Both the position numbers and the translations under genes were made by a program. Below, one piece after another: positions 1 through 64,000 of a DNA stretch of 64,000 nucleotides. The notes below the pieces were generated by a model. The model was given only the letters and a program-made list of their open reading frames with translations, did no database searches and was not told the DNA's origin. The DNA comes from Crystallibacter degradans (GTDB taxonomy: Bacteria; Actinomycetota; Actinomycetes; Actinomycetales; Micrococcaceae): contig NZ_JABBCH010000004.1 of NCBI RefSeq assembly GCF_012952295.1, positions 1 to 64,000 on the forward strand, given 5' to 3'. Numbering within the stretch: position 1 is the first letter of the stretch; each line of letters starts with the position of its first letter.

Positions 1-2
1 AC

Positions 3-1427
3 ACCAGCAGTAACGCGCTGAACTCTGCCAGTGCTGCCGGCAACGCCGAGGCCGCGACCAGCGCTGCGGGTACCGTTCTGGTTGCCGATGCCGGAGTGCG
101 GGGATTCGAGGAGCTGGATTATCGGTCGGCGGTGGAGCAGCTGGTAGCGGGCCGGCGGCTGGCGGCCTGGCTGGACGCGGGCCTGGTACGCCTGACCCAC
201 CGCATCGGCCAGACCGCCGTCGAAGAGCTCCCGCCGCCGGATCCGGGTACGCCGCCGGCCGGCCGGGCCGAGCTGGAGAATCTGGCCGAGCAGTCCGTGG
301 TCGAGGAACTGGCCTGCCTGTACCGGATCACCGAGCACCAGGCCCGCGGCCGGTACGAGAGGGCCCAGGAGCTGTGCGAACACTATCCGGGCACGCTGGC
401 CGCGCTCACCGCCGGGGACCTGGATCTGGAACGCGCGGGCGTGATCACCCGGCAGGGCGACACCCTGCCCGACGACGCGAAACCCGGCTTCGAGCAGGCG
501 CTGCTGGTGGAGGCGCCGGATAAAACCCCGGGCGAGCTGCGCTCCGCGGCGCGGAAACAGCGCGAGAAACTGAACCCGGAAACCATCACCGTCCGCCGCG
601 AACGCCAGGAACAGTGCCGCAACGTGTACCTGGAACCGGCGGATGACGGCATGGCGTTCCTGGGCGCGTACCTGCCGGCGGAGGAAGCGTACGCCGCGTA
701 CGACCGCCTCACCCAGTCCGCCCGGAGCCTGCAAACCAAGACCGAGACCCGCACGCTCGGGCAGCTGCGCGCCGATGTCTTTATCGAGCTGCTGCTGAAC
801 GCTGGCATGGAGGCCGGGCCGGCGGCCGGGATCCGGCCCGAAGTCGCGCTCACCGTGCCGGTGTTCACGCTGATGGGCCTGGACGAGGAACCGGCAACCC
901 TCGACGGGTACGGGCCGATCCCCGCCGACACCGCCCGCAAACTCTGCGAGGGCGCGGACTCGTTCTACCGGATCCTGACCCACCCCGAGACCGGGACCAT
1001 CCTCTCCTACGGCAAAACCGTGTACCGGCCGCCGGCGGATCTGGCCCGCGCGGTCCGCCACCGCGATACGACCTGCACCGCGCCGGGCTGTCATGTTCCG
1101 GCGAAGGACTGCGACCTGGACCACACCATCGATTACCATGCGAACGGCGGCCACGGCCGGACCGATTTCGGCAACCTCGGCCCGCGCTGCGGCTCGGACC
1201 ACCGGCTCAAATCCCTCGCCGGCTGGAAAGTCACCCAAACCAGACCCGGGGAATACACGACCACCACGCCCGGGAACCAGACCTACACCACGAAACCCGG
1301 TGACACCGGAGCCGGACCGCCATCCTTCACCGACCGGATCCTCGACGCGCTGCCCGACAACTTCCGCAACCGCCTCAAACCCAAAAAACCACCACCACCG
1401 GAACCCGAAAAAGAACCACCATTCTGA
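3..1427 (+). CDS. DUF222/HNH endonuclease family protein, 5' end outside window
   Basis: The reading frame is open from the first complete codon at position 3, so the gene probably starts upstream of the window; a GTG at 96 is the first internal start and would give 443 residues. The N-terminal two thirds have the helical, charged look of DUF222. The C-terminal part carries an HNH nuclease core: Cys pairs around residue 326 (numbered from 96), then DLDHTIDYHANGG and NLGPRCGSDHRLK, which supply the metal-binding His and Asn residues. The last 20 residues are a Pro/Lys/Glu-rich tail. Such proteins occur in many copies in Arthrobacter-type genomes; their biological role is not settled. Family call is confident, true start unknown. 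Confidence 0.85.
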   Translation, partial: TSSNALNSASAAGNAEAATSAAGTVLVADAGVRGFEELDYRSAVEQLVAGRRLAAWLDAGLVRLTHRIGQTAVEELPPPDPGTPPAGRAELENLAEQSVVEELACLYRITEHQARGRYERAQELCEHYPGTLAALTAGDLDLERAGVITRQGDTLPDDAKPGFEQALLVEAPDKTPGELRSAARKQREKLNPETITVRRERQEQCRNVYLEPADDGMAFLGAYLPAEEAYAAYDRLTQSARSLQTKTETRTLGQLRADVFIELLLNAGMEAGPAAGIRPEVALTVPVFTLMGLDEEPATLDGYGPIPADTARKLCEGADSFYRILTHPETGTILSYGKTVYRPPADLARAVRHRDTTCTAPGCHVPAKDCDLDHTIDYHANGGHGRTDFGNLGPRCGSDHRLKSLAGWKVTQTRPGEYTTTTPGNQTYTTKPGDTGAGPPSFTDRILDALPDNFRNRLKPKKPPPPEPEKEPPF

Positions 1428-1538
1428 CCGTTGGTGAAGCTCTGACCAGTGCTGAAGCGCGGGAGTTGGCGCGTGACAGAATCTGCCAGACGTTGTCCCG
1501 TGCGGGCTCCTCATCGAAGCCTTTGGAAATCTCGCCGG

Positions 1539-2888
1539 TCAGCTGCGTAAGGTTCGGTCCAGTAAATCGATCCGGGCACGGAAGGCGGAGCATCGGGGGT
1601 GCGAAGGGCCGAGCAGTTGTTCCAGTGCTTCCACGGCGCCGGCATCGCCCGAGCCCATGTCCGTGGCCAGCCATCGGCTGATCAATTCGGGGGAGCCGCT
1701 GCTGCGTACGGCGGCACCGACGGCAAGGTTCAGTTCCTCGCGCAGGAGTTCCACGCAGAGCAGATTTGAGCGGGGCAGCAACGGCGCACTATAGGTATCG
1801 AGACCCTCACGTACCTTGCCTTGGCGTAGCAGTTCCATCACCTGGCGGGCATCCGATCCCCGTTCCTGTAACCCGGTCAGCCGGTACGGCGACGAAGCGA
1901 CGACGGAGCCGAGAGCACCTCGGATCCGGTGCATTTCTATGCGGACCGTCGAGGGCGTGCCGGTGTCGCCGTAGAGCTCGAACGCGAGTTCGTCCGCGCT
2001 CCAGCCTTGGCGGCGGGAATCCAGCAGTGCCAGGATTTCGGCCCGGCGCAACGTCAGCGGAACCTGCGAGCCATCGCTCAGCACGGCGGCAGGCTTGTCG
2101 CCCAATAGTTCCAACCGCACACCCGCGGACGATTGCGCGGCGGCCGATCCTCGGGAAGCCTTGCGGCGCTCCGGTGGGGCGGAAGCAGTAGCCCGGGCGT
2201 CGTCGTCGTGCTTTGCCAGCAGTTCCTCGGCCACTCGGACGCCGCAGCGGACCATGCGCAGGCTGTCCGCAGTCAGCGTATCCAGCGGGCCGGACACATC
2301 GAGCACCCCGAGGATGTGGCCGGTGCGTGGATCCCGGATCGGTGCGGCCGTGCATGCCCACTCGTGGTGGGTGCGGACCAGGTGCTCGGCGGAGAACAGT
2401 TGCACTGGAGCGCCCGTGGTCAGGGCCTGGCTGATGGCATTGGTGCCGATGCCGGCCTCGGACCAGTCCGCGCCCTCGATGAACTCGAGTGAATCTGCCC
2501 TGCGGAGCACCGCCGGACTGCCGATCCGCCACAGCACTTCGCCGTGGGAATCGGTAATGATGAGAAGGTGGCGGCCGTCGGAACCTTCTTCGGCCAGCAG
2601 GTCTGTCAGCGCGGGCAGCGTTGTCTGGAGACGGTGGCCGCGGCGCAGGTCGGCGACGTCGGCCGGATCATGCAGGTGCCTGGGGCTGTGCTGGTCCGGG
2701 TCGATTCCCAAGTCCATGGAACGTCGCCAGGAGGCGACCAATCCGGACGGAATTTCGGGGCGGTGGACTCCGCCGATGACCTGCTCGTGCGCGGTGCGCA
2801 GCAGTCGGGCGTACTCGTGCGGCGCGGTGAAACGCAGCCCCGGTTCCAAGGCAGCACCCGTATTTGGATGGGGCGGGCTTGCAGGCAA
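1539..2888 (-). CDS. GAF-domain transcriptional regulator with winged-helix-like C-terminus
   Basis: A 449-residue regulator. Residues about 45-60 contain the SWRRS...GIDP motif typical of AcoR-like activators. A GAF sensor domain follows at about 95-205, including GADWSEAGIGTNAIS and the end strand ILGVLDVSGP. There is no AAA+ sigma-54 domain; instead residues about 265-330 look like a winged helix (LTLRRAEILALLDSRR then STVRIEMHRIRGALG). I chose the TTG at 2888 because AAGGAG precedes it by 6 nt; the frame continues 28 codons upstream without a comparable ribosome site. It is divergent from the flavin monooxygenase and is the likely regulator of that gene (inference). The ligand is unknown. 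Confidence 0.78.
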   Translation of the reverse strand: MPASPPHPNTGAALEPGLRFTAPHEYARLLRTAHEQVIGGVHRPEIPSGLVASWRRSMDLGIDPDQHSPRHLHDPADVADLRRGHRLQTTLPALTDLLAEEGSDGRHLLIITDSHGEVLWRIGSPAVLRRADSLEFIEGADWSEAGIGTNAISQALTTGAPVQLFSAEHLVRTHHEWACTAAPIRDPRTGHILGVLDVSGPLDTLTADSLRMVRCGVRVAEELLAKHDDDARATASAPPERRKASRGSAAAQSSAGVRLELLGDKPAAVLSDGSQVPLTLRRAEILALLDSRRQGWSADELAFELYGDTGTPSTVRIEMHRIRGALGSVVASSPYRLTGLQERGSDARQVMELLRQGKVREGLDTYSAPLLPRSNLLCVELLREELNLAVGAAVRSSGSPELISRWLATDMGSGDAGAVEALEQLLGPSHPRCSAFRARIDLLDRTLRS

Positions 2889-3066
2889 CCGTGGCTCCTT
2901 CCTTCGATGCCAGCCGGAGTGAACGGGTACCGACGGCCATGTAACGCCGTTGCAACCCCCGCGGGCAGACACTGGTGATGTCGATCACGTTCGCACCAGC
3001 ATACGCGTACCGCCGAAGCTGTTGCGACACTCAGCGGATACGAGCAGTTGACACAAAGGAGTGGAC

Positions 3067-4857
3067 ATGGCGGAATCACCGAACGACGTCGCGCAGGCGT
3101 GGCTGGACAACTTGGACGGGGCGCTGCAGGCAGGAAATATCGACGGCGCCCTGGAGCTCTTCGACGACGAGTGCTTCTGGCGGGACTTTGTTTCCTTCAC
3201 CTGGAACCTGAAGACCTTGGAAGGCAAGGCCGCGATCCGGCGGATGCTTGAAGCCAGGCTGGCCGACGTGCAGCCCTCCGGCTGGAAACTGGCCGAGGAC
3301 GCTACCGGGGATGCGGCGGCCACCGAGGCCTGGGTCAATTTTGAGACCGGTGCCGCGAGGGGCTGGGCGCATCTGCGGCTGCGCAACGGCAAATGCTGGA
3401 CCCTGCTGACCACCATGCAGGAGCTCAAGGGGTTCGAAGAGAAAAAGGGGCCCAACCGGGACAAAGGCGTGGCGCATCGCATCACCAAGGGCCGTAAGTC
3501 CTGGCTGGAACTGAAGGAAGAGCAGGAGGCCAGGCTCGGCTATGAGGAGCAGCCCTACACTGTCATTGTCGGCGGCGGGCAGGGCGGGATCGGGCTGGCG
3601 GCGCGGCTGCGGCGGCTCGGCGTGCCCACCATCATTATTGAGAAGAACCAGCGGCCGGGAGACTCCTGGCGCAACCGGTACAAGTCCCTGCACTTGCACG
3701 ATCCGGTCTGGTACGACCATCTCCCGTACATGAAGTTCCCGGATGACTGGCCCGTCTTCGCCGCCAAGGACAAGATCGGCGACTGGCTGGAGCACTACAC
3801 CCGGATCATGGAGCTGAACTACTGGTCCGGCACCGAGTGCACCAAGGCCTGGTTCGATGAGGCCGCCGGCGAGTGGATTGTGGACGTACTACGCGACGGC
3901 GAACCGGTCACCTTGCGGCCGAAGCAGCTGGTCTTCGCCCTCGGCGTTTCCGGCTACCCGAACATTCCGAAGTTCGACGGCGCGGACTCCTTCCTGGGCC
4001 AGCAGCACCATTCCTCCCAGCATCCGGGCGGCGGGGACTGGACCGGGAAGAAGGCCGTGGTCATCGGCTCCAACAACTCGGCGCATGATATCTGCGCCGA
4101 CCTGTGGGAGTACGGCGCGGACGTCACGATGGTCCAGCGTTCCTCCACGCACATCTCCCGCAGCGAGTCCCTGATGGATCTGGGCCTGGGCGACCTGTAC
4201 TCCGAAAAGGCGCTGGCCAACGGGGTGACCACGGAGAAGGCCGACATGCTCTTCGCCTCGCTGCCGTACCGGATTCTGCCGGACGCGCAGAAACCGGTCT
4301 ACGAGAAGATGGCGGAACGCGACGCAGAGTTCTACTCCCAGCTTGAGGCCGCGGGCTTTGACCTGGACTTCGGTGAAGATGGTTCAGGCTTGTTTGTGAA
4401 GTACCTGCGGCGCGGCTCCGGCTACTACATCGACGTAGGTGCCTCCCAGCTGATCATCGACGGCCGGGTCAAGCTGGCCAACGGGCAGGTGGACAAAATC
4501 ACCGGCAACGCCGTGGTGCTCGACGACGGTACGGAGCTGGAAGCGGACCTGATCGTCTACGCCACCGGCTTCGGCTCGATGAACGGTTGGCTGGCGGACC
4601 TGGTGTCGCCGGACGTAGCCAACCAGGTGGGCAAGTGCTGGGGATACGGCTCCGACACCCCGAAGGATCCCGGTCCGTGGGAGGGCGAACTGCGCAACAT
4701 GTGGAAGCCCACCAACGTGGAGAACCTCTGGATCCACGGCGGTAACCTGCACCAGAGCCGGCACTACTCCACCTACCTGGCGCTCCAGCTCAAGGCCCGG
4801 ATGGAGGGTCTGGAGACCCCGGTGTACGACCTGCAGGAGTCCCACCATGCGCGCTAG
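3067..4857 (+). CDS. FAD-dependent monooxygenase with N-terminal NTF2-like domain
   Basis: 596 residues. The N-terminal 125 residues resemble an NTF2/SnoaL-like domain. The rest is a class B flavin monooxygenase: FAD-binding GGGQGG near residue 169, a second Rossmann segment VVIGSNNSAHDI near 332 for NADPH, and FLGQQHHSSQHP near 309, which is the FxGxxxHxxx fingerprint with His where Trp or Tyr is usual. A late YATGFGS motif is also typical. Start chosen at ATG 3067 because AAGGAG (3056-3061) lies 5 nt upstream. It should insert one oxygen atom into an organic substrate, as in Baeyer-Villiger or heteroatom oxidation; the substrate cannot be told. The divergent GAF regulator suggests substrate-induced expression. 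Confidence 0.85.
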   Translation: MAESPNDVAQAWLDNLDGALQAGNIDGALELFDDECFWRDFVSFTWNLKTLEGKAAIRRMLEARLADVQPSGWKLAEDATGDAAATEAWVNFETGAARGWAHLRLRNGKCWTLLTTMQELKGFEEKKGPNRDKGVAHRITKGRKSWLELKEEQEARLGYEEQPYTVIVGGGQGGIGLAARLRRLGVPTIIIEKNQRPGDSWRNRYKSLHLHDPVWYDHLPYMKFPDDWPVFAAKDKIGDWLEHYTRIMELNYWSGTECTKAWFDEAAGEWIVDVLRDGEPVTLRPKQLVFALGVSGYPNIPKFDGADSFLGQQHHSSQHPGGGDWTGKKAVVIGSNNSAHDICADLWEYGADVTMVQRSSTHISRSESLMDLGLGDLYSEKALANGVTTEKADMLFASLPYRILPDAQKPVYEKMAERDAEFYSQLEAAGFDLDFGEDGSGLFVKYLRRGSGYYIDVGASQLIIDGRVKLANGQVDKITGNAVVLDDGTELEADLIVYATGFGSMNGWLADLVSPDVANQVGKCWGYGSDTPKDPGPWEGELRNMWKPTNVENLWIHGGNLHQSRHYSTYLALQLKARMEGLETPVYDLQESHHAR

Positions 4858-4903
4858 CCGGGCAACCCCCGTCCAGGGAAACCTAATGCAAAAGCAATAA
4901 ACA

Positions 4904-4944
4904 ACGACGTCGGCTGGTCACCTAAGGCGACCGGCCGGCGTCGT
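4904..4944 (-). terminator. Hairpin terminator after the GH4 gene
   Basis: A stem of about 16 bp (ACGACGTCGGCTGGTC pairing with CGACCGGCCGGCGTCGT, with two G-U pairs) begins directly after the minus-strand stop codon. On the minus strand it is followed by the T-rich TTGTTTATTGCTTTT, so it fits termination of the glycosidase transcript. It may also stop the convergent monooxygenase transcript. Confidence 0.7.
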
Positions 4945-4945
4945 G

Positions 4946-6286
4946 CTATGCCCACTTGTAGCCGTGGGCCTGTTCGTAGGCCTCCAGCAACCGGTTCGCC
5001 ACGTGGCCCGACAGGATCAGCGGGTGAATCATGAAGGCCCGCAGGGCTGCATCCCGGTCTCCATGGGCTGCCTTGATTGTCTCCTGTTCCACCGCCTTCA
5101 GCTGCGCCATGAGGCCGGCCTGGTGGAGGGTCAGCGGCTGCCTCACCGGCAGCGGCCGGGCGCCATCGGCCGTCACCTCTGAAGGGACCTCAATGACGGC
5201 GTCCTCGGGAAGCTGGGGAAAGGTGGAGCCGTTGCGGACGTTCAGGATCAGCTCGGTCCGTTCTCCGGAGAGCAGTCCCCGCATGGTCTGGAGCGCTACT
5301 CGTTCATAACCGCCGCCGGTCACATCGCACTCATCCCGCGACCCGCCTTCGGGCCGGGCTTCTGCTAGATAGCCCTCTTCGCGCGACCGTCGGACAGCAT
5401 CCCAGTCTTGGAACGGCGTCGGCGAAGAGTGCAGTTTGGCATAGAGCTCCTGCTGCTGATCGTGGATGGATTCGCCGCGGGTCCTGGCTGCACCGGCCAT
5501 GGCCAGCGTCGCTTCGCGCCGGAAGTAGTAGTAGAACAAGTACTCATTGGGAACGGTTCCGAGTACCCGAAGCATCGGCGCGCCGAACACGCGGCCCTCT
5601 TCGAAGGAAGCCAGCGCCCGCTCATCGGACAGTAACTTGGGAAGCCGATCCTCGCCGTCGTAATTCAGGGCACGCAGCCAGCCCAAATGGTTCAGGCCCA
5701 CGTAATCGACGCCGGTCAACCGCCCCTCCCGAAGCGGGACTCCGACAGCCTGGGCCGCGCGCCTGACCAATGCGACGGGGGAGTCGCAGATGCCGATGAC
5801 CCTGCGGCCGAGGATCTTCTGCAGTGCCTCGGTGACCATGCCCGCAGGATTGGTGAAGTTGATGAGCCACGCGTCCGGGCAATGGACCTGCATTTGCCGG
5901 CCGATTTCCAGGACGGCGGGGATGGACCGAAGCGCATAGGCGATGCCGCCGGCGCCGGTTGTTTCCTGGCCGAGTATGTTTAGCCGCGCCGCAACGCGTT
6001 CGTCGACGGTCCGGCCGGCAGTGCCGCCGGGGCGGATGGCGCAAAAAACCACATCCGCACCGGCGAGAGCGTCCTGGAGGTTTTCGGTCAGCGTGAACCT
6101 GGGCGGTTGGGCGTCGTCGGGCAGGGGAAGGTCACGCAGGACGCGTGCGATGGCCTGAAGCCGGCTGCCGTCCGTATCCTGCAGCACCAGTTCATCTATA
6201 AGCCCCGCATAGGGTCCGGTGGAAAGCGCCCGGTAGACCAACGGCACCCGGAAACCTCCGCCGCCCAGAATTACCAGCTTGACCAC
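4946..6286 (-). CDS. Glycoside hydrolase family 4, likely 6-phospho-beta-glucosidase
   Basis: 446 residues with GTG start at 6286 and AAAGGGG 4 nt upstream. The N-terminus LVILGGGGFRVP is a Rossmann NAD(H)-binding loop, as expected for GH4, which hydrolyses glycosides by an NAD- and Mn-dependent oxidation-elimination mechanism. INFTNPAGMV, the Cys of GICDSP and the His of GLNHLGW supply the metal and active-site residues of the family. Usual GH4 length is about 440 residues. The 6-phospho-beta-glucosidase subgroup is the closest match I recognise, but no PTS sugar permease is nearby, so the phosphorylated substrate is not assured. It is divergent from a PfkB sugar kinase. Confidence 0.82.
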   Translation of the reverse strand: MVKLVILGGGGFRVPLVYRALSTGPYAGLIDELVLQDTDGSRLQAIARVLRDLPLPDDAQPPRFTLTENLQDALAGADVVFCAIRPGGTAGRTVDERVAARLNILGQETTGAGGIAYALRSIPAVLEIGRQMQVHCPDAWLINFTNPAGMVTEALQKILGRRVIGICDSPVALVRRAAQAVGVPLREGRLTGVDYVGLNHLGWLRALNYDGEDRLPKLLSDERALASFEEGRVFGAPMLRVLGTVPNEYLFYYYFRREATLAMAGAARTRGESIHDQQQELYAKLHSSPTPFQDWDAVRRSREEGYLAEARPEGGSRDECDVTGGGYERVALQTMRGLLSGERTELILNVRNGSTFPQLPEDAVIEVPSEVTADGARPLPVRQPLTLHQAGLMAQLKAVEQETIKAAHGDRDAALRAFMIHPLILSGHVANRLLEAYEQAHGYKWA

Positions 6287-6323
6287 AGCACCCCTTTGAC
6301 GATTTGCCCGGCTGGATCAAAAA

Positions 6324-6351
6324 ATGACAGCCAGCCCCCTGCTTGTATTGT
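6324..6351 (+). promoter_or_regulatory. Promoter of the PfkB kinase gene, probably leaderless
   Basis: ATGACA at 6324-6329, a 16-nt spacer, and TATTGT at 6346-6351 match a sigma-70-type promoter (5 of 6 at -35). The -10 ends 6 nt before ATG 6358, so transcription would begin at or next to the start codon. Confidence 0.5.
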
Positions 6352-6357
6352 GCCAGT

Positions 6358-7455
6358 ATGACCAACATCCTCAACCAACCGCACGGATATGACCCTTTGG
6401 CGGCAAGCCGGACACCGGACAGCCCCGTTTTCGACCTGCTGCTGACAGGCCCGGTCTTTCTGGACATTATCTTCACCGGTCTGAGTTCCCTGCCGGAGCC
6501 TGGGGAGGAACTGTGGAGCGAGGGAATGGGGTCCTGTCCCGGCGGTGTGGCAAACCAGGCCATTGCCGCCAGCAGGCTGGGCTTGAACACCACACTGGCT
6601 GCGGCGTTCGGGGATGACGCGTATGGCGAGTTCAACCGCAATACCATCGGTGCGCAGGAGTACGTTGACCTGTCCCTGTCGCGGAACTTCCCCGGCTGGC
6701 ATTCGCCGGTCACGGTCTCCCTCTCCACCAGCAGGGACAGGTCGTTTGTTACGCATGGCCACGCTGCCCCGCTTAGCGCATCCGAACTGGTCGGCAACCC
6801 ACCGCCGTGCAGGGCTGCCATCACGTCGCTGGCGCCGGAACTGGAACCGTGGGCACTGGCGGCTGCTGCCAACGGGACAAAACTCTTCGGCGATGTCGGC
6901 TGGGACCCTACCGGGCAGTGGTCCGAGTCCACCTTGGCCAATCTCGAAAAGTTCCACGCGTTCCTGCCGAACGACGCGGAGGCCATGCGCTACACCGGAA
7001 CCGACGATCCGTGGGCGGCGCTGTATGCGCTCGCGGACCGGGTGCCGGTGGCCGTGGTGACCCTGGGCTCGCGCGGAGCGATTGCCATCGATTCGATCAC
7101 GGGCGAAGAGGACTGGGTGCCGGCACTGCCGGTGAAGGCCTACGATTCGACCGGTGCCGGGGACTGCTTCAGCGCCGCCTTCCTGATGGGCACGCTGGCC
7201 GGATGGAAGCTGGCCGACCGCCTCGCGTTCGCCAACCTGTGTGCCGCGCTGTCCGTCCAGCAATTCGGCGGGTCGCTGGCGGCGCCGGGCTGGGGCGATA
7301 TAGCGGACTGGTGGCAACGTGTGAACGATGCGCGCGAGGGAGTCCGCGGCCAGTGGCTGCGCCGGTATGCCTTCCTGGAGAAGATCATCCCCGAGATCCC
7401 GCCGCTGGCCGTCCGCCGGGCCACCGCCACTGTGGCACGGCATTCGGATGTCTGA
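6358..7455 (+). CDS. PfkB-family carbohydrate kinase
   Basis: 365 residues of the ribokinase/PfkB fold. The N-terminal signature is in GLSSLPEPGEELWSEGMG and PGGVANQAIAASRLG, and the C-terminal signature is DSTGAGDCFSAAFLMG near residue 262, where the Asp of GAGD is the catalytic base. It phosphorylates a sugar or nucleoside with ATP; the substrate is not apparent. I chose ATG 6358 rather than the upstream TTG at 6343 because a good -10 element sits where a leaderless start would need it. Divergent from the GH4 glycosidase, which suggests a small sugar-use module. Confidence 0.85.
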   Translation: MTNILNQPHGYDPLAASRTPDSPVFDLLLTGPVFLDIIFTGLSSLPEPGEELWSEGMGSCPGGVANQAIAASRLGLNTTLAAAFGDDAYGEFNRNTIGAQEYVDLSLSRNFPGWHSPVTVSLSTSRDRSFVTHGHAAPLSASELVGNPPPCRAAITSLAPELEPWALAAAANGTKLFGDVGWDPTGQWSESTLANLEKFHAFLPNDAEAMRYTGTDDPWAALYALADRVPVAVVTLGSRGAIAIDSITGEEDWVPALPVKAYDSTGAGDCFSAAFLMGTLAGWKLADRLAFANLCAALSVQQFGGSLAAPGWGDIADWWQRVNDAREGVRGQWLRRYAFLEKIIPEIPPLAVRRATATVARHSDV

Positions 7456-7524
7456 GACCGGCCTGAGGGCGGCTAGTTAGCGGGCCTGAACCGGATTCCG
7501 GGCTGCTGATGAAAGAATGAACGG

Positions 7525-8808
7525 GTGAGTTCTCCAGCAGGCATGAGATATGACCGCCAGGCAGTGATTGACCTGGACGCCATCCGGGCAAACGTCCGGC
7601 ACTTCCTCGAGATCGCCGCTCCCGCGCGGGTGATGGCCGTGGTGAAGGCGGACGGCTACGGGCACGGCGCCGTTGAGGTTGCCCGCGCGGCGTTGGAAGC
7701 CGGGGCAAGCTGGCTTGGCACTGCGCACATTTCCGAAGCGCTCAAACTCAGGTCCGCCGGCTTCGACGCACCGGTCCTGGCCTGGCTGCACACTCCCGAT
7801 AGCGATTTCGACGCCGCCATCAACGCCAACGTGGATCTGGGCATTTCCGGTTGGGAACTGGAATACGTGGCGGCGGCGGCAAAGCGGCAGGAACGTCCGG
7901 CGCGCGTGCAGCTCAAGATCGACACCGGGCTGGGCCGCAACGGCTGCCCGCCTGCCCAATGGGAGCCGCTGGTCAGCCGGGCCGTGGAGTTCCAGGAGGA
8001 AGGGCTGCTGCGCGTGGTCGGCGTCTTCTCGCACCTGGCTGTCGCCGACGAACCGCACCGGCCGGAAACGGATGAGCAGATCGACCGGTTCCGCGAGGCG
8101 GTGGCGGTGGCTGAGAACGCCGGCCTGGACCTTGAGGTGCGCCATCTGGCCAACACACCCGGAACCCTGACCCGCCCGGATTCGCACTTCGACCTGGTTC
8201 GCGTTGGCCTTGGCTTGTATGGTCTTTCACCTTTCGAGGGGCAGGTGCCGGAGGACCTCAAACTCAAGCCGGCGATGACCCTGCGCGCCCGTGTGGCCAA
8301 CTGCAAACTTGTTCCCGAGCACCAGGGAGTTTCCTACGGCCTGCGCTACCACACCGAGGAGGCCACAACCCTGGTCCTGGTGCCGATGGGCTACGGCGAT
8401 GGCATTCCCCGCAGCGCCAATGGAGCCCAGGTTGCCATCGGCGGCAAGCGCTATGACGTGGTGGGCCGGGTCGCCATGGACCAGTTCGTGGTGGATCTGC
8501 GCACCTCCGAGGCCGAGGACCTTGTCGGCGCGGAAGTCATTCTGTTCGGCCCCGGCGAGGATGCGCCCGGGGCAGAGGACTGGGCCGCGGCGGCCGGCAC
8601 CATCAACTACGAGATCGTCACGAGGGTCAGTCCGCGGGTTCCCCGCGTCTACATCGGCCAGGACCTCGAGACCGGAGCGGCCGCCGGCATGGAGCCTTCC
8701 GTGGACTTCACCGGGAATTACGACGGCGCGAACCACAACTTCGGGAATTACGACGGCGGGGCCTCCGCCGCCGCGGGGGGCGGCAACGGCGCGGGAGACC
8801 GCGAGTGA
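7525..8808 (+). CDS. alr: Alanine racemase
   Basis: 427 residues. It interconverts L- and D-alanine for peptidoglycan. VVKADGYGHG near residue 41 has the PLP-binding Lys, and SYGLRYHT near 271 the catalytic Tyr; RVAMDQFVVDL and YGDGIPRSA are family motifs. Start is GTG 7525. The protein is longer than the usual 370 or so residues because of a Gly/Asn-rich tail holding two GNYDG units, encoded by a 17-bp direct repeat. It overlaps tsaE by 4 nt and heads the tsaE-tsaB-rimI-tsaD block. Confidence 0.96.
   Translation: MSSPAGMRYDRQAVIDLDAIRANVRHFLEIAAPARVMAVVKADGYGHGAVEVARAALEAGASWLGTAHISEALKLRSAGFDAPVLAWLHTPDSDFDAAINANVDLGISGWELEYVAAAAKRQERPARVQLKIDTGLGRNGCPPAQWEPLVSRAVEFQEEGLLRVVGVFSHLAVADEPHRPETDEQIDRFREAVAVAENAGLDLEVRHLANTPGTLTRPDSHFDLVRVGLGLYGLSPFEGQVPEDLKLKPAMTLRARVANCKLVPEHQGVSYGLRYHTEEATTLVLVPMGYGDGIPRSANGAQVAIGGKRYDVVGRVAMDQFVVDLRTSEAEDLVGAEVILFGPGEDAPGAEDWAAAAGTINYEIVTRVSPRVPRVYIGQDLETGAAAGMEPSVDFTGNYDGANHNFGNYDGGASAAAGGGNGAGDRE
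8712..8758 (+). repeat. 17-bp direct repeat in the alr tail
   Basis: CGGGAATTACGACGGCG occurs at 8712-8728 and again at 8742-8758. Both copies are in frame and encode GNYDG in the C-terminal extension of alanine racemase, consistent with a short tandem duplication. Confidence 0.85.
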
Positions 8809-9380
8809 CTGACCCCGCGGAACCAACACCGGAGTGGGAAGCGGAGTATCCGGTAGCCAGTGCCGAAGAAACCCAGGCCCTTGCTGCCCGGATCGGCGCA
8901 CAGCTGCAGGCGGGTGACCTTATCGTCCTGACCGGGGAACTCGGTGCAGGCAAAACCACCTTCACCCAGGGGCTGGGCGAAGGCATGGGCGTGCGCCCCG
9001 GCATCATCTCGCCCACCTTTGTGCTGGTGCGGGTCCACCCCAGCCTGGGAGACGGGCCGGATCTGGTGCACGTGGACGCCTACCGGCTGGAGTCGGCCGG
9101 CGAGATTGACGACATTGACCTGGAAAACACGATGGACAGCGCCGTGACCGTGGTCGAATGGGGCCGCGACCGGGTGGAGCACCTGGCAGAGAGCCGGCTG
9201 GACATCACGCTGGTCCGCGCCACCGGAGCTGACCTGGCCGCAGCCGGAGCCGAAACTGCCGCGGAAGCCGGCGGCAGCTCCGCCGTCGTACTTGATTTTG
9301 ATGATTCGGACGACGCCGAAGACCGGCAGATCCGCATCGCCGCGTACGGTCCGCGTTGGGCCGGCGGCAATCCTTTCTAG
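8805..9380 (+). CDS. tsaE: tRNA threonylcarbamoyladenosine synthesis ATPase TsaE
   Basis: 191 residues. The Walker A motif GELGAGKTTFTQG lies at about 45-57, followed by ISPTFVLV and VHVDAYRL, which are TsaE signatures. TsaE is the ATPase that works with TsaB and TsaD to attach threonylcarbamoyl to A37 of tRNAs reading ANN codons. Start is GTG 8805, overlapping the alr stop by 4 nt, so the two are translationally coupled. An acidic, Ala-rich insertion at about 140-170 lengthens it over the usual 150-160 residues. Confidence 0.93.
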   Translation: MTDPAEPTPEWEAEYPVASAEETQALAARIGAQLQAGDLIVLTGELGAGKTTFTQGLGEGMGVRPGIISPTFVLVRVHPSLGDGPDLVHVDAYRLESAGEIDDIDLENTMDSAVTVVEWGRDRVEHLAESRLDITLVRATGADLAAAGAETAAEAGGSSAVVLDFDDSDDAEDRQIRIAAYGPRWAGGNPF

Positions 9381-9486
9381 GGGCCGCACCGGACAGGCGT
9401 TCACCTAGTGTGTACAAGATCGCCTGACGGGGATTGCAGTCGGTGAAAAAAGTCGGAGAAAAAATCGATGAAGGGATCAGGAGCGC

Positions 9487-9855
9487 GTGGATGTCTCTGG
9501 GGGATTGGCGGGCATCGCGGCAGGCGCAGCGATGGTGCTTGCCGGTTGGCGAGCCTACTCCGGCCGCTGGCGCCGGTGGCTGGCTTATACCGGCCTGATC
9601 CCCGGCGTGCGCAGCTACCCCGGGCTTGGCCTGCTCTACGGTGGAATAAGTTTCCTGCTGGCGCCCGCGGCCGTCTGGACAGCTGAAGCCGGTGCACCGA
9701 AGGCAGCTGTCGCCGCGCTGATCGTTCCCGTCCTTGCCGGAATGCTGATTTGGCTGCTGAGCCATGCGTGGCTTCCGCGCTTTATGCGCCCCGAATGGGT
9801 CCGGGCAACCGAACGGAATGAAGAGTTGTACGCACGGCATCAGGGCGACGGCTAA
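9487..9855 (+). CDS. Small membrane protein of unknown function inside the t6A block
   Basis: 122 residues with about three hydrophobic segments (residues 5-20, 45-65 and 70-90) and a basic loop around GRWRRW. Start taken as GTG 9487, with AGGAG just upstream. I do not recognise the family. It lies between tsaE and tsaB and in the same direction, and ends 18 nt before the tsaB start, so it is probably transcribed with one or both. The hydrophobic pattern and codon use fit a real gene. Confidence 0.62.
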   Translation: MDVSGGLAGIAAGAAMVLAGWRAYSGRWRRWLAYTGLIPGVRSYPGLGLLYGGISFLLAPAAVWTAEAGAPKAAVAALIVPVLAGMLIWLLSHAWLPRFMRPEWVRATERNEELYARHQGDG

Positions 9856-9861
9856 ACCACG

Positions 9862-9867
9862 TAAAAT
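9862..9867 (+). promoter_or_regulatory. -10 element for leaderless tsaB
   Basis: TAAAAT ends 6 nt before the GTG start of tsaB at 9874, and no ribosome-binding site is present. No clear -35 is visible. The spacing matches the leaderless pattern seen before guaB3, the SURF1 gene and guaA in this window. Confidence 0.45.
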
Positions 9868-9873
9868 GGTCTG

Positions 9874-10542
9874 GTGCTCATTCTCTCCATCGATACCTCC
9901 GCCATTGCCAGCGCGGCCCTCATCACCGGAGACGGAGAGACCCTGCAGGCCTTTGCCACCGAGGACACCCGGACCCACGCCGAAGTGCTGGCGCCCGGCA
10001 TCCAGGAAATACTAACGACGGCGGACGTCACGGCCGCCGATATCGACGCCTTGGTCGTGGGTGTGGGTCCCGGGCCGTTCACCGGCCTTCGCTCCGGCAT
10101 CGCTACCGCACGTTCGCTGGCGTTCGCCTGGAACAAGCCCCTGCACGGGGTAATGAGTCTGGACGCCATCGCTGTGGAGGCAGCGCTGGATGCCTGGCGG
10201 CTGGGGATCGACGAGTTCATCGTGGCCACGGACGCGCGCCGCAAAGAAGTCTATTGGGCGCGGTATCGCAGTACCGGGGGAACCCCCGAACTGCTGGACG
10301 GTCCGCACGTCTCCGCGCCGGCGGACGTGCCGGAGCTGCCGGCCTACGGCAAGGGCGCGGGTATCTATCCGGACCAGCTGCACGCCGTCGCGGACTTCAG
10401 CGGCACCCAGCCGACCGCCGAAGCGCTCGGCCGTACCGCCGTCGTCAAGCTGACACGGGGTCTGCCCCTGCTGGAAACCACGCCGCTGTACCTGCGCGAA
10501 TCCGATGCCAAGGTTCCCGGACCGCGGAAGCGTGCCCTGTGA
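9874..10542 (+). CDS. tsaB: tRNA threonylcarbamoyladenosine synthesis protein TsaB
   Basis: 222 residues of the ASKHA fold. ILSIDTSAIASAALI at the N-terminus and VVGVGPGPFTGLRSGIATA near residues 55-73 are TsaB signatures. TsaB is the non-catalytic partner that pairs with TsaD in t6A synthesis. Start is GTG 9874, preceded by a -10-like hexamer rather than a ribosome site. It overlaps rimI by 4 nt (GTGA). Confidence 0.94.
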   Translation: MLILSIDTSAIASAALITGDGETLQAFATEDTRTHAEVLAPGIQEILTTADVTAADIDALVVGVGPGPFTGLRSGIATARSLAFAWNKPLHGVMSLDAIAVEAALDAWRLGIDEFIVATDARRKEVYWARYRSTGGTPELLDGPHVSAPADVPELPAYGKGAGIYPDQLHAVADFSGTQPTAEALGRTAVVKLTRGLPLLETTPLYLRESDAKVPGPRKRAL

Positions 10543-11087
10543 AGGCGGCGGACAAGGCCGTGCAACGCGGAAGCATCCGGCCAATGACCGAGGCCGATAT
10601 TCCCGAGGTCGACGCCCTTGAACAGAGCCTGTTTCCGATGGACGCCTGGCCCACCCAGATGTTTTTCGATGAGCTGTCCCAGCCCGAAACCCGCAGCTAC
10701 TACGTCGCCGTCGACGCCGTGGGGACGGTGATCGCATACGCCGGACTGATGTGCATCGAGCCGATCGCAGACGTGCAGACCATCGCTGTGGTGCCGGAGT
10801 GGGAAGGGCAGGGGATCGGCAGCCTGATGCTGACCTGCCTGATCGAGGAGGCTGCGCGGCGCAAGGCCAAGGACGTGCTGCTCGAGGTCCGGGCGGACAA
10901 CCCGAGGGCGCAGCGGCTGTACCAATGGTTCGGTTTCGAACAGATCCACCGCCGCCCCCGCTACTACCGCGACGGTGCCGACGCGCTGATCATGCGGCTG
11001 GAACTCGCCGGCTGGACCGGAGCGCCCGGCGCACGGCGGGAAGCGGCCACAGACACGAGCACAACCACCACGGAGGAGACCCGATGA
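10539..11087 (+). CDS. rimI: Ribosomal protein S18 alanine N-acetyltransferase
   Basis: 182 residues of the GNAT fold. The acetyl-CoA-binding stretch is [15 protein letters not shown] and the late motif is [17 protein letters not shown], both typical of RimI. RimI acetylates the N-terminal Ala of ribosomal protein S18. Start is GTG 10539, overlapping the tsaB stop; the open frame continues further upstream but only as a shadow of tsaB. A Thr-rich tail follows the domain. It overlaps tsaD by 4 nt. Confidence 0.93.
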
Positions 11088-12151
11088 ACCGCAGCGAACC
11101 GCTGGTACTGGGCATCGAGTCCTCCTGCGACGAAACCGGTGTAGGCATAGTCCGCGGTGACACCCTGCTGACCAACACCGTCTCCTCCTCGATGGAGGAA
11201 CACGTGCGTTTCGGCGGCGTGATTCCGGAGATCGCCTCGCGCGCCCATCTGGATGCATTTGTTCCCACGCTGCGCCAGGCGTTGGATGAAGCCGGCGTGA
11301 CACTGGACGAGGTCGACGCTTTGGCCGTGACCTCGGGCCCGGGCCTTGCGGGCGCGCTGATGGTGGGCGTCTGCGCGGCCAAGGCGCTCGCCGTCGCAAC
11401 GGGCAAACCGCTCTACGCGATCAACCACCTGGTGGCGCATGTCGGCGTGGGGCTGCTGGATGGCGGGGAACTGCCAGAAAACCTCGGCGCGCTGCTGGTC
11501 TCCGGCGGCCACACGGAGATCCTGCGGGTGAAGTCCATTACCGACGACGTCGAACTGCTCGGGTCCACAATCGACGACGCCGCTGGCGAGGCCTATGACA
11601 AGGTGGCCCGCATCCTCGGGCTCGGCTACCCGGGCGGGCCGGCGATCGACAAGCTGGCCAAGGAGGGCAATCCGAAGGCCATCCGGTTCCCGCGCGGCCT
11701 GAGCCAGCCCAAGTACATGGGCTCCGCCGAGCAGCCCGGGCGGCACCGGTACGACTGGTCGTTTTCCGGGCTGAAGACCGCGGTGGCCCGTGCCGTGGAG
11801 CAGTTCGAGGCGGCCGGGCAGGACGTGCCGGTGGCCGACATCGCCGCGTCCTTCCAGGAAGCGGTGGTGGACGTCATCACCGCCAAGGCCATGCTGGCCT
11901 GCACCGAGCACGGCATCACCAACCTGCTGCTCGGCGGGGGAGTGGCCGCCAATTCACGGCTGCGCGAGCTGACCGCGGAACGCTGTACGGCCAACGGGAT
12001 CACGCTGCGCGTCCCGCCGATCAACCTCTGCACGGACAACGGCGCCATGGTCGCGGCACTCGGCTCGCAGATCATCATGGCCGGCGGACAACCGTCCGGG
12101 ATCGATTTCGCCCCGGATTCCTCCATGCCGGTGACCAGCGTCCACCTTTAG
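11084..12151 (+). CDS. tsaD: tRNA N6-adenosine threonylcarbamoyltransferase TsaD
   Basis: 355 residues. [14 protein letters not shown] starts the protein; the HxxxH metal motif is NHLVAH near residue 115; SGGHTEIL and [11 protein letters not shown] are further family motifs. TsaD transfers the threonylcarbamoyl group to A37 of tRNA, with TsaB and TsaE. Start is ATG 11084, overlapping the rimI stop (ATGA) and preceded by GGAGGAG. It closes the alr-tsaE-tsaB-rimI-tsaD block. Confidence 0.96.
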
Positions 12152-12166
12152 CAACGCCTCCCTCAA

Positions 12167-12224
12167 TCGAAGTAGCAGAAAAAGCCCTTCCCAGGTCTGG
12201 GAAAGGGCGTTATCTGCTACGTCG
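12167..12224 (+). terminator. Two-part hairpin between tsaD and vapC
   Basis: An outer stem (GTAGCAGA with TCTGCTAC, extended by flanking TCGA) encloses an inner stem (GCCCTTCCCA with TGGGAAAGGGC, one bulge). It lies between two convergent genes and overlaps the vapC stop codon, so it probably terminates both transcripts. Confidence 0.7.
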
Positions 12225-12648
12225 AAGTGCCGGGCGCGGCTGCTGGGGGTTGTTCTGGGTTGAAGGCCCGTTCCACGTCCGTGTGAGTGAAATCGTCCCC
12301 CATGAACAACAAAGGTTCGCCGAGCTCTATGGCCAATGCGTAACTGAAGCAGTCGCCGAAATTTAACTGAGCTTTGTGTCCTGTCCCTTTGCCAAAATCA
12401 CGATAGGCGGCCCTGGCTATGTTGGCCTGCTCCGTGGTCACCGGTTCGATGGAGGTCTCCGCGGCACTCAGGAACTTGTCCAAAAGACGCGACTTCTCCG
12501 GCATTCCCAGACGGTCGATCACAACACCGGTCTCTACGTACGTCGCCGCAGACATCCGGGTGAGATTCATGGTGATCAGGCGACGAAAGTGGGTTGCCTC
12601 AGGTTCATCGGTCAGGACCGCGATGATTGCGGACGTATCCACGATCAT
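12217..12648 (-). CDS. PIN-domain toxin, VapC type
   Basis: 143 residues. MIVDTSAIIAVL holds the first acidic PIN residue, SAATYVETGVV the second, and FGDCFSYALA plus LLFMGDDFTHTDV the third and fourth, so the Mg-binding site of a VapC ribonuclease is intact. Family members cut specific tRNAs or rRNA. The start overlaps the antitoxin stop by 4 nt, as usual for vapBC pairs. The C-terminus ends in a Pro/Ala-rich stretch not needed for the fold. Confidence 0.9.
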   Translation of the reverse strand: MIVDTSAIIAVLTDEPEATHFRRLITMNLTRMSAATYVETGVVIDRLGMPEKSRLLDKFLSAAETSIEPVTTEQANIARAAYRDFGKGTGHKAQLNFGDCFSYALAIELGEPLLFMGDDFTHTDVERAFNPEQPPAAAPGTST

Positions 12649-12908
12649 GCGGGCAGGCCCTGTTCGTCGTAGAGGTCGTCGCCCTTCAGCCGGTCTAGTT
12701 GCTGTGCAGAGATACCCCGGCTGAATTCCACGGCGATCTCAGATAGGGCCTGAGCTTTGATAATGGAGGGTGGGTCCTGTCCCTCGGGAAGGCTGGACAG
12801 ATAGAGTTCCAGAGCTTTTTCGATGACGCCAGTCTGCGTAAGCCCCGTGCGCAAAGCAGCCTCACGAGCCAAATTGTGGACGTGCTGATTCTTGATGTTC
12901 AGACTCAT
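12645..12908 (-). CDS. VapB-type antitoxin
   Basis: 87 residues. MSLNIKNQHVHNLAREAALRT and VIEKALELYL form a ribbon-helix-helix-like DNA-binding N-terminus of the Rv0623/PSK type. The C-terminal half should wrap the toxin. It precedes vapC with a 4-nt overlap. The pair is expected to repress its own promoter upstream of 12908. Confidence 0.87.
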   Translation of the reverse strand: MSLNIKNQHVHNLAREAALRTGLTQTGVIEKALELYLSSLPEGQDPPSIIKAQALSEIAVEFSRGISAQQLDRLKGDDLYDEQGLPA

Positions 12909-12999
12909 GAGGAACCCTTTCTACCCTCCCAATTCTACCTGTCTACCCAGCTGCCGGAAAGCGCGCAAGGACGACTAGTTGAGTGGCCGGTTGGGGGAG

Positions 13000-14148
13000 T
13001 TAGGCTTCGCCGCGCAGCTGCCGGACAACATCGAGCACGACGGCGCGCAGGTCGCCGTCGTTCTCTGCTGCAATCCGGCGCTGGCGCTGGTAGCCGGCGC
13101 CGCGCTCGATGATCTTCTCCACGTCCGCCAGTTCGTCGCTGCAGCCAAGCTTCTTCGCCACCGGTTCCAGCCGGTTGAGCACGTCTTCACGCAGGTGCTC
13201 GGTGACTAGCTTTTCCCTGCCGGCGCCGTCCAGGATGACAATCGCTTCCATGCCGTACCGGGCCGCGCGCCACTTGTTCTCCTGCACATGCCACGGCGGC
13301 ATGGTGGGGATGGCCCAGCCGTCGTCGAGGACGGTGGAGAACTCGTCCACCAGGCACTGCGTGAGCGCGGCGATGGCGCCGACATCCTGCAGCGAGGACA
13401 TGCCGTCGCAGATACGCATCTCGATGGTGCCCAGCGCGGCGACCGGGCGGACGTCCCAGCGGATCTCGCTGAGCGTATCGATCACCCCGGTGTTGAACAT
13501 GTCCTGCACATAATCTTCGTAGTTCGCCCAGGCGGGGAACTGGAACGGCAGGCCGGCGGTAGGCAGCTGTTGGAACATCAGCGCGCGCTGCGAGGCGTAG
13601 CCGGTATCCTCGCCGCCCCAGAAGGGGGAGGAAGCGGACAGTGCCTGGAAGTGCGGGAAGTAGTTGACCAGGCCGTCCAGCACGGGCAGGGCCTTGTCCC
13701 GGTGGTCCAGGCCCACGTGGACGTGCACGCCGTAGATCACCATCTGCTGGCCCCACCACTGGGTACGGTCGATCAGCTTGGCGTAACGCTCCTTGTCCGT
13801 CACCGGCTGCGAGCGCGGCGCCGCGAAGGGGTGGCTGCCGGCGCAGAAGAGCTCCACGCCCATCGGATCCGTCACATCCCGCACGGCGGTCAGGGCATCG
13901 CTAAGTTCGCCCTTGGCCTGCTCCACGGACGTACAGATTCCCGTGACCAGTTCCACCGTGTTCAGCAGCAACTCCTGCTTGATGTGGGGGTGCTCGTCGT
14001 CGTCCTTGAGCTCGGGGTGCTTGGCGGCGACGTTGCGCAGCACTTCGGAGGCCGCGGACACCAGTTCGCCGCTCCGGCCGTCCACCAGCGCCAGTTCCCA
14101 CTCGACACCGAGGGTGGACTGGGCGGATGATGCGAACTCGATATTCAA
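13000..14148 (-). CDS. Carboxylate-amine ligase, YbdK/GCS2 family
   Basis: 382 residues. TLGVEWELALVD starts the glutamate-cysteine ligase type 2 fold, and VHVHVGLDHRDKALP and GTIEMRICDGMSSL are family motifs. YbdK-type enzymes form a bond between a carboxylate and an amine with ATP; gamma-glutamylcysteine activity is weak in characterised members. Actinobacteria normally use mycothiol rather than glutathione, so the real substrate here is unknown. The start is a TTG at 14148, supported by AGGAGT 5 nt upstream. Confidence 0.88.
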   Translation of the reverse strand: MNIEFASSAQSTLGVEWELALVDGRSGELVSAASEVLRNVAAKHPELKDDDEHPHIKQELLLNTVELVTGICTSVEQAKGELSDALTAVRDVTDPMGVELFCAGSHPFAAPRSQPVTDKERYAKLIDRTQWWGQQMVIYGVHVHVGLDHRDKALPVLDGLVNYFPHFQALSASSPFWGGEDTGYASQRALMFQQLPTAGLPFQFPAWANYEDYVQDMFNTGVIDTLSEIRWDVRPVAALGTIEMRICDGMSSLQDVGAIAALTQCLVDEFSTVLDDGWAIPTMPPWHVQENKWRAARYGMEAIVILDGAGREKLVTEHLREDVLNRLEPVAKKLGCSDELADVEKIIERGAGYQRQRRIAAENDGDLRAVVLDVVRQLRGEA

Positions 14149-14272
14149 GCTGACTCCTGATCTGCTGCGCGGCTTGCCGAGGCGCTCCGAGTGCGCTTCG
14201 GCTGTGCTCCCGTCACGCGGCTTGCGGCAGAGAACCCAAGTCAGATTCTACGGCAGTGGTACCGTCAAAGAC

Positions 14273-15916
14273 GTGAAAAAGTTCGGTTCCCGGCGCCTGG
14301 CGCTGGGTGTGTTGGCGGCCACGTCCGCACTCCTCATTTCCTCCTGTACCGCCCCCGGCCCCGCGCCCGAGGGCAGCGTGTCCGCGCCGCCGTCGTCCGT
14401 TGCCGCGCCCACCGAGCCGCCCGCGCTGTCCTGGGGGCCAAACCAGGATCATCACGACGACGCCGCTGCTGCCGTCGAGGCGATGAGCCTTGAGGAAAAG
14501 GCCGGGCAGGTCATGGTGTCCTTCTACTCCGGAACCGATCCGGCACCGCAGCTGGCCGCCATTGAGGAACTGCATCTGGGCGGCAGCATCATTATGGGCG
14601 ACAACGTCCCGCTGACCGCGGATGGCACAGTGGATGTGGCGGCGATGGCGCAGATCAACAAGGCGCTGCAGGACGCGATGTTCAACTCGCGGGACTGGCC
14701 CGGCATCATCTCGGTGGACCAGGAAGGCGGGATGGTGGCCCGGCTGGGCGCGCCGCTGACCGAGTGGCCGACACCGATGACCTACGGCGCCGCGGCGGAT
14801 GAGACGGTCTCGCGGGACTCCATGGCGGCGATGGCCACCGAACTGGCCGCGCTCGGCTTCACCATGGACCACGCGCCGGGACTGGACCTGACGATCGGAC
14901 CGGCAGATCCCACTATCGGGGCGCGGTCCCTGGGCAGCGACCCGGAGCGGGCCTCGGCGCAGGCTCCGGCGCTGCTGGAAGGCTTCGAGAAGGCCGGGGT
15001 CATGCCCAGCGTGAAGCACTTCCCGGGCCATGGCTCCGTGACCACCGATTCGCACCTGGCCTTGCCGGTGCAGGACGCCTCCGTGGCGGAACTGCAGGCG
15101 CGGGACTGGAAGCCGTTCAAAGCGGCGATCGACGCCGGGGCACCGGTGATGATGATGGGCCACATTGCCGTCCCCGCGCTGGAACCGGGTGTTCCGTCGT
15201 CGCTGTCGGCACCGAGCTACCAGGCGCTGCGGGACCTGGGGTTTGAAGGCGTCATCATCACGGATGCACTGAACATGGGTGCAGTGGAGAACCAGTACCC
15301 GGGCGGCCAGGCTGCGCCGATGGCGCTGGCCGCCGGCGCCGATCTGCTGCTGATGCCTGCGGATCCGTATGCCGCGCACGCCGCGATTCTTGCCGCGGTG
15401 GAGGACGGCACGCTGGCCGAGGAGCGGCTGGGCGAAGCCGCTACCCGGGTAGTCACCATGCAGCTGTGGCAGAAATCCATCGCGCAGACGCCGTCGCTCG
15501 CAGAGATCGGCACCCATGCCCAAGACTCGCAGGAAGCCTCGGCCGCCGCGCTGACCGTTCTGACCGGACAGTGCTCGCGCGAGGATCAACTGGACGGCTC
15601 GCTGACCATCCAGGGCGCAGACCCGGCGGCCAACCAGCGGCTGGCGGAGGCCGCAGAGGCGCGCGGGCTGGCGGTAGGCTCGGGGCCCACGGTCACCCTG
15701 CTGGCCGGGCCCGAGAGCGGAACCGGGGACATTGTTGTTTCGCTGGACGCGCCCTGGGGGCTGGAGTTGTCCTCGGCCGAGGTGAAGGCCGCGCTCTACG
15801 GCGACACCCCGGCAGCGTTCGAGGCGCTGCTGGACTACCTGACCGGCGAGGCCGGCGCACCCGGCACCCTTCCAGTGGACGTCGGCGAACACGAAACCGG
15901 CGCCGGCTGCGGGTAA
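14273..15916 (+). CDS. Glycoside hydrolase family 3 lipoprotein
   Basis: 547 residues. The N-terminus is a lipoprotein signal: KKFGSRRLALGVLAATSALL followed by the lipobox ISSC. The GH3 domain has QEGGMVARLG, KHFPGHGSVTTDSH (the NagZ-type loop with the catalytic His-Asp pair) and ITDALNMGAV with the nucleophile Asp. This loop points to beta-N-acetylhexosaminidase activity on cell-wall fragments. Residues after about 430 form a second, less conserved domain. Start is GTG 14273; longer versions of the frame are an extension into the divergent ligase gene. Confidence 0.88.
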   Translation: MKKFGSRRLALGVLAATSALLISSCTAPGPAPEGSVSAPPSSVAAPTEPPALSWGPNQDHHDDAAAAVEAMSLEEKAGQVMVSFYSGTDPAPQLAAIEELHLGGSIIMGDNVPLTADGTVDVAAMAQINKALQDAMFNSRDWPGIISVDQEGGMVARLGAPLTEWPTPMTYGAAADETVSRDSMAAMATELAALGFTMDHAPGLDLTIGPADPTIGARSLGSDPERASAQAPALLEGFEKAGVMPSVKHFPGHGSVTTDSHLALPVQDASVAELQARDWKPFKAAIDAGAPVMMMGHIAVPALEPGVPSSLSAPSYQALRDLGFEGVIITDALNMGAVENQYPGGQAAPMALAAGADLLLMPADPYAAHAAILAAVEDGTLAEERLGEAATRVVTMQLWQKSIAQTPSLAEIGTHAQDSQEASAAALTVLTGQCSREDQLDGSLTIQGADPAANQRLAEAAEARGLAVGSGPTVTLLAGPESGTGDIVVSLDAPWGLELSSAEVKAALYGDTPAAFEALLDYLTGEAGAPGTLPVDVGEHETGAGCG

Positions 15917-15959
15917 CACCGGCAGAGGCAGGCGTCCGGCGCAAAGGCGAATCTCGGTG

Positions 15960-17222
15960 CTACGGCCGGGCGCTGCGGCTTCGGCTGCGGTGTCCGGCTG
16001 CCGGGATAGGCTCGACGACAATGGCCACCCGCTCCTCGCCCATGCGGGTCAGCACCAGGGTGGCCTTGTTCGGCCCCTTGCCTGAACCGGTGAGCAGGGT
16101 CTTGCGCAGTTCCTCCGGCGTGACCGAGGTGCCGCGCTTCTTGATCTCCAGCGTCCCGATCCTGCTGGCCTTCACCCATGCTTTGAGCTTCTTGACGTTG
16201 TAGGGGCGGACCTCCAGCACCTTGTACGCACGGGCAAACGGAGTCTCCAGCAGGTCCGGCGCGCAGATGTAGGCGATGTGCTCATCGAGCAAATGCCCGC
16301 CGAGCTGCCGTGCCACATCAGCCACCAGCCCCGCCCGGATCACCGCGCCGTCCGGTTCATACAGGTAGCCCTCGGCCGGTCCAACGGAAACATCCTGCTC
16401 CGAGGGTACGTAGGCCACGTCGCTGGTGAGCTCCGCCGAACCGCCGTTCGAGATGACCAGGGCGGCCCGCCGGACACCGGGCCGGGCCAGGCTGTTGAAC
16501 CACAGCGTCGCCTCGGTCACGTCCCCGTCCACCGAAACCCACTGGGCCTCGCAGTCTGCCGGAAGCGCGTCATGCGGAATTCCCGGGCCCATTTTGACGC
16601 CGACCGGAAGTCCCTTGTCCGCCAGTTTTTCGACGAAGGACAGCGGCGGCGAGAAAGCTTCGGGATCGAACAACCGGGTGGTGCCGGACGTCGTCGTCGT
16701 TCTTCTGGCCGGATCCAGCCAGACGCCGTCGACGCCGGTCAGGTCCACCTGCTCCGCATCGGCGTTAACGACGGTGGCGTTGGGCCAGGGCATGAGATTG
16801 ATAGTGGCCACCGCGGCCGTGGTCTCATCACGTTCGACGGCGGTGACCTTGCGTTCCAGTGTGGCCAGGGCCAGCGCATCAGCGCCGATCCCGCAGCCGA
16901 GGTCCGCAACGTGCTCCACGCCGGCCTGGACGAACCGTTGGGCATGCAGCGCCGCGATGTTGAGCCGGGTCGCCTGTTCCAGGCCTGCCTTGGTGAACAG
17001 CATCTGCTCGGTGAAAGGCCCAAATTTGGCAGCGGCCTTGGCCCGCAGCTTGGATTGGGTCAGCGCGGCCGCGACCAGTTCGGGGGAGTGGCCTGCCTTG
17101 CGCAGGTTCGTGCTGATCTTGAGGCTGTCGGCTTCCGAATAAGGCTCCAGGGAGTTCAGCAACTCCCAGCCTTCCGGCGTGAGGATGGGAGCAATATTCT
17201 CGGCGGAGGTCTCGGATGCCAT
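15960..17222 (-). CDS. Class I SAM-dependent methyltransferase with THUMP-like domain
   Basis: 420 residues. VEHVADLGCGIGADALALA is the SAM-binding motif I, near residue 105, and GVDGVWLDPARRT holds the motif IV acidic residue. The C-terminal third has the look of the THUMP-like domain found in these proteins (KVLEVRPYNVKKLKAWVK). The target is unknown; an RNA is plausible. Start is ATG 17222; a TAGGCT hexamer lies 7 nt upstream, so the mRNA may be leaderless. It converges on the GH3 gene with a 43-nt gap. Confidence 0.84.
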   Translation of the reverse strand: MASETSAENIAPILTPEGWELLNSLEPYSEADSLKISTNLRKAGHSPELVAAALTQSKLRAKAAAKFGPFTEQMLFTKAGLEQATRLNIAALHAQRFVQAGVEHVADLGCGIGADALALATLERKVTAVERDETTAAVATINLMPWPNATVVNADAEQVDLTGVDGVWLDPARRTTTTSGTTRLFDPEAFSPPLSFVEKLADKGLPVGVKMGPGIPHDALPADCEAQWVSVDGDVTEATLWFNSLARPGVRRAALVISNGGSAELTSDVAYVPSEQDVSVGPAEGYLYEPDGAVIRAGLVADVARQLGGHLLDEHIAYICAPDLLETPFARAYKVLEVRPYNVKKLKAWVKASRIGTLEIKKRGTSVTPEELRKTLLTGSGKGPNKATLVLTRMGEERVAIVVEPIPAAGHRSRSRSARP

Positions 17223-17298
17223 GCTTTCAAGCCTAGACCAGCGCGTGCCGTCGGCCCGACACGGGTAGTTCCGGCGCATCGCGTGGCATCATGGGCTC

Positions 17299-17898
17299 AT
17301 GATTCCCGGAGCGGCAACATATCTGGCGGCGGCACAGCACTTCCGCGAGGTGATGGCCCGGATCCCGGACAGTGCCTGGGACGAGCCGGGGCTGGGGGAC
17401 TGGAACGTGCGGACGCTCGCCGGGCATACCAGCCGTGCGCTGGTTACCGTCCTGACCTATCTGGAGCGGCCGGCCCAAAATATCGACGTCGAATCCACCG
17501 CCGCGTACTACGCCGGGCTGGACTTTACATCGTCGCCGGACATTACCGCCAGGGCGGTGGCGGCGGGGGAGGAGCTGGGGCCGGCGCCGCTTGAGACCGT
17601 GGACCGGCTGCTGGCGCAACTGGGAAGTGTGGTGCCGGTGGTCTCGGACCGCGTGATCGAGACGATCGCCGGCGGGATGCGGTTCAGCGACTATCTGCCC
17701 ACACGGATTTTCGAGCTGGCAGTGCACAGCCTGGATCTGGCGGCCGCCTGCGGCGTTCCGGCGTCGTTGTCTCCTGAAGTGGAGATGGCCGCGATGAAGG
17801 TGGCGATGGAAATTGCCGCCGCGCGGGGCGATGGCAGCCTGCTGCTGCTGGCACTGACCGGAAGGGCTTCGCTGCCACCGGGTTTTTCCGTCGTGTGA
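17299..17898 (+). CDS. MDMPI-like protein (mycothiol-dependent maleylpyruvate isomerase family)
   Basis: 199 residues. WNVRTLAGHTSRALVTVLTYL and ELAVHSLDLAAACG match the four-helix DinB-like fold of the mycothiol-dependent maleylpyruvate isomerase N-terminal domain, with His residues in the metal-binding positions. Members use mycothiol as thiol cofactor or have unknown functions. Start ATG 17299 has CATCAT 6 nt upstream, which fits a leaderless start. Divergent from the methyltransferase. Confidence 0.75.
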   Translation: MIPGAATYLAAAQHFREVMARIPDSAWDEPGLGDWNVRTLAGHTSRALVTVLTYLERPAQNIDVESTAAYYAGLDFTSSPDITARAVAAGEELGPAPLETVDRLLAQLGSVVPVVSDRVIETIAGGMRFSDYLPTRIFELAVHSLDLAAACGVPASLSPEVEMAAMKVAMEIAAARGDGSLLLLALTGRASLPPGFSVV

Positions 17899-17951
17899 GA
17901 TGGTGGCGGACTGCGGGAGGCAGCTCGTAGGTCATGACGGGCACCGCGGGT

Positions 17952-19106
17952 CTAGGGGAGTACGGTACCGTCCGAAACCGATGGCAGCACGGTGACTTGC
18001 AACCGCTGGACGGCGTTGTTGCCCATGCCCTGGTAGTTCCACTCCGGTTCAAGTGGCTGGATGTTCCCTACGGTGTCCTCGGCGCGGCAGATCAATTCAT
18101 GATCCCCCGCTTCGGCTTGCCAGGAGCAGGACCAGCCTTGCCACGCGTGCCTCCCATCCGGCTCGTCCAGTTGCGCCGGCAGCCAGCGGCCATCGACACT
18201 CACGTGGACAGACTTGATGGGACCGTATCCGGACCATGCACGGCCCACCAAGATGGTCTCGCCGGCGGGCACGATGGGCCGGCGGGAAGCAAAATCGGGA
18301 ATGCCCGGGGGAGCCATGAGCGAGCGGACACGTATCCGCGTAACCGGTTCGCCTGGATCGTCGGCGTCCTGTTGCAAGCGGTAGGCAAAGCGCTGCTGGA
18401 AACCGTCGAAAGCGTGGGTAATGGCCTCGATGCTGTGGAGCCACTTCACGCTCGCCATGCCGTACCAACCGGGAACTACCAGACGAACGGGAAAGCCGTG
18501 CTGCGGCAGGAGCGGCTGGCCGTTCATCTCATAGGCCAGCAGGAGACCACCTGAGATAGCGGTCCGCACGGGCAGGCTGCGTTCATAGGCATGGGCCACA
18601 CCTCCCTGAAATCCCCGGTCCGCTCCGCTGAAGACCAGCTCCACCGAATCCGGCCGCAGCCCGGCCTCATCCATAAGCGGCGTCAGCGGCGTACCCGTCC
18701 ACTCCGCCGTACTAACGCCGCCGTGGAGCCAAGGCTGGGACACGGGGCGCGGTTTTAGAAAAGTCCGGCCGTTGCCGGCGCACTCAAGAGTGACGCCCAT
18801 GGACACTCTTTCCCTGAGACGGAGATCAGCCAGCGAGAACTCCAAGGGCTCGGCGACCTCTCCGCCGATCTTCAGGCGCCAGCTGACCGGATCGACCATC
18901 GGAACATCCCAGTGCATCACCAGATAGTGCATGCCAGCGGGCGTCCGGTTCCAGCGCAGCAGCTCCAGCGGCATCGCGTGATTGCGGGAGGCCAACAGCA
19001 CTTCCTCCGGGCTGAAGTCGCCGGTAGTTGGTTCCGCGGCGTGCGGCTGTGGTGTGCTGTTGGTGGTGTGATCCGCTATGGGCGCCTGACCCAATGTTGT
19101 AGTCAT
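17952..19106 (-). CDS. Sulfite-oxidase-type molybdopterin oxidoreductase
   Basis: 384 residues. VTLECAGNGRTF near residue 110 has the Cys that binds molybdenum, and HGFPVRLVVPGWYGMASVKWL is the molybdopterin-binding stretch. The C-terminal 110 residues form the Mo-co dimerisation domain. There is no twin-arginine signal, so the enzyme should stay in the cytoplasm. It should oxidise sulfite or a similar substrate. The gene starts 31 nt after the end of the Crp-family regulator, so the two are probably one operon. Confidence 0.9.
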   Translation of the reverse strand: MTTTLGQAPIADHTTNSTPQPHAAEPTTGDFSPEEVLLASRNHAMPLELLRWNRTPAGMHYLVMHWDVPMVDPVSWRLKIGGEVAEPLEFSLADLRLRERVSMGVTLECAGNGRTFLKPRPVSQPWLHGGVSTAEWTGTPLTPLMDEAGLRPDSVELVFSGADRGFQGGVAHAYERSLPVRTAISGGLLLAYEMNGQPLLPQHGFPVRLVVPGWYGMASVKWLHSIEAITHAFDGFQQRFAYRLQQDADDPGEPVTRIRVRSLMAPPGIPDFASRRPIVPAGETILVGRAWSGYGPIKSVHVSVDGRWLPAQLDEPDGRHAWQGWSCSWQAEAGDHELICRAEDTVGNIQPLEPEWNYQGMGNNAVQRLQVTVLPSVSDGTVLP

Positions 19107-19137
19107 GGATTGATGGTGCGCTTCTTCTGCCCCTATG

Positions 19138-19902
19138 TCAGGAACCTGGGTTCCATTTGCTCAGTTCGATGAGCCGCTCCGGCTCGAGAATCACAATGCG
19201 GTCCCGCTCGGTCCGGACTGTGCCGCTTTCACGGAGTTCGCGGAGGATCCGCACGACAACTTCCCGGGCGGATCCTACGGCGTCGGCAAGCTCCCGCTGG
19301 CTTGTCGTCACCACGAACTGGCGGTTTCCGGCTTCGTGGCTTCCGGCTCCGGCCGGGGAAGAGGCCAGCTGGCCGGAGGGTCCGCCGGGGCCTGCAAGAT
19401 CGAGCAGGTGCCGTGCCACCCGTTGGCGGACGGAGGTGAAGGCAGCTCCCGGAATTTCCGCGATGAAGTGAAGCACCCTGTCGCTGAGCTCACGGATGAG
19501 GGCCACCGCCACGCGGCTGTCACGAGCCGTCGTCTGGCGGACCACCGCGGGGGAGAACTGCACCAGTTTCATTTCGGTGAGGGCGAGCACCGTTGCCGGC
19601 ATGGTGAACTCGTCGCTGAACAACGAGACCACGCCGATAAGGGACCCGCTTCGGCAGTACCGGACCGTGGCCGTTTTCCCATCGGGCGCCGTTACGAAGA
19701 TCTTGGCCAGCCCGGAAACGACGAGCTCGAAGTGCACGGTGGCGTCGCCTTCATGATGGATCACGGAACCGGCGTTCACCGTTGCCAGCGAACTGCCGGC
19801 CAGCAGTTCTTCCAGCACGTGGGCCGGAATCGCGTGCAGATGTGAATCAGCTATGGCCCGGGCAATCCCGGTATCCGCAGTGGCCGATTCCAACCTGACC
19901 AT
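19138..19902 (-). CDS. Crp/Fnr-family transcriptional regulator
   Basis: 254 residues. Residues about 25-140 form the cyclic-nucleotide-binding-like barrel (HHEGDATVHFELVVSGLAKIF, GSLIGVVSLFS). Residues about 175-245 are the winged helix, with the recognition helix in TSQRELADAVGSAREVVVRIL. The N-terminus lacks the Cys cluster of Fnr, so an iron-sulfur oxygen sensor is unlikely. GGAGG precedes ATG 19902. It is the first gene of a pair with the molybdoenzyme, and likely controls it (inference). Confidence 0.9.
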   Translation of the reverse strand: MVRLESATADTGIARAIADSHLHAIPAHVLEELLAGSSLATVNAGSVIHHEGDATVHFELVVSGLAKIFVTAPDGKTATVRYCRSGSLIGVVSLFSDEFTMPATVLALTEMKLVQFSPAVVRQTTARDSRVAVALIRELSDRVLHFIAEIPGAAFTSVRQRVARHLLDLAGPGGPSGQLASSPAGAGSHEAGNRQFVVTTSQRELADAVGSAREVVVRILRELRESGTVRTERDRIVILEPERLIELSKWNPGS

Positions 19903-20083
19903 GCTGACCTCCGTGTGAAGGGAGGCGACCCGCGGCGTCTCCTCGTCCTATGGTAGGAGTCTTCAGGAGGAAGATCGAGGGGCGCAGCGCCCACGAACGT
20001 CCCGCCCGCGCTATGGAAAATGCGCCACCGCGGTGCCAAGCTTGGTGGTGTTCAGTAATCCGTCATGCCCAAGGGAGAACACC

Positions 20084-20461
20084 GTGTTCACTGCCAAGCA
20101 AGCGGTCAGCAGCTTCAGCGTCAACGACACAGCTGCGGCGAAAGACTTCTACAGCCGGACGCTGGGCCTTCCCGTTGCGGACGGGGACATGGGCACCCTG
20201 GACGTGACCATTCCCGGCGGGGCCACGGTGATGATTTACCCCAAGGAGAATCACGAGCCGGCCTCATTTACTGTCCTGAACTTCGTCGTGGACGATGTGG
20301 AAGCCGCCGTGGACGAGCTCAACCAGGCCGGGGTGAAGACGGATATCTACGGCGGTGCGGATCTTCCCACGGATGCGAAGGGCATCATGCGCGGCAACGG
20401 TCCGGACATCGCCTGGTTCAAAGACCCGGCAGGAAACGTCCTGTCAGTGCTCAAAGCCTGA
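20084..20461 (+). CDS. VOC/glyoxalase-superfamily protein
   Basis: 125 residues. Two beta-alpha-beta-beta-beta units are visible: [21 protein letters not shown] and, in the second half, [19 protein letters not shown] ending [10 protein letters not shown]. This is the vicinal oxygen chelate fold. The reaction is unknown. I chose GTG 20084 because AAGGGAG lies just upstream; a longer frame back to 20033 lacks a ribosome site. Confidence 0.85.
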
Positions 20462-20500
20462 AACAACGACGGCGGACAGCTGTCCTTAGCACACAGTCCC

Positions 20501-21259
20501 CTAGGCGAAGTAGACGCCGATCCGGTTGCCCTCGATCTCCTCGATGCGGATGTCGATCTCGTAGACATCGCGCAGCACCTCCGGCTGCATGATCTGCGCG
20601 GGTGCGCCCTGATGGACCAGCCGGCCCTCGCGCATGGCCACAATGTTGTCTGAGTAGCAGGAGGCGAAGTTGATGTCGTGGATAACCAGGACCACCGTCT
20701 TGCCCAGCTCGTCCGTCAGCCGCCGCAACAGGCGCATCATCTCCACAGCGTGCTTCATGTCGAGGTTGTTCAGCGGTTCATCGAGCAGCAGGTAGTCAGT
20801 GTCCTGCGCGAGCACCATGGCGATGAAGGCGCGCTGGCGCTGGCCACCGGAGAGCTCGTCCACGAACTTATCCGCCATGGCGCTCAGGTCCAGGTAATCC
20901 AGCGCCTGGTCTATATACGCCTTGTCTTCAATGCGGGGCCGCCCGCCGTGGTGCGGAAAGCGCCCGAAACCCACCAGGTCGCGCACCGTCAGCCGGACCG
21001 TGAGCTGGTTGTCCTGGCGCAGGATGGCCATTTTCCGCGCCAGTTCCCGGCCGGGGGTATCGTTCACGTCGAGGCCATCGATCGTGACGGAGCCGGCGTC
21101 CATGTCCAGCAGCCGGCTCATCATGGACAGCAACGTTGACTTGCCGGCGCCGTTGGGGCCGATGATCGAGGTGATGCCGCCGTCCTTGATGTAGCAGCTG
21201 ACGTCGTCGACGACGGTCTGGGTGCCGTAGCGCTTGGAGACGCCGGAGACGTGGATCAT
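20501..21259 (-). CDS. Iron-siderophore ABC transporter, ATP-binding protein
   Basis: 252 residues. Walker A GPNGAGKST near residue 35, signature LSGGQRQRAFIA near 135, Walker B DYLLLDEPLNNLD and the His of VIHDIN are all present. It is the FecE/YclP type and powers import of ferric siderophore. The start overlaps the stop of the second permease by 4 nt (ATGA), so this is the last gene of the importer operon. Confidence 0.93.
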   Translation of the reverse strand: MIHVSGVSKRYGTQTVVDDVSCYIKDGGITSIIGPNGAGKSTLLSMMSRLLDMDAGSVTIDGLDVNDTPGRELARKMAILRQDNQLTVRLTVRDLVGFGRFPHHGGRPRIEDKAYIDQALDYLDLSAMADKFVDELSGGQRQRAFIAMVLAQDTDYLLLDEPLNNLDMKHAVEMMRLLRRLTDELGKTVVLVIHDINFASCYSDNIVAMREGRLVHQGAPAQIMQPEVLRDVYEIDIRIEEIEGNRIGVYFA

Positions 21260-22272
21260 TTGACTTTGCCTTTCAGCAGCAGGGCGATGAAGACGATGCC
21301 GCCCACAAATTCAATGACGATGCTCAGCGCCGTGTCGAAGGCGAAGACCTGCTCCAGCACCAGCTGGCCGCCCACCAGCGCGATGATGCCGAGCAGGACG
21401 GCGATGGCCAGCACCGAGGTGTGCCGGAAGTGCGAGCACAGCTGGTAGGCCAGGCTGGCCACCAGCAGCCCGAAGAACGTGATCGGGCCGACCAATGCCG
21501 TGGATACGGCCACCAGCACCGAGCAGATGATCAGAACGGAGATGACTGAACGTTTGTGGTCCACGCCGAGGTTGATCGCGGTTTCGCGGCCCAGCGAGAG
21601 CACGTCCAGCTGGTGGCGCATGCGCCAGGCCAGCACGCTGACGGCGGCGACGGCCAGCGCGGAAACCAGCAGCAGCAGTCCGTCCACGTTGTTGAAGCTG
21701 GCGAAGAAGAGGTCCTGCAGGATGATGAACTCGCTCGGATCAATCAGCCGCTGCAGCAGGGAGGAGATGCCGCGGAACATCGTGCCGAAAACGATGCCCA
21801 CCAGCAGCATCAGGTGCAGGCTCTTGCCCCCGCCGGTGAACAGCCAGCGGTAGAGCAGGAAGGAGAACGCCACCATGAGGGCCACTTCGATGACAAAGCG
21901 GGCCGGGGCGCCCATGGTCAGCAGCGCCTGGCCGCCGATGGCGAATGTCAGCCCGGTCTGGATCAGCATGTAGAGGGCGTCGAAACCCATGATCGACGGC
22001 GTCAGGATCCGGTTGGAGGTGACGGTCTGGAACAGCACGGTGGAGACTCCGACGGCGTACGCCACCAGGATCATCGAGCCCACCTTGATGGCGCGGCGGG
22101 GCAGGATGTAACCGATGTTGCCGCGCAGGTCGATCAGTATGAAGGCCGCCACCAGGGCAGCGGCCAGCACTGCCAGGGCAATGATCCAGGTCTTCGGGGG
22201 GATGCCCTTGATGGGCCGGCGCTGATGCTGGGTCAGTGCCGTGGGGAGGCCGGTGCTAACCACGGCGTTCAC
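21256..22272 (-). CDS. Iron-siderophore ABC transporter, permease 2
   Basis: About 338 residues with the many membrane segments of the FecCD/BtuC family (for example TWIIALAVLAAALVAAFILI and SVLIICSVLVAVSTALVGPI). It should pair with the upstream permease. The start is taken as GTG 22272, overlapping the end of permease 1; a second GTG at 22263 is possible and neither has a strong ribosome site, as expected for coupled translation. The open frame extends to 22443 only as a shadow of permease 1. Confidence 0.88.
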   Translation of the reverse strand: MNAVVSTGLPTALTQHQRRPIKGIPPKTWIIALAVLAAALVAAFILIDLRGNIGYILPRRAIKVGSMILVAYAVGVSTVLFQTVTSNRILTPSIMGFDALYMLIQTGLTFAIGGQALLTMGAPARFVIEVALMVAFSFLLYRWLFTGGGKSLHLMLLVGIVFGTMFRGISSLLQRLIDPSEFIILQDLFFASFNNVDGLLLLVSALAVAAVSVLAWRMRHQLDVLSLGRETAINLGVDHKRSVISVLIICSVLVAVSTALVGPITFFGLLVASLAYQLCSHFRHTSVLAIAVLLGIIALVGGQLVLEQVFAFDTALSIVIEFVGGIVFIALLLKGKVK

Positions 22273-23287
22273 GCTTTCGAAGGAGCAGATAAAGGAACAT
22301 CGCGCTGCCGATGGCCGAGACGATGACGCCGACGGGAATTTCGTACGGGAAGCGGATGGTCCGGCCGATGATGTCGCAGACCAGGACAAACCCCGCGCCG
22401 AAAACGGCCACCCAGGGCACGGCCCTGCGGACATTGTCGCCAAAAATGATGGACACCAGGTTCGGCACGATCAGCCCGAGGAAGGGAATGGACCCAATAT
22501 TGACGACGACGACGGCGCTGATCAGCGAGACAATGATCAGGCCGAGGGTCATTACCCGGTTGTAGTTCAGTCCGAGGTTGGTGGAGAACTCCTGACCCAT
22601 GCCGGCCATGGTGAAGCGGTCCGCGCAGAGGTAGCCGACCAAGGTCAGCACGGCGACGATCCAGAGCAGTTCGTAGCGGCCGCGCAGCACACCGGAGAAG
22701 TCGCCGATCATCCAGCTGTTGAGCGTCTGCAGCAGGTCATAGCGGTAGGCAAAGAATGTGGTGACAGCGGCAATCACGCCGCCCAGCATGATGCCCACCA
22801 AGGGAACCAGCAGCGTGTTGCGCAGCGGTATCCGGCGCAGCACCAGCAGGAAGAGCGCGGTGCCGGCGGCCGCGAATACGGTGGCCGTGGACATCTTTGC
22901 CAGCAGGGAGGCGCCGGGGACGGCCACCGTGACCACCAGAATGCCCAGCGACGCGGATTCAACAGTGCCCACGGTGGAGGGCTCGACGAACTTGTTGCGC
23001 GCCATGAGCTGCATGATCAGGCCTGCAACGCTCATGGCCATGCCGGCCAGGATGACGGAGACGGTCCGCGGCACCCGGCTGATCCAGAAAATATCCCACG
23101 CTGTCTGGTCGCCCGCGAGCAGTGCGGGCAGTGAAACGTCGCTGACCCCAACAAACATGCTGGCAATCGCGAGCGCGATAACGGCGGCACCGGCCACCGC
23201 CAGCTGGCCACCGGAACCGCGCGGGCGTGCCAGAGCTACCCGGCCGGAGATTGCCGGGGTGGAACGGGTCATCGTCGAGGAAGCCAT
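22256..23287 (-). CDS. Iron-siderophore ABC transporter, permease 1
   Basis: 343 residues of the FecCD family. WISRVPRTVSVILAGMAMSVAGLIMQLMARN is the conserved N-terminal stretch, and GSIPFLGLIVPNLV the loop that contacts the ATPase. About nine to ten membrane segments. ATG 23287 is preceded by GGAAGAG. The gene lies 51 nt after the substrate-binding protein. Confidence 0.9.
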   Translation of the reverse strand: MASSTMTRSTPAISGRVALARPRGSGGQLAVAGAAVIALAIASMFVGVSDVSLPALLAGDQTAWDIFWISRVPRTVSVILAGMAMSVAGLIMQLMARNKFVEPSTVGTVESASLGILVVTVAVPGASLLAKMSTATVFAAAGTALFLLVLRRIPLRNTLLVPLVGIMLGGVIAAVTTFFAYRYDLLQTLNSWMIGDFSGVLRGRYELLWIVAVLTLVGYLCADRFTMAGMGQEFSTNLGLNYNRVMTLGLIIVSLISAVVVVNIGSIPFLGLIVPNLVSIIFGDNVRRAVPWVAVFGAGFVLVCDIIGRTIRFPYEIPVGVIVSAIGSAMFLYLLLRKRERRG

Positions 23288-23338
23288 GGTAGGTCTCTTC
23301 CGCTGCGGGCCGGATGGACCGGCCCGCAGCGGCATTGA

Positions 23339-24292
23339 CTACTTGACCAGTGCTGCCTGTACTGCGCCGACCATGGAGTCAACGTTGTTCAGGCCGTAGC
23401 CCACCAGGTACCAGGAAGCGGAATCCAGGTAGGTGATGTTGTCGTTCTTGGCGGCATCGGTGCCGTCGACCAGTTCGTTGTCCAGGACTGCGGCGGCGGC
23501 CTTGCCCGCAGTCTCGCCGATGGCCGCATCGCGGTCGATCACGAAGAGATGGGCCGGGTTCTTCTCGGCAATGAATTCGAAGGAGACGGCTTCGCCGTGC
23601 GCGCCCTCGGACTTGACATCGGCCGCGGTCTGCACGCCCAGGACGTCGTGGACGATGCCGAAGCGCGAACCGGCGCCGTAGGCGGTGAGTTCCCCGCCGC
23701 TGGTCATCAGCACCAGGCCAGTGCCGGCGTCGGCAGCGGCGGCTTTGGTCTCCTCGATCTTGGTATCGATCGCGGCCAGCTGCTCCTCGACCTCGGCTTC
23801 CTTGCCGAAGATCTCGCCGAGCGTGGTGGAAACTTCCTTGAAGCTCTCGACCGGTGCGGCGGCATCAACGCTGAGGTCGATGGTCGGGGCGATCTTGCTC
23901 AGTTCCTCGTAGGCACCGGCAGTGCGTCCCGAAATGATGATCAGATCCGGAGCACCTTCGCTGATCGCTTCGAAGTCCGGTTCCTTCATGGAGCCGATCT
24001 TGGTGACCGAATCCTCGCCGTACTTGGCCAGCGACTCCGGGTACTGTGCCGTCGGAGCACCGTCAACCTCAACGCCGAGGGAATCCAGGCTGTCCAGCGC
24101 GCCAAGGTCAAAGCTGTAGACGGTCTCCGGGTTGGCCGGGACCTCGGTGGAGCCCTGCGCATGCTCAACCGTGATGGTCTCTGCGTTGGCGTTGGCGTCG
24201 GCTGCCCCGGCGTCCTGGCCGCAGGCGCTCAGCGCCAGCAGCGAGGCAACGGCCGAGACTGCCAGGAGGCGGGACTTCACTGACTTATTCAT
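23339..24292 (-). CDS. Iron-siderophore substrate-binding lipoprotein
   Basis: 317 residues. A lipoprotein signal ends in the lipobox LSAC near residue 24. The rest is a FepB/YclQ-like two-lobed binding protein (TVYSFDLGALDSLDSLGV, PDLIIISGRTAGAYEELSKIAPTIDL). It should capture a ferric siderophore outside the cell and pass it to the two permeases. Start ATG 24292 has GGAG upstream. It is the first gene of the operon and lies about 100 nt from a DtxR-type operator. Confidence 0.92.
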   Translation of the reverse strand: MNKSVKSRLLAVSAVASLLALSACGQDAGAADANANAETITVEHAQGSTEVPANPETVYSFDLGALDSLDSLGVEVDGAPTAQYPESLAKYGEDSVTKIGSMKEPDFEAISEGAPDLIIISGRTAGAYEELSKIAPTIDLSVDAAAPVESFKEVSTTLGEIFGKEAEVEEQLAAIDTKIEETKAAAADAGTGLVLMTSGGELTAYGAGSRFGIVHDVLGVQTAADVKSEGAHGEAVSFEFIAEKNPAHLFVIDRDAAIGETAGKAAAAVLDNELVDGTDAAKNDNITYLDSASWYLVGYGLNNVDSMVGAVQAALVK

Positions 24293-24395
24293 AAATGGCT
24301 CCAGGAAAATCGGGTGCTCGGGCACCTCCCGGTACCCGCCGCAATAGATCACAAAATCATTGGCTAATTCTTGCGCGCCTTCGAACCGTATCGGG

Positions 24396-24414
24396 TTAGG
24401 TTAGCCTTAGGCAA
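24396..24414 (-). promoter_or_regulatory. DtxR/IdeR-type iron box
   Basis: TTAGGTTAGCCTTAGGCAA matches the 19-bp actinobacterial iron box well in its first 12 positions and poorly in the second half. It lies about 100 nt upstream of the siderophore-binding protein, where an iron-dependent repressor would act. The stretch from here to 24568 shows no convincing gene. Confidence 0.68.
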
Positions 24415-24568
24415 CTTTCCTGCAGGAAAATGTCCTCAAGCAACGACAACACCAAACAGCGACGGCGGACGGCGCATCCGGATGCACTCTGGCTGGCGCT
24501 GGAACCGGTAGCCGGGCCGGTCATACGAGCCGATGTGGGGGCTCGCGCGAGGGGGCGATGCGACGCTT

Positions 24569-24595
24569 TTGGCACTCACCTTGACCGAGTGCTAA
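24569..24595 (+). promoter_or_regulatory. CIRCE operator 1 of groES-groEL
   Basis: TTGGCACTC, 9 nt, GAGTGCTAA: the HrcA operator with one mismatch from TTAGCACTC-N9-GAGTGCTAA. The loop contains TTGACC (24581-24586), a good -35; TAGAGT at 24605-24610 is the matching -10 with an 18-nt spacer. HrcA bound here would block the promoter. Confidence 0.92.
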
Positions 24596-24614
24596 TCCGG
24601 CACATAGAGTCTTA

Positions 24615-24641
24615 TTAGCACTCTCCCCGTGCGGGTGCTAA
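24615..24641 (+). promoter_or_regulatory. CIRCE operator 2 of groES-groEL
   Basis: TTAGCACTC, 9 nt, GGGTGCTAA: a second HrcA operator with one mismatch in the right arm, 19 nt after the first. It lies just downstream of the predicted -10, over the transcription start. Confidence 0.92.
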
Positions 24642-24734
24642 TTATTCAAGGAACCTCCTGCCGGCACCGCGACGACGGCAGAAAAGTCCTTGGCCAAAGA
24701 ACCTATTCGTAGCTCATGCAAAGGAGAGAGCCGA

Positions 24735-25031
24735 GTGTCGGTCTCTATTAAGCCTCTTGAGGATCGTATTGTTGTCCGCCCGCTCGAAGCAGAGCAGACC
24801 ACGGCTTCAGGCCTGGTCATCCCGGACACCGCCAAGGAAAAGCCGCAGGAAGGTGAAGTTGTCGCAGTAGGCCCCGGCCGCGTTGATGACAACGGAAACC
24901 GCGTCCCGGTCGATGTAGCCGAGGGCGACGTCGTTATCTACTCCAAGTACGGCGGAACCGAAGTCAAGCACAGCGGCCAGGAGTACCTCGTACTCTCCGC
25001 CCGCGACGTGCTGGCGATCGTCGTCAAGTAG
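24735..25031 (+). CDS. groES: Co-chaperonin GroES
   Basis: 98 residues. [20 protein letters not shown] and the mobile loop [19 protein letters not shown] are GroES hallmarks; [14 protein letters not shown] closes the barrel. It forms the seven-subunit lid of the chaperonin. Start is GTG 24735 with AAGGAG 8 nt upstream; an upstream in-frame ATG at 24690 lacks such a site. Controlled by two CIRCE operators, and separated from groEL by an intrinsic terminator. Confidence 0.97.
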
Positions 25032-25041
25032 TTTTCCGATG

Positions 25042-25071
25042 ACCCCGGCCAGGCAACTGGCCGGGGTTTTT
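25042..25071 (+). terminator. Intrinsic terminator between groES and groEL
   Basis: A perfect 11-bp stem (ACCCCGGCCAG with CTGGCCGGGGT) with a GCAA loop, then a T run. It starts 10 nt after the groES stop and ends 23 nt before groEL, so part of the transcripts should stop after groES. Confidence 0.85.
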
Positions 25072-25094
25072 GGTCCAATAAGGAGAATTAATAA

Positions 25095-26705
<1,611 letters not shown>

Positions 26706-26744
26706 GACCGCGGCGCCCGCGCTTCGCTCTCAGTAGCCGCAGAA

Positions 26745-26777
26745 AGGGATCCGGCCAGTTCACACTGGCCGGATCCC
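26745..26777 (+). terminator. Hairpin after groEL
   Basis: A 14-15 bp perfect stem (AGGGATCCGGCCAGT with ACTGGCCGGATCCCT) with a short loop, 40 nt after the groEL stop. There is no T run, as is common in high-GC actinobacteria. Confidence 0.7.
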
Positions 26778-26904
26778 TCGCGTTAAAGCCGTGCTTGTGA
26801 GGGGAGACTGACGGCGTATCCGGCACGGGAAGAAGACGCGGCTTGAGTTAGTTCCACCACATGGGTGCGGGAACGAAATAGAGCCGGGTGGCAAATGGTT
26901 TTAG

Positions 26905-28491
<1,587 letters not shown>

Positions 28492-28562
28492 CCAGGCGGC
28501 GGCCGGGACGGATCCAGTAACAGGTTTCTGACAACGGGTCCGGCCATGGCCACCAGCAACAG

Positions 28563-28595
28563 ACGAAGGCCCGGCACTCAAGCCCGGGCCTTCGT
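28563..28595 (+). terminator. Intrinsic terminator of guaB
   Basis: An 11-bp stem (ACGAAGGCCCG with CGGGCCTTCGT) 71 nt after the guaB stop. No T run follows. Confidence 0.7.
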
Positions 28596-28758
28596 CGTCG
28601 TAAATTGCAGCCGCTCAATGCTGGTTCGGCGCTGTGTTGCGCCGCCTGCGGTGCTGTCTGTTGTACGCGCGCGGCGGTCCTACTACGCTGGGATCGGCGA
28701 CGCCCATCGCCTAACTCCCTTCACCGGCACCCACGCGGCCGGGAACGGCGGGAGCAAA

Positions 28759-28814
28759 GGAGGTCCAGCCTCCGGGTGGAGGACCAGATGAACACTCCTT
28801 TTGCGACGTGTTGA
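28759..28814 (+). promoter_or_regulatory. Possible SD-sequestering switch with a 8-codon leader ORF
   Basis: GGAGG (28759-28763), CCTCC (28769-28773) and GGAGG (28778-28782) lie in a row, so CCTCC can pair with either GGAGG but not both. The second GGAGG is placed 5 nt before ATG 28788, which opens a short ORF, MNTPFATC, stopping at 28814, 46 nt before the BtrH-like gene. The arrangement suggests a translational switch or leader peptide. The remaining sequence from 28596 to 28860 shows no other supported gene. Confidence 0.35.
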
Positions 28815-28860
28815 CGTCGGCGGCGCGTGGGGCCGGACGTCGGCGCGTGCAGAAAGAGAC

Positions 28861-30051
28861 ATGATGGTCCAGCACAAGCACTTCAAGTCCCGTGTCCGCG
28901 AACGCATGCAGAAGACGGGCGAGAGTTACACGACAGGCCGCCTGCAGCTGCTCAAGGACCTGCCGGCCGAACCGTCCCTGCCGGGCCTGCTGCCCGGTTA
29001 CCCCGCCGGCGCGCCGCTGGTGCAGCGCGACGCAGGGCTGTGGCAGCGCGTCCTGGCCCAGGCCGGGGTCGAAAATCCCGCCACGGGCACACCCTTTACC
29101 GAAGCGGTGCTCTCCGGACTGGCCGGCGGCATCGGTTTCATGGTGTTCACCTTCGAATACGAACAAATTACGACGGCGACGATTGTCACCCGCTTCCATC
29201 CCGGTCCCTACGTGGGCAACCTGCTGAACCGCTGTGGAGCGGTTGTGGAGGAGAAGTCCACCACCAGCACCAATGCAGCCCAGGACAATCTGGACGCCGC
29301 GCTGGAGGCCGGCCGCGCCGTCGTCGTTAGGGTTACCCAGGGTGCCTTGCCCTGGTACCACTCGGATGCTCCGGAGCACAGTGACTCCGTGGATGTGGTG
29401 GTGGCCGGCAAGGCCAACGGCGAATACCTGATTGACGACGGCGGCCGGCAGCTGCACGGGGCAACGGCGGCCGAGCTGGCAGGCGCGCGCGGCAAACGCA
29501 AGAAGGACAAGCACTGGCAGGCTTCGGTGGTCGATCCCGGCGAGACTACCGTGGACCAGCTGCGCCAGAGCGTCCTGGAGGCGGTGGCGGAAACGGCCGG
29601 CGTGCTGCTGGGTACGGTCCCGCCGGCCGTCGTCCCCGCGCGCGTGGCGAAAAATTTCGGGCTGGCCGGGATGCAGACCTGGACGGCGCGGCTGCGCGAT
29701 ACCAGGACCAAGAAAGGCTGGCCGGCCATGTTCGCCGACGAGCAGCGCCTGCGGTTCGGACTGGAACGGATCAAGGAGTGCCTGGCGGGAACCGTCTGGG
29801 GAGGGCCGGCTGCGCTGCGGCCGCTCTACGCCCGGTTCCTGACCGAGGCGGCAGCGTTGGAGGGCCTGGACCGGCTGCTGCAGCCGGCCCAGCAGTACGC
29901 TGCCGTCGGCGAGCGGTGGCAGCAGCTGGCCGACGCCGTCGATCCACAGTGTCCTGCAGAAGAGCGGACCGCGCACTTCGCAGCTCTGGCGGACCGGATG
30001 GAGGACATGCAGGCGGCGGAGGAGGCCGCGGCGAAGTCCTTGTCAGGGTGA
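28861..30051 (+). CDS. BtrH-like protein with N-terminal basic motif
   Basis: 396 residues. The first 35 residues hold KSRVRERMQKTGESYTTGR, a basic helix motif I associate with various actinobacterial proteins. Residues about 75-220 resemble the BtrH N-terminal domain, a papain-like fold: AVLSGLAGGIGFMVF, RAVVVRVTQGALPWY, DSVDVVVAGKANGEYLIDDG. The C-terminal part is helical, as in the DUF4872 partner domain. BtrH moves an acyl chain from a carrier protein in butirosin synthesis; no such genes are nearby, and the usual Cys is not obvious at the N-terminus, so the function is open. Start ATG 28861 follows AAAGAG. It sits between guaB and guaB3. Confidence 0.6.
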   Translation: MMVQHKHFKSRVRERMQKTGESYTTGRLQLLKDLPAEPSLPGLLPGYPAGAPLVQRDAGLWQRVLAQAGVENPATGTPFTEAVLSGLAGGIGFMVFTFEYEQITTATIVTRFHPGPYVGNLLNRCGAVVEEKSTTSTNAAQDNLDAALEAGRAVVVRVTQGALPWYHSDAPEHSDSVDVVVAGKANGEYLIDDGGRQLHGATAAELAGARGKRKKDKHWQASVVDPGETTVDQLRQSVLEAVAETAGVLLGTVPPAVVPARVAKNFGLAGMQTWTARLRDTRTKKGWPAMFADEQRLRFGLERIKECLAGTVWGGPAALRPLYARFLTEAAALEGLDRLLQPAQQYAAVGERWQQLADAVDPQCPAEERTAHFAALADRMEDMQAAEEAAAKSLSG

Positions 30052-30067
30052 GCTGCCCGCATTTGAG

Positions 30068-30084
30068 GGCCGGCAGCGCCGGCC
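30068..30084 (+). terminator. Short GC-rich hairpin after the BtrH-like gene
   Basis: GGCCGGC, AGC, GCCGGCC: a perfect 7-bp stem with a 3-nt loop, 16 nt after the stop codon. There is no T run, so terminator function is tentative. Confidence 0.35.
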
Positions 30085-30144
30085 AGCGCCGGACCCGGCT
30101 GTCCACAGTCCGCGTCCCGGCCCGGCGTGCGCGCCGTGGTGGGA

Positions 30145-30150
30145 TAACCT
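30145..30150 (+). promoter_or_regulatory. -10 element for leaderless guaB3
   Basis: TAACCT ends 6 nt before the GTG start at 30157 and no ribosome-binding site is present. No clear -35 is seen. Confidence 0.45.
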
Positions 30151-30156
30151 AGAGCC

Positions 30157-31296
30157 GTGACTTACGAGATTGAGATTGGCCGTGGCAAGCGTGGGCGCAG
30201 AGCCTACTCCCTGGATGATGTAGCGATTGTTCCCTCGCGGCGCACGCGTGATCCCCAGGACGTCTCCGTCAGCTGGCAGATCGATGCGTACCAGTTCGAG
30301 ATGCCGGTGATCGCGGCCCCGATGGACTCGGTCATGTCCCCGGCCACGGCCATCGCGGTCGGCAGGCTGGGCGGCCTGGGCGTGCTCAACCTCGAAGGTT
30401 TGTGGACCCGTTACGAAGACCCGCAGCCGATGCTCGATGAGATCTCCGCGCTGAGCGAGGAGAGCTTCAGCCCCGCCGCCACCAAGCGGATGCAGGAGAT
30501 CTACGAGGCTCCGATCCAGGCGGACCTGATCACCTCGCGCCTGGCCGAGATCCGCGAAGCCGGTGTGACGGTGGCCGGCTCCCTGACGCCGCAGCGCACC
30601 CAGGAGTTCTACAAGACCGTGCTCGCCGCTGGCGTAGACATTTTCGTGATCCGCGGCACCACGGTTTCCGCCGAACACGTTTCCCGGGAGCACGAGCCGC
30701 TGAACCTCAAGCAGTTCATCTACGAGCTGGACGTTCCCGTGATCGTCGGCGGCGCCGCGGGCTACACCCCGGCCCTGCACCTGATGCGCACCGGTGCAGC
30801 CGGTGTGCTGGTGGGCTTCGGCGGCGGCGCAACAACGACGACGCGGCGCGCGCTGGGCATCCATTCGCCCCTCGCCTCAGCGATCTCCGATGTGGCCGGG
30901 GCACGCCGCGACTACATGGACGAGTCCGGCGGCCGCTATGTCCACGTCATTGCCGACGGCGGGCTGGGCACCAGCGGGGACATCGTCAAGGCCATTGCCA
31001 TGGGCGCGGATGCCGTCATGCTCGGCGCCGCACTGGCCCGCGCAGAGGAGGCTCCGGGCCGCGGCTGGCATTGGGGCCAGGAAGCCCACCACCACGAGCT
31101 GCCGCGCGGGGACCGGGTCAGGATCGGCACGGTCGGACCGCTGGCCGAGGTGCTCTACGGGCCCTCACACCACACCAACGGCACGTCCAACCTGGTGGGC
31201 GCGCTGCGCCGGTCCATGGCCACTACGGGCTACTCGGACCTGAAGGAGTTCCAGCGGTGCGAGGTAGTCCTCTCGCCGTACATATCCAACGAGTGA
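30157..31296 (+). CDS. guaB3: GuaB3 family IMP-dehydrogenase-related protein
   Basis: 379 residues, shorter than GuaB because the CBS domains are missing. GRRAYSLDDVAIVPSRRTRDP, MPVIAAPMDSVMSP and VGGAAGYTPALHLMRTGAAGVLVGFGGGA are GuaB3 features. The Cys loop of GuaB (GSICTTR) is replaced, so classical IMPDH chemistry is doubtful; the family's role in purine balance is still being worked out. It follows guaB and the BtrH-like gene and precedes glpD. Confidence 0.9.
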   Translation: MTYEIEIGRGKRGRRAYSLDDVAIVPSRRTRDPQDVSVSWQIDAYQFEMPVIAAPMDSVMSPATAIAVGRLGGLGVLNLEGLWTRYEDPQPMLDEISALSEESFSPAATKRMQEIYEAPIQADLITSRLAEIREAGVTVAGSLTPQRTQEFYKTVLAAGVDIFVIRGTTVSAEHVSREHEPLNLKQFIYELDVPVIVGGAAGYTPALHLMRTGAAGVLVGFGGGATTTTRRALGIHSPLASAISDVAGARRDYMDESGGRYVHVIADGGLGTSGDIVKAIAMGADAVMLGAALARAEEAPGRGWHWGQEAHHHELPRGDRVRIGTVGPLAEVLYGPSHHTNGTSNLVGALRRSMATTGYSDLKEFQRCEVVLSPYISNE

Positions 31297-31324
31297 TCCG
31301 CCGATGCCGGGAGGCTGACTAAGT

Positions 31325-33049
31325 ATGAGTTCCGGAGCCATGAGTCCTGAAAGCCGTGAGGAGGCCCTGGCCGCCCTGCGGGCCACGCAGGAGCACGACC
31401 GGGAACTGGACATACTGATAGTCGGCGGGGGAGTGGTCGGCGCCGGCGCTGCACTGGACGCCGTCACCCGCGGCCTCGACGTCGGCATCGTGGAAGCCCG
31501 GGACTGGTCGTCCGGCACGTCCTCCCGGTCCTCCAAGCTCATCCACGGCGGGCTGCGCTACCTGGAGATGCTGGACTTTGCCCTGGTCCGTGAAGCCCTG
31601 CAGGAACGCGGCCTGCTGCTGCAGCGCATCGCGCCGCATCTGGTCCGCCCGGTGCCTTTCCTCTATCCGCTGACCAAACGGTTCGTCGAGCGTCCCTACG
31701 TGGGCGCCGGCGTCGCGCTTTATGATGCATTGTCGGTGGCCAGCGGGCACGGCCGCGGAATGCCGTTCCACAAGCACCTGTCGCGGCATGGCACCTTGCG
31801 CGCGGCTCCGAGCCTGAAGAAGGACGTCTTCGTTGGCTCCATCCGCTACTACGACGCACAGGTCGACGACGCGCGGTTCGTGGTCAACCTGGTCCGGACG
31901 GCGGCGGAGTACGGGGCGCATGCCGCCAACCGGCTGAAAGTCATCAACTTCCTGCGCGAGGGCGAACGCGTGGTCGGAGCGCGCGTCCGCAACCAGGAAG
32001 ACGGCACCGAGTTCGACATCCGGGCCAAACAGGTGGTCAATGCCACCGGAGTCTGGACCGACGAAACCCAAGCCATGGTCACCGAGCGCGGCCAGCTGAA
32101 AGTGCGGGCCTCAAAGGGGATCCACCTGGTGGTGCCCCGGGACCGCTTCCAGTCCACCGTGGGGCTGATCCTGCGGACCGAAAAGTCCGTGCTGTTCGTC
32201 ATCCCCTGGGGCCGGCATTGGATCATCGGCACCACGGATACGGGCTGGGACCTGGACAAGGCACACCCGTCGGCGTCGTCCAAGGACATCGACTATTTGC
32301 TCGAGCACGTGAACCAGGTGCTCAGCCGCCCCCTGACCCGCGAAGACGTGGAAGGCGTATACGCCGGACTGCGGCCGCTGCTGGCTGGCGAAAACGACGA
32401 CACGGCAAAGCTCTCGCGCGAACACGTTGTCGCCCATCCCGTTCCCGGGCTGGTAGTGGTGGCGGGCGGCAAGTACACCACCTACCGGGTCATGGCCAGG
32501 GACGCGGTGGACGAAGCCGCGCGTGCCTTGGACGAGCGTGTGCCGCCGAGCTGCACGGAGATTGTTCCGCTGCTCGGAGCCTCCGGGTTCAAGGCGAAGT
32601 GGAACAAGCGCAGCCGCATGGCCGACCGTGCGGGGATCCATGTGGCACGGGTGGAGCACCTGCTCAACCGCTACGGCTCCATGACGGATGAAGTGCTGGA
32701 CATCATCACAGGCAGTCCCGAACTGGCGGAGCCGCTGCCGGGCGCGGATGACTATTTGCAGGCAGAAATCGTCTACGCCACCACGCATGAGGGTGCCCGC
32801 CACATCGATGACGTGCTCACCAGGCGTACCCGGATCTCCATTGAGGCCTGGGACCGCGGTATCTCCGCCGCCCCCGTAGTAGCGGCCCTCATGGCGCCGC
32901 TGCTGCACTGGAGCGACGAGCAGGAAGCGCGGGAAGTCAAGCACTACCTTGCCAGAGTGGAAGCCGAGCGGCTCAGCCAGGAACAGCCGGACGATATCTC
33001 GGCCGACAGCGCGCGCATGGGTGTGGACGACATTGTCCCGCTCAGCTGA
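31325..33049 (+). CDS. glpD: Glycerol-3-phosphate dehydrogenase, FAD-dependent
   Basis: 574 residues. LDILIVGGGVVGAGAALDAVTRG is the FAD-binding motif near residue 27, and SSRSSKLIHGGLRYLE the family signature. VVVAGGKYTTYRVMARDAV near 380 closes the FAD domain. The last 130 residues are the helical cap domain. It oxidises glycerol-3-phosphate to dihydroxyacetone phosphate and passes electrons to menaquinone. ATG 31325 follows GGAGGCTGACTAAGT. No glpF or glpK is nearby. Confidence 0.95.
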   Translation: MSSGAMSPESREEALAALRATQEHDRELDILIVGGGVVGAGAALDAVTRGLDVGIVEARDWSSGTSSRSSKLIHGGLRYLEMLDFALVREALQERGLLLQRIAPHLVRPVPFLYPLTKRFVERPYVGAGVALYDALSVASGHGRGMPFHKHLSRHGTLRAAPSLKKDVFVGSIRYYDAQVDDARFVVNLVRTAAEYGAHAANRLKVINFLREGERVVGARVRNQEDGTEFDIRAKQVVNATGVWTDETQAMVTERGQLKVRASKGIHLVVPRDRFQSTVGLILRTEKSVLFVIPWGRHWIIGTTDTGWDLDKAHPSASSKDIDYLLEHVNQVLSRPLTREDVEGVYAGLRPLLAGENDDTAKLSREHVVAHPVPGLVVVAGGKYTTYRVMARDAVDEAARALDERVPPSCTEIVPLLGASGFKAKWNKRSRMADRAGIHVARVEHLLNRYGSMTDEVLDIITGSPELAEPLPGADDYLQAEIVYATTHEGARHIDDVLTRRTRISIEAWDRGISAAPVVAALMAPLLHWSDEQEAREVKHYLARVEAERLSQEQPDDISADSARMGVDDIVPLS

Positions 33050-33081
33050 GGGACCGGCAGTGTGCACGGATGGAGGCACAG

Positions 33082-33558
33082 ATGCCGATGACTGAACTCG
33101 AACTGACCACGCCGGCCCTGGTGCTGCTGGACCTGGTGGCGGCGGACAAGCAGGACGCCGCCGCGCAGCTCGCCGGAACACTGCATGCAGCCGGCCGTAT
33201 CTCGGATCTGGACGGTTTTCTGGCACAGGTCAATGCCCGGGAACACCAGTTGGCCACCGGGCTGCCCGGCGGCGTGGGCCTGCCGCACGCGCGCAGCGAG
33301 TTCGTGCAGCACACCTCCATCGCCGTGGGGGTGACGAAATTCGGCCACAGCCTCGATTTCGGTGCCGTGGACGGACCAGCCAACCTCGTGCTGCTGATGG
33401 CAACGCCGGCCGCCTCGTTTTCGGAGCACCTGGAGGTGCTGGCCACACTGGCGCGGTCCCTGATGAAAGAGAACTTCCGTGAGTCGCTGCGCCGGGCCTA
33501 TGACCAGGGCGTGATTGCCGAGCTGATCAACTCCACGATCGACTTCTCCGATTCCTGA
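33082..33558 (+). CDS. PTS EIIA domain protein, fructose type
   Basis: 158 residues. LATGLPGGVGLPHARSEFV holds the phospho-accepting His, and the rest fits PTS_EIIA_2. EIIA takes a phosphate from HPr. No EIIB or EIIC gene is close by, so this may serve a permease elsewhere or act as a regulator. I chose ATG 33082 because GGAGG lies 5 nt upstream; ATG 33070 is an alternative. It is 32 nt after glpD and probably in the same operon. Confidence 0.85.
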   Translation: MPMTELELTTPALVLLDLVAADKQDAAAQLAGTLHAAGRISDLDGFLAQVNAREHQLATGLPGGVGLPHARSEFVQHTSIAVGVTKFGHSLDFGAVDGPANLVLLMATPAASFSEHLEVLATLARSLMKENFRESLRRAYDQGVIAELINSTIDFSDS

Positions 33559-33619
33559 GGCATCCCGCCGACGGTGGCGAAGAGCCGCGGGCAGATTCGT
33601 TTTCTACAGAGGCACGAAG

Positions 33620-33625
33620 TAGGGT
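33620..33625 (+). promoter_or_regulatory. -10 element for the leaderless SURF1 gene
   Basis: TAGGGT ends 6 nt before GTG 33632, with no ribosome-binding site. Confidence 0.4.
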
Positions 33626-33631
33626 TAATGG

Positions 33632-34468
33632 GTGCTGAAAACTGCCCTGAAGCCCCGCTGGATCGCGGCGTTGGTGCTGGCACTGGTCGTTTCGACAGTC
33701 TTTGTACTCTTGAGCCAGTGGCAGTTTTCTGCATCTCAAAACGAGTCCCCGCCGCCGCCAGGCCAGACCGAAACCGTCCAGCCGCTGATCGAGGTCTTTG
33801 AACCCGGCACTCCGATGCATATGTCCCAGGCCGACCAGATGGTCAGTCTCGACGGCCGGTTCCGTCCGGCGGACCAGGTGCTGGTGCAGACCCGGCTGCA
33901 GGACGGCGAGGAGGGGTACTGGGTAGTCACCGCGTTTACCGTTGACGGTGCTCCCGAACAGAACGGCGAAGAGGTTCTTATCCCCGTAGTCCGCGGTTGG
34001 GTGGCGGATCCGGCGGATGCGACTACTGCACCGGAAGGTCAGGCGTCTGTCGTCGGACGGCTGTTGCCGACCGAAGCGCCGGTCCCGGGGCAGACCCCTC
34101 CGGGGGAAGTGTCCACCCTGTCCGTGGCTGAACTGATCAATGTCTGGAATGCCCCGGCGTATCCAGGCTTTGTGGTCGGCACCGACTTCACCGTGGCGGG
34201 CGAGGATCTTGGCACGGCCACCGCCGGCACCGCCATGGAACCGGTTGTCGTGGACCCGCAGCCGCAGGAGACGCCGGTTAACTGGATGAACATCTTCTAC
34301 GCGGTGGAGTGGGTAGTCTTCGCCGGCTTCGCCATCTTCCTCTGGTGGCGGCTCGTCGCCGACGACTACCGCCGGACGCTCGAGGACGAAGAATTCGCCG
34401 CCGAAGAGGCCCGCTATCTGGCCGGCCTTCAGGGCGGCACCGATAAAAACAACGAGGTAAGCAAGTGA
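33632..34468 (+). CDS. SURF1-family cytochrome oxidase biogenesis protein
   Basis: 278 residues. One membrane segment near the N-terminus (PRWIAALVLALVVSTVFVLLS followed by QWQF) and a second near residue 220 (VEWVVFAGFAIFLWW) flank an extracellular domain, the SURF1 layout; VSLDGRF and VVRGWVADP are typical motifs. SURF1 helps assemble heme-copper oxidases. A charged cytoplasmic tail follows. It overlaps the next gene by 4 nt. Confidence 0.85.
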   Translation: MLKTALKPRWIAALVLALVVSTVFVLLSQWQFSASQNESPPPPGQTETVQPLIEVFEPGTPMHMSQADQMVSLDGRFRPADQVLVQTRLQDGEEGYWVVTAFTVDGAPEQNGEEVLIPVVRGWVADPADATTAPEGQASVVGRLLPTEAPVPGQTPPGEVSTLSVAELINVWNAPAYPGFVVGTDFTVAGEDLGTATAGTAMEPVVVDPQPQETPVNWMNIFYAVEWVVFAGFAIFLWWRLVADDYRRTLEDEEFAAEEARYLAGLQGGTDKNNEVSK

Positions 34469-34974
34469 CAGATAACGTGAACCAGCCGAACCCGGATGCC
34501 CCGCAAGCTCCCGCCAAGGCCCGCCCTGCCAAGCGGCGTTACGGCGGCACGCACGCGCAGATCCGCTCGGCGCTGACGTTCTACAAGGTCACTTCCTACA
34601 TCACCGGCATCATGCTGCTGCTGCTCTGTGCCGAGATGATCCTGCGCTACGGCTTCAACCTGTTCCTCTTCGCCGGAGCCACCAATACGCTCACCGGGGA
34701 GACTTTCGCGCTCGGCCTGGCGCAGGCGGAACCGTCCGTGGTTGAAGGCGTCAATCTCTCCATCGCCGTCCTGATTGCCCACGGCTGGCTGTACGTGCTG
34801 TACCTGATCGCCGATTTCCGCCTGTGGTCCTTGATGCGCTGGCCGTTCACCCGGTTTATCCTGATCGCCTTGGGCGGCGTCATCCCGTTCCTCTCGATCC
34901 TGCTGGAAAAGCGCGTCCACCGGCAGGTGGAAGAAGACCTGGCCGAGCATCCCGAAGCGGCCAAGCGCTACTAA
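34465..34974 (+). CDS. DUF3817 membrane protein
   Basis: 169 residues. A basic, Pro/Ala-rich N-terminus is followed by three membrane segments (TSYITGIMLLLLCAEMILRYG, NLSIAVLIAHGWLYVLYLIADF and FTRFILIALGGVIPFLSILL), which match DUF3817. The function is unknown; the family often lies next to SURF1 or guaA in actinobacteria. Start GTG 34465 overlaps the SURF1 stop. Confidence 0.85.
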   Translation: MTDNVNQPNPDAPQAPAKARPAKRRYGGTHAQIRSALTFYKVTSYITGIMLLLLCAEMILRYGFNLFLFAGATNTLTGETFALGLAQAEPSVVEGVNLSIAVLIAHGWLYVLYLIADFRLWSLMRWPFTRFILIALGGVIPFLSILLEKRVHRQVEEDLAEHPEAAKRY

Positions 34975-35010
34975 GCCATGGTTTAAACCTAAGCGACCAA
35001 AAACCCAAGC

Positions 35011-35041
35011 GGACGACGGCGGTATCCACCCGCCGTCGTCC
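35011..35041 (+). terminator. Intrinsic terminator after the DUF3817 gene
   Basis: A perfect 12-bp stem (GGACGACGGCGG with CCGCCGTCGTCC), 36 nt after the stop, without a T run. The 130 nt from here to guaA contain no other feature besides the guaA -10. Confidence 0.7.
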
Positions 35042-35162
35042 GTTGACGTTAACAGCCGGGACAGCGGGGACCGCCGGGGCCATCGGAACATTCGGATCAG
35101 CCGGAACCGTACGCCCGACGGCGCCGCCTGAGGCCAATGTGCAAGCAGCCGCGCGCGGCGAC

Positions 35163-35168
35163 TATCCT
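35163..35168 (+). promoter_or_regulatory. -10 element for leaderless guaA
   Basis: TATCCT ends 6 nt before GTG 35175; no ribosome-binding site is visible and no good -35. Confidence 0.45.
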
Positions 35169-35174
35169 TAGTGG

Positions 35175-36764
35175 GTGACTAATCCAGCCCCCGCCGCCAC
35201 GGACCACCGGCCCGTACTTGTCGTTGACTACGGGGCCCAGTATGCGCAGCTGATCGCACGCCGCGTACGCGAGGCCAACGTGTATTCCGAAATCGTTCCG
35301 CACACCCACACCACAGAGCAGCTGCTGGCCAAGAACCCGGCCGCAATCATCCTCTCCGGCGGGCCGTCCAGCGTCTACGCCGACGGCGCACCGCGCGTCG
35401 GCGCCGACCTGTTCGAAGCCGGCGTCCCGGTTCTGGGCATCTGTTACGGCTTCCAGGCCATGGCAAACGCCCTCGGCGGCAAGGTCGCCCAGACCGGACT
35501 CCGCGAATACGGTGCCACGGACACCACCACGGTGGGCCAGGCGCGCTCCATTCTCGAAGGTGTGCCCGAAACGCAGAACACCTGGATGAGCCACGGCGAC
35601 TCGGTGCACGAAGCTCCGGAGGGCTTCGAGGTCCTCGCCAGCACGGCCGGCGCCCCGGTGGCCGCCTTCGCGAACGAGGCGAAGGCGCTGTACGGCGTGC
35701 AGTGGCACCCGGAGGTCAAGCACTCGGCCCACGGCCAGCAGGTTCTGGAGAACTTCCTGTTCAAGGGCGCCAAGGTGGAGCCGAACTGGACCACCGGCAA
35801 TATTCTCGAAGAACAGGTCGAGCGCATCCGCGAGCAGGTCGGCACGTCGCGCGTGATCTGCGGACTCTCCGGCGGCGTGGACTCCGCCGTGGCCGCCGCC
35901 CTGGTGCAGCGCGCCGTGGGCGACCAGCTGACCTGTGTGTTCGTGGACCATGGTCTGCTGCGCGAAGGCGAAGCCGAACAGGTGGAGCGGGACTTCGTCG
36001 CCGCCACCGGCGTGAAGCTGTATGTGGCCAACGAGCAGGAGCGCTTCCTGAGCGCGCTGGCCGGTGTCAGTGATCCGGAAACCAAACGCAAGATCATCGG
36101 CCGCGAGTTCATCCGCGCCTTCGAAGAGGCCGAGCGTGCCATCATCGCCGAAGCGGCAGCCGAGGGCGAGAGCATCAAATTCCTGGTCCAGGGCACCCTG
36201 TACCCGGACGTCGTCGAGTCTGGCGGCGGCGAGGGCGCTGCGAACATCAAGAGCCACCACAATGTCGGTGGTCTGCCCGAGGATCTGCAGTTCGAACTGG
36301 TGGAGCCGCTGCGCACACTGTTCAAGGACGAGGTGCGTTCCGTTGGCGCCCAGCTGGGCCTGCCGGCCGAGATCGTGGGCCGCCAGCCGTTCCCCGGTCC
36401 GGGGCTGGGCATCCGCATCGTCGGCGACATCACCGCCGAGCGACTGGAGCTGCTGCGCAAGGCGGACGCGATTGCCCGCGCTGAGCTGACCGCTGCCGGC
36501 CTGGACAACGAAGTCTGGCAGATGCCGGTGGTGCTGCTCGCCGACGTGCGCAGCGTCGGGGTCCAGGGCGACGGCCGCACCTACGGCCACCCGATTGTGC
36601 TCCGCCCCGTCTCCAGCGAGGACGCCATGACCGCTGACTGGTCCCGGCTGCCTTACGACCTGCTGGCGCGGATCTCCAACCGCATCACTAACGAGGTCGA
36701 CGGCGTGAACCGTGTGGTTCTTGATGTCACCAGCAAACCGCCGGGAACCATTGAGTGGGAGTAA
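35175..36764 (+). CDS. guaA: GMP synthase (glutamine-hydrolysing)
   Basis: 529 residues. The N-terminal glutamine amidotransferase has the nucleophile Cys in GICYGFQAM and the His-Glu pair in WHPEVKHS. The synthetase part starts with the PP-loop [16 protein letters not shown] near residue 230. [16 protein letters not shown] and the C-terminal dimerisation domain ending PGTIEWE are typical. It makes GMP from XMP with ATP and glutamine. Confidence 0.97.
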
Positions 36765-36806
36765 CGCCGACGGGTGGCCGCAGCCTCGCAGCAGGTAAAG
36801 CTGTGA

Positions 36807-36833
36807 ACTCCCCGGCAAATTCAGCCGGGGAGT
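36807..36833 (+). terminator. Intrinsic terminator of guaA
   Basis: A 10-bp stem (ACTCCCCGGC with GCCGGGGAGT) with a 7-nt loop, 42 nt after guaA. It separates guaA from the large gene that follows. Confidence 0.75.
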
Positions 36834-36930
36834 GTTGCGGTCACCCGTTTGCCATGTCCTATCCGATAGTTTGAGACACATGCCAATTTGGTCAAGGCTT
36901 GTGCCCGAGAGTGAAGAAAAGAGAGTAGCC

Positions 36931-39900
36931 GTGTCGCGCGATCGCACTGACGAGGCTGCCGAGGATATTCTGACGCACTGGCTGAAACAGCTGGGCCAGC
37001 ACGCGGGAACAGATACCCTGCTGTACTTCGCGCCGTCCTCGACGAACAGCATCGACCTCACCCATGCCCATCCGTCCGGTCTTGCCCAGCTGCTGACCGG
37101 CCGGCGCACGCGGCTGTCCACATTGCTGCGGGACCAGGCCCAGTACTCGGCGGCGATGAAGACGGCCCGCAGCCTGCGTTCCAAAATCTTTGAGCTCAGC
37201 ACGGAGCGCGGCATCGACGTCGGCTATCTTGCTGCGGGCACCGCCTCCTGGCGTGTTCCCGAGGTAGGCCGGTCCGAGACGCTGAACGCCCCGATCATGC
37301 TCACCCCGGTGGCGCTGACGGTCCGGCCCAGCCAGGATGACTTCGAACTCCAGCTCACCGACCAGGCCCGGCTCAACCCGGCACTGGTGAGGCACCTTGA
37401 AGCCGAACAGGGCGTCGACATCGACCCCGAAGGCGTGGCCCGGCTGGCTTACAGCACCGCGCGGTTCGACCCGCATCCGGTGCTGGAGCGGCTGCGGTCG
37501 CTGACCCAGGATGTGCGCAGCATGACCATCGAGCACCACCTCCTGGTCTCCACCTTCGCCGATGTATCGAACATTGCCGATACCTCCGCCCTCGATTCCG
37601 CGCACCCGCTGCTGAACGCCATGATGGCAGCGGATCTGGACCCGGAAACCGGCTACCACGTGCCCGTGCCGGAGGTGGACCTGCCGCCGCTGGACGAGCG
37701 CTCACCGCAGGACGAGTTCCTGGTGTTGGACGCGGATCCCGCCCAGCAGAAGATCCTTGACCTGGTCCAGAGCGGCCATTCGGTGGTCGTCTCGGCGCCG
37801 CCGGGAACTGGCCAGACCCAGACCGCCATCAACGCCGCGGCGACGCTGGCCTTCGAAGGCAAATCCGTCCTGGTGGTCGCGGAGCGGCGCACCACGCTGA
37901 ACCAGTTCGCCAAGCAGCTCGACGAGCTCAAGCTCGGCTCCCTGGTGCTGCAGCTGAACGCCAACATCACCAGCCAGCAGCTCAAGGACCAGCTGGTCCG
38001 GGCCATCATGCGCAACGAGCAGGCCACGGCGCCGCAGCTGGAAAAACTGCACACCACCCTCATTGACCACCGCCACCAGCTGATGGACCATGTGCAGTCG
38101 CTGCACAATGTCCGCAAGCGCTGGAACTGCTCGCCGTACCAGGCCATGCAGTCGCTGGCCAAGCTGGTCTCGCTGGATCCGGCACCGGCCACCACCGTCC
38201 GGCTTAAGCGCTCCGTGCTGGACAACATCGCCGACCGCGCCGAACTGACCGGCCGGCTGCGCCGTGCGGCGGAACTGGGCAGCTTCAGCAAGTCCTCGAC
38301 CACCAGCGCGTGGTTCGGTGCCAAGCTGCTCAACCGCAAGGAAACCGAAGACGCCCACCAGCTGTCTGTGGATCTTGCCCGCGACATCCCCAAACTGCGT
38401 GAGCAGATGAACCGGGTGGCGGACCATTCCCAGATTTCCCTGGGCACCAGCTTCCGTGAATGGGGGCAGCAGCTCCTGTTGCTGGTCGCCGTTCGCGGCA
38501 GCCTGGACAAGTTCACGCCGGACATTTTCGACCGCCCGGTCACAGACCTGATTTCCGCAACGGCATCTTCCGGCTGGAGGCGCGAGCGCGGTATCGAAAT
38601 GAGCTCCATGACCCGCTCCCGGCTGCGGCGTGTGGCCAAGGAATATGTGCGTCCCGGTGTTCATATCTCGGACCTGCACGAGTCCCTGGCAGACGTTCAG
38701 CAGCAACGCAGCAAGTGGGCCGAATACGCCACTACGCAGCGCCACCCGTCGGTGCCGTCCGGTTTGGCGGAACTGAACAGTTTCTACCTCGGCATCCACA
38801 AGAACCTGCAGAAGCTTTCCGGGCTCCTGGCGGAACCGGCCGACGGCGTGCTGCTGGCCGACCTGGACCAGGACGCACTGGTGGAGCGGCTGGAAGCACT
38901 GGCGGCCGACCGCGAGACGCTGGTGAACCTGCCGGAACGGACCCTGCTGCTGGAGCAGATGCGCGAGCACGGTCTGGGTGAACTGCTGGATGATCTGGCT
39001 GAACGTGAAGTGGCCACGGAGAATGTCGGCGCCGAACTGGACCTTGCCTGGTGGCAGTCGGCCTTGGAAGCCATGATCAGCGGCGACGACTACCTGGCCA
39101 TGTCCGACGGCGACAACCTGCGCAAGCTGGAAGCGGTCTACCGGCTGGCCGATAACGCCCACATCGCTTCCGGCGCGGCACGCCTGCGCTGGGAGCTGGC
39201 CCAGAACTGGCGGCATGCCATCAAGAGCCAGCCCAAGGCGGCGGAGCGCCTGCGGGAGATGCTCAAGACCTCCGAACCGACCCTGCGGTCCCTGAGCGAG
39301 CAGTCGGGCCAATTGGTGTCGTCGTTGATGCCGGTCTGGGCCGCATCCCCGCTGGTCCTGCCGATGGTGCTGCCGGCCGAGAAACGCTTCGACGCCGTCA
39401 TCATTCTCGACGCCGAAGCCACCAGCCTGCAGTCGGCGGTCGGGGCCATGGCCCGGGCCGAGCAGGTCATCGCCTTCGGCGACGGCCAGCTGGGTACGGC
39501 GGAGCCGTTCGAAGTCAATGTGGACCGGAAGCGTGAGCAGGCGCCCGGCGCCGAGACGGATCCTGTCATCAGCAGCTACCACGCGCTGGCACGCGTCCTG
39601 CCGGTACTGCCGCTGACCACGTTGTACCGCGCGGTCGATATGGAACTGGCGCAGTCGTTGAGCAAGGAATTTTACGACGGCGCCGTCACCCGGCTGCCGT
39701 CCGCCGGCGAAATTACCGGCGGCGACGGGCTGATGGTGGAATACCTGCCGGACGGTACCGGGCTGCCCGGTGCCGGGCATGAGGGCGTTGAAAGCGTCCC
39801 GGCGGAAATCAACCGGGTTGTGGATCTGGTCTTCGAACACGCACGCCACCGGCCCCAGCGTTCGCTGGCCGTCATCACCTCCACCGTCCGCCATGCGGCA

Positions 39901-40902
39901 CGCGTGGCAGAAGCGATCCGCCTGCAGATGCCGAACTACCCTGCGGCTTCGGAGTTCTTCAAGCGGACGGAGGATTCCTTCCGTGTGGTTCCCGTGGAGC
40001 GGTCCTCCGGGCTGGTCCGTGACGACATCGTCTTTTCGCTCGGTTACGGCCGCACGCCGCATGGCCGGGCAGTGCATAACTTTGGTCCATTGTCGGAGCC
40101 GGATGGCCGGAGCCGGTTCGCCATGGCTATGACCCGGGCGCGGCGTTCGCTGCGGGTGCTGACATGTTTCCGTCCGGAAGACCTTGATCCCGAGCGGCTG
40201 AGCCATGGCGCCGTCGACTTCTATGAACTGATCAACCGGAAGCTCGGTACGGGCGGGGTAGCAGTATCAGCTGCCTCTGCCGGCATTGAAGATCCGCTCG
40301 TCGCGGATCTGGTTGAGCGGATCCGCAGCCGTGGCGCACAGGTGCAGGACCACTACCGGGGAATCCTGGACATCGTCGCAGCGGCAGACCCCTTGCTGCA
40401 GCCGGGGGACCACCATCCGACCCTGCCAGTGGCGCTGGAGTCGGACGGCACGCCGCAGTACCGGAAGATGAGTGTGCGCGAGCGGAGCCGGCTGCGGCCG
40501 CAGCTGCTGGAGCGGCTCGGATGGCGTCCGCTGACCTTGTGGACCATCGAGGTTTTTGCCGACCCGGAGAAGTGCGCGCAGCTGATCGGAGGATACTTGG
40601 GACTACAGGATCCGGATCAAGAAGGGACGGGGAGGCACGTGTCCAAGGATGATAAGCCTGCGGAACGTTCCGCGGACCGGCAGGCAGACGACACGGACCA
40701 TTGTGGCGACGCCACGGAAGGCGCCGCGGCTCGGGCAGAACTCCAGGACCAGCAACCGCAAACACGGAAGGCCGCCGCGGCGGCCCTTCGCGGCAGTGCG
40801 ATCCCGGACCGGGCCAAAGAGGACGATCCGAGGGCCTGGGGCGACAGCCGCGAGGACCGGGACGCCTGGCTGAAGGAACAGCGCCCGCCCCACTGGAGCT
40901 GA
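36931..40902 (+). CDS. DUF4011-helicase-nuclease-like protein with degenerate Walker motifs
   Basis: 1323 residues from GTG 36931; ATG 36880 would add 17. The N-terminal 200 residues resemble DUF4011. Residues about 270-310 align with SF1 helicase motif I, but SAPPGTGQTQTA has Gln (codon 37813-37815) in place of the phosphate-binding Lys. Motif II near 827 reads DAEAT where DEAS/DEAQ is expected. A later VIAFGDGQL and MTRARRSLRVL near 1067 (motif VI) are recognisable. Residues about 1120-1230 resemble the DUF559/Vsr nuclease fold (LESDGTPQYRK, RLRPQLLERLGW). The charged tail ends in WLKEQRPPHWS. The DUF4011-helicase-Vsr order is that of the Hhe phage-defence protein. The motif changes suggest lost or altered ATP use. 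Long uninterrupted frame, so not decaying. Confidence 0.7.
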   Translation: MSRDRTDEAAEDILTHWLKQLGQHAGTDTLLYFAPSSTNSIDLTHAHPSGLAQLLTGRRTRLSTLLRDQAQYSAAMKTARSLRSKIFELSTERGIDVGYLAAGTASWRVPEVGRSETLNAPIMLTPVALTVRPSQDDFELQLTDQARLNPALVRHLEAEQGVDIDPEGVARLAYSTARFDPHPVLERLRSLTQDVRSMTIEHHLLVSTFADVSNIADTSALDSAHPLLNAMMAADLDPETGYHVPVPEVDLPPLDERSPQDEFLVLDADPAQQKILDLVQSGHSVVVSAPPGTGQTQTAINAAATLAFEGKSVLVVAERRTTLNQFAKQLDELKLGSLVLQLNANITSQQLKDQLVRAIMRNEQATAPQLEKLHTTLIDHRHQLMDHVQSLHNVRKRWNCSPYQAMQSLAKLVSLDPAPATTVRLKRSVLDNIADRAELTGRLRRAAELGSFSKSSTTSAWFGAKLLNRKETEDAHQLSVDLARDIPKLREQMNRVADHSQISLGTSFREWGQQLLLLVAVRGSLDKFTPDIFDRPVTDLISATASSGWRRERGIEMSSMTRSRLRRVAKEYVRPGVHISDLHESLADVQQQRSKWAEYATTQRHPSVPSGLAELNSFYLGIHKNLQKLSGLLAEPADGVLLADLDQDALVERLEALAADRETLVNLPERTLLLEQMREHGLGELLDDLAEREVATENVGAELDLAWWQSALEAMISGDDYLAMSDGDNLRKLEAVYRLADNAHIASGAARLRWELAQNWRHAIKSQPKAAERLREMLKTSEPTLRSLSEQSGQLVSSLMPVWAASPLVLPMVLPAEKRFDAVIILDAEATSLQSAVGAMARAEQVIAFGDGQLGTAEPFEVNVDRKREQAPGAETDPVISSYHALARVLPVLPLTTLYRAVDMELAQSLSKEFYDGAVTRLPSAGEITGGDGLMVEYLPDGTGLPGAGHEGVESVPAEINRVVDLVFEHARHRPQRSLAVITSTVRHAARVAEAIRLQMPNYPAASEFFKRTEDSFRVVPVERSSGLVRDDIVFSLGYGRTPHGRAVHNFGPLSEPDGRSRFAMAMTRARRSLRVLTCFRPEDLDPERLSHGAVDFYELINRKLGTGGVAVSAASAGIEDPLVADLVERIRSRGAQVQDHYRGILDIVAAADPLLQPGDHHPTLPVALESDGTPQYRKMSVRERSRLRPQLLERLGWRPLTLWTIEVFADPEKCAQLIGGYLGLQDPDQEGTGRHVSKDDKPAERSADRQADDTDHCGDATEGAAARAELQDQQPQTRKAAAAALRGSAIPDRAKEDDPRAWGDSREDRDAWLKEQRPPHWS

Positions 40903-40905
40903 CGC

Positions 40906-41565
40906 CTAACCGACAAGTACCAAGAAGACCTTGCCCCGGCTCGACGCACTTGCCAGAGCCGTGGCCTCGGTCGGTGAAGCTGCTACCACCACGAGGCCTT
41001 CGCTTTCCTGGCGGCCCAGCAGCCCGGAACCGTCGGCGGTGCTCCCTGCCTTCCACAGCACGGGCACGTCGTTTGCCAGCACTTCCGAGGCTGCCGGCTC
41101 CTCATAACCGTTGCCGGTGCTGAGCACGATGTCCACCCGTTGTCCGGGGCTGAGCAATTGGACCGTCGACTGGTCGGCGGGTCTGACCGGAACCGCGACA
41201 GTGCCCGGCGGGCTGCCGGCCAGGAGCCCGGGGCCGACGATGGAGGTATCCAGGACCGGGGAACCGGCCCGCAGCGCGGTGGCCAGACGTTTTCCCGCCA
41301 GGTCGTGGACCGAAGCAGTTGACCCGGACGGCACGGCCGAGGCGGGAAGGCTGCCGGTCACCAGATCCGAATCGGCCAGGATGGTCCCCGCGGGCAGGTC
41401 CGCAGCCGCGGTGACCACCGGAACGGTCTCCAGAGGGGCCGGAGTGAGCTCATGGACAGTGAGTCCGGCGGCTGCACAAAGCAGGGCGGCTGCGATCAGT
41501 CGGTAATGGCGCCTGACCAGACGCCGGGCAAGGAGCGGGATGGCCGCCCGGGGTGAATGCTGCAT
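40906..41565 (-). CDS. SAF-domain protein, CpaB/RcpC type
   Basis: 219 residues. One membrane segment near residue 24-40 (LIAAALLCAAAGLTVHELTP), then a SAF domain (VVTAAADLPAGTILADSDL) and an RcpC-like part (AVPVRPADQSTVQLLSPGQRVDIV). CpaB proteins belong to Flp/Tad pilus assembly, but no tad genes are nearby, so this is an orphan. It converges on the helicase-like gene with only 3 nt between stops. Confidence 0.8.
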   Translation of the reverse strand: MQHSPRAAIPLLARRLVRRHYRLIAAALLCAAAGLTVHELTPAPLETVPVVTAAADLPAGTILADSDLVTGSLPASAVPSGSTASVHDLAGKRLATALRAGSPVLDTSIVGPGLLAGSPPGTVAVPVRPADQSTVQLLSPGQRVDIVLSTGNGYEEPAASEVLANDVPVLWKAGSTADGSGLLGRQESEGLVVVAASPTEATALASASSRGKVFLVLVG

Positions 41566-41678
41566 AGGGCCACCGTAAGGACGCCGGGAACCGGTTCGTC
41601 AGGGGCTTGCGGCGAACTGTGCACGGGGGCAGCGGTAGTTTCCGTTGTGGAGGAAAGGAACCTCATCGGACGCAGAGC

Positions 41679-41705
41679 ACCCGGGGAGCCGTGGCATCCC
41701 CGGGT
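41679..41705 (-). terminator. Hairpin after the zinc-ribbon gene
   Basis: A perfect 8-bp stem (ACCCGGGG with CCCCGGGT) 22 nt beyond the minus-strand stop at 41728, without a T run. The rest of the 41566-41727 gap shows nothing else. Confidence 0.5.
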
Positions 41706-41727
41706 GGTGTACTGCTAAGGAGGCTCT

Positions 41728-42000
41728 CTAGCTGGCAGCGGGTGCAGCAGCGGCCGGTGCTGCCGGTGCCGACGCCGGGCTTTCGGACTTGCCGGCGGCC
41801 GGAACCGTGCTGGTGCTCTTGGTGTCGCGTGAATCGGTCCGGTAGAAACCGGAACCCTTGAAGACGACGCCGACACTGTTGAACTTTTTGCGCAGGTTGC
41901 CGCTGCACTCAGGGCAAACGCTCAGCGAGTTGTCGCTGAAGGACTGCTGGATCTCGAAAGCGTGGCTGCAATCTTTGCAGGCATAGGCGTACGTGGGCAC
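41728..42000 (-). CDS. FmdB-type zinc-ribbon protein, Ruc-like chaperone candidate
   Basis: 90 residues. Cys8, Cys11, Cys29 and Cys32 form a zinc ribbon (CKDC and CPEC). The segment KKFNSVGVVFKGSGFYRTDSR is typical of FmdB-like proteins. The last 40 residues are a Ser/Ala/Pro-rich, apparently disordered tail. The layout matches M. tuberculosis Rv0991c (Ruc), a redox-regulated chaperone controlled by HrcA. A CIRCE operator lies directly upstream, and the neighbouring 5-FCL and galU match the mycobacterial order. Start GTG 42000 has AGGAGG 6 nt upstream. Confidence 0.83.
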   Translation of the reverse strand: MPTYAYACKDCSHAFEIQQSFSDNSLSVCPECSGNLRKKFNSVGVVFKGSGFYRTDSRDTKSTSTVPAAGKSESPASAPAAPAAAAPAAS

Positions 42001-42050
42001 TTGAATCCTCCTGAAAATTCCCGCGGAACACGTCCGTGCCACCCGTTGGG

Positions 42051-42077
42051 TTGGCACTCGATAGTTCCGAGTGCTAA
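42051..42077 (-). promoter_or_regulatory. CIRCE operator of the zinc-ribbon gene
   Basis: TTGGCACTC, 9 nt, GAGTGCTAA, the same left arm as CIRCE 1 of groES. On the minus strand TAGAAT (42077-42082) is a likely -10, so the operator covers the start of transcription. The -10 overlaps the stop codon of the upstream 5-FCL gene, so the promoter lies inside that gene's end. Confidence 0.92.
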
Positions 42078-42079
42078 TT

Positions 42080-42694
42080 CTACACTGTCCCGGGACCGAA
42101 CCATATCCAACCCTCTGCAGTCACGGCACCGTCAAGCGGGGCGTCCAGCTCAGTGACCTCGAAGGTTCCGGGAGGGACAACTTCGTGGGAATAAAAAACG
42201 CCGACTTCCTTGGGCTGCTCCGACAGCCGGGCGACACCTGCCAGGAACCGGTCATAGTAACCGCCGCCCTGGCCTATCCGGTTGCCATCGGCGTCAACCG
42301 CCAGGCCGGGTACCAGGATCAGCGGGACATCGGCCATGATTGCTGAAGGCAGCCGTTCCCCGACTGGCTCGTAGACCCAGGCCCGTGGACTGCGGACGAG
42401 CTCCACGCCGTCGTACCACTGCACCCAGCTGAGCTGGTACTCCGGCTCGCAGACGGGGACAACCACGCGGTAGCCGGCCCGGGTCAGGGCGGGCAGCAGC
42501 AGGTCAGTGGAGGGTTCCGCGCCGGTTGAGAGATAGCCGGCAATGGTACTGCCGCGTTCCGCTCCGGCCGCTTCGAGTCCCGCCATGACATGGTTGGCCA
42601 GTTGTTCGGCGGCCGCGCGCCGGTCGGTCTCCGGCAGATCCTGCCGCAGCTTGCGGAAGTGTGCACGGGCGGAGTCTTTATCCAGAGGAGTCAC
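42080..42694 (-). CDS. 5-Formyltetrahydrofolate cyclo-ligase
   Basis: 204 residues. RAHFRKLRQDLPETDRRAAA and the late GQGGGYYDRFLAG, the Mg-ATP-binding loop, identify the family. It converts 5-formyl-THF to 5,10-methenyl-THF. Start is GTG 42694. It lies upstream of the zinc-ribbon gene on the same strand and is divergent from galU, with 104 nt between the starts. Confidence 0.9.
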   Translation of the reverse strand: MTPLDKDSARAHFRKLRQDLPETDRRAAAEQLANHVMAGLEAAGAERGSTIAGYLSTGAEPSTDLLLPALTRAGYRVVVPVCEPEYQLSWVQWYDGVELVRSPRAWVYEPVGERLPSAIMADVPLILVPGLAVDADGNRIGQGGGYYDRFLAGVARLSEQPKEVGVFYSHEVVPPGTFEVTELDAPLDGAVTAEGWIWFGPGTV

Positions 42695-42798
42695 GGCAAT
42701 CCTTGTTCGAAGGGGTCATCGCCGCCGTCGAAAGCACTTCGGCGGCAGCTGTCATGCTAATTCATATTTTGACGCTGCGGATGGGTAATCTTATTTCC

Positions 42799-43701
42799 AT
42801 GAAGTCTCATCGCACCGTACGCAAGGCCGTCATTCCGGCCGCCGGTCTCGGCACCCGCTTCCTGCCCGCTACCAAAGCCATGCCCAAAGAGATGCTGCCG
42901 GTTGTGGACAAACCGGCCATCCAGTATGTGGTTGAGGAAGCGGTCCGCGCGGACATTACGGACATCCTGATGATCACCGGACGGAACAAGCGGCCGCTGG
43001 AAGACCACTTCGACCGCGTGCCCAACATCGAGTTCGTCCTCGAGGAAAAGGGTGACCTCGACAAACTGGCGTTGGTGCGCGAGGCATCGAACCTGGCTGA
43101 TATCCACTACGTGCGCCAAGGCGATCCCAAGGGACTGGGGCATGCCGTGCTGCGCAGCCGCCAGCACGTTGGTGACGAGCCGTTTGCCGTGCTGCTCGGC
43201 GATGACCTGATCGACGAAAACGATGAGCTGCTGCGCCGGATGATCGACGTCCAGGAGAAGACCGGCGGATCCGTTGTCGCCCTGATGGAGGTCGAGCCTG
43301 CGCAGATCAGTGCCTATGGCTGTGCCGACGTCACCGAGATGGACGGTATCGACTGCGTGCAGGTCAACCGGCTGGTCGAAAAGCCGTCGCCCGAAGAGGC
43401 CCCCTCGAACCTGGCCATCATCGGCCGCTACGTGCTGCACCCGTCGGTCTTCGATGTACTGGAAGAGACCGGTCCCGGAAGGGGCGGCGAAATCCAACTG
43501 ACCGACGCACTGGAAACACTCGCGTCCCGCGAAGGAGAAGGCGGGGGCGTCTACGGCGTCGTTTTCCGCGGACGGCGGTACGACACGGGTGACAAGCTGA
43601 GCTACCTGAAGGCTGTGGTGACCATCGCCTCGGAACGCGCCGACATCGGTGAGGACCTGCGCTCCTGGCTGAAGGAATTCTCCGAAGGCACACAGGGCTG
43701 A
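42799..43701 (+). CDS. galU: UTP-glucose-1-phosphate uridylyltransferase
   Basis: 300 residues. KAVIPAAGLGTRFLPATKAMPKEMLPV is the nucleotide-binding start, and LVEKPSPEEAPSNLAIIGRY is characteristic. It makes UDP-glucose for cell envelope and storage sugars. ATG 42799 is preceded by TAATCT 7 nt upstream rather than a ribosome site. The frame extends upstream to 42661 only as a shadow of the divergent gene. Confidence 0.96.
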   Translation: MKSHRTVRKAVIPAAGLGTRFLPATKAMPKEMLPVVDKPAIQYVVEEAVRADITDILMITGRNKRPLEDHFDRVPNIEFVLEEKGDLDKLALVREASNLADIHYVRQGDPKGLGHAVLRSRQHVGDEPFAVLLGDDLIDENDELLRRMIDVQEKTGGSVVALMEVEPAQISAYGCADVTEMDGIDCVQVNRLVEKPSPEEAPSNLAIIGRYVLHPSVFDVLEETGPGRGGEIQLTDALETLASREGEGGGVYGVVFRGRRYDTGDKLSYLKAVVTIASERADIGEDLRSWLKEFSEGTQG

Positions 43702-43716
43702 GACCAGGCTGCGGCG

Positions 43717-44343
43717 GTGCTGAGTTCGGCCATCTGGCCCGTCAGAGTTGAGTGCGGTAGCTTGGCGCTGCGTCCGATCTCCCGTCGTGACAAGCGCGAG
43801 TGGCTGCAACTGCGCCAGCAGAACGCGGCCTGGCTCGCTCCGTGGGAAGCCTCCAACCCCGACCCCAACGGTTCCTTGCCGCAGTTTGCCGAGATGGTCC
43901 GGTCGCTGAACCGGCAGGCGAAGCTGGCAACAGCGCTGCCCTGGGTCATCACCGAAGTCCAGCCTGGCCGGGCGGCGCCGGTGATCGTCGGGCAGCTGAC
44001 TGTGTCCAGCATCGTTTGGGGATCGGCCATGATGGCTACGCTCGGTTACTGGGTGGATCAGGCTTCGGCCGGTCGCGGTATCGCACCAACGGCGGTAGCA
44101 ATGGCCACGGATCACTGCTTTCAGGCCCTGGGGCTGCATCGGATGGAAATAAACATCCGCCCGGAGAATTCTGCCAGCTTGAGGGTAGTGGAAAAACTTG
44201 GCTTCCGGGACGAAGGACTGCGCCCCCGCTACTTGCACATCAATGGTTCATGGGCCGATCACAGGTCTTTCGCGCTGACTGCGGAGGAAGTTCCGGACGG
44301 ACTTCTTCCCGGCTGGCTCGAAAGCAGCGGACGTTCGTGCTGA
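43717..44343 (+). CDS. GNAT acetyltransferase, RimJ type
   Basis: 208 residues. LALRPISRRDKREWLQLRQQ and LGYWVDQASAGRGIAPTAVAMATDHCFQALGLHRMEINIRPENSASLRVVEKLGF are typical of the RimJ/RimL subgroup, with the acetyl-CoA loop in ASAGRGIAP. RimJ acetylates ribosomal protein N-termini; the target here is inferred. It starts at GTG 43717, 15 nt after galU, so probably in one operon. In M. tuberculosis a moeA gene sits between galU and rimJ; it is absent here. Confidence 0.85.
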   Translation: MLSSAIWPVRVECGSLALRPISRRDKREWLQLRQQNAAWLAPWEASNPDPNGSLPQFAEMVRSLNRQAKLATALPWVITEVQPGRAAPVIVGQLTVSSIVWGSAMMATLGYWVDQASAGRGIAPTAVAMATDHCFQALGLHRMEINIRPENSASLRVVEKLGFRDEGLRPRYLHINGSWADHRSFALTAEEVPDGLLPGWLESSGRSC

Positions 44344-44432
44344 CCTGCTGGTTTATCAATTTTCGGTGACTTTCGCCGACACACCGTGACTAATGCCGCA
44401 CCCGGCATGTTTTAGCTTCTACGGTTTTGATT

Positions 44433-45419
44433 GTGGACATTCAAAGCTCAGTGATCTTCGTAGTGATCGTGGGGCTTTGGCTTGTCTGGGTAGGACCGTA
44501 TTTACTTCGCTTTCTTGGAACTGCAACGCTGGCCGAGGCACTCCCGGGCCAGGGAATATCATTCGACTCAGGACCCGTCACCGCCACAGGCAGTGCAGCT
44601 CAGGGGATCATCATGGAAAATAACGCCCATTCCGGAACAGCCCGCGCCGCCTCCGGGCCTGAGCGCGTCGCCCCGGAGAGCGCTGCCCCGGAGCAACGTG
44701 TGCCCGCGCCGTTGAACATCCGCTACGGCCGCACCGCGTTGGCCCTGGTGGGAACCGCCGCATTGCTGACTTTTGTCATCGGCGGGGGACTGGCGCTCTT
44801 CGGCCTGGTCTCGGGCAGTGTCCCGGGGGTCGCACTGCTGGCTGTCGCCGCCGTCGTCCTTATGCTGCGTATGCTGGTGCGGCGAGACCGCCGCCGCCGT
44901 GCCGCCGCCCGCGTGAACAGGGCCTTCGAAGAAGCGATGAATCCGCCGGTCCACCATCTTTCACCACTTCCGCAGCGGGAAACCGTGCTTTTCGACGCGG
45001 CAGAAGCGGAAGCCGATGCTGTCTCCGGTTCTGAAAAGCAGGAACCCGCTCCCGCCCCCGAACCACGGCGCTTGACACCGGAGGAACTGCGGGCGGAGGC
45101 ACTCAAAGTTGCAGCCGAAGCCGGGTCAAAAAGCGCAGGAAATTCCGAGCCTGGATCCGGTCCCACCTGGCAGCCCGTAGAAGTGCCGAAGCCCACGTAT
45201 GTTGCCTCGGCCAAAGCGGAACGGCCGGCCCCGGCACCGCTGCCGGCCCCGGAAGTAAAAAAACCGACGATGAAGACGCCGATCAAACAGGCAGCCGTGG
45301 CTCCGAAGGCCGACGTGCCGGCCGCTTCGAAAGACGGCGTGTCTCCGGCTGCCAAGGAAGCGGCGCCACAGGCGGGCAAGATCAATCTGGATGCGGTGCT
45401 TCAGCGGCGCCGGGCGTGA
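44433..45419 (+). CDS. GlpR-like membrane protein
   Basis: About 328 residues. One membrane segment at the very N-terminus (SSVIFVVIVGLWLVWVGPYLL), then a soluble part, then two more segments near residues 100-150 (ALALVGTAALLTFVIGGGLAL and VALLAVAAVVLMLRML), then a long Ala/Pro/Lys-rich tail. Its place after galU and rimJ and its topology match Rv0996 of M. tuberculosis and GlpR of Corynebacterium, the membrane receptor of the gephyrin-like division protein Glp. The start is GTG 44433 (TACGGT 7 nt upstream) or TTG 44427. Confidence 0.6.
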   Translation: MDIQSSVIFVVIVGLWLVWVGPYLLRFLGTATLAEALPGQGISFDSGPVTATGSAAQGIIMENNAHSGTARAASGPERVAPESAAPEQRVPAPLNIRYGRTALALVGTAALLTFVIGGGLALFGLVSGSVPGVALLAVAAVVLMLRMLVRRDRRRRAAARVNRAFEEAMNPPVHHLSPLPQRETVLFDAAEAEADAVSGSEKQEPAPAPEPRRLTPEELRAEALKVAAEAGSKSAGNSEPGSGPTWQPVEVPKPTYVASAKAERPAPAPLPAPEVKKPTMKTPIKQAAVAPKADVPAASKDGVSPAAKEAAPQAGKINLDAVLQRRRA

Positions 45420-45450
45420 GGACCGCAGCCCTGGCAACTGGCGATCAGTG

Positions 45451-45478
45451 GGTCCGCTCCGGTAAGGGCGGGCCTTTT
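45451..45478 (+). terminator. Intrinsic terminator of the galU operon
   Basis: A 9-bp stem (GGTCCGCTC with GGGCGGGCC, two G-U pairs) with a 6-nt loop and TTTT, 31 nt after the GlpR-like gene. Confidence 0.65.
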
Positions 45479-45521
45479 GCCTTTCCCCGGCCGGAGGGAG
45501 CCGTTTCTGCGGCGGGATGAT

Positions 45522-46766
45522 ATGAAAAGGAGTATGAACGCTCCAAGCCGGGACCTGATGCGGGCCGAGACCGACGGCATCGACCTGCTGGAGAGCACGA
45601 AGATGCAGCAACCGCTGGAACTCGCGGTCGGCACCCTCGGCGCGAGTATTCAGGCTTGGAAACTGGCCAAGCTGCAGCACCGCCCGGGCGCCGGAGCAAC
45701 TGGAATCTACAGTGTGGACGTGCAGGTTCCTGACGGAACTGTGCGCACCGAATACGTCTGCATCACCACTTCGGCCGTTCCGGACACCAGCGTGCCCGTG
45801 GTCCGGTTGGATGACGGCACTATCACGTTGACCGCATGGCTGTATCCCGCGGATCCGGTGTTGACCGGGTTGCCAACAGCCTGCGATTCCGCCGCTATGG
45901 CACGGGCGGCCTTCGGAAGCGGAGACGCTGACCTGCGGATGGTCAACTACCGTCCGCTCCGCCGGGCAGTGCTGGAGGCCTCGCAGGGAGCATCGCGTGT
46001 GTTCATTAAAGTGGTGCGCCCCGACAAGGCCGACGCGCTGTTGCGGCGCCATCGGCTGCTCACGGAGGCTGGACTCCCGTCGCCGGAGCTTATACCCGGC
46101 CCGGCCACCGGCGTGGTGCTGCTGCGCGAGGTCCAGGGAACGCCACTGGCCCAAGCGCTGATGAATGACGGTGCGTCCCAACTGGACCCAGACACCCTGC
46201 TGGAGCTTCTGGACAGGCTGCCCGTCGGGGTGATGAAGCTGTCCCGCCGCCCGGCGTGGGCCGAACGCGCGGCGGACTACGCGCGGGCCGCGGCGGCCGC
46301 TCTGCCGCAGGAGCAGGAACGGATTTTCCGCCTGGAGGAGAAGATCTCGAAGGTGCTGGCGGAAACGAAGCCTGGACCGTTGGTTCCAACGCACGGCGAC
46401 TTCTACGAAGCGAATCTGCTGATCGATGGGCGCACGGTCACCGGAGTGCTGGACGTGGACTCGCTGGGGCCAGGCCACCGGATCGATGATCTTGCCTGCC
46501 TCATCGGACATCTGGCGGTGCTGCCGGCTGTTCATGAGGGATATGTTCACGTGCCGCAGGTCATGGAGCGTTATCTGCGCGCCTTTGACGAAGCTGTTGA
46601 TCCGGCAGGGCTGAGAGGCCGCTCGGCCGGGGTGGCTTTATCCCTGGTGGCCGGCGCGAAGACCTTTGGCCAGGGCGAAGGCTGGCAACTGGACGCCCTG
46701 CAGCGCCTGACCATCGCGGAGCGGCTTGCTGCCGAAGCAGTTCAGCTGTCCGCGGCCAGCCGGTAA
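45522..46766 (+). CDS. APH-family phosphotransferase
   Basis: 414 residues. The C-terminal half is an aminoglycoside-phosphotransferase-like kinase: PTHGDFYEANLLIDG is the Brenner catalytic loop and LDVDSLGPGHRIDDLACLIGH holds the Mg-binding Asp. The N-terminal 150 residues form a less conserved ATP-binding lobe. The substrate is unknown; members also phosphorylate small metabolites, so drug resistance should not be assumed. Start ATG 45522, or ATG 45534 in the same frame. Its 3' end overlaps the convergent response regulator by 25 nt. Confidence 0.75.
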   Translation: MKRSMNAPSRDLMRAETDGIDLLESTKMQQPLELAVGTLGASIQAWKLAKLQHRPGAGATGIYSVDVQVPDGTVRTEYVCITTSAVPDTSVPVVRLDDGTITLTAWLYPADPVLTGLPTACDSAAMARAAFGSGDADLRMVNYRPLRRAVLEASQGASRVFIKVVRPDKADALLRRHRLLTEAGLPSPELIPGPATGVVLLREVQGTPLAQALMNDGASQLDPDTLLELLDRLPVGVMKLSRRPAWAERAADYARAAAAALPQEQERIFRLEEKISKVLAETKPGPLVPTHGDFYEANLLIDGRTVTGVLDVDSLGPGHRIDDLACLIGHLAVLPAVHEGYVHVPQVMERYLRAFDEAVDPAGLRGRSAGVALSLVAGAKTFGQGEGWQLDALQRLTIAERLAAEAVQLSAASR

Positions 46767-47410
46767 CCCATGCCCCGCACGGTGGCGAAGCGCTCGGCGC
46801 CAAGCTTGTTGCGCAGGTAACGCACGTACACATCGACCACATTGGAACCTGGATCGAAATCGTAGCCCCAGACGCGGGAGAGTAGCTGTTCGCGGCTGAG
46901 CACCTGGCCGGGGTTGCGCAGGAAGGCCTCAGCCAAAGCGAATTCGCGGGCCGACAGGTCGATCTCTTTGCCGTCAATGGTGGCACGCCGGGTGCGCAGA
47001 TCGAGCTGCAGGTTTCCGCTGCTGAGGGTGCTCATGTCCGACGTCGGTGCTTCCGTTCGCAGCCGTAAGCGGACCCGGGCGAGCAGCTCTTCAAAGCGGA
47101 AGGGCTTAGCCATGTAGTCGTCGGCACCGTTTTCGAGGCCGGCGACTGTGTCGTCGACGGAACTGCGTGCGGTCAGGATAATGACCGGAGTGTCGTTCCT
47201 GGCCTCGCGGATCCGGCGGAGCACCGTAAAACCATCCTGGTCCGGCAGGCCGAGATCCAGCACAATCAGCTCGAAGTCACCCGTCATGGCCAGGTGGTAA
47301 CCTTCACGGCCGGTGGCTGCAACAGTGGGCACGTAACCGGCCGACTTCAGGCCCTTGGCGACAAACGAACTGATCCTGACCTCGTCTTCGATAACCAGAA
47401 TCTGGCTCAT
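46742..47410 (-). CDS. OmpR-family response regulator
   Basis: 222 residues. The receiver has ILVIEDEVRI (acidic pair), the phospho-acceptor Asp in IVLDLGLPDQDG, ILTAR and the Lys of DYMAKPFRFEE. The DNA-binding winged helix begins near residue 130, with SREQLLSRVWGYDFDPGSNVVDVYVRYLRNKLG. It is the second half of the two-component pair; its start overlaps the kinase stop by 4 nt (ATGA). Confidence 0.95.
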   Translation of the reverse strand: MSQILVIEDEVRISSFVAKGLKSAGYVPTVAATGREGYHLAMTGDFELIVLDLGLPDQDGFTVLRRIREARNDTPVIILTARSSVDDTVAGLENGADDYMAKPFRFEELLARVRLRLRTEAPTSDMSTLSSGNLQLDLRTRRATIDGKEIDLSAREFALAEAFLRNPGQVLSREQLLSRVWGYDFDPGSNVVDVYVRYLRNKLGAERFATVRGMGYRLAADS

Positions 47411-48843
47411 GCTGGCTCCTCCTGCTCGGGCTGGCGTTCTTGGATAACGATAGTGAAAGTGGAACCGTGTCCGGGTGCGCTGGCCAGTTCAACGCGCCCG
47501 CCGTGGGCATGGGCGATGGCGTTGACGATGGTCAATCCCAACCCGGATCCTTCGGCCCTGGTCCCGTTGGCGCCACGGGCGAAGCGTGCGAAGATCCGGC
47601 CCTGGTCTTCGGGGGCGATCCCGGCACCCTCGTCACGGATCCATAGGCGCAGTTCCCCGGGGACGGCCCGGGAGCCAACGGCAATGGTTGAACCTATTGG
47701 GGAAAACTTGACGGCATTCGCCGCCAGCTGCAGCCAGGCCTGGGTCATGCGTTTGGGATCGAGGCTCCACATGTGTTCGGCGCGGGAGTCGACAACCCAC
47801 CGCCGGTCGCCCAGTGTCCTGGCCTTGTCCAGCACATCATCCGTCAGTTGCCCGACCTCCAGTGGGCGGGGTTTGACGAATTCCGGACGTTCGGCGCCCG
47901 CGAGCGTAACAAGGTCGTCGACCAGCAGCCGCATGCGGTCCAGTTCGTCGAGCGCAATAGCGCGGACGGAGTCAACGTCTTCCGGATCGTACGAGTCCTG
48001 CAGTTCCAGGTGCCCCTGGACGATGGTGATCGGCGTTCGCAGCTCATGTCCGACGTCGTCGAGCAACTGGCGCTGGGCTGTCATCGAGCCCTGGAGCCGG
48101 TCCAGCATCTCGTTGAAGGTCTGGGAGAGTTCGGAGAGGTCATCGTTCCCGCTGACCGGGATGCGGCGGGACAGATCGGTTTCGGTGATCTTCTGTGCGG
48201 TTTCCCGCACCAGCCGGACCGGTGCCAGCAACCTCCCGGCCACCAGCCAACCTACGCCCGAAATGAGCACAAGCGCCGCCAGGCTGATCAACGTGTAGGT
48301 CCGGAAGTTGTCGCCGAGCTCCTCGAGTTCCGCATCGTAGTCGAAGGCCAGCAAAAAAATACTGTGGGTGGGGTCCGAGGACAGCTGGACAGGGACGGTC
48401 ACGGCGCGGTAAGTGGTCTGCCCGGTCTTGATGGAGGTGAGGATGATCCGCTCCGTCTCCGGCTGGGCCACGACCTTGTCGATGAGTTCGTGGTCGTTTT
48501 CCAACCGCAATTCGACCGAGTTGTTGGCGGTCAACGCAACCTGTCCGTCAACGATGCCAACCATGCCCTCGTTCTCTGCCGGTGCAGTGCGCGCCATGAC
48601 GGTGCGTACCAACTGGCTGCCGCGGGTGAATTCCTGTCCCGTTTCGGGGTCGATGCCGATGTCGGCCAGGGTGTCGAACTCTTCGACGGACCGCCTCAGC
48701 GAGTCATCGATGCGTTGATTGATCTGGCCGCGCTGGAGACCAAAGAGCACGCCGCCGGCTACCGCGAGGCCCAGGGCGGAAAGTGCGAGTACGGCCGCGA
48801 GGACACGGGTGCGGACGGACAGGCCGTCCAGGCGCCTAAACAT
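47407..48843 (-). CDS. Sensor histidine kinase
   Basis: 478 residues. Membrane segments at about 15-35 and 185-205 frame an extracellular sensor domain of 150 residues without a recognised fold. A HAMP domain follows (RLLAPVRLVRETAQKITETDLSRRI), then the HisKA H-box DDVGHELRTPITIVQGHLE near 270 and the HATPase N, G1 and G2 boxes (NAVKFSP, IRDEGAGIAPED, GSGLGLTIV). It lies 26 nt after the acidic-tailed protein, so both are probably on one transcript. The gene order kinase then regulator is the reverse of the usual one. Confidence 0.95.
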   Translation of the reverse strand: MFRRLDGLSVRTRVLAAVLALSALGLAVAGGVLFGLQRGQINQRIDDSLRRSVEEFDTLADIGIDPETGQEFTRGSQLVRTVMARTAPAENEGMVGIVDGQVALTANNSVELRLENDHELIDKVVAQPETERIILTSIKTGQTTYRAVTVPVQLSSDPTHSIFLLAFDYDAELEELGDNFRTYTLISLAALVLISGVGWLVAGRLLAPVRLVRETAQKITETDLSRRIPVSGNDDLSELSQTFNEMLDRLQGSMTAQRQLLDDVGHELRTPITIVQGHLELQDSYDPEDVDSVRAIALDELDRMRLLVDDLVTLAGAERPEFVKPRPLEVGQLTDDVLDKARTLGDRRWVVDSRAEHMWSLDPKRMTQAWLQLAANAVKFSPIGSTIAVGSRAVPGELRLWIRDEGAGIAPEDQGRIFARFARGANGTRAEGSGLGLTIVNAIAHAHGGRVELASAPGHGSTFTIVIQERQPEQEEPA

Positions 48844-48869
48844 CCGTCCCGGTCATCATCATGTTGATT

Positions 48870-49286
48870 TTAGTCGTCATCGGCATCGCCGTCGTCATCA
48901 TCGAAATCGTCGTCTCCGTCGTCGTAATCGATCGGTGGTGCGGGCGGTACCGGGACGGGGGCAGGAGCAGGTGGCGGAGCGGGAGCGGGCGGCGGCGCGG
49001 GGGCTGGTGCTGGGGCAGGCGCTGGTGCCGGGTCAGGGTCCGGCGGTGCTGCGGGCTTCGAAGGCCGACCGGCGTCCGGTTCTGCCGAAGCGTTGTCTGC
49101 GGAACCGGCATCCGGCGATTCAGCCGGCGCGCTGGACGCCGAAGGGGAGGGGGTGAACACTATCGACGGACCCAGATCGGAGGGGTCGGGGCTGCGGAGG
49201 GTACTCGCCACGGCATAACCTGCCAGCCCCATACCGAGGACGATGGCAACGGCCGTGAGCAGATAACGGATGGTCGCGCGCTGCAT
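48870..49286 (-). CDS. Small membrane-anchored protein with Pro/Ala repeat and acidic tail
   Basis: 138 residues. One membrane segment at 9-28 (LLTAVAIVLGMGLAGYAVAS) is followed by a Ser/Pro/Ala linker, a PAPAP repeat of about 40 residues, and a tail of almost pure Asp (DYDDGDDDFDDDDGDADDD). The outer part should be extended and strongly negative, and could bind Ca2+, Mg2+ or cationic molecules (inference). AATACT lies 6 nt before ATG 49286, which fits a leaderless start. It is the first gene of the acidic protein-kinase-regulator group. Not recognised as a known family. Confidence 0.6.
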   Translation of the reverse strand: MQRATIRYLLTAVAIVLGMGLAGYAVASTLRSPDPSDLGPSIVFTPSPSASSAPAESPDAGSADNASAEPDAGRPSKPAAPPDPDPAPAPAPAPAPAPPPAPAPPPAPAPVPVPPAPPIDYDDGDDDFDDDDGDADDD

Positions 49287-49329
49287 GCTTCAAGTATTCC
49301 GAGGCAAGATGAGACGAATATGAGAAGCG

Positions 49330-51105
49330 TCAGTCCTCGGCCGCCTCTTCCGCCGCGCGGCGTGCCTCCTCGGCTTCATCCTTGCGGCCGAGCGAATCCA
49401 GGGCCGATGACAGCCCCAGGTTGGCAGCCACACGCAGCATCCGGCTGATGTCGGGCTGGGCCAGCACCATCCGGAACATCGGCACCGCGTCCGCGGGACG
49501 GTCAAGCTCCGCCAGGACATGCGCGGCGAAAAGTTCGGAATTGCCGGCCGACGCCGCGTCGTCCGCTGCGGAGTAAAGGTCCGCGGCCTGCAGGGCAGCG
49601 GAGACCGCCGCCGGGCCGTGGTCGAGGGCCCAGAGCCCGCGGGCCCTGGTGTCGCTATAGTCCGCCTCGTACCAATGCGCCCCGTAGTCCCGCGCCAGCC
49701 GGATTGCCTCGTCCAGCTGGGCGATGCCGTCCTGGTCGCCGGCTTCGCACATCGCATGGCCGAGGGCATGGAGGGCCTGCGGCAGGGCCGCTGCGTCGTC
49801 GGAAGATTTGCGGGCGGCAGCAACGGCCGCCTCGAAGCAGACGATCGCGTCCGCGTCATGGTCTTCCCGCGACAACAAGGTGCCGATGGCCAGCAGCGAC
49901 CGTGCAGCCTCGCCGTACTCTCCGCCGCCGGTGAACTCCGCTACTGCCTCGCGCCAGCAGTCCAGGGTGTCGGCCGTGCGTTCGGCATGGCGGTGTGCAT
50001 GCCCCAGGCTCATCAGGGTGCGGGCCTTGTCCGAGTGCGGGGCCTCGATCAGCCGCTGGCGCTGCAGCAGCTTGCCCAGCACCTGGGCAGCGAGTTCATA
50101 CTCCTCCGCCTCCAGCAGTTGGTTGCCCAGCGCCAGACGCAGCGTCAGTTCCTCCTGGACTTCGCCGCGTTCGGCCTGCTGCACGGCCGCGCGCCACGCC
50201 AGTACCGAACTCTCCGCGTCGCCGGCGGCAGCACACAGCTGTGCCACGACGACCGCGGCGGAAATGGCGCCCTTCCGGACACCGCAGGCAGCGTAGAGCT
50301 CAAGGGCCGTCAGGGCATACTCGATGGCTTCGTCGTCGTGCTCCCCGGTGTTGACGAGGTTGGCTTTCAGCAGCCACATGGAGGCCGCCAGTGCACGGTT
50401 GGCCGGAATGGCGAGCAGCCGGTCTGCGGCGGCGACGGCTTGCCCGGGCTGGTCCAGCTGCAGATAGGTATGCGCCAGATACATCAGCGCCCCGGCGAGA
50501 CTGTCGGTGCGCTCGCCGGCGGCATAACCCTCAACCGCGTCCTCAAGCAGGGCGACCGCCGTTGACCGGACCCCTTTTTGCGAATGCGCGACGGCGATGG
50601 CCAGCTTGACGTCGGCCAGGACGCCGACGGGGGCCTTGGTTGCCTGAAGCTGCTCCAATGCCGCTTCCAGCACGGGCAGTTCCGCGGCGGTCGCTTCGCG
50701 GAAGAGGACCGTCCCAAGGTCAGCCTCGACGGATGCCTGGACTTTGCGTCCGGCACGGCGCAGCCGGTCTACCCGCTGCGCCAGGTAGTACTCCGCGTCC
50801 GAAGTCTGGTCTTGGATCTGGGCAACGGCTATCAGGACCGAATACAACGCCAGCACGGTGTCGGTGTCGGATTCGGTAGCCTGCTCAAGTCCCAGGCGTG
50901 CCAAGGTCACCGCGCCATAGTGGTCCTCCGCGTAGGCCGCTTCATAGGCACGGTCCAGACAGTCACGGGGATTCGCCGGTGTTGCGGCAGGGTCCGGCCC
51001 GGCGGCAGCGAGGACTTCCAGAAGCCGCCGCTCGATGGCGGGCATTGCCACGCTCCAATCCGGCGGGACGGGGTCCGCGCGATGCCTTGCTGGCCTGATC
51101 CCCAT
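49330..51105 (-). CDS. TPR-like helical repeat protein
   Basis: 591 residues made almost wholly of paired helices with tetratricopeptide character (LVNTGEHDDEAIEYALTALELYAACG, LGKLLQRQRLIEAPHSDKARTLMSLGHAHRH). No enzyme motif or membrane segment is seen. It is likely a scaffold or partner protein. ATG 51105 gives the start; the open frame continues upstream without a ribosome site. It ends 43 nt before the acidic-tailed gene on the same strand. Confidence 0.75.
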   Translation of the reverse strand: MGIRPARHRADPVPPDWSVAMPAIERRLLEVLAAAGPDPAATPANPRDCLDRAYEAAYAEDHYGAVTLARLGLEQATESDTDTVLALYSVLIAVAQIQDQTSDAEYYLAQRVDRLRRAGRKVQASVEADLGTVLFREATAAELPVLEAALEQLQATKAPVGVLADVKLAIAVAHSQKGVRSTAVALLEDAVEGYAAGERTDSLAGALMYLAHTYLQLDQPGQAVAAADRLLAIPANRALAASMWLLKANLVNTGEHDDEAIEYALTALELYAACGVRKGAISAAVVVAQLCAAAGDAESSVLAWRAAVQQAERGEVQEELTLRLALGNQLLEAEEYELAAQVLGKLLQRQRLIEAPHSDKARTLMSLGHAHRHAERTADTLDCWREAVAEFTGGGEYGEAARSLLAIGTLLSREDHDADAIVCFEAAVAAARKSSDDAAALPQALHALGHAMCEAGDQDGIAQLDEAIRLARDYGAHWYEADYSDTRARGLWALDHGPAAVSAALQAADLYSAADDAASAGNSELFAAHVLAELDRPADAVPMFRMVLAQPDISRMLRVAANLGLSSALDSLGRKDEAEEARRAAEEAAED

Positions 51106-51248
51106 GCATTCAGTTGTAGTCCCCGCTGGCCCCGGACGCAACGCTCGGGCCGCCAAAGTAACGTTTGCGAAAGTATGGCGAAGGGAACTATGCCAAATGC
51201 AGCCCGGCGCTTCTGCGGCGCAGTGGAAGCCCGCCTAGACTGAAAGGC

Positions 51249-51770
51249 ATGTCCTTCGATACCCGCATCGGCGCCTACGGCGTGATCGTTCAGGAGAATG
51301 CCGTGCTGCTGGCACGATGGACCGGTTCCGGAACCCCGCGTTGGACGCTGCCCGGCGGCGGACTTGAAGCGGGCGAAGATGCTCCCACGGCGGCCTTGCG
51401 GGAAATCACTGAAGAAACCGGCTACACCGTGGAACTGGGGCGGTTGCTCGGCGTCGACAGTAAGTTCATCCCGGCGGAACGGCGGCTGCATGGCGGGAAG
51501 GTGCCGCTGCACGCCCTGCGGATCATTTACGCTGCTACTGTGACGAGCGGTGATTTAGCGCATGAGCTCCAGGGATCGACGGACCAGGCAAAGTGGATCC
51601 AGCTGGACGACGTCGCAGCACTGGACCGGGTGGACCTGGTGGATGTCGGCCTGAACATCTATTTCGCGGAACCGGCTACCGGGGTAGCTTCCATCAGCCA
51701 AGCTGTCAGGAGTCCCGGGACCGTGCCGCAATACGGTTCCCAGATCAGGACGAAGAGCGAGGCACGATGA
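51249..51770 (+). CDS. Nudix hydrolase
   Basis: 173 residues. The Nudix box GGGLEAGEDAPTAALREITEETGY fits GX5EX7REUXEEXGU and binds the catalytic metal. It should cleave a nucleoside diphosphate-linked compound; the substrate is unknown. Start ATG 51249 with GAAAGG and TAGACT upstream. Its stop overlaps the ATG of the OpuC ATPase by 4 nt, so it is in that operon. Confidence 0.9.
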   Translation: MSFDTRIGAYGVIVQENAVLLARWTGSGTPRWTLPGGGLEAGEDAPTAALREITEETGYTVELGRLLGVDSKFIPAERRLHGGKVPLHALRIIYAATVTSGDLAHELQGSTDQAKWIQLDDVAALDRVDLVDVGLNIYFAEPATGVASISQAVRSPGTVPQYGSQIRTKSEAR

Positions 51771-52885
51771 CCGAAGCCCAGTCTGTGGCCCCGCCGGCCA
51801 GCGCGGGCAGCTCGCCCATGGTCCAGTTCCGCAACGTGTCGAAGAGCTACGCGTCGGGGCAGCCGGCGGTGCATAACCTGAACTTGGAGATTGACCGCGG
51901 AGCCATCACCGTGTTCGTCGGTCCGTCCGGGTGCGGCAAGACCACATCGCTGCGGATGATCAACCGCATGGTGGAGCCCACCGAGGGCACGGTCCTGGTG
52001 GACGGACAGGACGTCTCGGCGCAGCCTGCTGCGGCGCTGCGGCGTTCAATGGGCTACGTGCTGCAGTCCTCGGGCCTGCTGCCGCACCGGAGCGTGCTGG
52101 ACAACATCGCGACCGTTCCCCGCCTTAACGGTGTCTCGCGGCGGCAGGCGAGAATCCGCGCCGAGGAACTGCTCGCCGTCGTCGGTCTTTCTCCGGCCCT
52201 GGGCAAGCGCTACCCGGCGCAGCTCTCCGGCGGCCAGCAGCAGCGGGTGGGGGTGGCCCGGGCGCTCGCCGCGGATCCTCCGATCCTGCTCATGGACGAG
52301 CCCTTCAGCGCAGTGGATCCGGTGGTGCGCGCGGAACTGCAGCAGGAGTTGCTGCGGCTGCAGCAGGAACTGGCGAAAACGATCGTGTTCGTCACCCACG
52401 ACATCGACGAGGCCACGGTCATCGGGGACAAGGTGGCCGTCTTCGCCACCGGCGGCCGCTTGGCGCAGTACGCGCCGCCGGAGGAGCTGTTACGCGCGCC
52501 GGTGGACGATTTCGTGGCCGGGTTCGTTGGCCGGGACCGGGGCTTCCGCTCGCTCTCGTTTGCCTCCGCCCGGGACTTGCCGCTGCTGCCCGCGGCCACG
52601 GCGACGGCTGGGACCCTGGCGTCGATGCCTGCCGAAGGCTGGCTGCTGATAACCGACGACGGCGGTGCGCCTCTCGGGTGGCTGCCGCCCGGACAGCGTA
52701 CGCCCGCAGCGGCGGTCACCGGCGGCTCCTTGTTCACCATAGGCAGTTCACTCCGGCAGGCACTGGACGCCGCGCTGTCCTCTCCCTCCGGCCAAGGCGT
52801 GGCAGTGGACGCCGCGGGCAGGGTAGCCGGACTGGTGGACGCCGGCGAGGTGCTCCAGCGGCTGGACGCGGAGCGCCGCGGCTAA
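51767..52885 (+). CDS. Compatible-solute ABC transporter, ATP-binding protein (OpuCA/ProV type)
   Basis: 372 residues. Walker A GPSGCGKTTSLRMIN near residue 48, signature LSGGQQQRVGVARAL, Walker B ILLMDEPFSAVDPVVR and switch His VTHDIDEAT are intact. The C-terminal 120 residues keep a divergent CBS-like part. It powers uptake of glycine betaine, choline or carnitine. ATG 51767 overlaps the Nudix stop; the frame upstream is a Nudix shadow. Confidence 0.92.
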   Translation: MTEAQSVAPPASAGSSPMVQFRNVSKSYASGQPAVHNLNLEIDRGAITVFVGPSGCGKTTSLRMINRMVEPTEGTVLVDGQDVSAQPAAALRRSMGYVLQSSGLLPHRSVLDNIATVPRLNGVSRRQARIRAEELLAVVGLSPALGKRYPAQLSGGQQQRVGVARALAADPPILLMDEPFSAVDPVVRAELQQELLRLQQELAKTIVFVTHDIDEATVIGDKVAVFATGGRLAQYAPPEELLRAPVDDFVAGFVGRDRGFRSLSFASARDLPLLPAATATAGTLASMPAEGWLLITDDGGAPLGWLPPGQRTPAAAVTGGSLFTIGSSLRQALDAALSSPSGQGVAVDAAGRVAGLVDAGEVLQRLDAERRG

Positions 52886-53643
52886 TGGACTGGTTCCTGG
52901 CCAATCTGCCCTTTGTACTGGAGCTCTCCGGGCACCATCTCTACCAGTCGGTGCTGCCGCTCGTGCTGGGATTGCTGATATCGGTACCCCTCGGCTACCT
53001 GGCCTGGCGCCTTCCGTCGGTCCGCGGCGTGATCCTGTCGGTCAGTTCGGTGCTCTACACCATTCCGTCCCTGGCCCTGTTCGTCATTCTTCCGGTCATC
53101 CTGGGCACCAGGATTCTGGACCCGGCCAATCTGATTGTCGCCCTGACTGTCTATGCCATCGCGTTGCTGGTGCGCTCCGTCGTGGATGCACTGGAGTCAA
53201 TTGACGACGGCGTCCGTCAAGCCGCCGTGGCTATGGGATACCGGCCGTTCCGGCGGTTCTTCGCCGTGGACCTGCCGCTGGCCGTGCCCGTCCTTTTTGC
53301 CGGCCTGCGCGTGGTGTCGGTCAGCAACATTTCGCTGGCCAGCGTGGGCGCCCTGATTGGCATCCGAAATCTCGGCGTGCTTTTCACGGACGGGCTGCTG
53401 CGCCACTTCCTGACGGAGATCGTCGTCGGGATCGTGATGACGCTGGTCCTGGCGTTGCTGATGGACTTTGTCCTGGTGGGCCTGGAGCACCTGCTCACGC
53501 CCTGGAACCGGCACCGCAAGGCTCGAAGCAAACAGGTGTTGGTGGCGACGACTGGCCCGGACAACTCCGGCAGTGGGGATAGCGCCGGTACCGCCCGCCG
53601 TCCGGATGCGGCCGAAACGGCGGTGCTGCATGAATCTCTTTGA
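52885..53643 (+). CDS. Compatible-solute ABC transporter, permease 1 (OpuCB type)
   Basis: 252 residues with about six membrane segments. SVVDALESIDDGVRQAAVAMGYRPFRRFFAVDLPLAVP is the EAA loop that docks to the ATPase. ATG 52885 shares one base with the stop of the ATPase gene. The hydrophilic C-terminal tail (about 30 residues) runs into the next gene, with a 14-nt overlap. Confidence 0.9.
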   Translation: MDWFLANLPFVLELSGHHLYQSVLPLVLGLLISVPLGYLAWRLPSVRGVILSVSSVLYTIPSLALFVILPVILGTRILDPANLIVALTVYAIALLVRSVVDALESIDDGVRQAAVAMGYRPFRRFFAVDLPLAVPVLFAGLRVVSVSNISLASVGALIGIRNLGVLFTDGLLRHFLTEIVVGIVMTLVLALLMDFVLVGLEHLLTPWNRHRKARSKQVLVATTGPDNSGSGDSAGTARRPDAAETAVLHESL

Positions 53644-54349
53644 GCAGGTTGGTCTGTGGTTCGCGGACCCCGCGCAATGGTCCGGGCCGGCCGGAATCCC
53701 GGCCCGGCTGGGAGAGCACCTCTGGTATACGGTCCTGACACTGCTGATCGCCGCGGCGATCGCCATTCCCGCGGGCATGTACATCGGGCATACCGGCAAG
53801 GGCAAGGTCGCCGTGGTCTCGGTGGCCAGCGCGCTGCGGGCCCTGCCCACGCTGGGCCTGCTGACGCTGTTTGTCATCCTGATGGGCCTGGGCCTGATGC
53901 CGCCCATCTACGCGCTCGTCATCCTGACTGTCCCGCCGCTGTTGGCAGGCACCTACTCGGGCATCGCGGCGGTGGACCGGCAACTGCTGGACGCCGCACG
54001 CGGTCTCGGCATGACCGAGTGGCAGGTTCTGGTACGGGTGGAACTGCCCAACGCCCTGCCGGTGATGCTTGGCGGTATGCGGGCCGCGGTACTGCAGGTC
54101 ATCTCGACCGTCGCCGTCGTTGCCTACATCAATCTGGGCGGGCTGGGCCGGTATCTGATCGATGGATTAGCCGTCAGCGACCCCGTCCGGCTGTTCGCGG
54201 GCGCTATTCTGATTGCGGTGCTGGCGCTGATTGTCGATTTGATCCTCTCAATGGTGCAAAAGTACGCGGTCTCACCAGGTTTGAAGTCTTCCCTGTCCTC
54301 GCCGGGGCAGGGAACGAAGAATGTTGGCGCCCCGGGTGCCGGCCAGTAA
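53630..54349 (+). CDS. Compatible-solute ABC transporter, permease 2 (OpuCD type)
   Basis: 239 residues. Membrane segments include TVLTLLIAAAIAIPAGMYIG and LLTLFVILMGLGLMPPIYAL; AVDRQLLDAARGLGMTEWQVLVRVELPNALP is the EAA loop. It should pair with permease 1. ATG 53630 lies inside the end of the previous gene. Confidence 0.9.
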   Translation: MNLFEQVGLWFADPAQWSGPAGIPARLGEHLWYTVLTLLIAAAIAIPAGMYIGHTGKGKVAVVSVASALRALPTLGLLTLFVILMGLGLMPPIYALVILTVPPLLAGTYSGIAAVDRQLLDAARGLGMTEWQVLVRVELPNALPVMLGGMRAAVLQVISTVAVVAYINLGGLGRYLIDGLAVSDPVRLFAGAILIAVLALIVDLILSMVQKYAVSPGLKSSLSSPGQGTKNVGAPGAGQ

Positions 54350-54359
54350 AGGAGAAGCC

Positions 54360-55310
54360 TTGAAGATCCAGACATCCTCCCGCCGGGCAATGTTGGCGGC
54401 GACAGCCATGACCGCCCTCACCGTCACGCTGACGGCATGCGGCGCCAATTCCAATCCGTTGGAGGGTTCGTCCGATACCGCCGCCAGTTCGGGCGCAACC
54501 GGTTCCTTGGTGGTCGGATCCGCCAACTTCCCCGAAAGCCAGATCGTCGCCGAGATCTATGCCGGCGCGCTCACCGCTGCGGGTTTCGATGTCACCACCA
54601 AACCCGGCATCGGTTCCCGGGAGGTGTATGTCAAGGCGGTTGAAGAAGGATCCGTGGACGTCGTTCCCGACTACAGCGGCAACCTGTTGTTGTTCCTGGA
54701 TCCAGACGCAACGGCTGCTTCCGCCGGGGAGATCATGGATGCCCTTCCCGCTGCCTTGCCGGAGGGACTGGGCGTCCTGGAACCGGCATCCGCCGAAAGC
54801 AAGGACGCCATGGTGGTCACCAAAGCCACCGCCGAGAAGTACCAGCTTGAGAGCATTACAGACTTGGGGCCGGTCTGTGACGAGTTGGTGCTCGGTGCCA
54901 ATCCTGAATTCGCCGAGCGTGAATACGGGCTGCCCGGGCTGAAGGAGAACTACGGCTGCGAACCGAAGTCCTTCGAACCGATTAACGACGGCGGCGGCCC
55001 GGCCACCCTGCAGGCGCTGATTACCGACCAGATCCAGATCGCCGACATCTACACCACAACACCTTCGATCGAGGATAATGACCTGGTGGTGCTGGAGGAC
55101 CCGAAGAATAACTTCATCGCCCAGCAGGTGCTTCCCTTGGTGAATCAGGACAAAGTCAGCGAGGAAGCGGCAGAGGTGCTGAACGACGTCTCAGCCGCGC
55201 TGACCACGGAAGACCTGATTGATCTCAACCGTCAGGTCAGCGGGGACGAAAAGCGCAATCCGGCAGACGCGGCTGCGGACTGGCTTAGTGAAAACGGGCT
55301 GACGAAGTAA
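54360..55310 (+). CDS. Compatible-solute-binding lipoprotein (OpuCC/OsmF type)
   Basis: 316 residues. The lipobox LTAC is near residue 27. LVVGSANFPESQIVAEIYAGAL and GSREVYVKAVEEGSVDVVPDYSGNLL are typical of glycine-betaine-binding proteins of the OpuAC family. Start is TTG 54360 with AAGGAG 6 nt upstream, better than the upstream ATG. It is the last of the Nudix-ATPase-permease-permease-binding protein operon. Confidence 0.92.
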   Translation: MKIQTSSRRAMLAATAMTALTVTLTACGANSNPLEGSSDTAASSGATGSLVVGSANFPESQIVAEIYAGALTAAGFDVTTKPGIGSREVYVKAVEEGSVDVVPDYSGNLLLFLDPDATAASAGEIMDALPAALPEGLGVLEPASAESKDAMVVTKATAEKYQLESITDLGPVCDELVLGANPEFAEREYGLPGLKENYGCEPKSFEPINDGGGPATLQALITDQIQIADIYTTTPSIEDNDLVVLEDPKNNFIAQQVLPLVNQDKVSEEAAEVLNDVSAALTTEDLIDLNRQVSGDEKRNPADAAADWLSENGLTK

Positions 55311-55338
55311 ACCGGTTCCGATATGCGAAGATGCTTAA

Positions 55339-56553
55339 ATGGCCCAGTTCAAGCAGTCCAACAAGCTTCATAATGTCCTTTACGATATCCGCGGTCCGCT
55401 GCTTGAGCATGCGCAACGCATGGAGTCCGAGGGCCACCGGATCCTGAAGCTGAACATCGGAAATCCGGCGCCCTTCGGGTTCGAGGCGCCGGATGCCATC
55501 CTCGTGGACATGATCCGGAACCTGCCCGATGCCCAGGGCTACAGCGATTCCCGCGGGATCTTCTCGGCCCGGACCGCCGTGTCGCAGTATTACCAGACCC
55601 GCGGCATCCAGGACATCGGCGTCGACGATGTCTACCTGGGCAACGGGGTCAGCGAACTGATCACCATGAGCTTGCAGGCGCTGCTCAACAACGGCGACGA
55701 GGTGCTGATCCCCGCGCCCGACTATCCCCTCTGGACTGCCTCCGTGAGCCTGGCCGGCGGCCATCCCATCCATTACCTGTGTGTGGAGGAAGAAGGATGG
55801 CTGCCGGATCTGGAGGATCTGGAGCGAAAGATCACGCCCAATACCAAGGGCATCGTGATCATCAATCCGAACAACCCCACCGGTGCGGTGTACCCGCAAC
55901 AAGTGCTCGAGGGAATGCTCGAACTGGCCCGGAAGCACAATCTGGTGGTGTTCTCGGACGAAATCTACGAGAAAATCCTTTATGAGGATGCGCAGCATGT
56001 AAATACAGCTTTGCTGGCCGACGACGTGCTGGTCATGACCTTCAGCGGGCTGTCCAAGGCCTACCGCGTCTGCGGATTCCGCAGCGGGTGGATGGCCATC
56101 TCCGGGCCGAAACACCTGGCTACGGACTACATCGAAGGCATCAACCTGTTGACCAACATGCGTTTGTGCGCGAATGTTCCCGCGCAGCATGCCATCCAGA
56201 CAGCACTCGGGGGCTACCAAAGCATCAACGATCTGATCCTGCCCGGGGGCCGGTTGCTGGAACAGCGGGACAAGGCCTACGAAATGCTCAATGCCATTCC
56301 CGGCGTCAGCACCCAGCAGGCCAGGGGAGCCCTCTACCTGTTTCCCAAGCTGGATCCGGACGTGTACCCGATCAAGGACGACGAGAAGTTTGCGCTGGAT
56401 CTGCTCAAGCAGCAAAAGATCCTCGTCTCCCACGGGCGCGCTTTTAACTGGCACAAACCGGACCATTTCCGGCTTGTGACCCTGCCCAACGTCGGCATCC
56501 TCGAGGAAGCAGTCAACCGGATCGCCGAATTCCTGAGTACGTACAAACCGTAA
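55339..56553 (+). CDS. PLP-dependent aminotransferase, class I/II (AlaA-like)
   Basis: 404 residues. KLNIGNPAPFGFEAPD and NPNNPTGAVYP are class I/II signatures, and the PLP Lys is in FSGLSKAYRVCGFRSGWM. Close in pattern to AlaA/YfbQ, glutamate-pyruvate aminotransferases that make alanine. ATG 55339. Confidence 0.9.
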   Translation: MAQFKQSNKLHNVLYDIRGPLLEHAQRMESEGHRILKLNIGNPAPFGFEAPDAILVDMIRNLPDAQGYSDSRGIFSARTAVSQYYQTRGIQDIGVDDVYLGNGVSELITMSLQALLNNGDEVLIPAPDYPLWTASVSLAGGHPIHYLCVEEEGWLPDLEDLERKITPNTKGIVIINPNNPTGAVYPQQVLEGMLELARKHNLVVFSDEIYEKILYEDAQHVNTALLADDVLVMTFSGLSKAYRVCGFRSGWMAISGPKHLATDYIEGINLLTNMRLCANVPAQHAIQTALGGYQSINDLILPGGRLLEQRDKAYEMLNAIPGVSTQQARGALYLFPKLDPDVYPIKDDEKFALDLLKQQKILVSHGRAFNWHKPDHFRLVTLPNVGILEEAVNRIAEFLSTYKP

Positions 56554-56578
56554 GCGCCACGTGCAGAGGAAGGGCACT

Positions 56579-57430
56579 ATGGAGACCACCGCGTTCAGCC
56601 CGAGTCCGACCGTCCTGCTGCGAGTGCAGACGGGCTTCGACCTGCGCCATGTCGACCCCGGATCGACCCCGGGGTTTACCGGCGATAAGGAGGCAGGCAA
56701 AGAACTCCTCGACCGGGAGGATGAGCAGCTCACGGAACTGCAGGAGAAGCTGTTCGCGCAGAGCCGGTTCGGCGCCCGCGAGAGCGTGCTGCTGGTCCTG
56801 CAGGCCATGGACACCGGCGGCAAGGGCGGCATCGTCCGCCATGTCATCGGAGCAGCCGATCCGCAAGGCATCCACCACAAGGCGTTCAAAGCACCGACGG
56901 CGGAGGAACAGTCCAAGGGCTTCCTGTGGCGGATCGAAAAAGAACTGCCGGAGCCCGGGATCATCGGTGTCTTTGACCGCTCGCATTACGAGGACGTGCT
57001 GGTCCAACGGGTCCGCAAGCTCTCTCCGGCCGACGAGATTGAACTGCGCTACAGCCTCATCAGGGACTTTGAGGCCAGGGTCGCAGCGGGCGGTACCCAC
57101 ATCATCAAAGTCTTGCTGCACATCAGCAAGGATGAGCAGAAAGGCCGGTTGCAGGAACGGCTGGACCGGCCGGATAAGCACTGGAAGTACAACCCCGGCG
57201 ACGTCGATGACCGCTCATTCTGGGACCAGTATCAGCAGGCGTACCAGATCGCCTTGGAACGCACGAGTACAGATATCGCGCCTTGGTACGTCGTCCCGGC
57301 GGACAAGAAATGGTACGCGCGGATCGCAGTCCAACAGCTGCTGATCGATGTGCTTGAAGACATCAATCCCCAGTGGCCCAAGGCGGATTTCGACGTGGCG
57401 GCAGAGAAAAAGCGGTTGGCTGAAAGCTGA
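56579..57430 (+). CDS. Polyphosphate kinase 2 family protein
   Basis: 283 residues. Walker A-like MDTGGKGGIVRHV near residue 81, FDRSHYEDVLVQRV with the catalytic acidic residue, and lid motif DRPDKHWKYNPGDVDDRSFW are PPK2 features. It transfers phosphate between polyphosphate and nucleotides (NDP/NTP or AMP; the class is not settled here). ATG 56579 with GAGGAAGG upstream; 25 nt after the aminotransferase. It converges on xseB with a 9-nt gap. Confidence 0.93.
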   Translation: METTAFSPSPTVLLRVQTGFDLRHVDPGSTPGFTGDKEAGKELLDREDEQLTELQEKLFAQSRFGARESVLLVLQAMDTGGKGGIVRHVIGAADPQGIHHKAFKAPTAEEQSKGFLWRIEKELPEPGIIGVFDRSHYEDVLVQRVRKLSPADEIELRYSLIRDFEARVAAGGTHIIKVLLHISKDEQKGRLQERLDRPDKHWKYNPGDVDDRSFWDQYQQAYQIALERTSTDIAPWYVVPADKKWYARIAVQQLLIDVLEDINPQWPKADFDVAAEKKRLAES

Positions 57431-57439
57431 CCGCGAAGG

Positions 57440-57706
57440 TTAGTCCCTGCCTGGTTCCGCCATTCCCGTTGCCGCTGGTCCGCCCGCCGCGTTGGCCCTG
57501 GCTGCGTCGAGGCGCTGCCTGGCCCCTTCCAGCCACGCTTCGCAGCGGGCGGCCAGGGCTTCGCCGCGTTCCCATAGGGCCAACGACTGTTCAAGACTGG
57601 CCCCGCCGGTTTCCAACTGGCTCACAACGGCGACGAGTTCCTCCCGTGCCTGCTCGTAGCTCAGCGATGCGACATCGGCATTTTCGACAGAATTCTCGGC
57701 ATCCAT
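57440..57706 (-). CDS. xseB: Exodeoxyribonuclease VII small subunit
   Basis: 88 residues. [44 protein letters not shown] is the XseB three-helix motif. The subunit binds XseA to form exonuclease VII, which degrades single-stranded DNA. It lies 38 nt after xseA. Confidence 0.94.
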
Positions 57707-57744
57707 GCTGGTTCCCGCTTTCGGATTGATGGTGTTGTTCAGTA

Positions 57745-59019
57745 TTACGGAGCGACGTCGGCAGACAGTTCGCCGACGGCAACACGCACGCGAAGCCGCG
57801 TTCCAGCAGCGGCGTCAGAGCTGTCGCGCAGGACGCTTCCGTCCGGAAGCTGTACCACGGCGTAGCCACGGTCCAAGGTGTTTTGCGGCGAGAGGGAACG
57901 AACCTGCGCCCTGAGATGGGCGATGCGGTCCGAATCCCGGTGTACAGCGGCCGAGATGCAGTTGTAGGCGCGTGTGGACAAACGCTGCAGATCCTCGTGC
58001 CGGGCTTCCACCATGCTGGCAGGATTGGCCAGAACGGGACGGGAACGGATAGCGGTCAGCCGCTCGCTCTCGACCCGGATCAACTGGTCCACCCTGCGGT
58101 CCAGCATCTGCCGTGCCTGGGCGATCCTTGCGAGTTCCTCGTTGACATCGGGGACAATACGCTTTGCGGCATCGGTCGGAGTGGAAGCGCGGAGATCCGC
58201 GACCTCGTCCAGCAGGGGACGGTCCGCTTCGTGTCCGATAGCGCTGACCACCGGCGTGCGGGCAGCCGAAACCGCGCGGATCAGATCTTCACTGCTGAAG
58301 GGCAGCAGATCTTCAAGGGATCCGCCGCCGCGGGCAATGACAATGACGTCGACATCCTCGCGGGCGTCCAGTTCCAGCAATGCGCGCTGGATCTGGGTTA
58401 CGGCATTAACACCCTGGACAGCGACTTCCCGTACTTCGAAGGCCACGGCGGGCCAGCGCAGGGAAGCGTTGCGGATAACGTCTTTCATGGCATCCGAGTC
58501 CCGGCCGGTAATCAGCCCGATGCGGTGCGGCAGCAGGGGAAGTGGTTTCTTGCGTTGGAGCGCGAAGAGTCCCTCGGCTGCAAGGGCATGGCGAAGCCGT
58601 TCGAGCCGCGCCAGCAGATCGCCCAGACCCACAGGGCGGATATCGCGGGTCTGCATCGAGAGCCGGCCGGTCTTGACGTACAGATCCGGCTTCAACTGCG
58701 CCACGACACGCGATCCCGGCTCAAGGGGAAACTCCAGCCGGGCCATGACACTGCCCCAGGCCACGAGGCTGAACGATGCTTCCGCTTCCGTGTCCCGCAG
58801 CGTGAGGTACGTGACATTGTTCCGCCTGTTGAGCTCAATCACTTGGCCTTCGATCCAGGTGGGCGGGACACGGTCAATGTGGCTCTTGAGCTTCTGCGAA
58901 AGCAGCCGCAACGGCCAGGGATTCTCCGCCGAGGTCTCCAGGGCGGTAGCAGGCAGTGTGGATGGCTTGGCCGGGGCATCCAGCTGGCCACCGGTGGGTG
59001 GCCCCGGGTTCTGGTTCAC
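57745..59019 (-). CDS. xseA: Exodeoxyribonuclease VII large subunit
   Basis: 424 residues. An N-terminal OB domain ([22 protein letters not shown]) is followed by the catalytic part with [18 protein letters not shown] and ISAIGHE-like [28 protein letters not shown] coiled coil leads to the C-terminal barrel ([10 protein letters not shown]). Start is GTG 59019. Same strand as xseB. Confidence 0.96.
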
Positions 59020-59167
59020 GTAGTGTCCCTCTCGGCGATGCTTGGCGCAGCTACAGTACAGCGATCCTTACATTCTTATCAGCTATCGCAGACATTATTG
59101 ATTCTGTTCTACTTATCCCAAGAGGCATTCTGCGCCTCTCAGGAAGCCGGCGGAGAGGAGCCTGCGG

Positions 59168-59992
59168 ATGCGTTCCGTCCTTGCCTTGATCCTTGGCCTG
59201 GTCACATTGGTGATGACCGCCGTCGCCGTGCCTGCGGCATGGACCAGCCAGAACCTGACGAACCAGCAAGGCTTCGTCGAATTGGCGGCACCCATGGGGC
59301 AGGACGCCCAGTTCCGCAGCGCCCTGGCAGAAGCCATCGCGGAAGAGGTGCGCAACCAAAGCCAGCTGCCGCCGGGGCTCCAGGAGCTGGTTGATCCCAT
59401 CATCGCCAGGGCCGCCGGAGCCGTCACCGGACTGGAAGAGTTCCCGCAGGCATGGAATGAAGCTTTGGCGAAGTCCCATACTCTGACGCTGGAGGCAGAA
59501 GGCCCGGATGAGGGGGCCCTCCGGCTTGATATCGCTCCCATTGTTGCCTTGGCGATTCAGCGGGTAGCGGACACCTTAGGCACAGAGATCCCCGTACAAG
59601 AGGAGCTGATTGTCGATATCGGCCAGGCAGATCAGTTGCAATCGGTCGACCTTGTACAGCGTGTTGCCAACGAGTGGCGCTGGATTTCGGCAGGAGCGTT
59701 GGCCGGCCTGTTGCTGACCCTGTTGGTAGCGAGAAGGGCGTCGACTGCCCTTGCCTGGCTTGGTGTCGGCGCGGTTATTCTCGGCGTCGGATTCTGGCTG
59801 GCAGCGGAGGCGGCCCCGGACGTGGCCGCGCAGCACGATGCGGCCGGCCCTGTTGCCGATGCCTTTACCGCTCGGTTCGTCGAACTCGCGGCAACGTCTT
59901 TCCAGCCCTGGGCCGTCGTGCTCGCCGGGGCGGGATTGGCTGCCGCGGTGATTGGTGTAACAGCCCGCCAACTCTCGGGTCGAAGGGCCTAA
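59168..59992 (+). CDS. Membrane protein of unknown function
   Basis: 274 residues. A signal-like hydrophobic N-terminus (LALILGLVTLVMTAVAVPAA) precedes an extracellular region of 150 residues, then three membrane segments (WISAGALAGLLLTLLVARR, LAWLGVGAVILGVGFWLA, VVLAGAGLAAAVIGV). GAGAGGAG lies before ATG 59168. No family recognised. It sits between xseA and ispH, and ends 16 nt before ispH. Confidence 0.75.
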   Translation: MRSVLALILGLVTLVMTAVAVPAAWTSQNLTNQQGFVELAAPMGQDAQFRSALAEAIAEEVRNQSQLPPGLQELVDPIIARAAGAVTGLEEFPQAWNEALAKSHTLTLEAEGPDEGALRLDIAPIVALAIQRVADTLGTEIPVQEELIVDIGQADQLQSVDLVQRVANEWRWISAGALAGLLLTLLVARRASTALAWLGVGAVILGVGFWLAAEAAPDVAAQHDAAGPVADAFTARFVELAATSFQPWAVVLAGAGLAAAVIGVTARQLSGRRA

Positions 59993-59996
59993 CGGC

Positions 59997-60002
59997 TAGC
60001 AT
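59997..60002 (+). promoter_or_regulatory. Possible -10 of ispH
   Basis: TAGCAT ends 6 nt before ATG 60009. The intervening GGAGGT also resembles a ribosome site, so leadered and leaderless initiation cannot be told apart. Confidence 0.35.
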
Positions 60003-60008
60003 GGAGGT

Positions 60009-61094
60009 ATGAGTAGCACTGCTGTCTCCGTTCCGATGCCCACTATTCCGCGCAGGCGCCGCAGCCCCGAAGACATTGCCTCCGCCGCACCGGTCGAAGG
60101 CCCCCGCAAGGTCCTGCTTGCTGCCCCGCGCGGGTACTGCGCAGGCGTCGACCGCGCCGTCATCGCCGTCGAAAAGGCGCTCGAGCATTACGGCCCGCCG
60201 GTTTACGTGCGTAAGCAGATTGTGCACAATCTCCATGTGGTCAGCACGTTGGAAGAAAAGGGCGCGATCTTCGTCGAAGAGACAGACGAGGTGCCCGAGG
60301 GTGCACTGGTTATCTTCTCCGCCCACGGCGTTTCGCCTGCCGTCGTGCAGTCTGCCGACGAGCGCGGACTGCAGACGATTGACGCGACGTGCCCCTTGGT
60401 GACAAAGGTGCACCGCGAGGCCGTCCGTTTCGCAAAGGACGATTTCGACATTCTTCTCATCGGACATGAGGGCCATGAAGAGGTCGAGGGAACTGCCGGA
60501 GAAGCCCCCGAGCATATCCAGATCGTCAACGGTCCGGAAGATGTCGACAAGGTTGAGGTCCGGGATCCGAACAAGGTGATCTGGCTGTCGCAGACCACGC
60601 TGAGCGTGGACGAGACTATGCTGACCGTCAACCTGCTCAAGGAACGCTTCCCGACTCTGCAGGATCCGCCCAGCGACGATATTTGCTATGCAACCTCGAA
60701 CCGGCAGGCTGCGATTAAGAAGATCGCCCCGCAGGCGGAACTCGTCATCGTGGTGGGATCGGCGAATTCCTCCAACTCCGTGCGCCTTGTGGAGGTGGCA
60801 CTGGAATACGGCGCCAAGGCTTCCTACCGCGTGGACTTTGCGAACCAGGTCGACGAGTCTTGGTTTGAAGGCATCTCCACTGTCGGCGTGACCTCCGGAG
60901 CGTCCGTGCCGGAGGTCCTCGTGCGCGAAGTCCTGAGCCTGCTCGCTGACTACGGTTATGCCGATGTTGAGGAAGTGGTCACCGCGGAAGAGGACATCCT
61001 GTTCTCGCTGCCCAAGGAACTGCGCGCCACGCTGAAGGAAAAGGGCGACGTTTCACGCGGTCTCGGCGGCAGGGGCCCTCGGCCCGCACGCTAA
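60009..61094 (+). CDS. ispH: 4-Hydroxy-3-methylbut-2-enyl diphosphate reductase
   Basis: 361 residues. The three iron-sulfur Cys are in [21 protein letters not shown] and [13 protein letters not shown]. It makes IPP and DMAPP in the last step of the MEP pathway. A 35-residue N-terminal extension precedes the domain. Confidence 0.97.
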
Positions 61095-61117
61095 ACGTGG
61101 CGGGACGGGGCAGTTGC

Positions 61118-61135
61118 GTGCCTATGGCTAGGCAC
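61118..61135 (+). terminator. Small hairpin between ispH and rmuC
   Basis: GTGCCTA, TGGC, TAGGCAC: a perfect 7-bp stem with a 4-nt loop in the gap between two convergent genes, overlapping the rmuC stop. Confidence 0.4.
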
Positions 61136-62339
61136 TCCGCTCCTGGTCGGCAATGAGCTCCGGTGCGGCCAACAGCCGTGGCGTGCTCTCCAATGCTTGA
61201 GGGGCAGGCGCTTCCTTCAGCGAAGACGGGTCAAAGGCACTGATCTTCCGCGCTGTCGGCAGGACCCTGGACTCCAGCGTTCCGACGAAGGCGTTGTACT
61301 TTTCCACCGAACCTTTCAGGGACGAGCCCAGCTTCGTCACATGCTCACCAAGGGTGCCGAGCCGGTCGTAGAGCTGGCGGGAGAGCTCGAAGATCTCCCG
61401 GGCATTCTCGGTGAGGACTTCCTGCCGCCAGGTGAAGGCGACCGACTTCAGCGTGGCCAGCAGGGAGACGGGGGAGACCAGGGCAACGTTGCGCGAGAAG
61501 GCGTAATCCAACAGGCCCGGTTCACTATGCAAGGCTGCTGAAAGAACGGACTCGGCGGGCAGGAAGCACAGGACGAGTTCGGGGGAGGCAGCCACCCCAT
61601 CCCAGTATTTCTTGTTTGCAAGCGCGTCCACGTGTGCCTTGACGGCCTTGGCATGTGTGGCCAGCAGGCCGGCCCGCTTTTCACGTTCCTCCGCGGAGCC
61701 GAAGGACGGAAGTTCCTGGGCTTCCAGATACGCCCGCAGCGGCACTTTGGCATCCACCACGAGTGATTTGGAGCCGGGCAGATGGATCAGCATGTCAGGT
61801 CGAAGAGCGCGTTCGGCCCGCACCAGATGCACCTGCTCGCTAAAGTCCACGTGCGCCAGCATGCCGGCGGCCTCCACCACCCGGCGGAGCTGGACTTCTC
61901 CCCACTGCCCGCGCGCGGAGTTTGACTGCAATGCGGCAGTCAAGGTCTGGGTGGAGCGCAGCAACTGCTCATCGTTGAGTTGCGCGGCGCGCAGCTGTTC
62001 GGCCAGCTGGCCGAATTGTTCGACGCGGTCCCGCTCGAGCACGTTAACCTGCTGCTGGACGGTCTTCAGTTTCTCCCCGACCGGGACCAGGGCGCGAAGG
62101 ACAGAGTTGTCCTGCTCGCTGCTGGCGGTGAGCTGCCGGTTCTGCTGGGCCAGCAACCGACTTTCCGCCTCGGCCGCCGCCAAACGGGCCGTTGCGTTGC
62201 CAAGCCGGGCACCGGCGTCGTCAATTTCTTCCGCGAGCACGGCGACCCTGCGGCGGTATGCCACCGCAGTTCCCGCAGCCCCGGCCGCTGCCCCAATAAC
62301 CAGCATGAGCAATGTGAGCACAATCTGAAACGCATCCAT
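61128..62339 (-). CDS. rmuC: DNA recombination protein RmuC
   Basis: 403 residues. One membrane segment at the N-terminus, a coiled coil at about 30-125, then the RmuC domain with NSARGQWGEVQLRRVVEAAGM and LVVDAKVPLRAYLEA, where the Asp and Lys of the nuclease-like core lie. RmuC limits DNA rearrangements at inverted repeats. Divergent from ychF. Confidence 0.93.
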   Translation of the reverse strand: MDAFQIVLTLLMLVIGAAAGAAGTAVAYRRRVAVLAEEIDDAGARLGNATARLAAAEAESRLLAQQNRQLTASSEQDNSVLRALVPVGEKLKTVQQQVNVLERDRVEQFGQLAEQLRAAQLNDEQLLRSTQTLTAALQSNSARGQWGEVQLRRVVEAAGMLAHVDFSEQVHLVRAERALRPDMLIHLPGSKSLVVDAKVPLRAYLEAQELPSFGSAEEREKRAGLLATHAKAVKAHVDALANKKYWDGVAASPELVLCFLPAESVLSAALHSEPGLLDYAFSRNVALVSPVSLLATLKSVAFTWRQEVLTENAREIFELSRQLYDRLGTLGEHVTKLGSSLKGSVEKYNAFVGTLESRVLPTARKISAFDPSSLKEAPAPQALESTPRLLAAPELIADQERSA

Positions 62340-62437
62340 AGCTCAACCATGCCAGCCGGCTATGACAATTTAGGCGAAGCCGGGGCGTCGTTTGCGCCAC
62401 CGTTCCGGCCGAATCGCTGAGCCGGGTACCTCACCGG

Positions 62438-62443
62438 TATCCT
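62438..62443 (+). promoter_or_regulatory. -10 element for leaderless ychF
   Basis: TATCCT ends 8 nt before GTG 62452, with no ribosome site between. Confidence 0.4.
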
Positions 62444-62451
62444 TAGATACC

Positions 62452-63537
62452 GTGGCTCTTACTATTGGCATCGTCGGACTGCCCAACGTCGGCAAATCAA
62501 CTCTCTTCAACGCACTGACCCGCAATCAGGTTCTGGCGGCGAATTATCCGTTCGCGACCATCGAGCCGAATGTCGGTGTGGTGCCCTTGCCGGATTCCCG
62601 GCTGGATAAGCTTGCGGAAATCTTCGGCTCCCAGCGCATCCTGCCGGCGACCGTGTCTTTTGTCGACATCGCCGGGATTGTCCGGGGCGCCTCCGAAGGC
62701 GAAGGGCTGGGTAATCAGTTCCTGGCCAATATCCGTGAAGCCCAGGCCATTGCCCAGGTCATCCGCGTGTTCGATGACCCCGATGTGGTCCACGTTGAAG
62801 GCAAGGTGGATCCGCGCTCCGATCTCGAAACCATCAACACCGAACTGATCCTCGCGGATCTGCAGACGCTGGAAAAGGCACTGCCGCGGGTTGAAAAGGA
62901 AGTGAAGATCAAGAAGCGCGACGCCGCCGAACTGGCCGCCATGGAGGCAGCCCGGAAGGTACTTGAGCGCGGGGATACGATCTTCTCCTCTGTCGAGAGC
63001 GACAAGCTCGACGTCGAAAACCTGCGGGAGCTGAGCCTGCTGACGGCCAAGCCCTTTATCTATGTCTTCAATGTCGATGACACTATTTTGGGCAGCGCCG
63101 AGCGCCAGGCGGAGTTGCGTGAACTGGTTGCTCCGGCGGACTGCGTGTTCCTTGACGCGAAGCTGGAGTCGGATCTGGTGGAGCTGGAACCGGAAGAAGC
63201 CCGCGAGATGCTGGAGATGAACGGCCAGGATGAATCGGGCTTGGACCAGCTGGCAAGGGTCGGCTTCCATACGCTGGGCCTCCAGACTTACCTGACGGCC
63301 GGGCCGAAGGAAGCACGCGCCTGGACGATCAATCAGGGCGATACCGCTCCGCAGGCAGCCGGTGTTATCCACTCCGATTTCCAGCGCGGCTTCATCAAAG
63401 CTGAAGTTGTCTCCTTCGCCGATCTCGTCGGCGCCGGCTCGATGGCAGAGGCTAAAGCACGCGGCAAGGTCAGGATCGAAGGCAAAGAGTACGTCATGTC
63501 CGACGGCGACGTTGTTGAATTTAGGTTTAATGTCTAG
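62452..63537 (+). CDS. ychF: Ribosome-associated ATPase YchF/OLA1
   Basis: 361 residues. GLPNVGKSTLFNALTRNQ is the P-loop; DIAGIVRGASEGEGLGNQFLANIRE is the G3 region typical of YchF; the C-terminal TGS domain has LQTYLTAGPKEARAWTI and ends EYVMSDGDVVEFRFNV. It binds ATP rather than GTP. Start is GTG 62452. Confidence 0.96.
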   Translation: MALTIGIVGLPNVGKSTLFNALTRNQVLAANYPFATIEPNVGVVPLPDSRLDKLAEIFGSQRILPATVSFVDIAGIVRGASEGEGLGNQFLANIREAQAIAQVIRVFDDPDVVHVEGKVDPRSDLETINTELILADLQTLEKALPRVEKEVKIKKRDAAELAAMEAARKVLERGDTIFSSVESDKLDVENLRELSLLTAKPFIYVFNVDDTILGSAERQAELRELVAPADCVFLDAKLESDLVELEPEEAREMLEMNGQDESGLDQLARVGFHTLGLQTYLTAGPKEARAWTINQGDTAPQAAGVIHSDFQRGFIKAEVVSFADLVGAGSMAEAKARGKVRIEGKEYVMSDGDVVEFRFNV

Positions 63538-63876
63538 TCGAGTTTCGGTTCAGCCTTTCAGCTGATACTGATCCGCCCTGGCGTGGTCTTGCTCGGCGCA
63601 ATGGTGCAAAACCAGTCTCTGTGGACCGCCGTCCGACCTCTTGGAGTCGGCTCGGCACCGCTCTACGATCACCACCGTTCTGCGCGAGGGCAGTGTGCAG
63701 GAGGATCTCCCGGACTGCGTCGACCTGACGCCCTCTGTGCCCCCTGAGGCTTGCTGCACCTCCTCGACAGGTTCCGTGGCGCGTAGGAGCCTCGGCATCC
63801 TCCGCGTCGGTGCGGCCAGCGGGTGGTTCATGACACGCTGGGTGGCGCTTAGCAATGTGAAGGAGCGCGGTCAGTT
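63538..63876. other. 339-nt stretch without a supported gene
   Basis: Short open frames occur on both strands (for example 63641-63919 and 63550-63855 reverse), but their Arg/Ser/Thr/Cys-rich translations look like chance frames. I see no clear hairpin, repeat or operator. AAGGAG at 63860-63865 belongs to the following gene. Confidence 0.5.
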
Positions 63877-64000
63877 ATGGAGTGGATCGATCGGGTGCTC
63901 GAGCCATTCGAATGGATGAGGGCGGTGCTTGCGAATCAGGGCGTACCCGGTCAGGTCTTCTTATCAGGGATCGTCGTCTACGCGATAGCTTTCGCTTTTG
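63877..64000 (+). CDS. Start of a gene cut by the window edge, membrane protein
   Basis: ATG 63877 opens a frame that runs to the end of the window (41 codons). AAGGAG lies 11 nt upstream. The product begins MEWIDRVLEPFEWMRAVLAN and turns hydrophobic (FLSGIVVYAIAFAF), suggesting a membrane segment near residue 30. Family unknown. Confidence 0.55.
   Translation, partial: MEWIDRVLEPFEWMRAVLANQGVPGQVFLSGIVVYAIAFAF

Follow-up and report, generated by a model that had tools for sequence, protein, structure and literature searches.

According to two reports, MgrB is a 47-residue, single-pass membrane protein that belongs to the regulon of the same regulator whose kinase it modulates, and this kinase, PhoQ, responds to Mg2+ limitation and to cationic peptides (PMC8404706, PMC10576120). 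EMRE is reported to be a small regulatory subunit with a single membrane helix and a C-terminal polyaspartate tail of 5-7 Asp, which binds a polybasic stretch (PMC4892889). Two systems are described from Streptomyces. HbpS-SenS-SenR adds to its kinase and regulator a third protein that is extracytoplasmic (PMC4991794), HbpS, which is a secreted octamer (PMC3754957). CutRS is a two-component system directed at the outside of the cell (PMC12802291, PMC10433416), in which CutR binds TAWATAAA and the CutS sensor has two conserved cysteines (PMC12802291). Here, we analysed a window of 64,000 nucleotides from Crystallibacter degradans (contig NZ_JABBCH010000004.1, positions 1 to 64,000), in which a small gene stands before the genes of a histidine kinase and its response regulator. 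The three genes are hereafter referred to as the trio, and the product of the small gene as the Asp-tailed protein.

The PhoQ sensor has an acidic patch. To our knowledge, MgrB is not encoded beside its kinase and has neither a stalk nor a poly-Asp tail. Like MgrB, the Asp-tailed protein is a small membrane protein. It may also belong to the regulon of its own system, the promoter signature lying at the gene in all eight trio-bearing genomes of the host genus. Unlike MgrB, it has 138 residues, adjoins the kinase gene and carries both a stalk and a poly-Asp tail; the proposed likeness would be one of function. EMRE, a subunit of the animal mitochondrial Ca2+ uniporter channel, has the same design of helix and tail, a likeness of design only. 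A third, extracytoplasmic protein would be common to HbpS-SenS-SenR and to the system in the window, but HbpS is a secreted octamer whereas the Asp-tailed protein is an anchored chain. A first-pass annotation of the window knew of no described system with such a partner. A search of the open-access literature by titles and abstract openings found no Asp-tailed partner of an actinobacterial kinase. We place the system among the two-component systems that have an accessory membrane protein, which are known; what is new is a tail of poly-Asp, a near-private promoter beginning at the small gene, and a distribution that reaches across the phylum.

Results

The features of the locus are collected in Table 1. 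The first-pass annotation had described a membrane anchor, a PAP-repeat stalk and an Asp-rich tail in the product of the first gene of an operon, and all of these are present; the gene stands 26 nt ahead of the kinase, counted from its stop codon to the kinase ATG, and has a conserved promoter upstream. The ORFs of the kinase and the regulator overlap by 4 nt.

Table 1 Features of the trio and of its upstream region in the window.
Feature	Position	Strand	Basis
TPR-repeat protein gene	49330-51156	-	
Putative operator TCTCATATTCGTCTCAT, direct repeat with 11-bp period	49309-49325	-	Conservation across loci
-10-like element AATACT, 10 bp after the operator, ATG beginning 6 nt further	49293-49298	-	Position-specific conservation, 96 distinct sites
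Asp-tailed membrane protein, 138 aa	48870-49286	-	ORF list and homologs beside the kinase; ATG 49286-49284, stop codon 48870-48872
Predicted membrane helix, residues 9-28	49203-49262	-	Hydropathy; AlphaFold2 helix 2-30
Conserved juxtamembrane motif P-x3-D-L-G-P-x-I-x-F-T, residues 33-45	49152-49190	-	Family alignment
Low-complexity Pro/Ala/Ser stalk, residues 46-118	48933-49151	-	Sequence; no predicted secondary structure
Poly-Asp tail, residues 119-138, 14 D of 20	48873-48932	-	Sequence; family composition
HAMP histidine kinase, 478 aa	47407-48843	-	ORF and Pfam; ATG at 48843
Kinase extracellular sensor, residues ~35-185, predicted PDC/Cache-like, net charge ~-13	48289-48741	-	AlphaFold2 and fold comparison
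OmpR-type response regulator, 222 aa	46742-47410	-	Pfam

The Asp-tailed protein can be described as a helix, a short motif, a stalk and a tail. AlphaFold2, with an alignment of 38 sequences, predicted a single confident helix, of residues 2-30, and no further secondary structure. The motif that directly follows the membrane helix is PDPSDLGPSIVFT in the window. Its residues P33, L38 and G39 are conserved in 92%, 97% and 95%, respectively, of the 75-76 family members aligned there, while the stalk, which is rich in PAP and PPP in the window, is variable, and the lengths of stalk and tail differ between homologs. The tail of the protein in the window, IDYDDGDDDFDDDDGDADDD, has 14 D among its 20 residues, and 14 D is also the median for the last 20 residues of 77 family members. 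The C-terminal residue is D in 75 of these 77, and the last D is at most one residue from the C-terminus in all of them. Their last 30 codons include 861 GAC and 481 GAT. Since the composition is held and both Asp codons are used, the tail is conserved at the level of the protein and is not a simple DNA repeat. Pfam gave no match in the small protein, and the NCBIfam matches to it were far under the cut-off and confined to the low-complexity part. In three loci (L005, L073 and L230), the helix and the Asp tail are in different frames, the frame being disrupted between them, which may be an assembly error or a variable repeat.

In the kinase, Pfam recognised HAMP, HisKA and HATPase_c only, and in the regulator Response_reg and Trans_reg_C; the isolated sensor domain had no Pfam match. 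Residues 1-255 of the kinase were modelled by AlphaFold2 with an alignment of 53 sequences and a mean pLDDT of 90.6. The modelled sensor opens with a long helix and a further helix, continues with five strands that have one helix in their midst, and closes with a long exit helix. Its fold was compared by Foldseek and by structural comparison with Z scores. The top-ranked matches were two integrative models, of WalK-YycH (Z 11.3) and of a chemoreceptor (Z 10.6). The best crystal matches were the WalK/YycG ectodomain (5is1, Z 9.6, 128 residues aligned in a chain of 142) and a Bacillus subtilis domain (4zr7, Z 9.4), and the next were KinD, CusS, CitA, DcuS and PhoQ, with Z from 8.5 to 6.8 (7.8 for CusS, 6.8 for PhoQ). 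Matches with Z below 8 (CusS, PhoQ) may reflect a common arrangement only. The sensor is predicted to be PDC/Cache-like, with a long helix, a central sheet and a C-terminal helix as in solved PDC sensors, although a profile search of solved structures (E 0.01) matched no sensor domain, its three matches covering only the part with the second membrane helix and HAMP. The first-pass annotation had this domain as one of no known fold, a description that the model does not support.

The median net charge of the sensor is -15.5 in kinases without the small gene (n=24) and -12 in kinases with it (n=77). Kinases without the gene are equally acidic, so the charge of the sensor cannot be taken to show that it is fitted to the tail. 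Identity with several named systems was considered and rejected. The heavy-metal sensor system scored 175.7 for the kinase against a cut-off of 292.55 (TIGR01386) and 215.2 for the regulator against 279.2 (TIGR01387). For MtrAB, the kinase scored 170 against 450 and the regulator 180.3 against 300; for CseBC, the CseB score was 177.7 against a curated cut-off of 350; and for an ortholog of PhoQ/PhoP, the regulator scored 130.7 against the PhoP cut-off of 336 (NF008078). CutRS was rejected because the operator here is TCTCAT-N5-TCTCAT and not TAWATAAA, and because cysteines are missing from the kinase ectodomain in 77 of 77 kinases.

A search with the small protein only mixed true neighbours with Pro/Ala-rich matches elsewhere, and the kinase was therefore taken as the anchor for the survey of relatives. 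Within the family, 111 matches were found at E 1.1e-28 or better, of which 110 were read (G051 was left out); of the weaker ones, some paralogs were examined. The gene is present in 82 of the 110 kinase loci and absent from 25, and three loci lie at a contig edge (L041, L066, L131). Among the 82, 77 were recognised by an automatic test for a helix and an acidic tail, a test without a chance control of its own; two start unusually (L103, L104), two are frame-disrupted (L005, L073) and in one some bases are masked (L047). The regulator is downstream of the kinase in 109 of 110 loci. All 25 gene-less loci belong to two genera, g20 (5 loci) and g12 (20 loci). In the host genus, a close ortholog of the kinase was found in eight of ten genomes; G004 and G006 have neither it nor the promoter.

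The TPR gene upstream ends 43 nt before the Asp-tail gene, on the same strand. A relative of it adjoins the kinase in 29 of the 110 loci of the family; the loci searched in the order and the class have none there. In g20 and in part of g12, the kinase directly follows this relative, and the small gene thus appears to have been lost there. Transcription may read through from the TPR gene into the operon, despite the conserved promoter that lies between.

The loci compared at the level of order and class are the better-scoring part of their searches, and their kinases are distant and not all necessarily orthologs. Repeats were left out (L205, L211 and L213 in the order; L272, L274, L286, L289 and L292 in the class; and L200 and L201, which repeat family loci). 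In the order, the gene was recognised automatically in 19 of 63 loci. The 44 that fail the test include three with a variant or frame-disrupted form (L202, L203, L230); the tails of L202 and L203 are EYDDGMYRPSD-like repeats that the test missed. Both gene and operator are missing from 37 of the 63. In the class, where 22 loci offered 900 nt or more of upstream sequence, the gene was recognised in 16, and one of the six that fail is masked (L293); two tails in family f38 (L269, L270) have about 40 Asp. At the range of the phylum, the sensor was found at E 1e-20 in 26 of 261 genomes. Where at least 900 nt were available upstream, a helix with an acidic tail precedes the kinase in 11 of 22 loci, and in 7 of the 15 outside the class, some tails being looser, with EPD or SPD repeats. 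Three genomes of family f37 have the gene in two cases and a weaker tail in one, and the operator within two mismatches in none. Named examples of the wider range are Arthrobacter sp. VKM Ac-2550, with a practically identical kinase, Cellulomonas pakistanensis, whose operator has two mismatches, and two metagenome-assembled genomes labelled Acidimicrobiia and Actinomycetota, the latter with a weaker tail.

The trio thus recurs in the order, the class and the phylum, but patchily. The first-pass annotation had counted on the gene staying with the kinase and the regulator in related genomes. This stands in so far as the association reaches far beyond the genus (82 of 110 family loci), but it falls short in the two genera whose 25 kinases lack the gene and in the loci of order (44 of 63) and class (6 of 22) that fail the test. 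As many kinases stand without the gene, we regard it as a widespread but dispensable partner.

The conserved promoter of the Asp-tail gene consists of TCTCAT-N5-TCTCAT, a spacing of 10 bp, a -10 box and the start codon. Operator counts leave out loci with less than 900 nt upstream (four in the family and two in the class). With at most one mismatch, the operator is present in 79 of the 81 gene-bearing family loci counted in this way, L078 and L095 being the exceptions, and the 25 gene-less ones are all without it; base-shuffled upstream regions have it in 0.05 of 191 on average. It is also present in 24 of 63 order loci and in 17 of 22 class loci. Among 96 distinct sites, from the family and from chosen order loci with the operator, A at +28 (90%), A at +30 (78%) and T at +32 (94%) are conserved, and the start codon is mostly at +39 or +40 relative to the operator. 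A strict -10 box at the fixed place accompanies the operator in 61 of 79 loci of the family, 12 of 24 of the order and 0 of 17 of the class, so that the exact layout is a trait of the family and its near relatives.

In promoters of the PhoB/OmpR kind, a direct-repeat operator replaces the -35 box. The layout of class II activated promoters for an OmpR-type regulator, an 11-bp repeat about 10 bp before the -10 box, is found here at the level of the family. The promoter looks like that of a regulator-activated, leaderless operon with its transcription start at or next to the ATG, and from linkage we infer that the operator is bound by the trio's own regulator. Since the promoter looks regulator-activated, the circuit would itself produce the small protein, which may at the same time be one of its inputs. 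In four order loci of family f3 (L212, L214, L215, L216), the same promoter immediately precedes the start of the kinase, and the small gene is missing from this place. A different arrangement, the inverted half-site pair ATGAGA-N4-TCTCAT, lies at most 400 nt from the kinase in 7 of the 25 gene-less family loci, in 0 of the 81 gene-bearing ones and in no shuffled region. These inverted pairs, in the g12 loci L077, L084, L088, L092, L105, L111 and L127, read ATGAGAAAACTCTCAT, one of them with AAAG.

Operator and -10 box together, with up to two mismatches, were found at the gene in 8 of 8 trio-bearing genomes of the genus and in 0 of the 2 without the trio, and the reversed control gave 0. The sole extra site in the genus is one in G009, with two mismatches. 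As the signature is near-unique to the gene within the genus, the trio gives the impression of a closed circuit under its own control, of which the Asp-tailed protein would be the only recognisable product besides the kinase and the regulator. The exact bare operator occurs once in the genome of the window. Allowing up to two mismatches gives 53 sites, compared with 35 for the reversed control, and further weak targets may therefore exist in this genome. In 63 of 80 other genomes with the gene or a variant of it at the kinase locus, the exact operator occurs somewhere, while the reversed control gave a total of 2 sites in these 80.

In genus g31, the operator lies about 100-150 nt before the gene for UDP-glucose dehydrogenase (ugd) in 8 of the 8 closest orthologs (L346-L353). 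The array there consists of four half-sites in 11-bp steps, the last two degenerate, and is followed by TA(C/G)(C/G)GT at the same phase. In a survey of 49 ugd loci, with one match per genome and second copies left out, the operator with at most one mismatch was present in 10 of 15 loci of g31 and in 0 of 34 elsewhere. The ugd of the window's own genome (L360) has no operator upstream and was rejected as a target there; the operators of G078 were rejected as drivers of ugd as well, both sites pointing away from it. In one genome, G053, an operator array (L145, about 1475-1560) stands before genes for a DUF4956 and a VTC-domain protein. UDP-glucose dehydrogenase is the source of glucuronic acid, and VTC is a family of polyphosphate polymerases. 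The case for ugd and VTC as lineage-specific, polyanion-making targets of the operator is suggestive but thin.

Paralogous systems were found with the operator and without the Asp tail. In g9 (L141, genome G017), the gene of a related regulator (754-1464) is followed by the exact operator and a small exported protein (about 1570-1900), which begins with MKKWSLL, has LEPGVIVTEVAP after the hydrophobic start and lacks an Asp tail. In g23 (L158 and L159, about 1500-1780), a tiny exported ORF of about 60 residues, also without an Asp tail, lies between the operator and a paralogous kinase. As these paralogs keep the operator and a small exported protein without the tail, helix and motif would form the core of the small protein. 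We read this arrangement as a core of helix and motif that would meet the kinase, to which the tail would add a charge-dependent property.

Discussion

Taking together the computed gene order, tail, motif, promoter with its near-uniqueness in the genus and model of the sensor fold, we propose, with a probability of about 45%, that the Asp-tailed membrane protein is induced by the regulator and is a third component of the module, modulating the kinase and tuned by cations or cationic peptides. The kinase, with its predicted PDC/Cache-like sensor, would phosphorylate its OmpR-type partner. This regulator would bind TCTCAT-N5-TCTCAT and activate the leaderless promoter, and the operon would yield the Asp-tailed protein first and then the kinase and the regulator. 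The Asp-tailed protein would reside in the membrane, with stalk and tail outside. The helix and the DLGP motif, next to the kinase, would adjust it, most likely as negative feedback, and the tail would load divalent cations or cationic peptides; the set-point would then follow the charge of the tail. As tail and sensor are both acidic, a direct contact between them would need a cation bridge, and the loss of cations or the arrival of a cationic peptide would therefore change this contact.

The main rival explanation, which is possible though rather unlikely in our judgement, makes the Asp-tailed protein an output: a polyanion anchored at the cell surface, where it would retain cations or sequester cationic peptides, while the kinase senses envelope or cation stress alone and the regulator has more of the polyanion made. 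In the genus, the promoter signature has no clear site other than this operon, all 77 family members compared retain the composition of the tail, and the operators at ugd in g31 and at VTC in G053 would give this idea a common theme, all three products being, or making, polyanions. The window's own ugd is without an operator, however, the VTC case comes from a single genome, and the paralogous systems keep the operator with a small exported protein that has no Asp tail. In the version put forward by the first-pass annotation, the tail would capture a cation or a cationic peptide and hand it to the kinase as an activator. Such a co-receptor would suit the conserved neighbourhood, the single-pass anchor and the long stalk, and it has a precedent in EMRE, a small subunit that, as reported, holds a Ca2+ sensor by its polyaspartate tail (PMC4892889). 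We hold it to be improbable all the same, given that the sensor is itself acidic (net -13), unlike the polybasic surface bound by the tail of EMRE, that kinases without the gene are common, and that control by the regulator suits feedback better than a constant co-receptor.

Two other explanations were weighed. A tail that is merely of low complexity, serving export or solubility and having no part in signalling, would agree with the varying length of stalk and tail and with the lack of predicted structure in them; we give this little credence, as the last D is at most one residue from the C-terminus in 77 of 77 proteins with two codons in use, and as acidic tails recur at the range of the phylum. 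The tail could also act in cis as a sensor of translation, in which the Asp run would destabilise the translating ribosome at low Mg2+ and tune the translation of the kinase gene that overlaps or adjoins it, the protein itself mattering little. The first gene does close with the Asp run, which follows a stalk of small residues, and in some genera the end of this gene overlaps the predicted kinase start by 8-26 nt. Runs of D and E can abort translation, but the abstract of the report puts the stress on runs near the N-terminus (PMC9718836). In many loci, moreover, the kinase starts 60-290 nt beyond the small gene, and conservation of the membrane helix and of the DLGP motif is left unexplained, which makes this the least probable of the explanations weighed.

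If the proposed regulator-induced modulator is real, a third and so far unnamed gene belongs to a signalling module in several classes of a large phylum, and the module would be a candidate actinobacterial system for the sensing or buffering of cations or cationic peptides at the surface, as well as a natural case of a poly-Asp tail in bacterial signalling. A direct test is made easy by the gene order, the operator and the tail: one small gene, one promoter and one tail. A broader form of the proposal, which we consider doubtful as a whole, would see here a widespread three-component system of Actinomycetota in which a self-induced poly-Asp protein acts as a lid, tunable by cations or peptides, on a PhoQ-like kinase. 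In some lineages the operator would also have recruited the makers of surface polyanions, uronic acid and polyphosphate, and the system would be a Gram-positive counterpart, built from different parts, of the control of surface charge by PhoPQ-MgrB.

A few minor observations concern other operator sites. No recurring gene was found at the other exact operators examined in other genomes (among them L142, L144, L146, L161-L163, L167, L318, L320, L322 and L323, and further L328, L332, L337, L339 and L345). In G001, G003 and G007 (L168, L150 and L153, respectively; about 1501-2254), a second exact operator lies about 60 bp before the gene of a 226-residue membrane protein that has no Pfam match. 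In the window's genome, an operator with one mismatch (L171, G000:C1:349906) lies near an ORF (1036-1431, minus strand) for a small, secreted-looking protein that begins with MNKRNIW, and a protein with a similar start precedes the kinase in L235.
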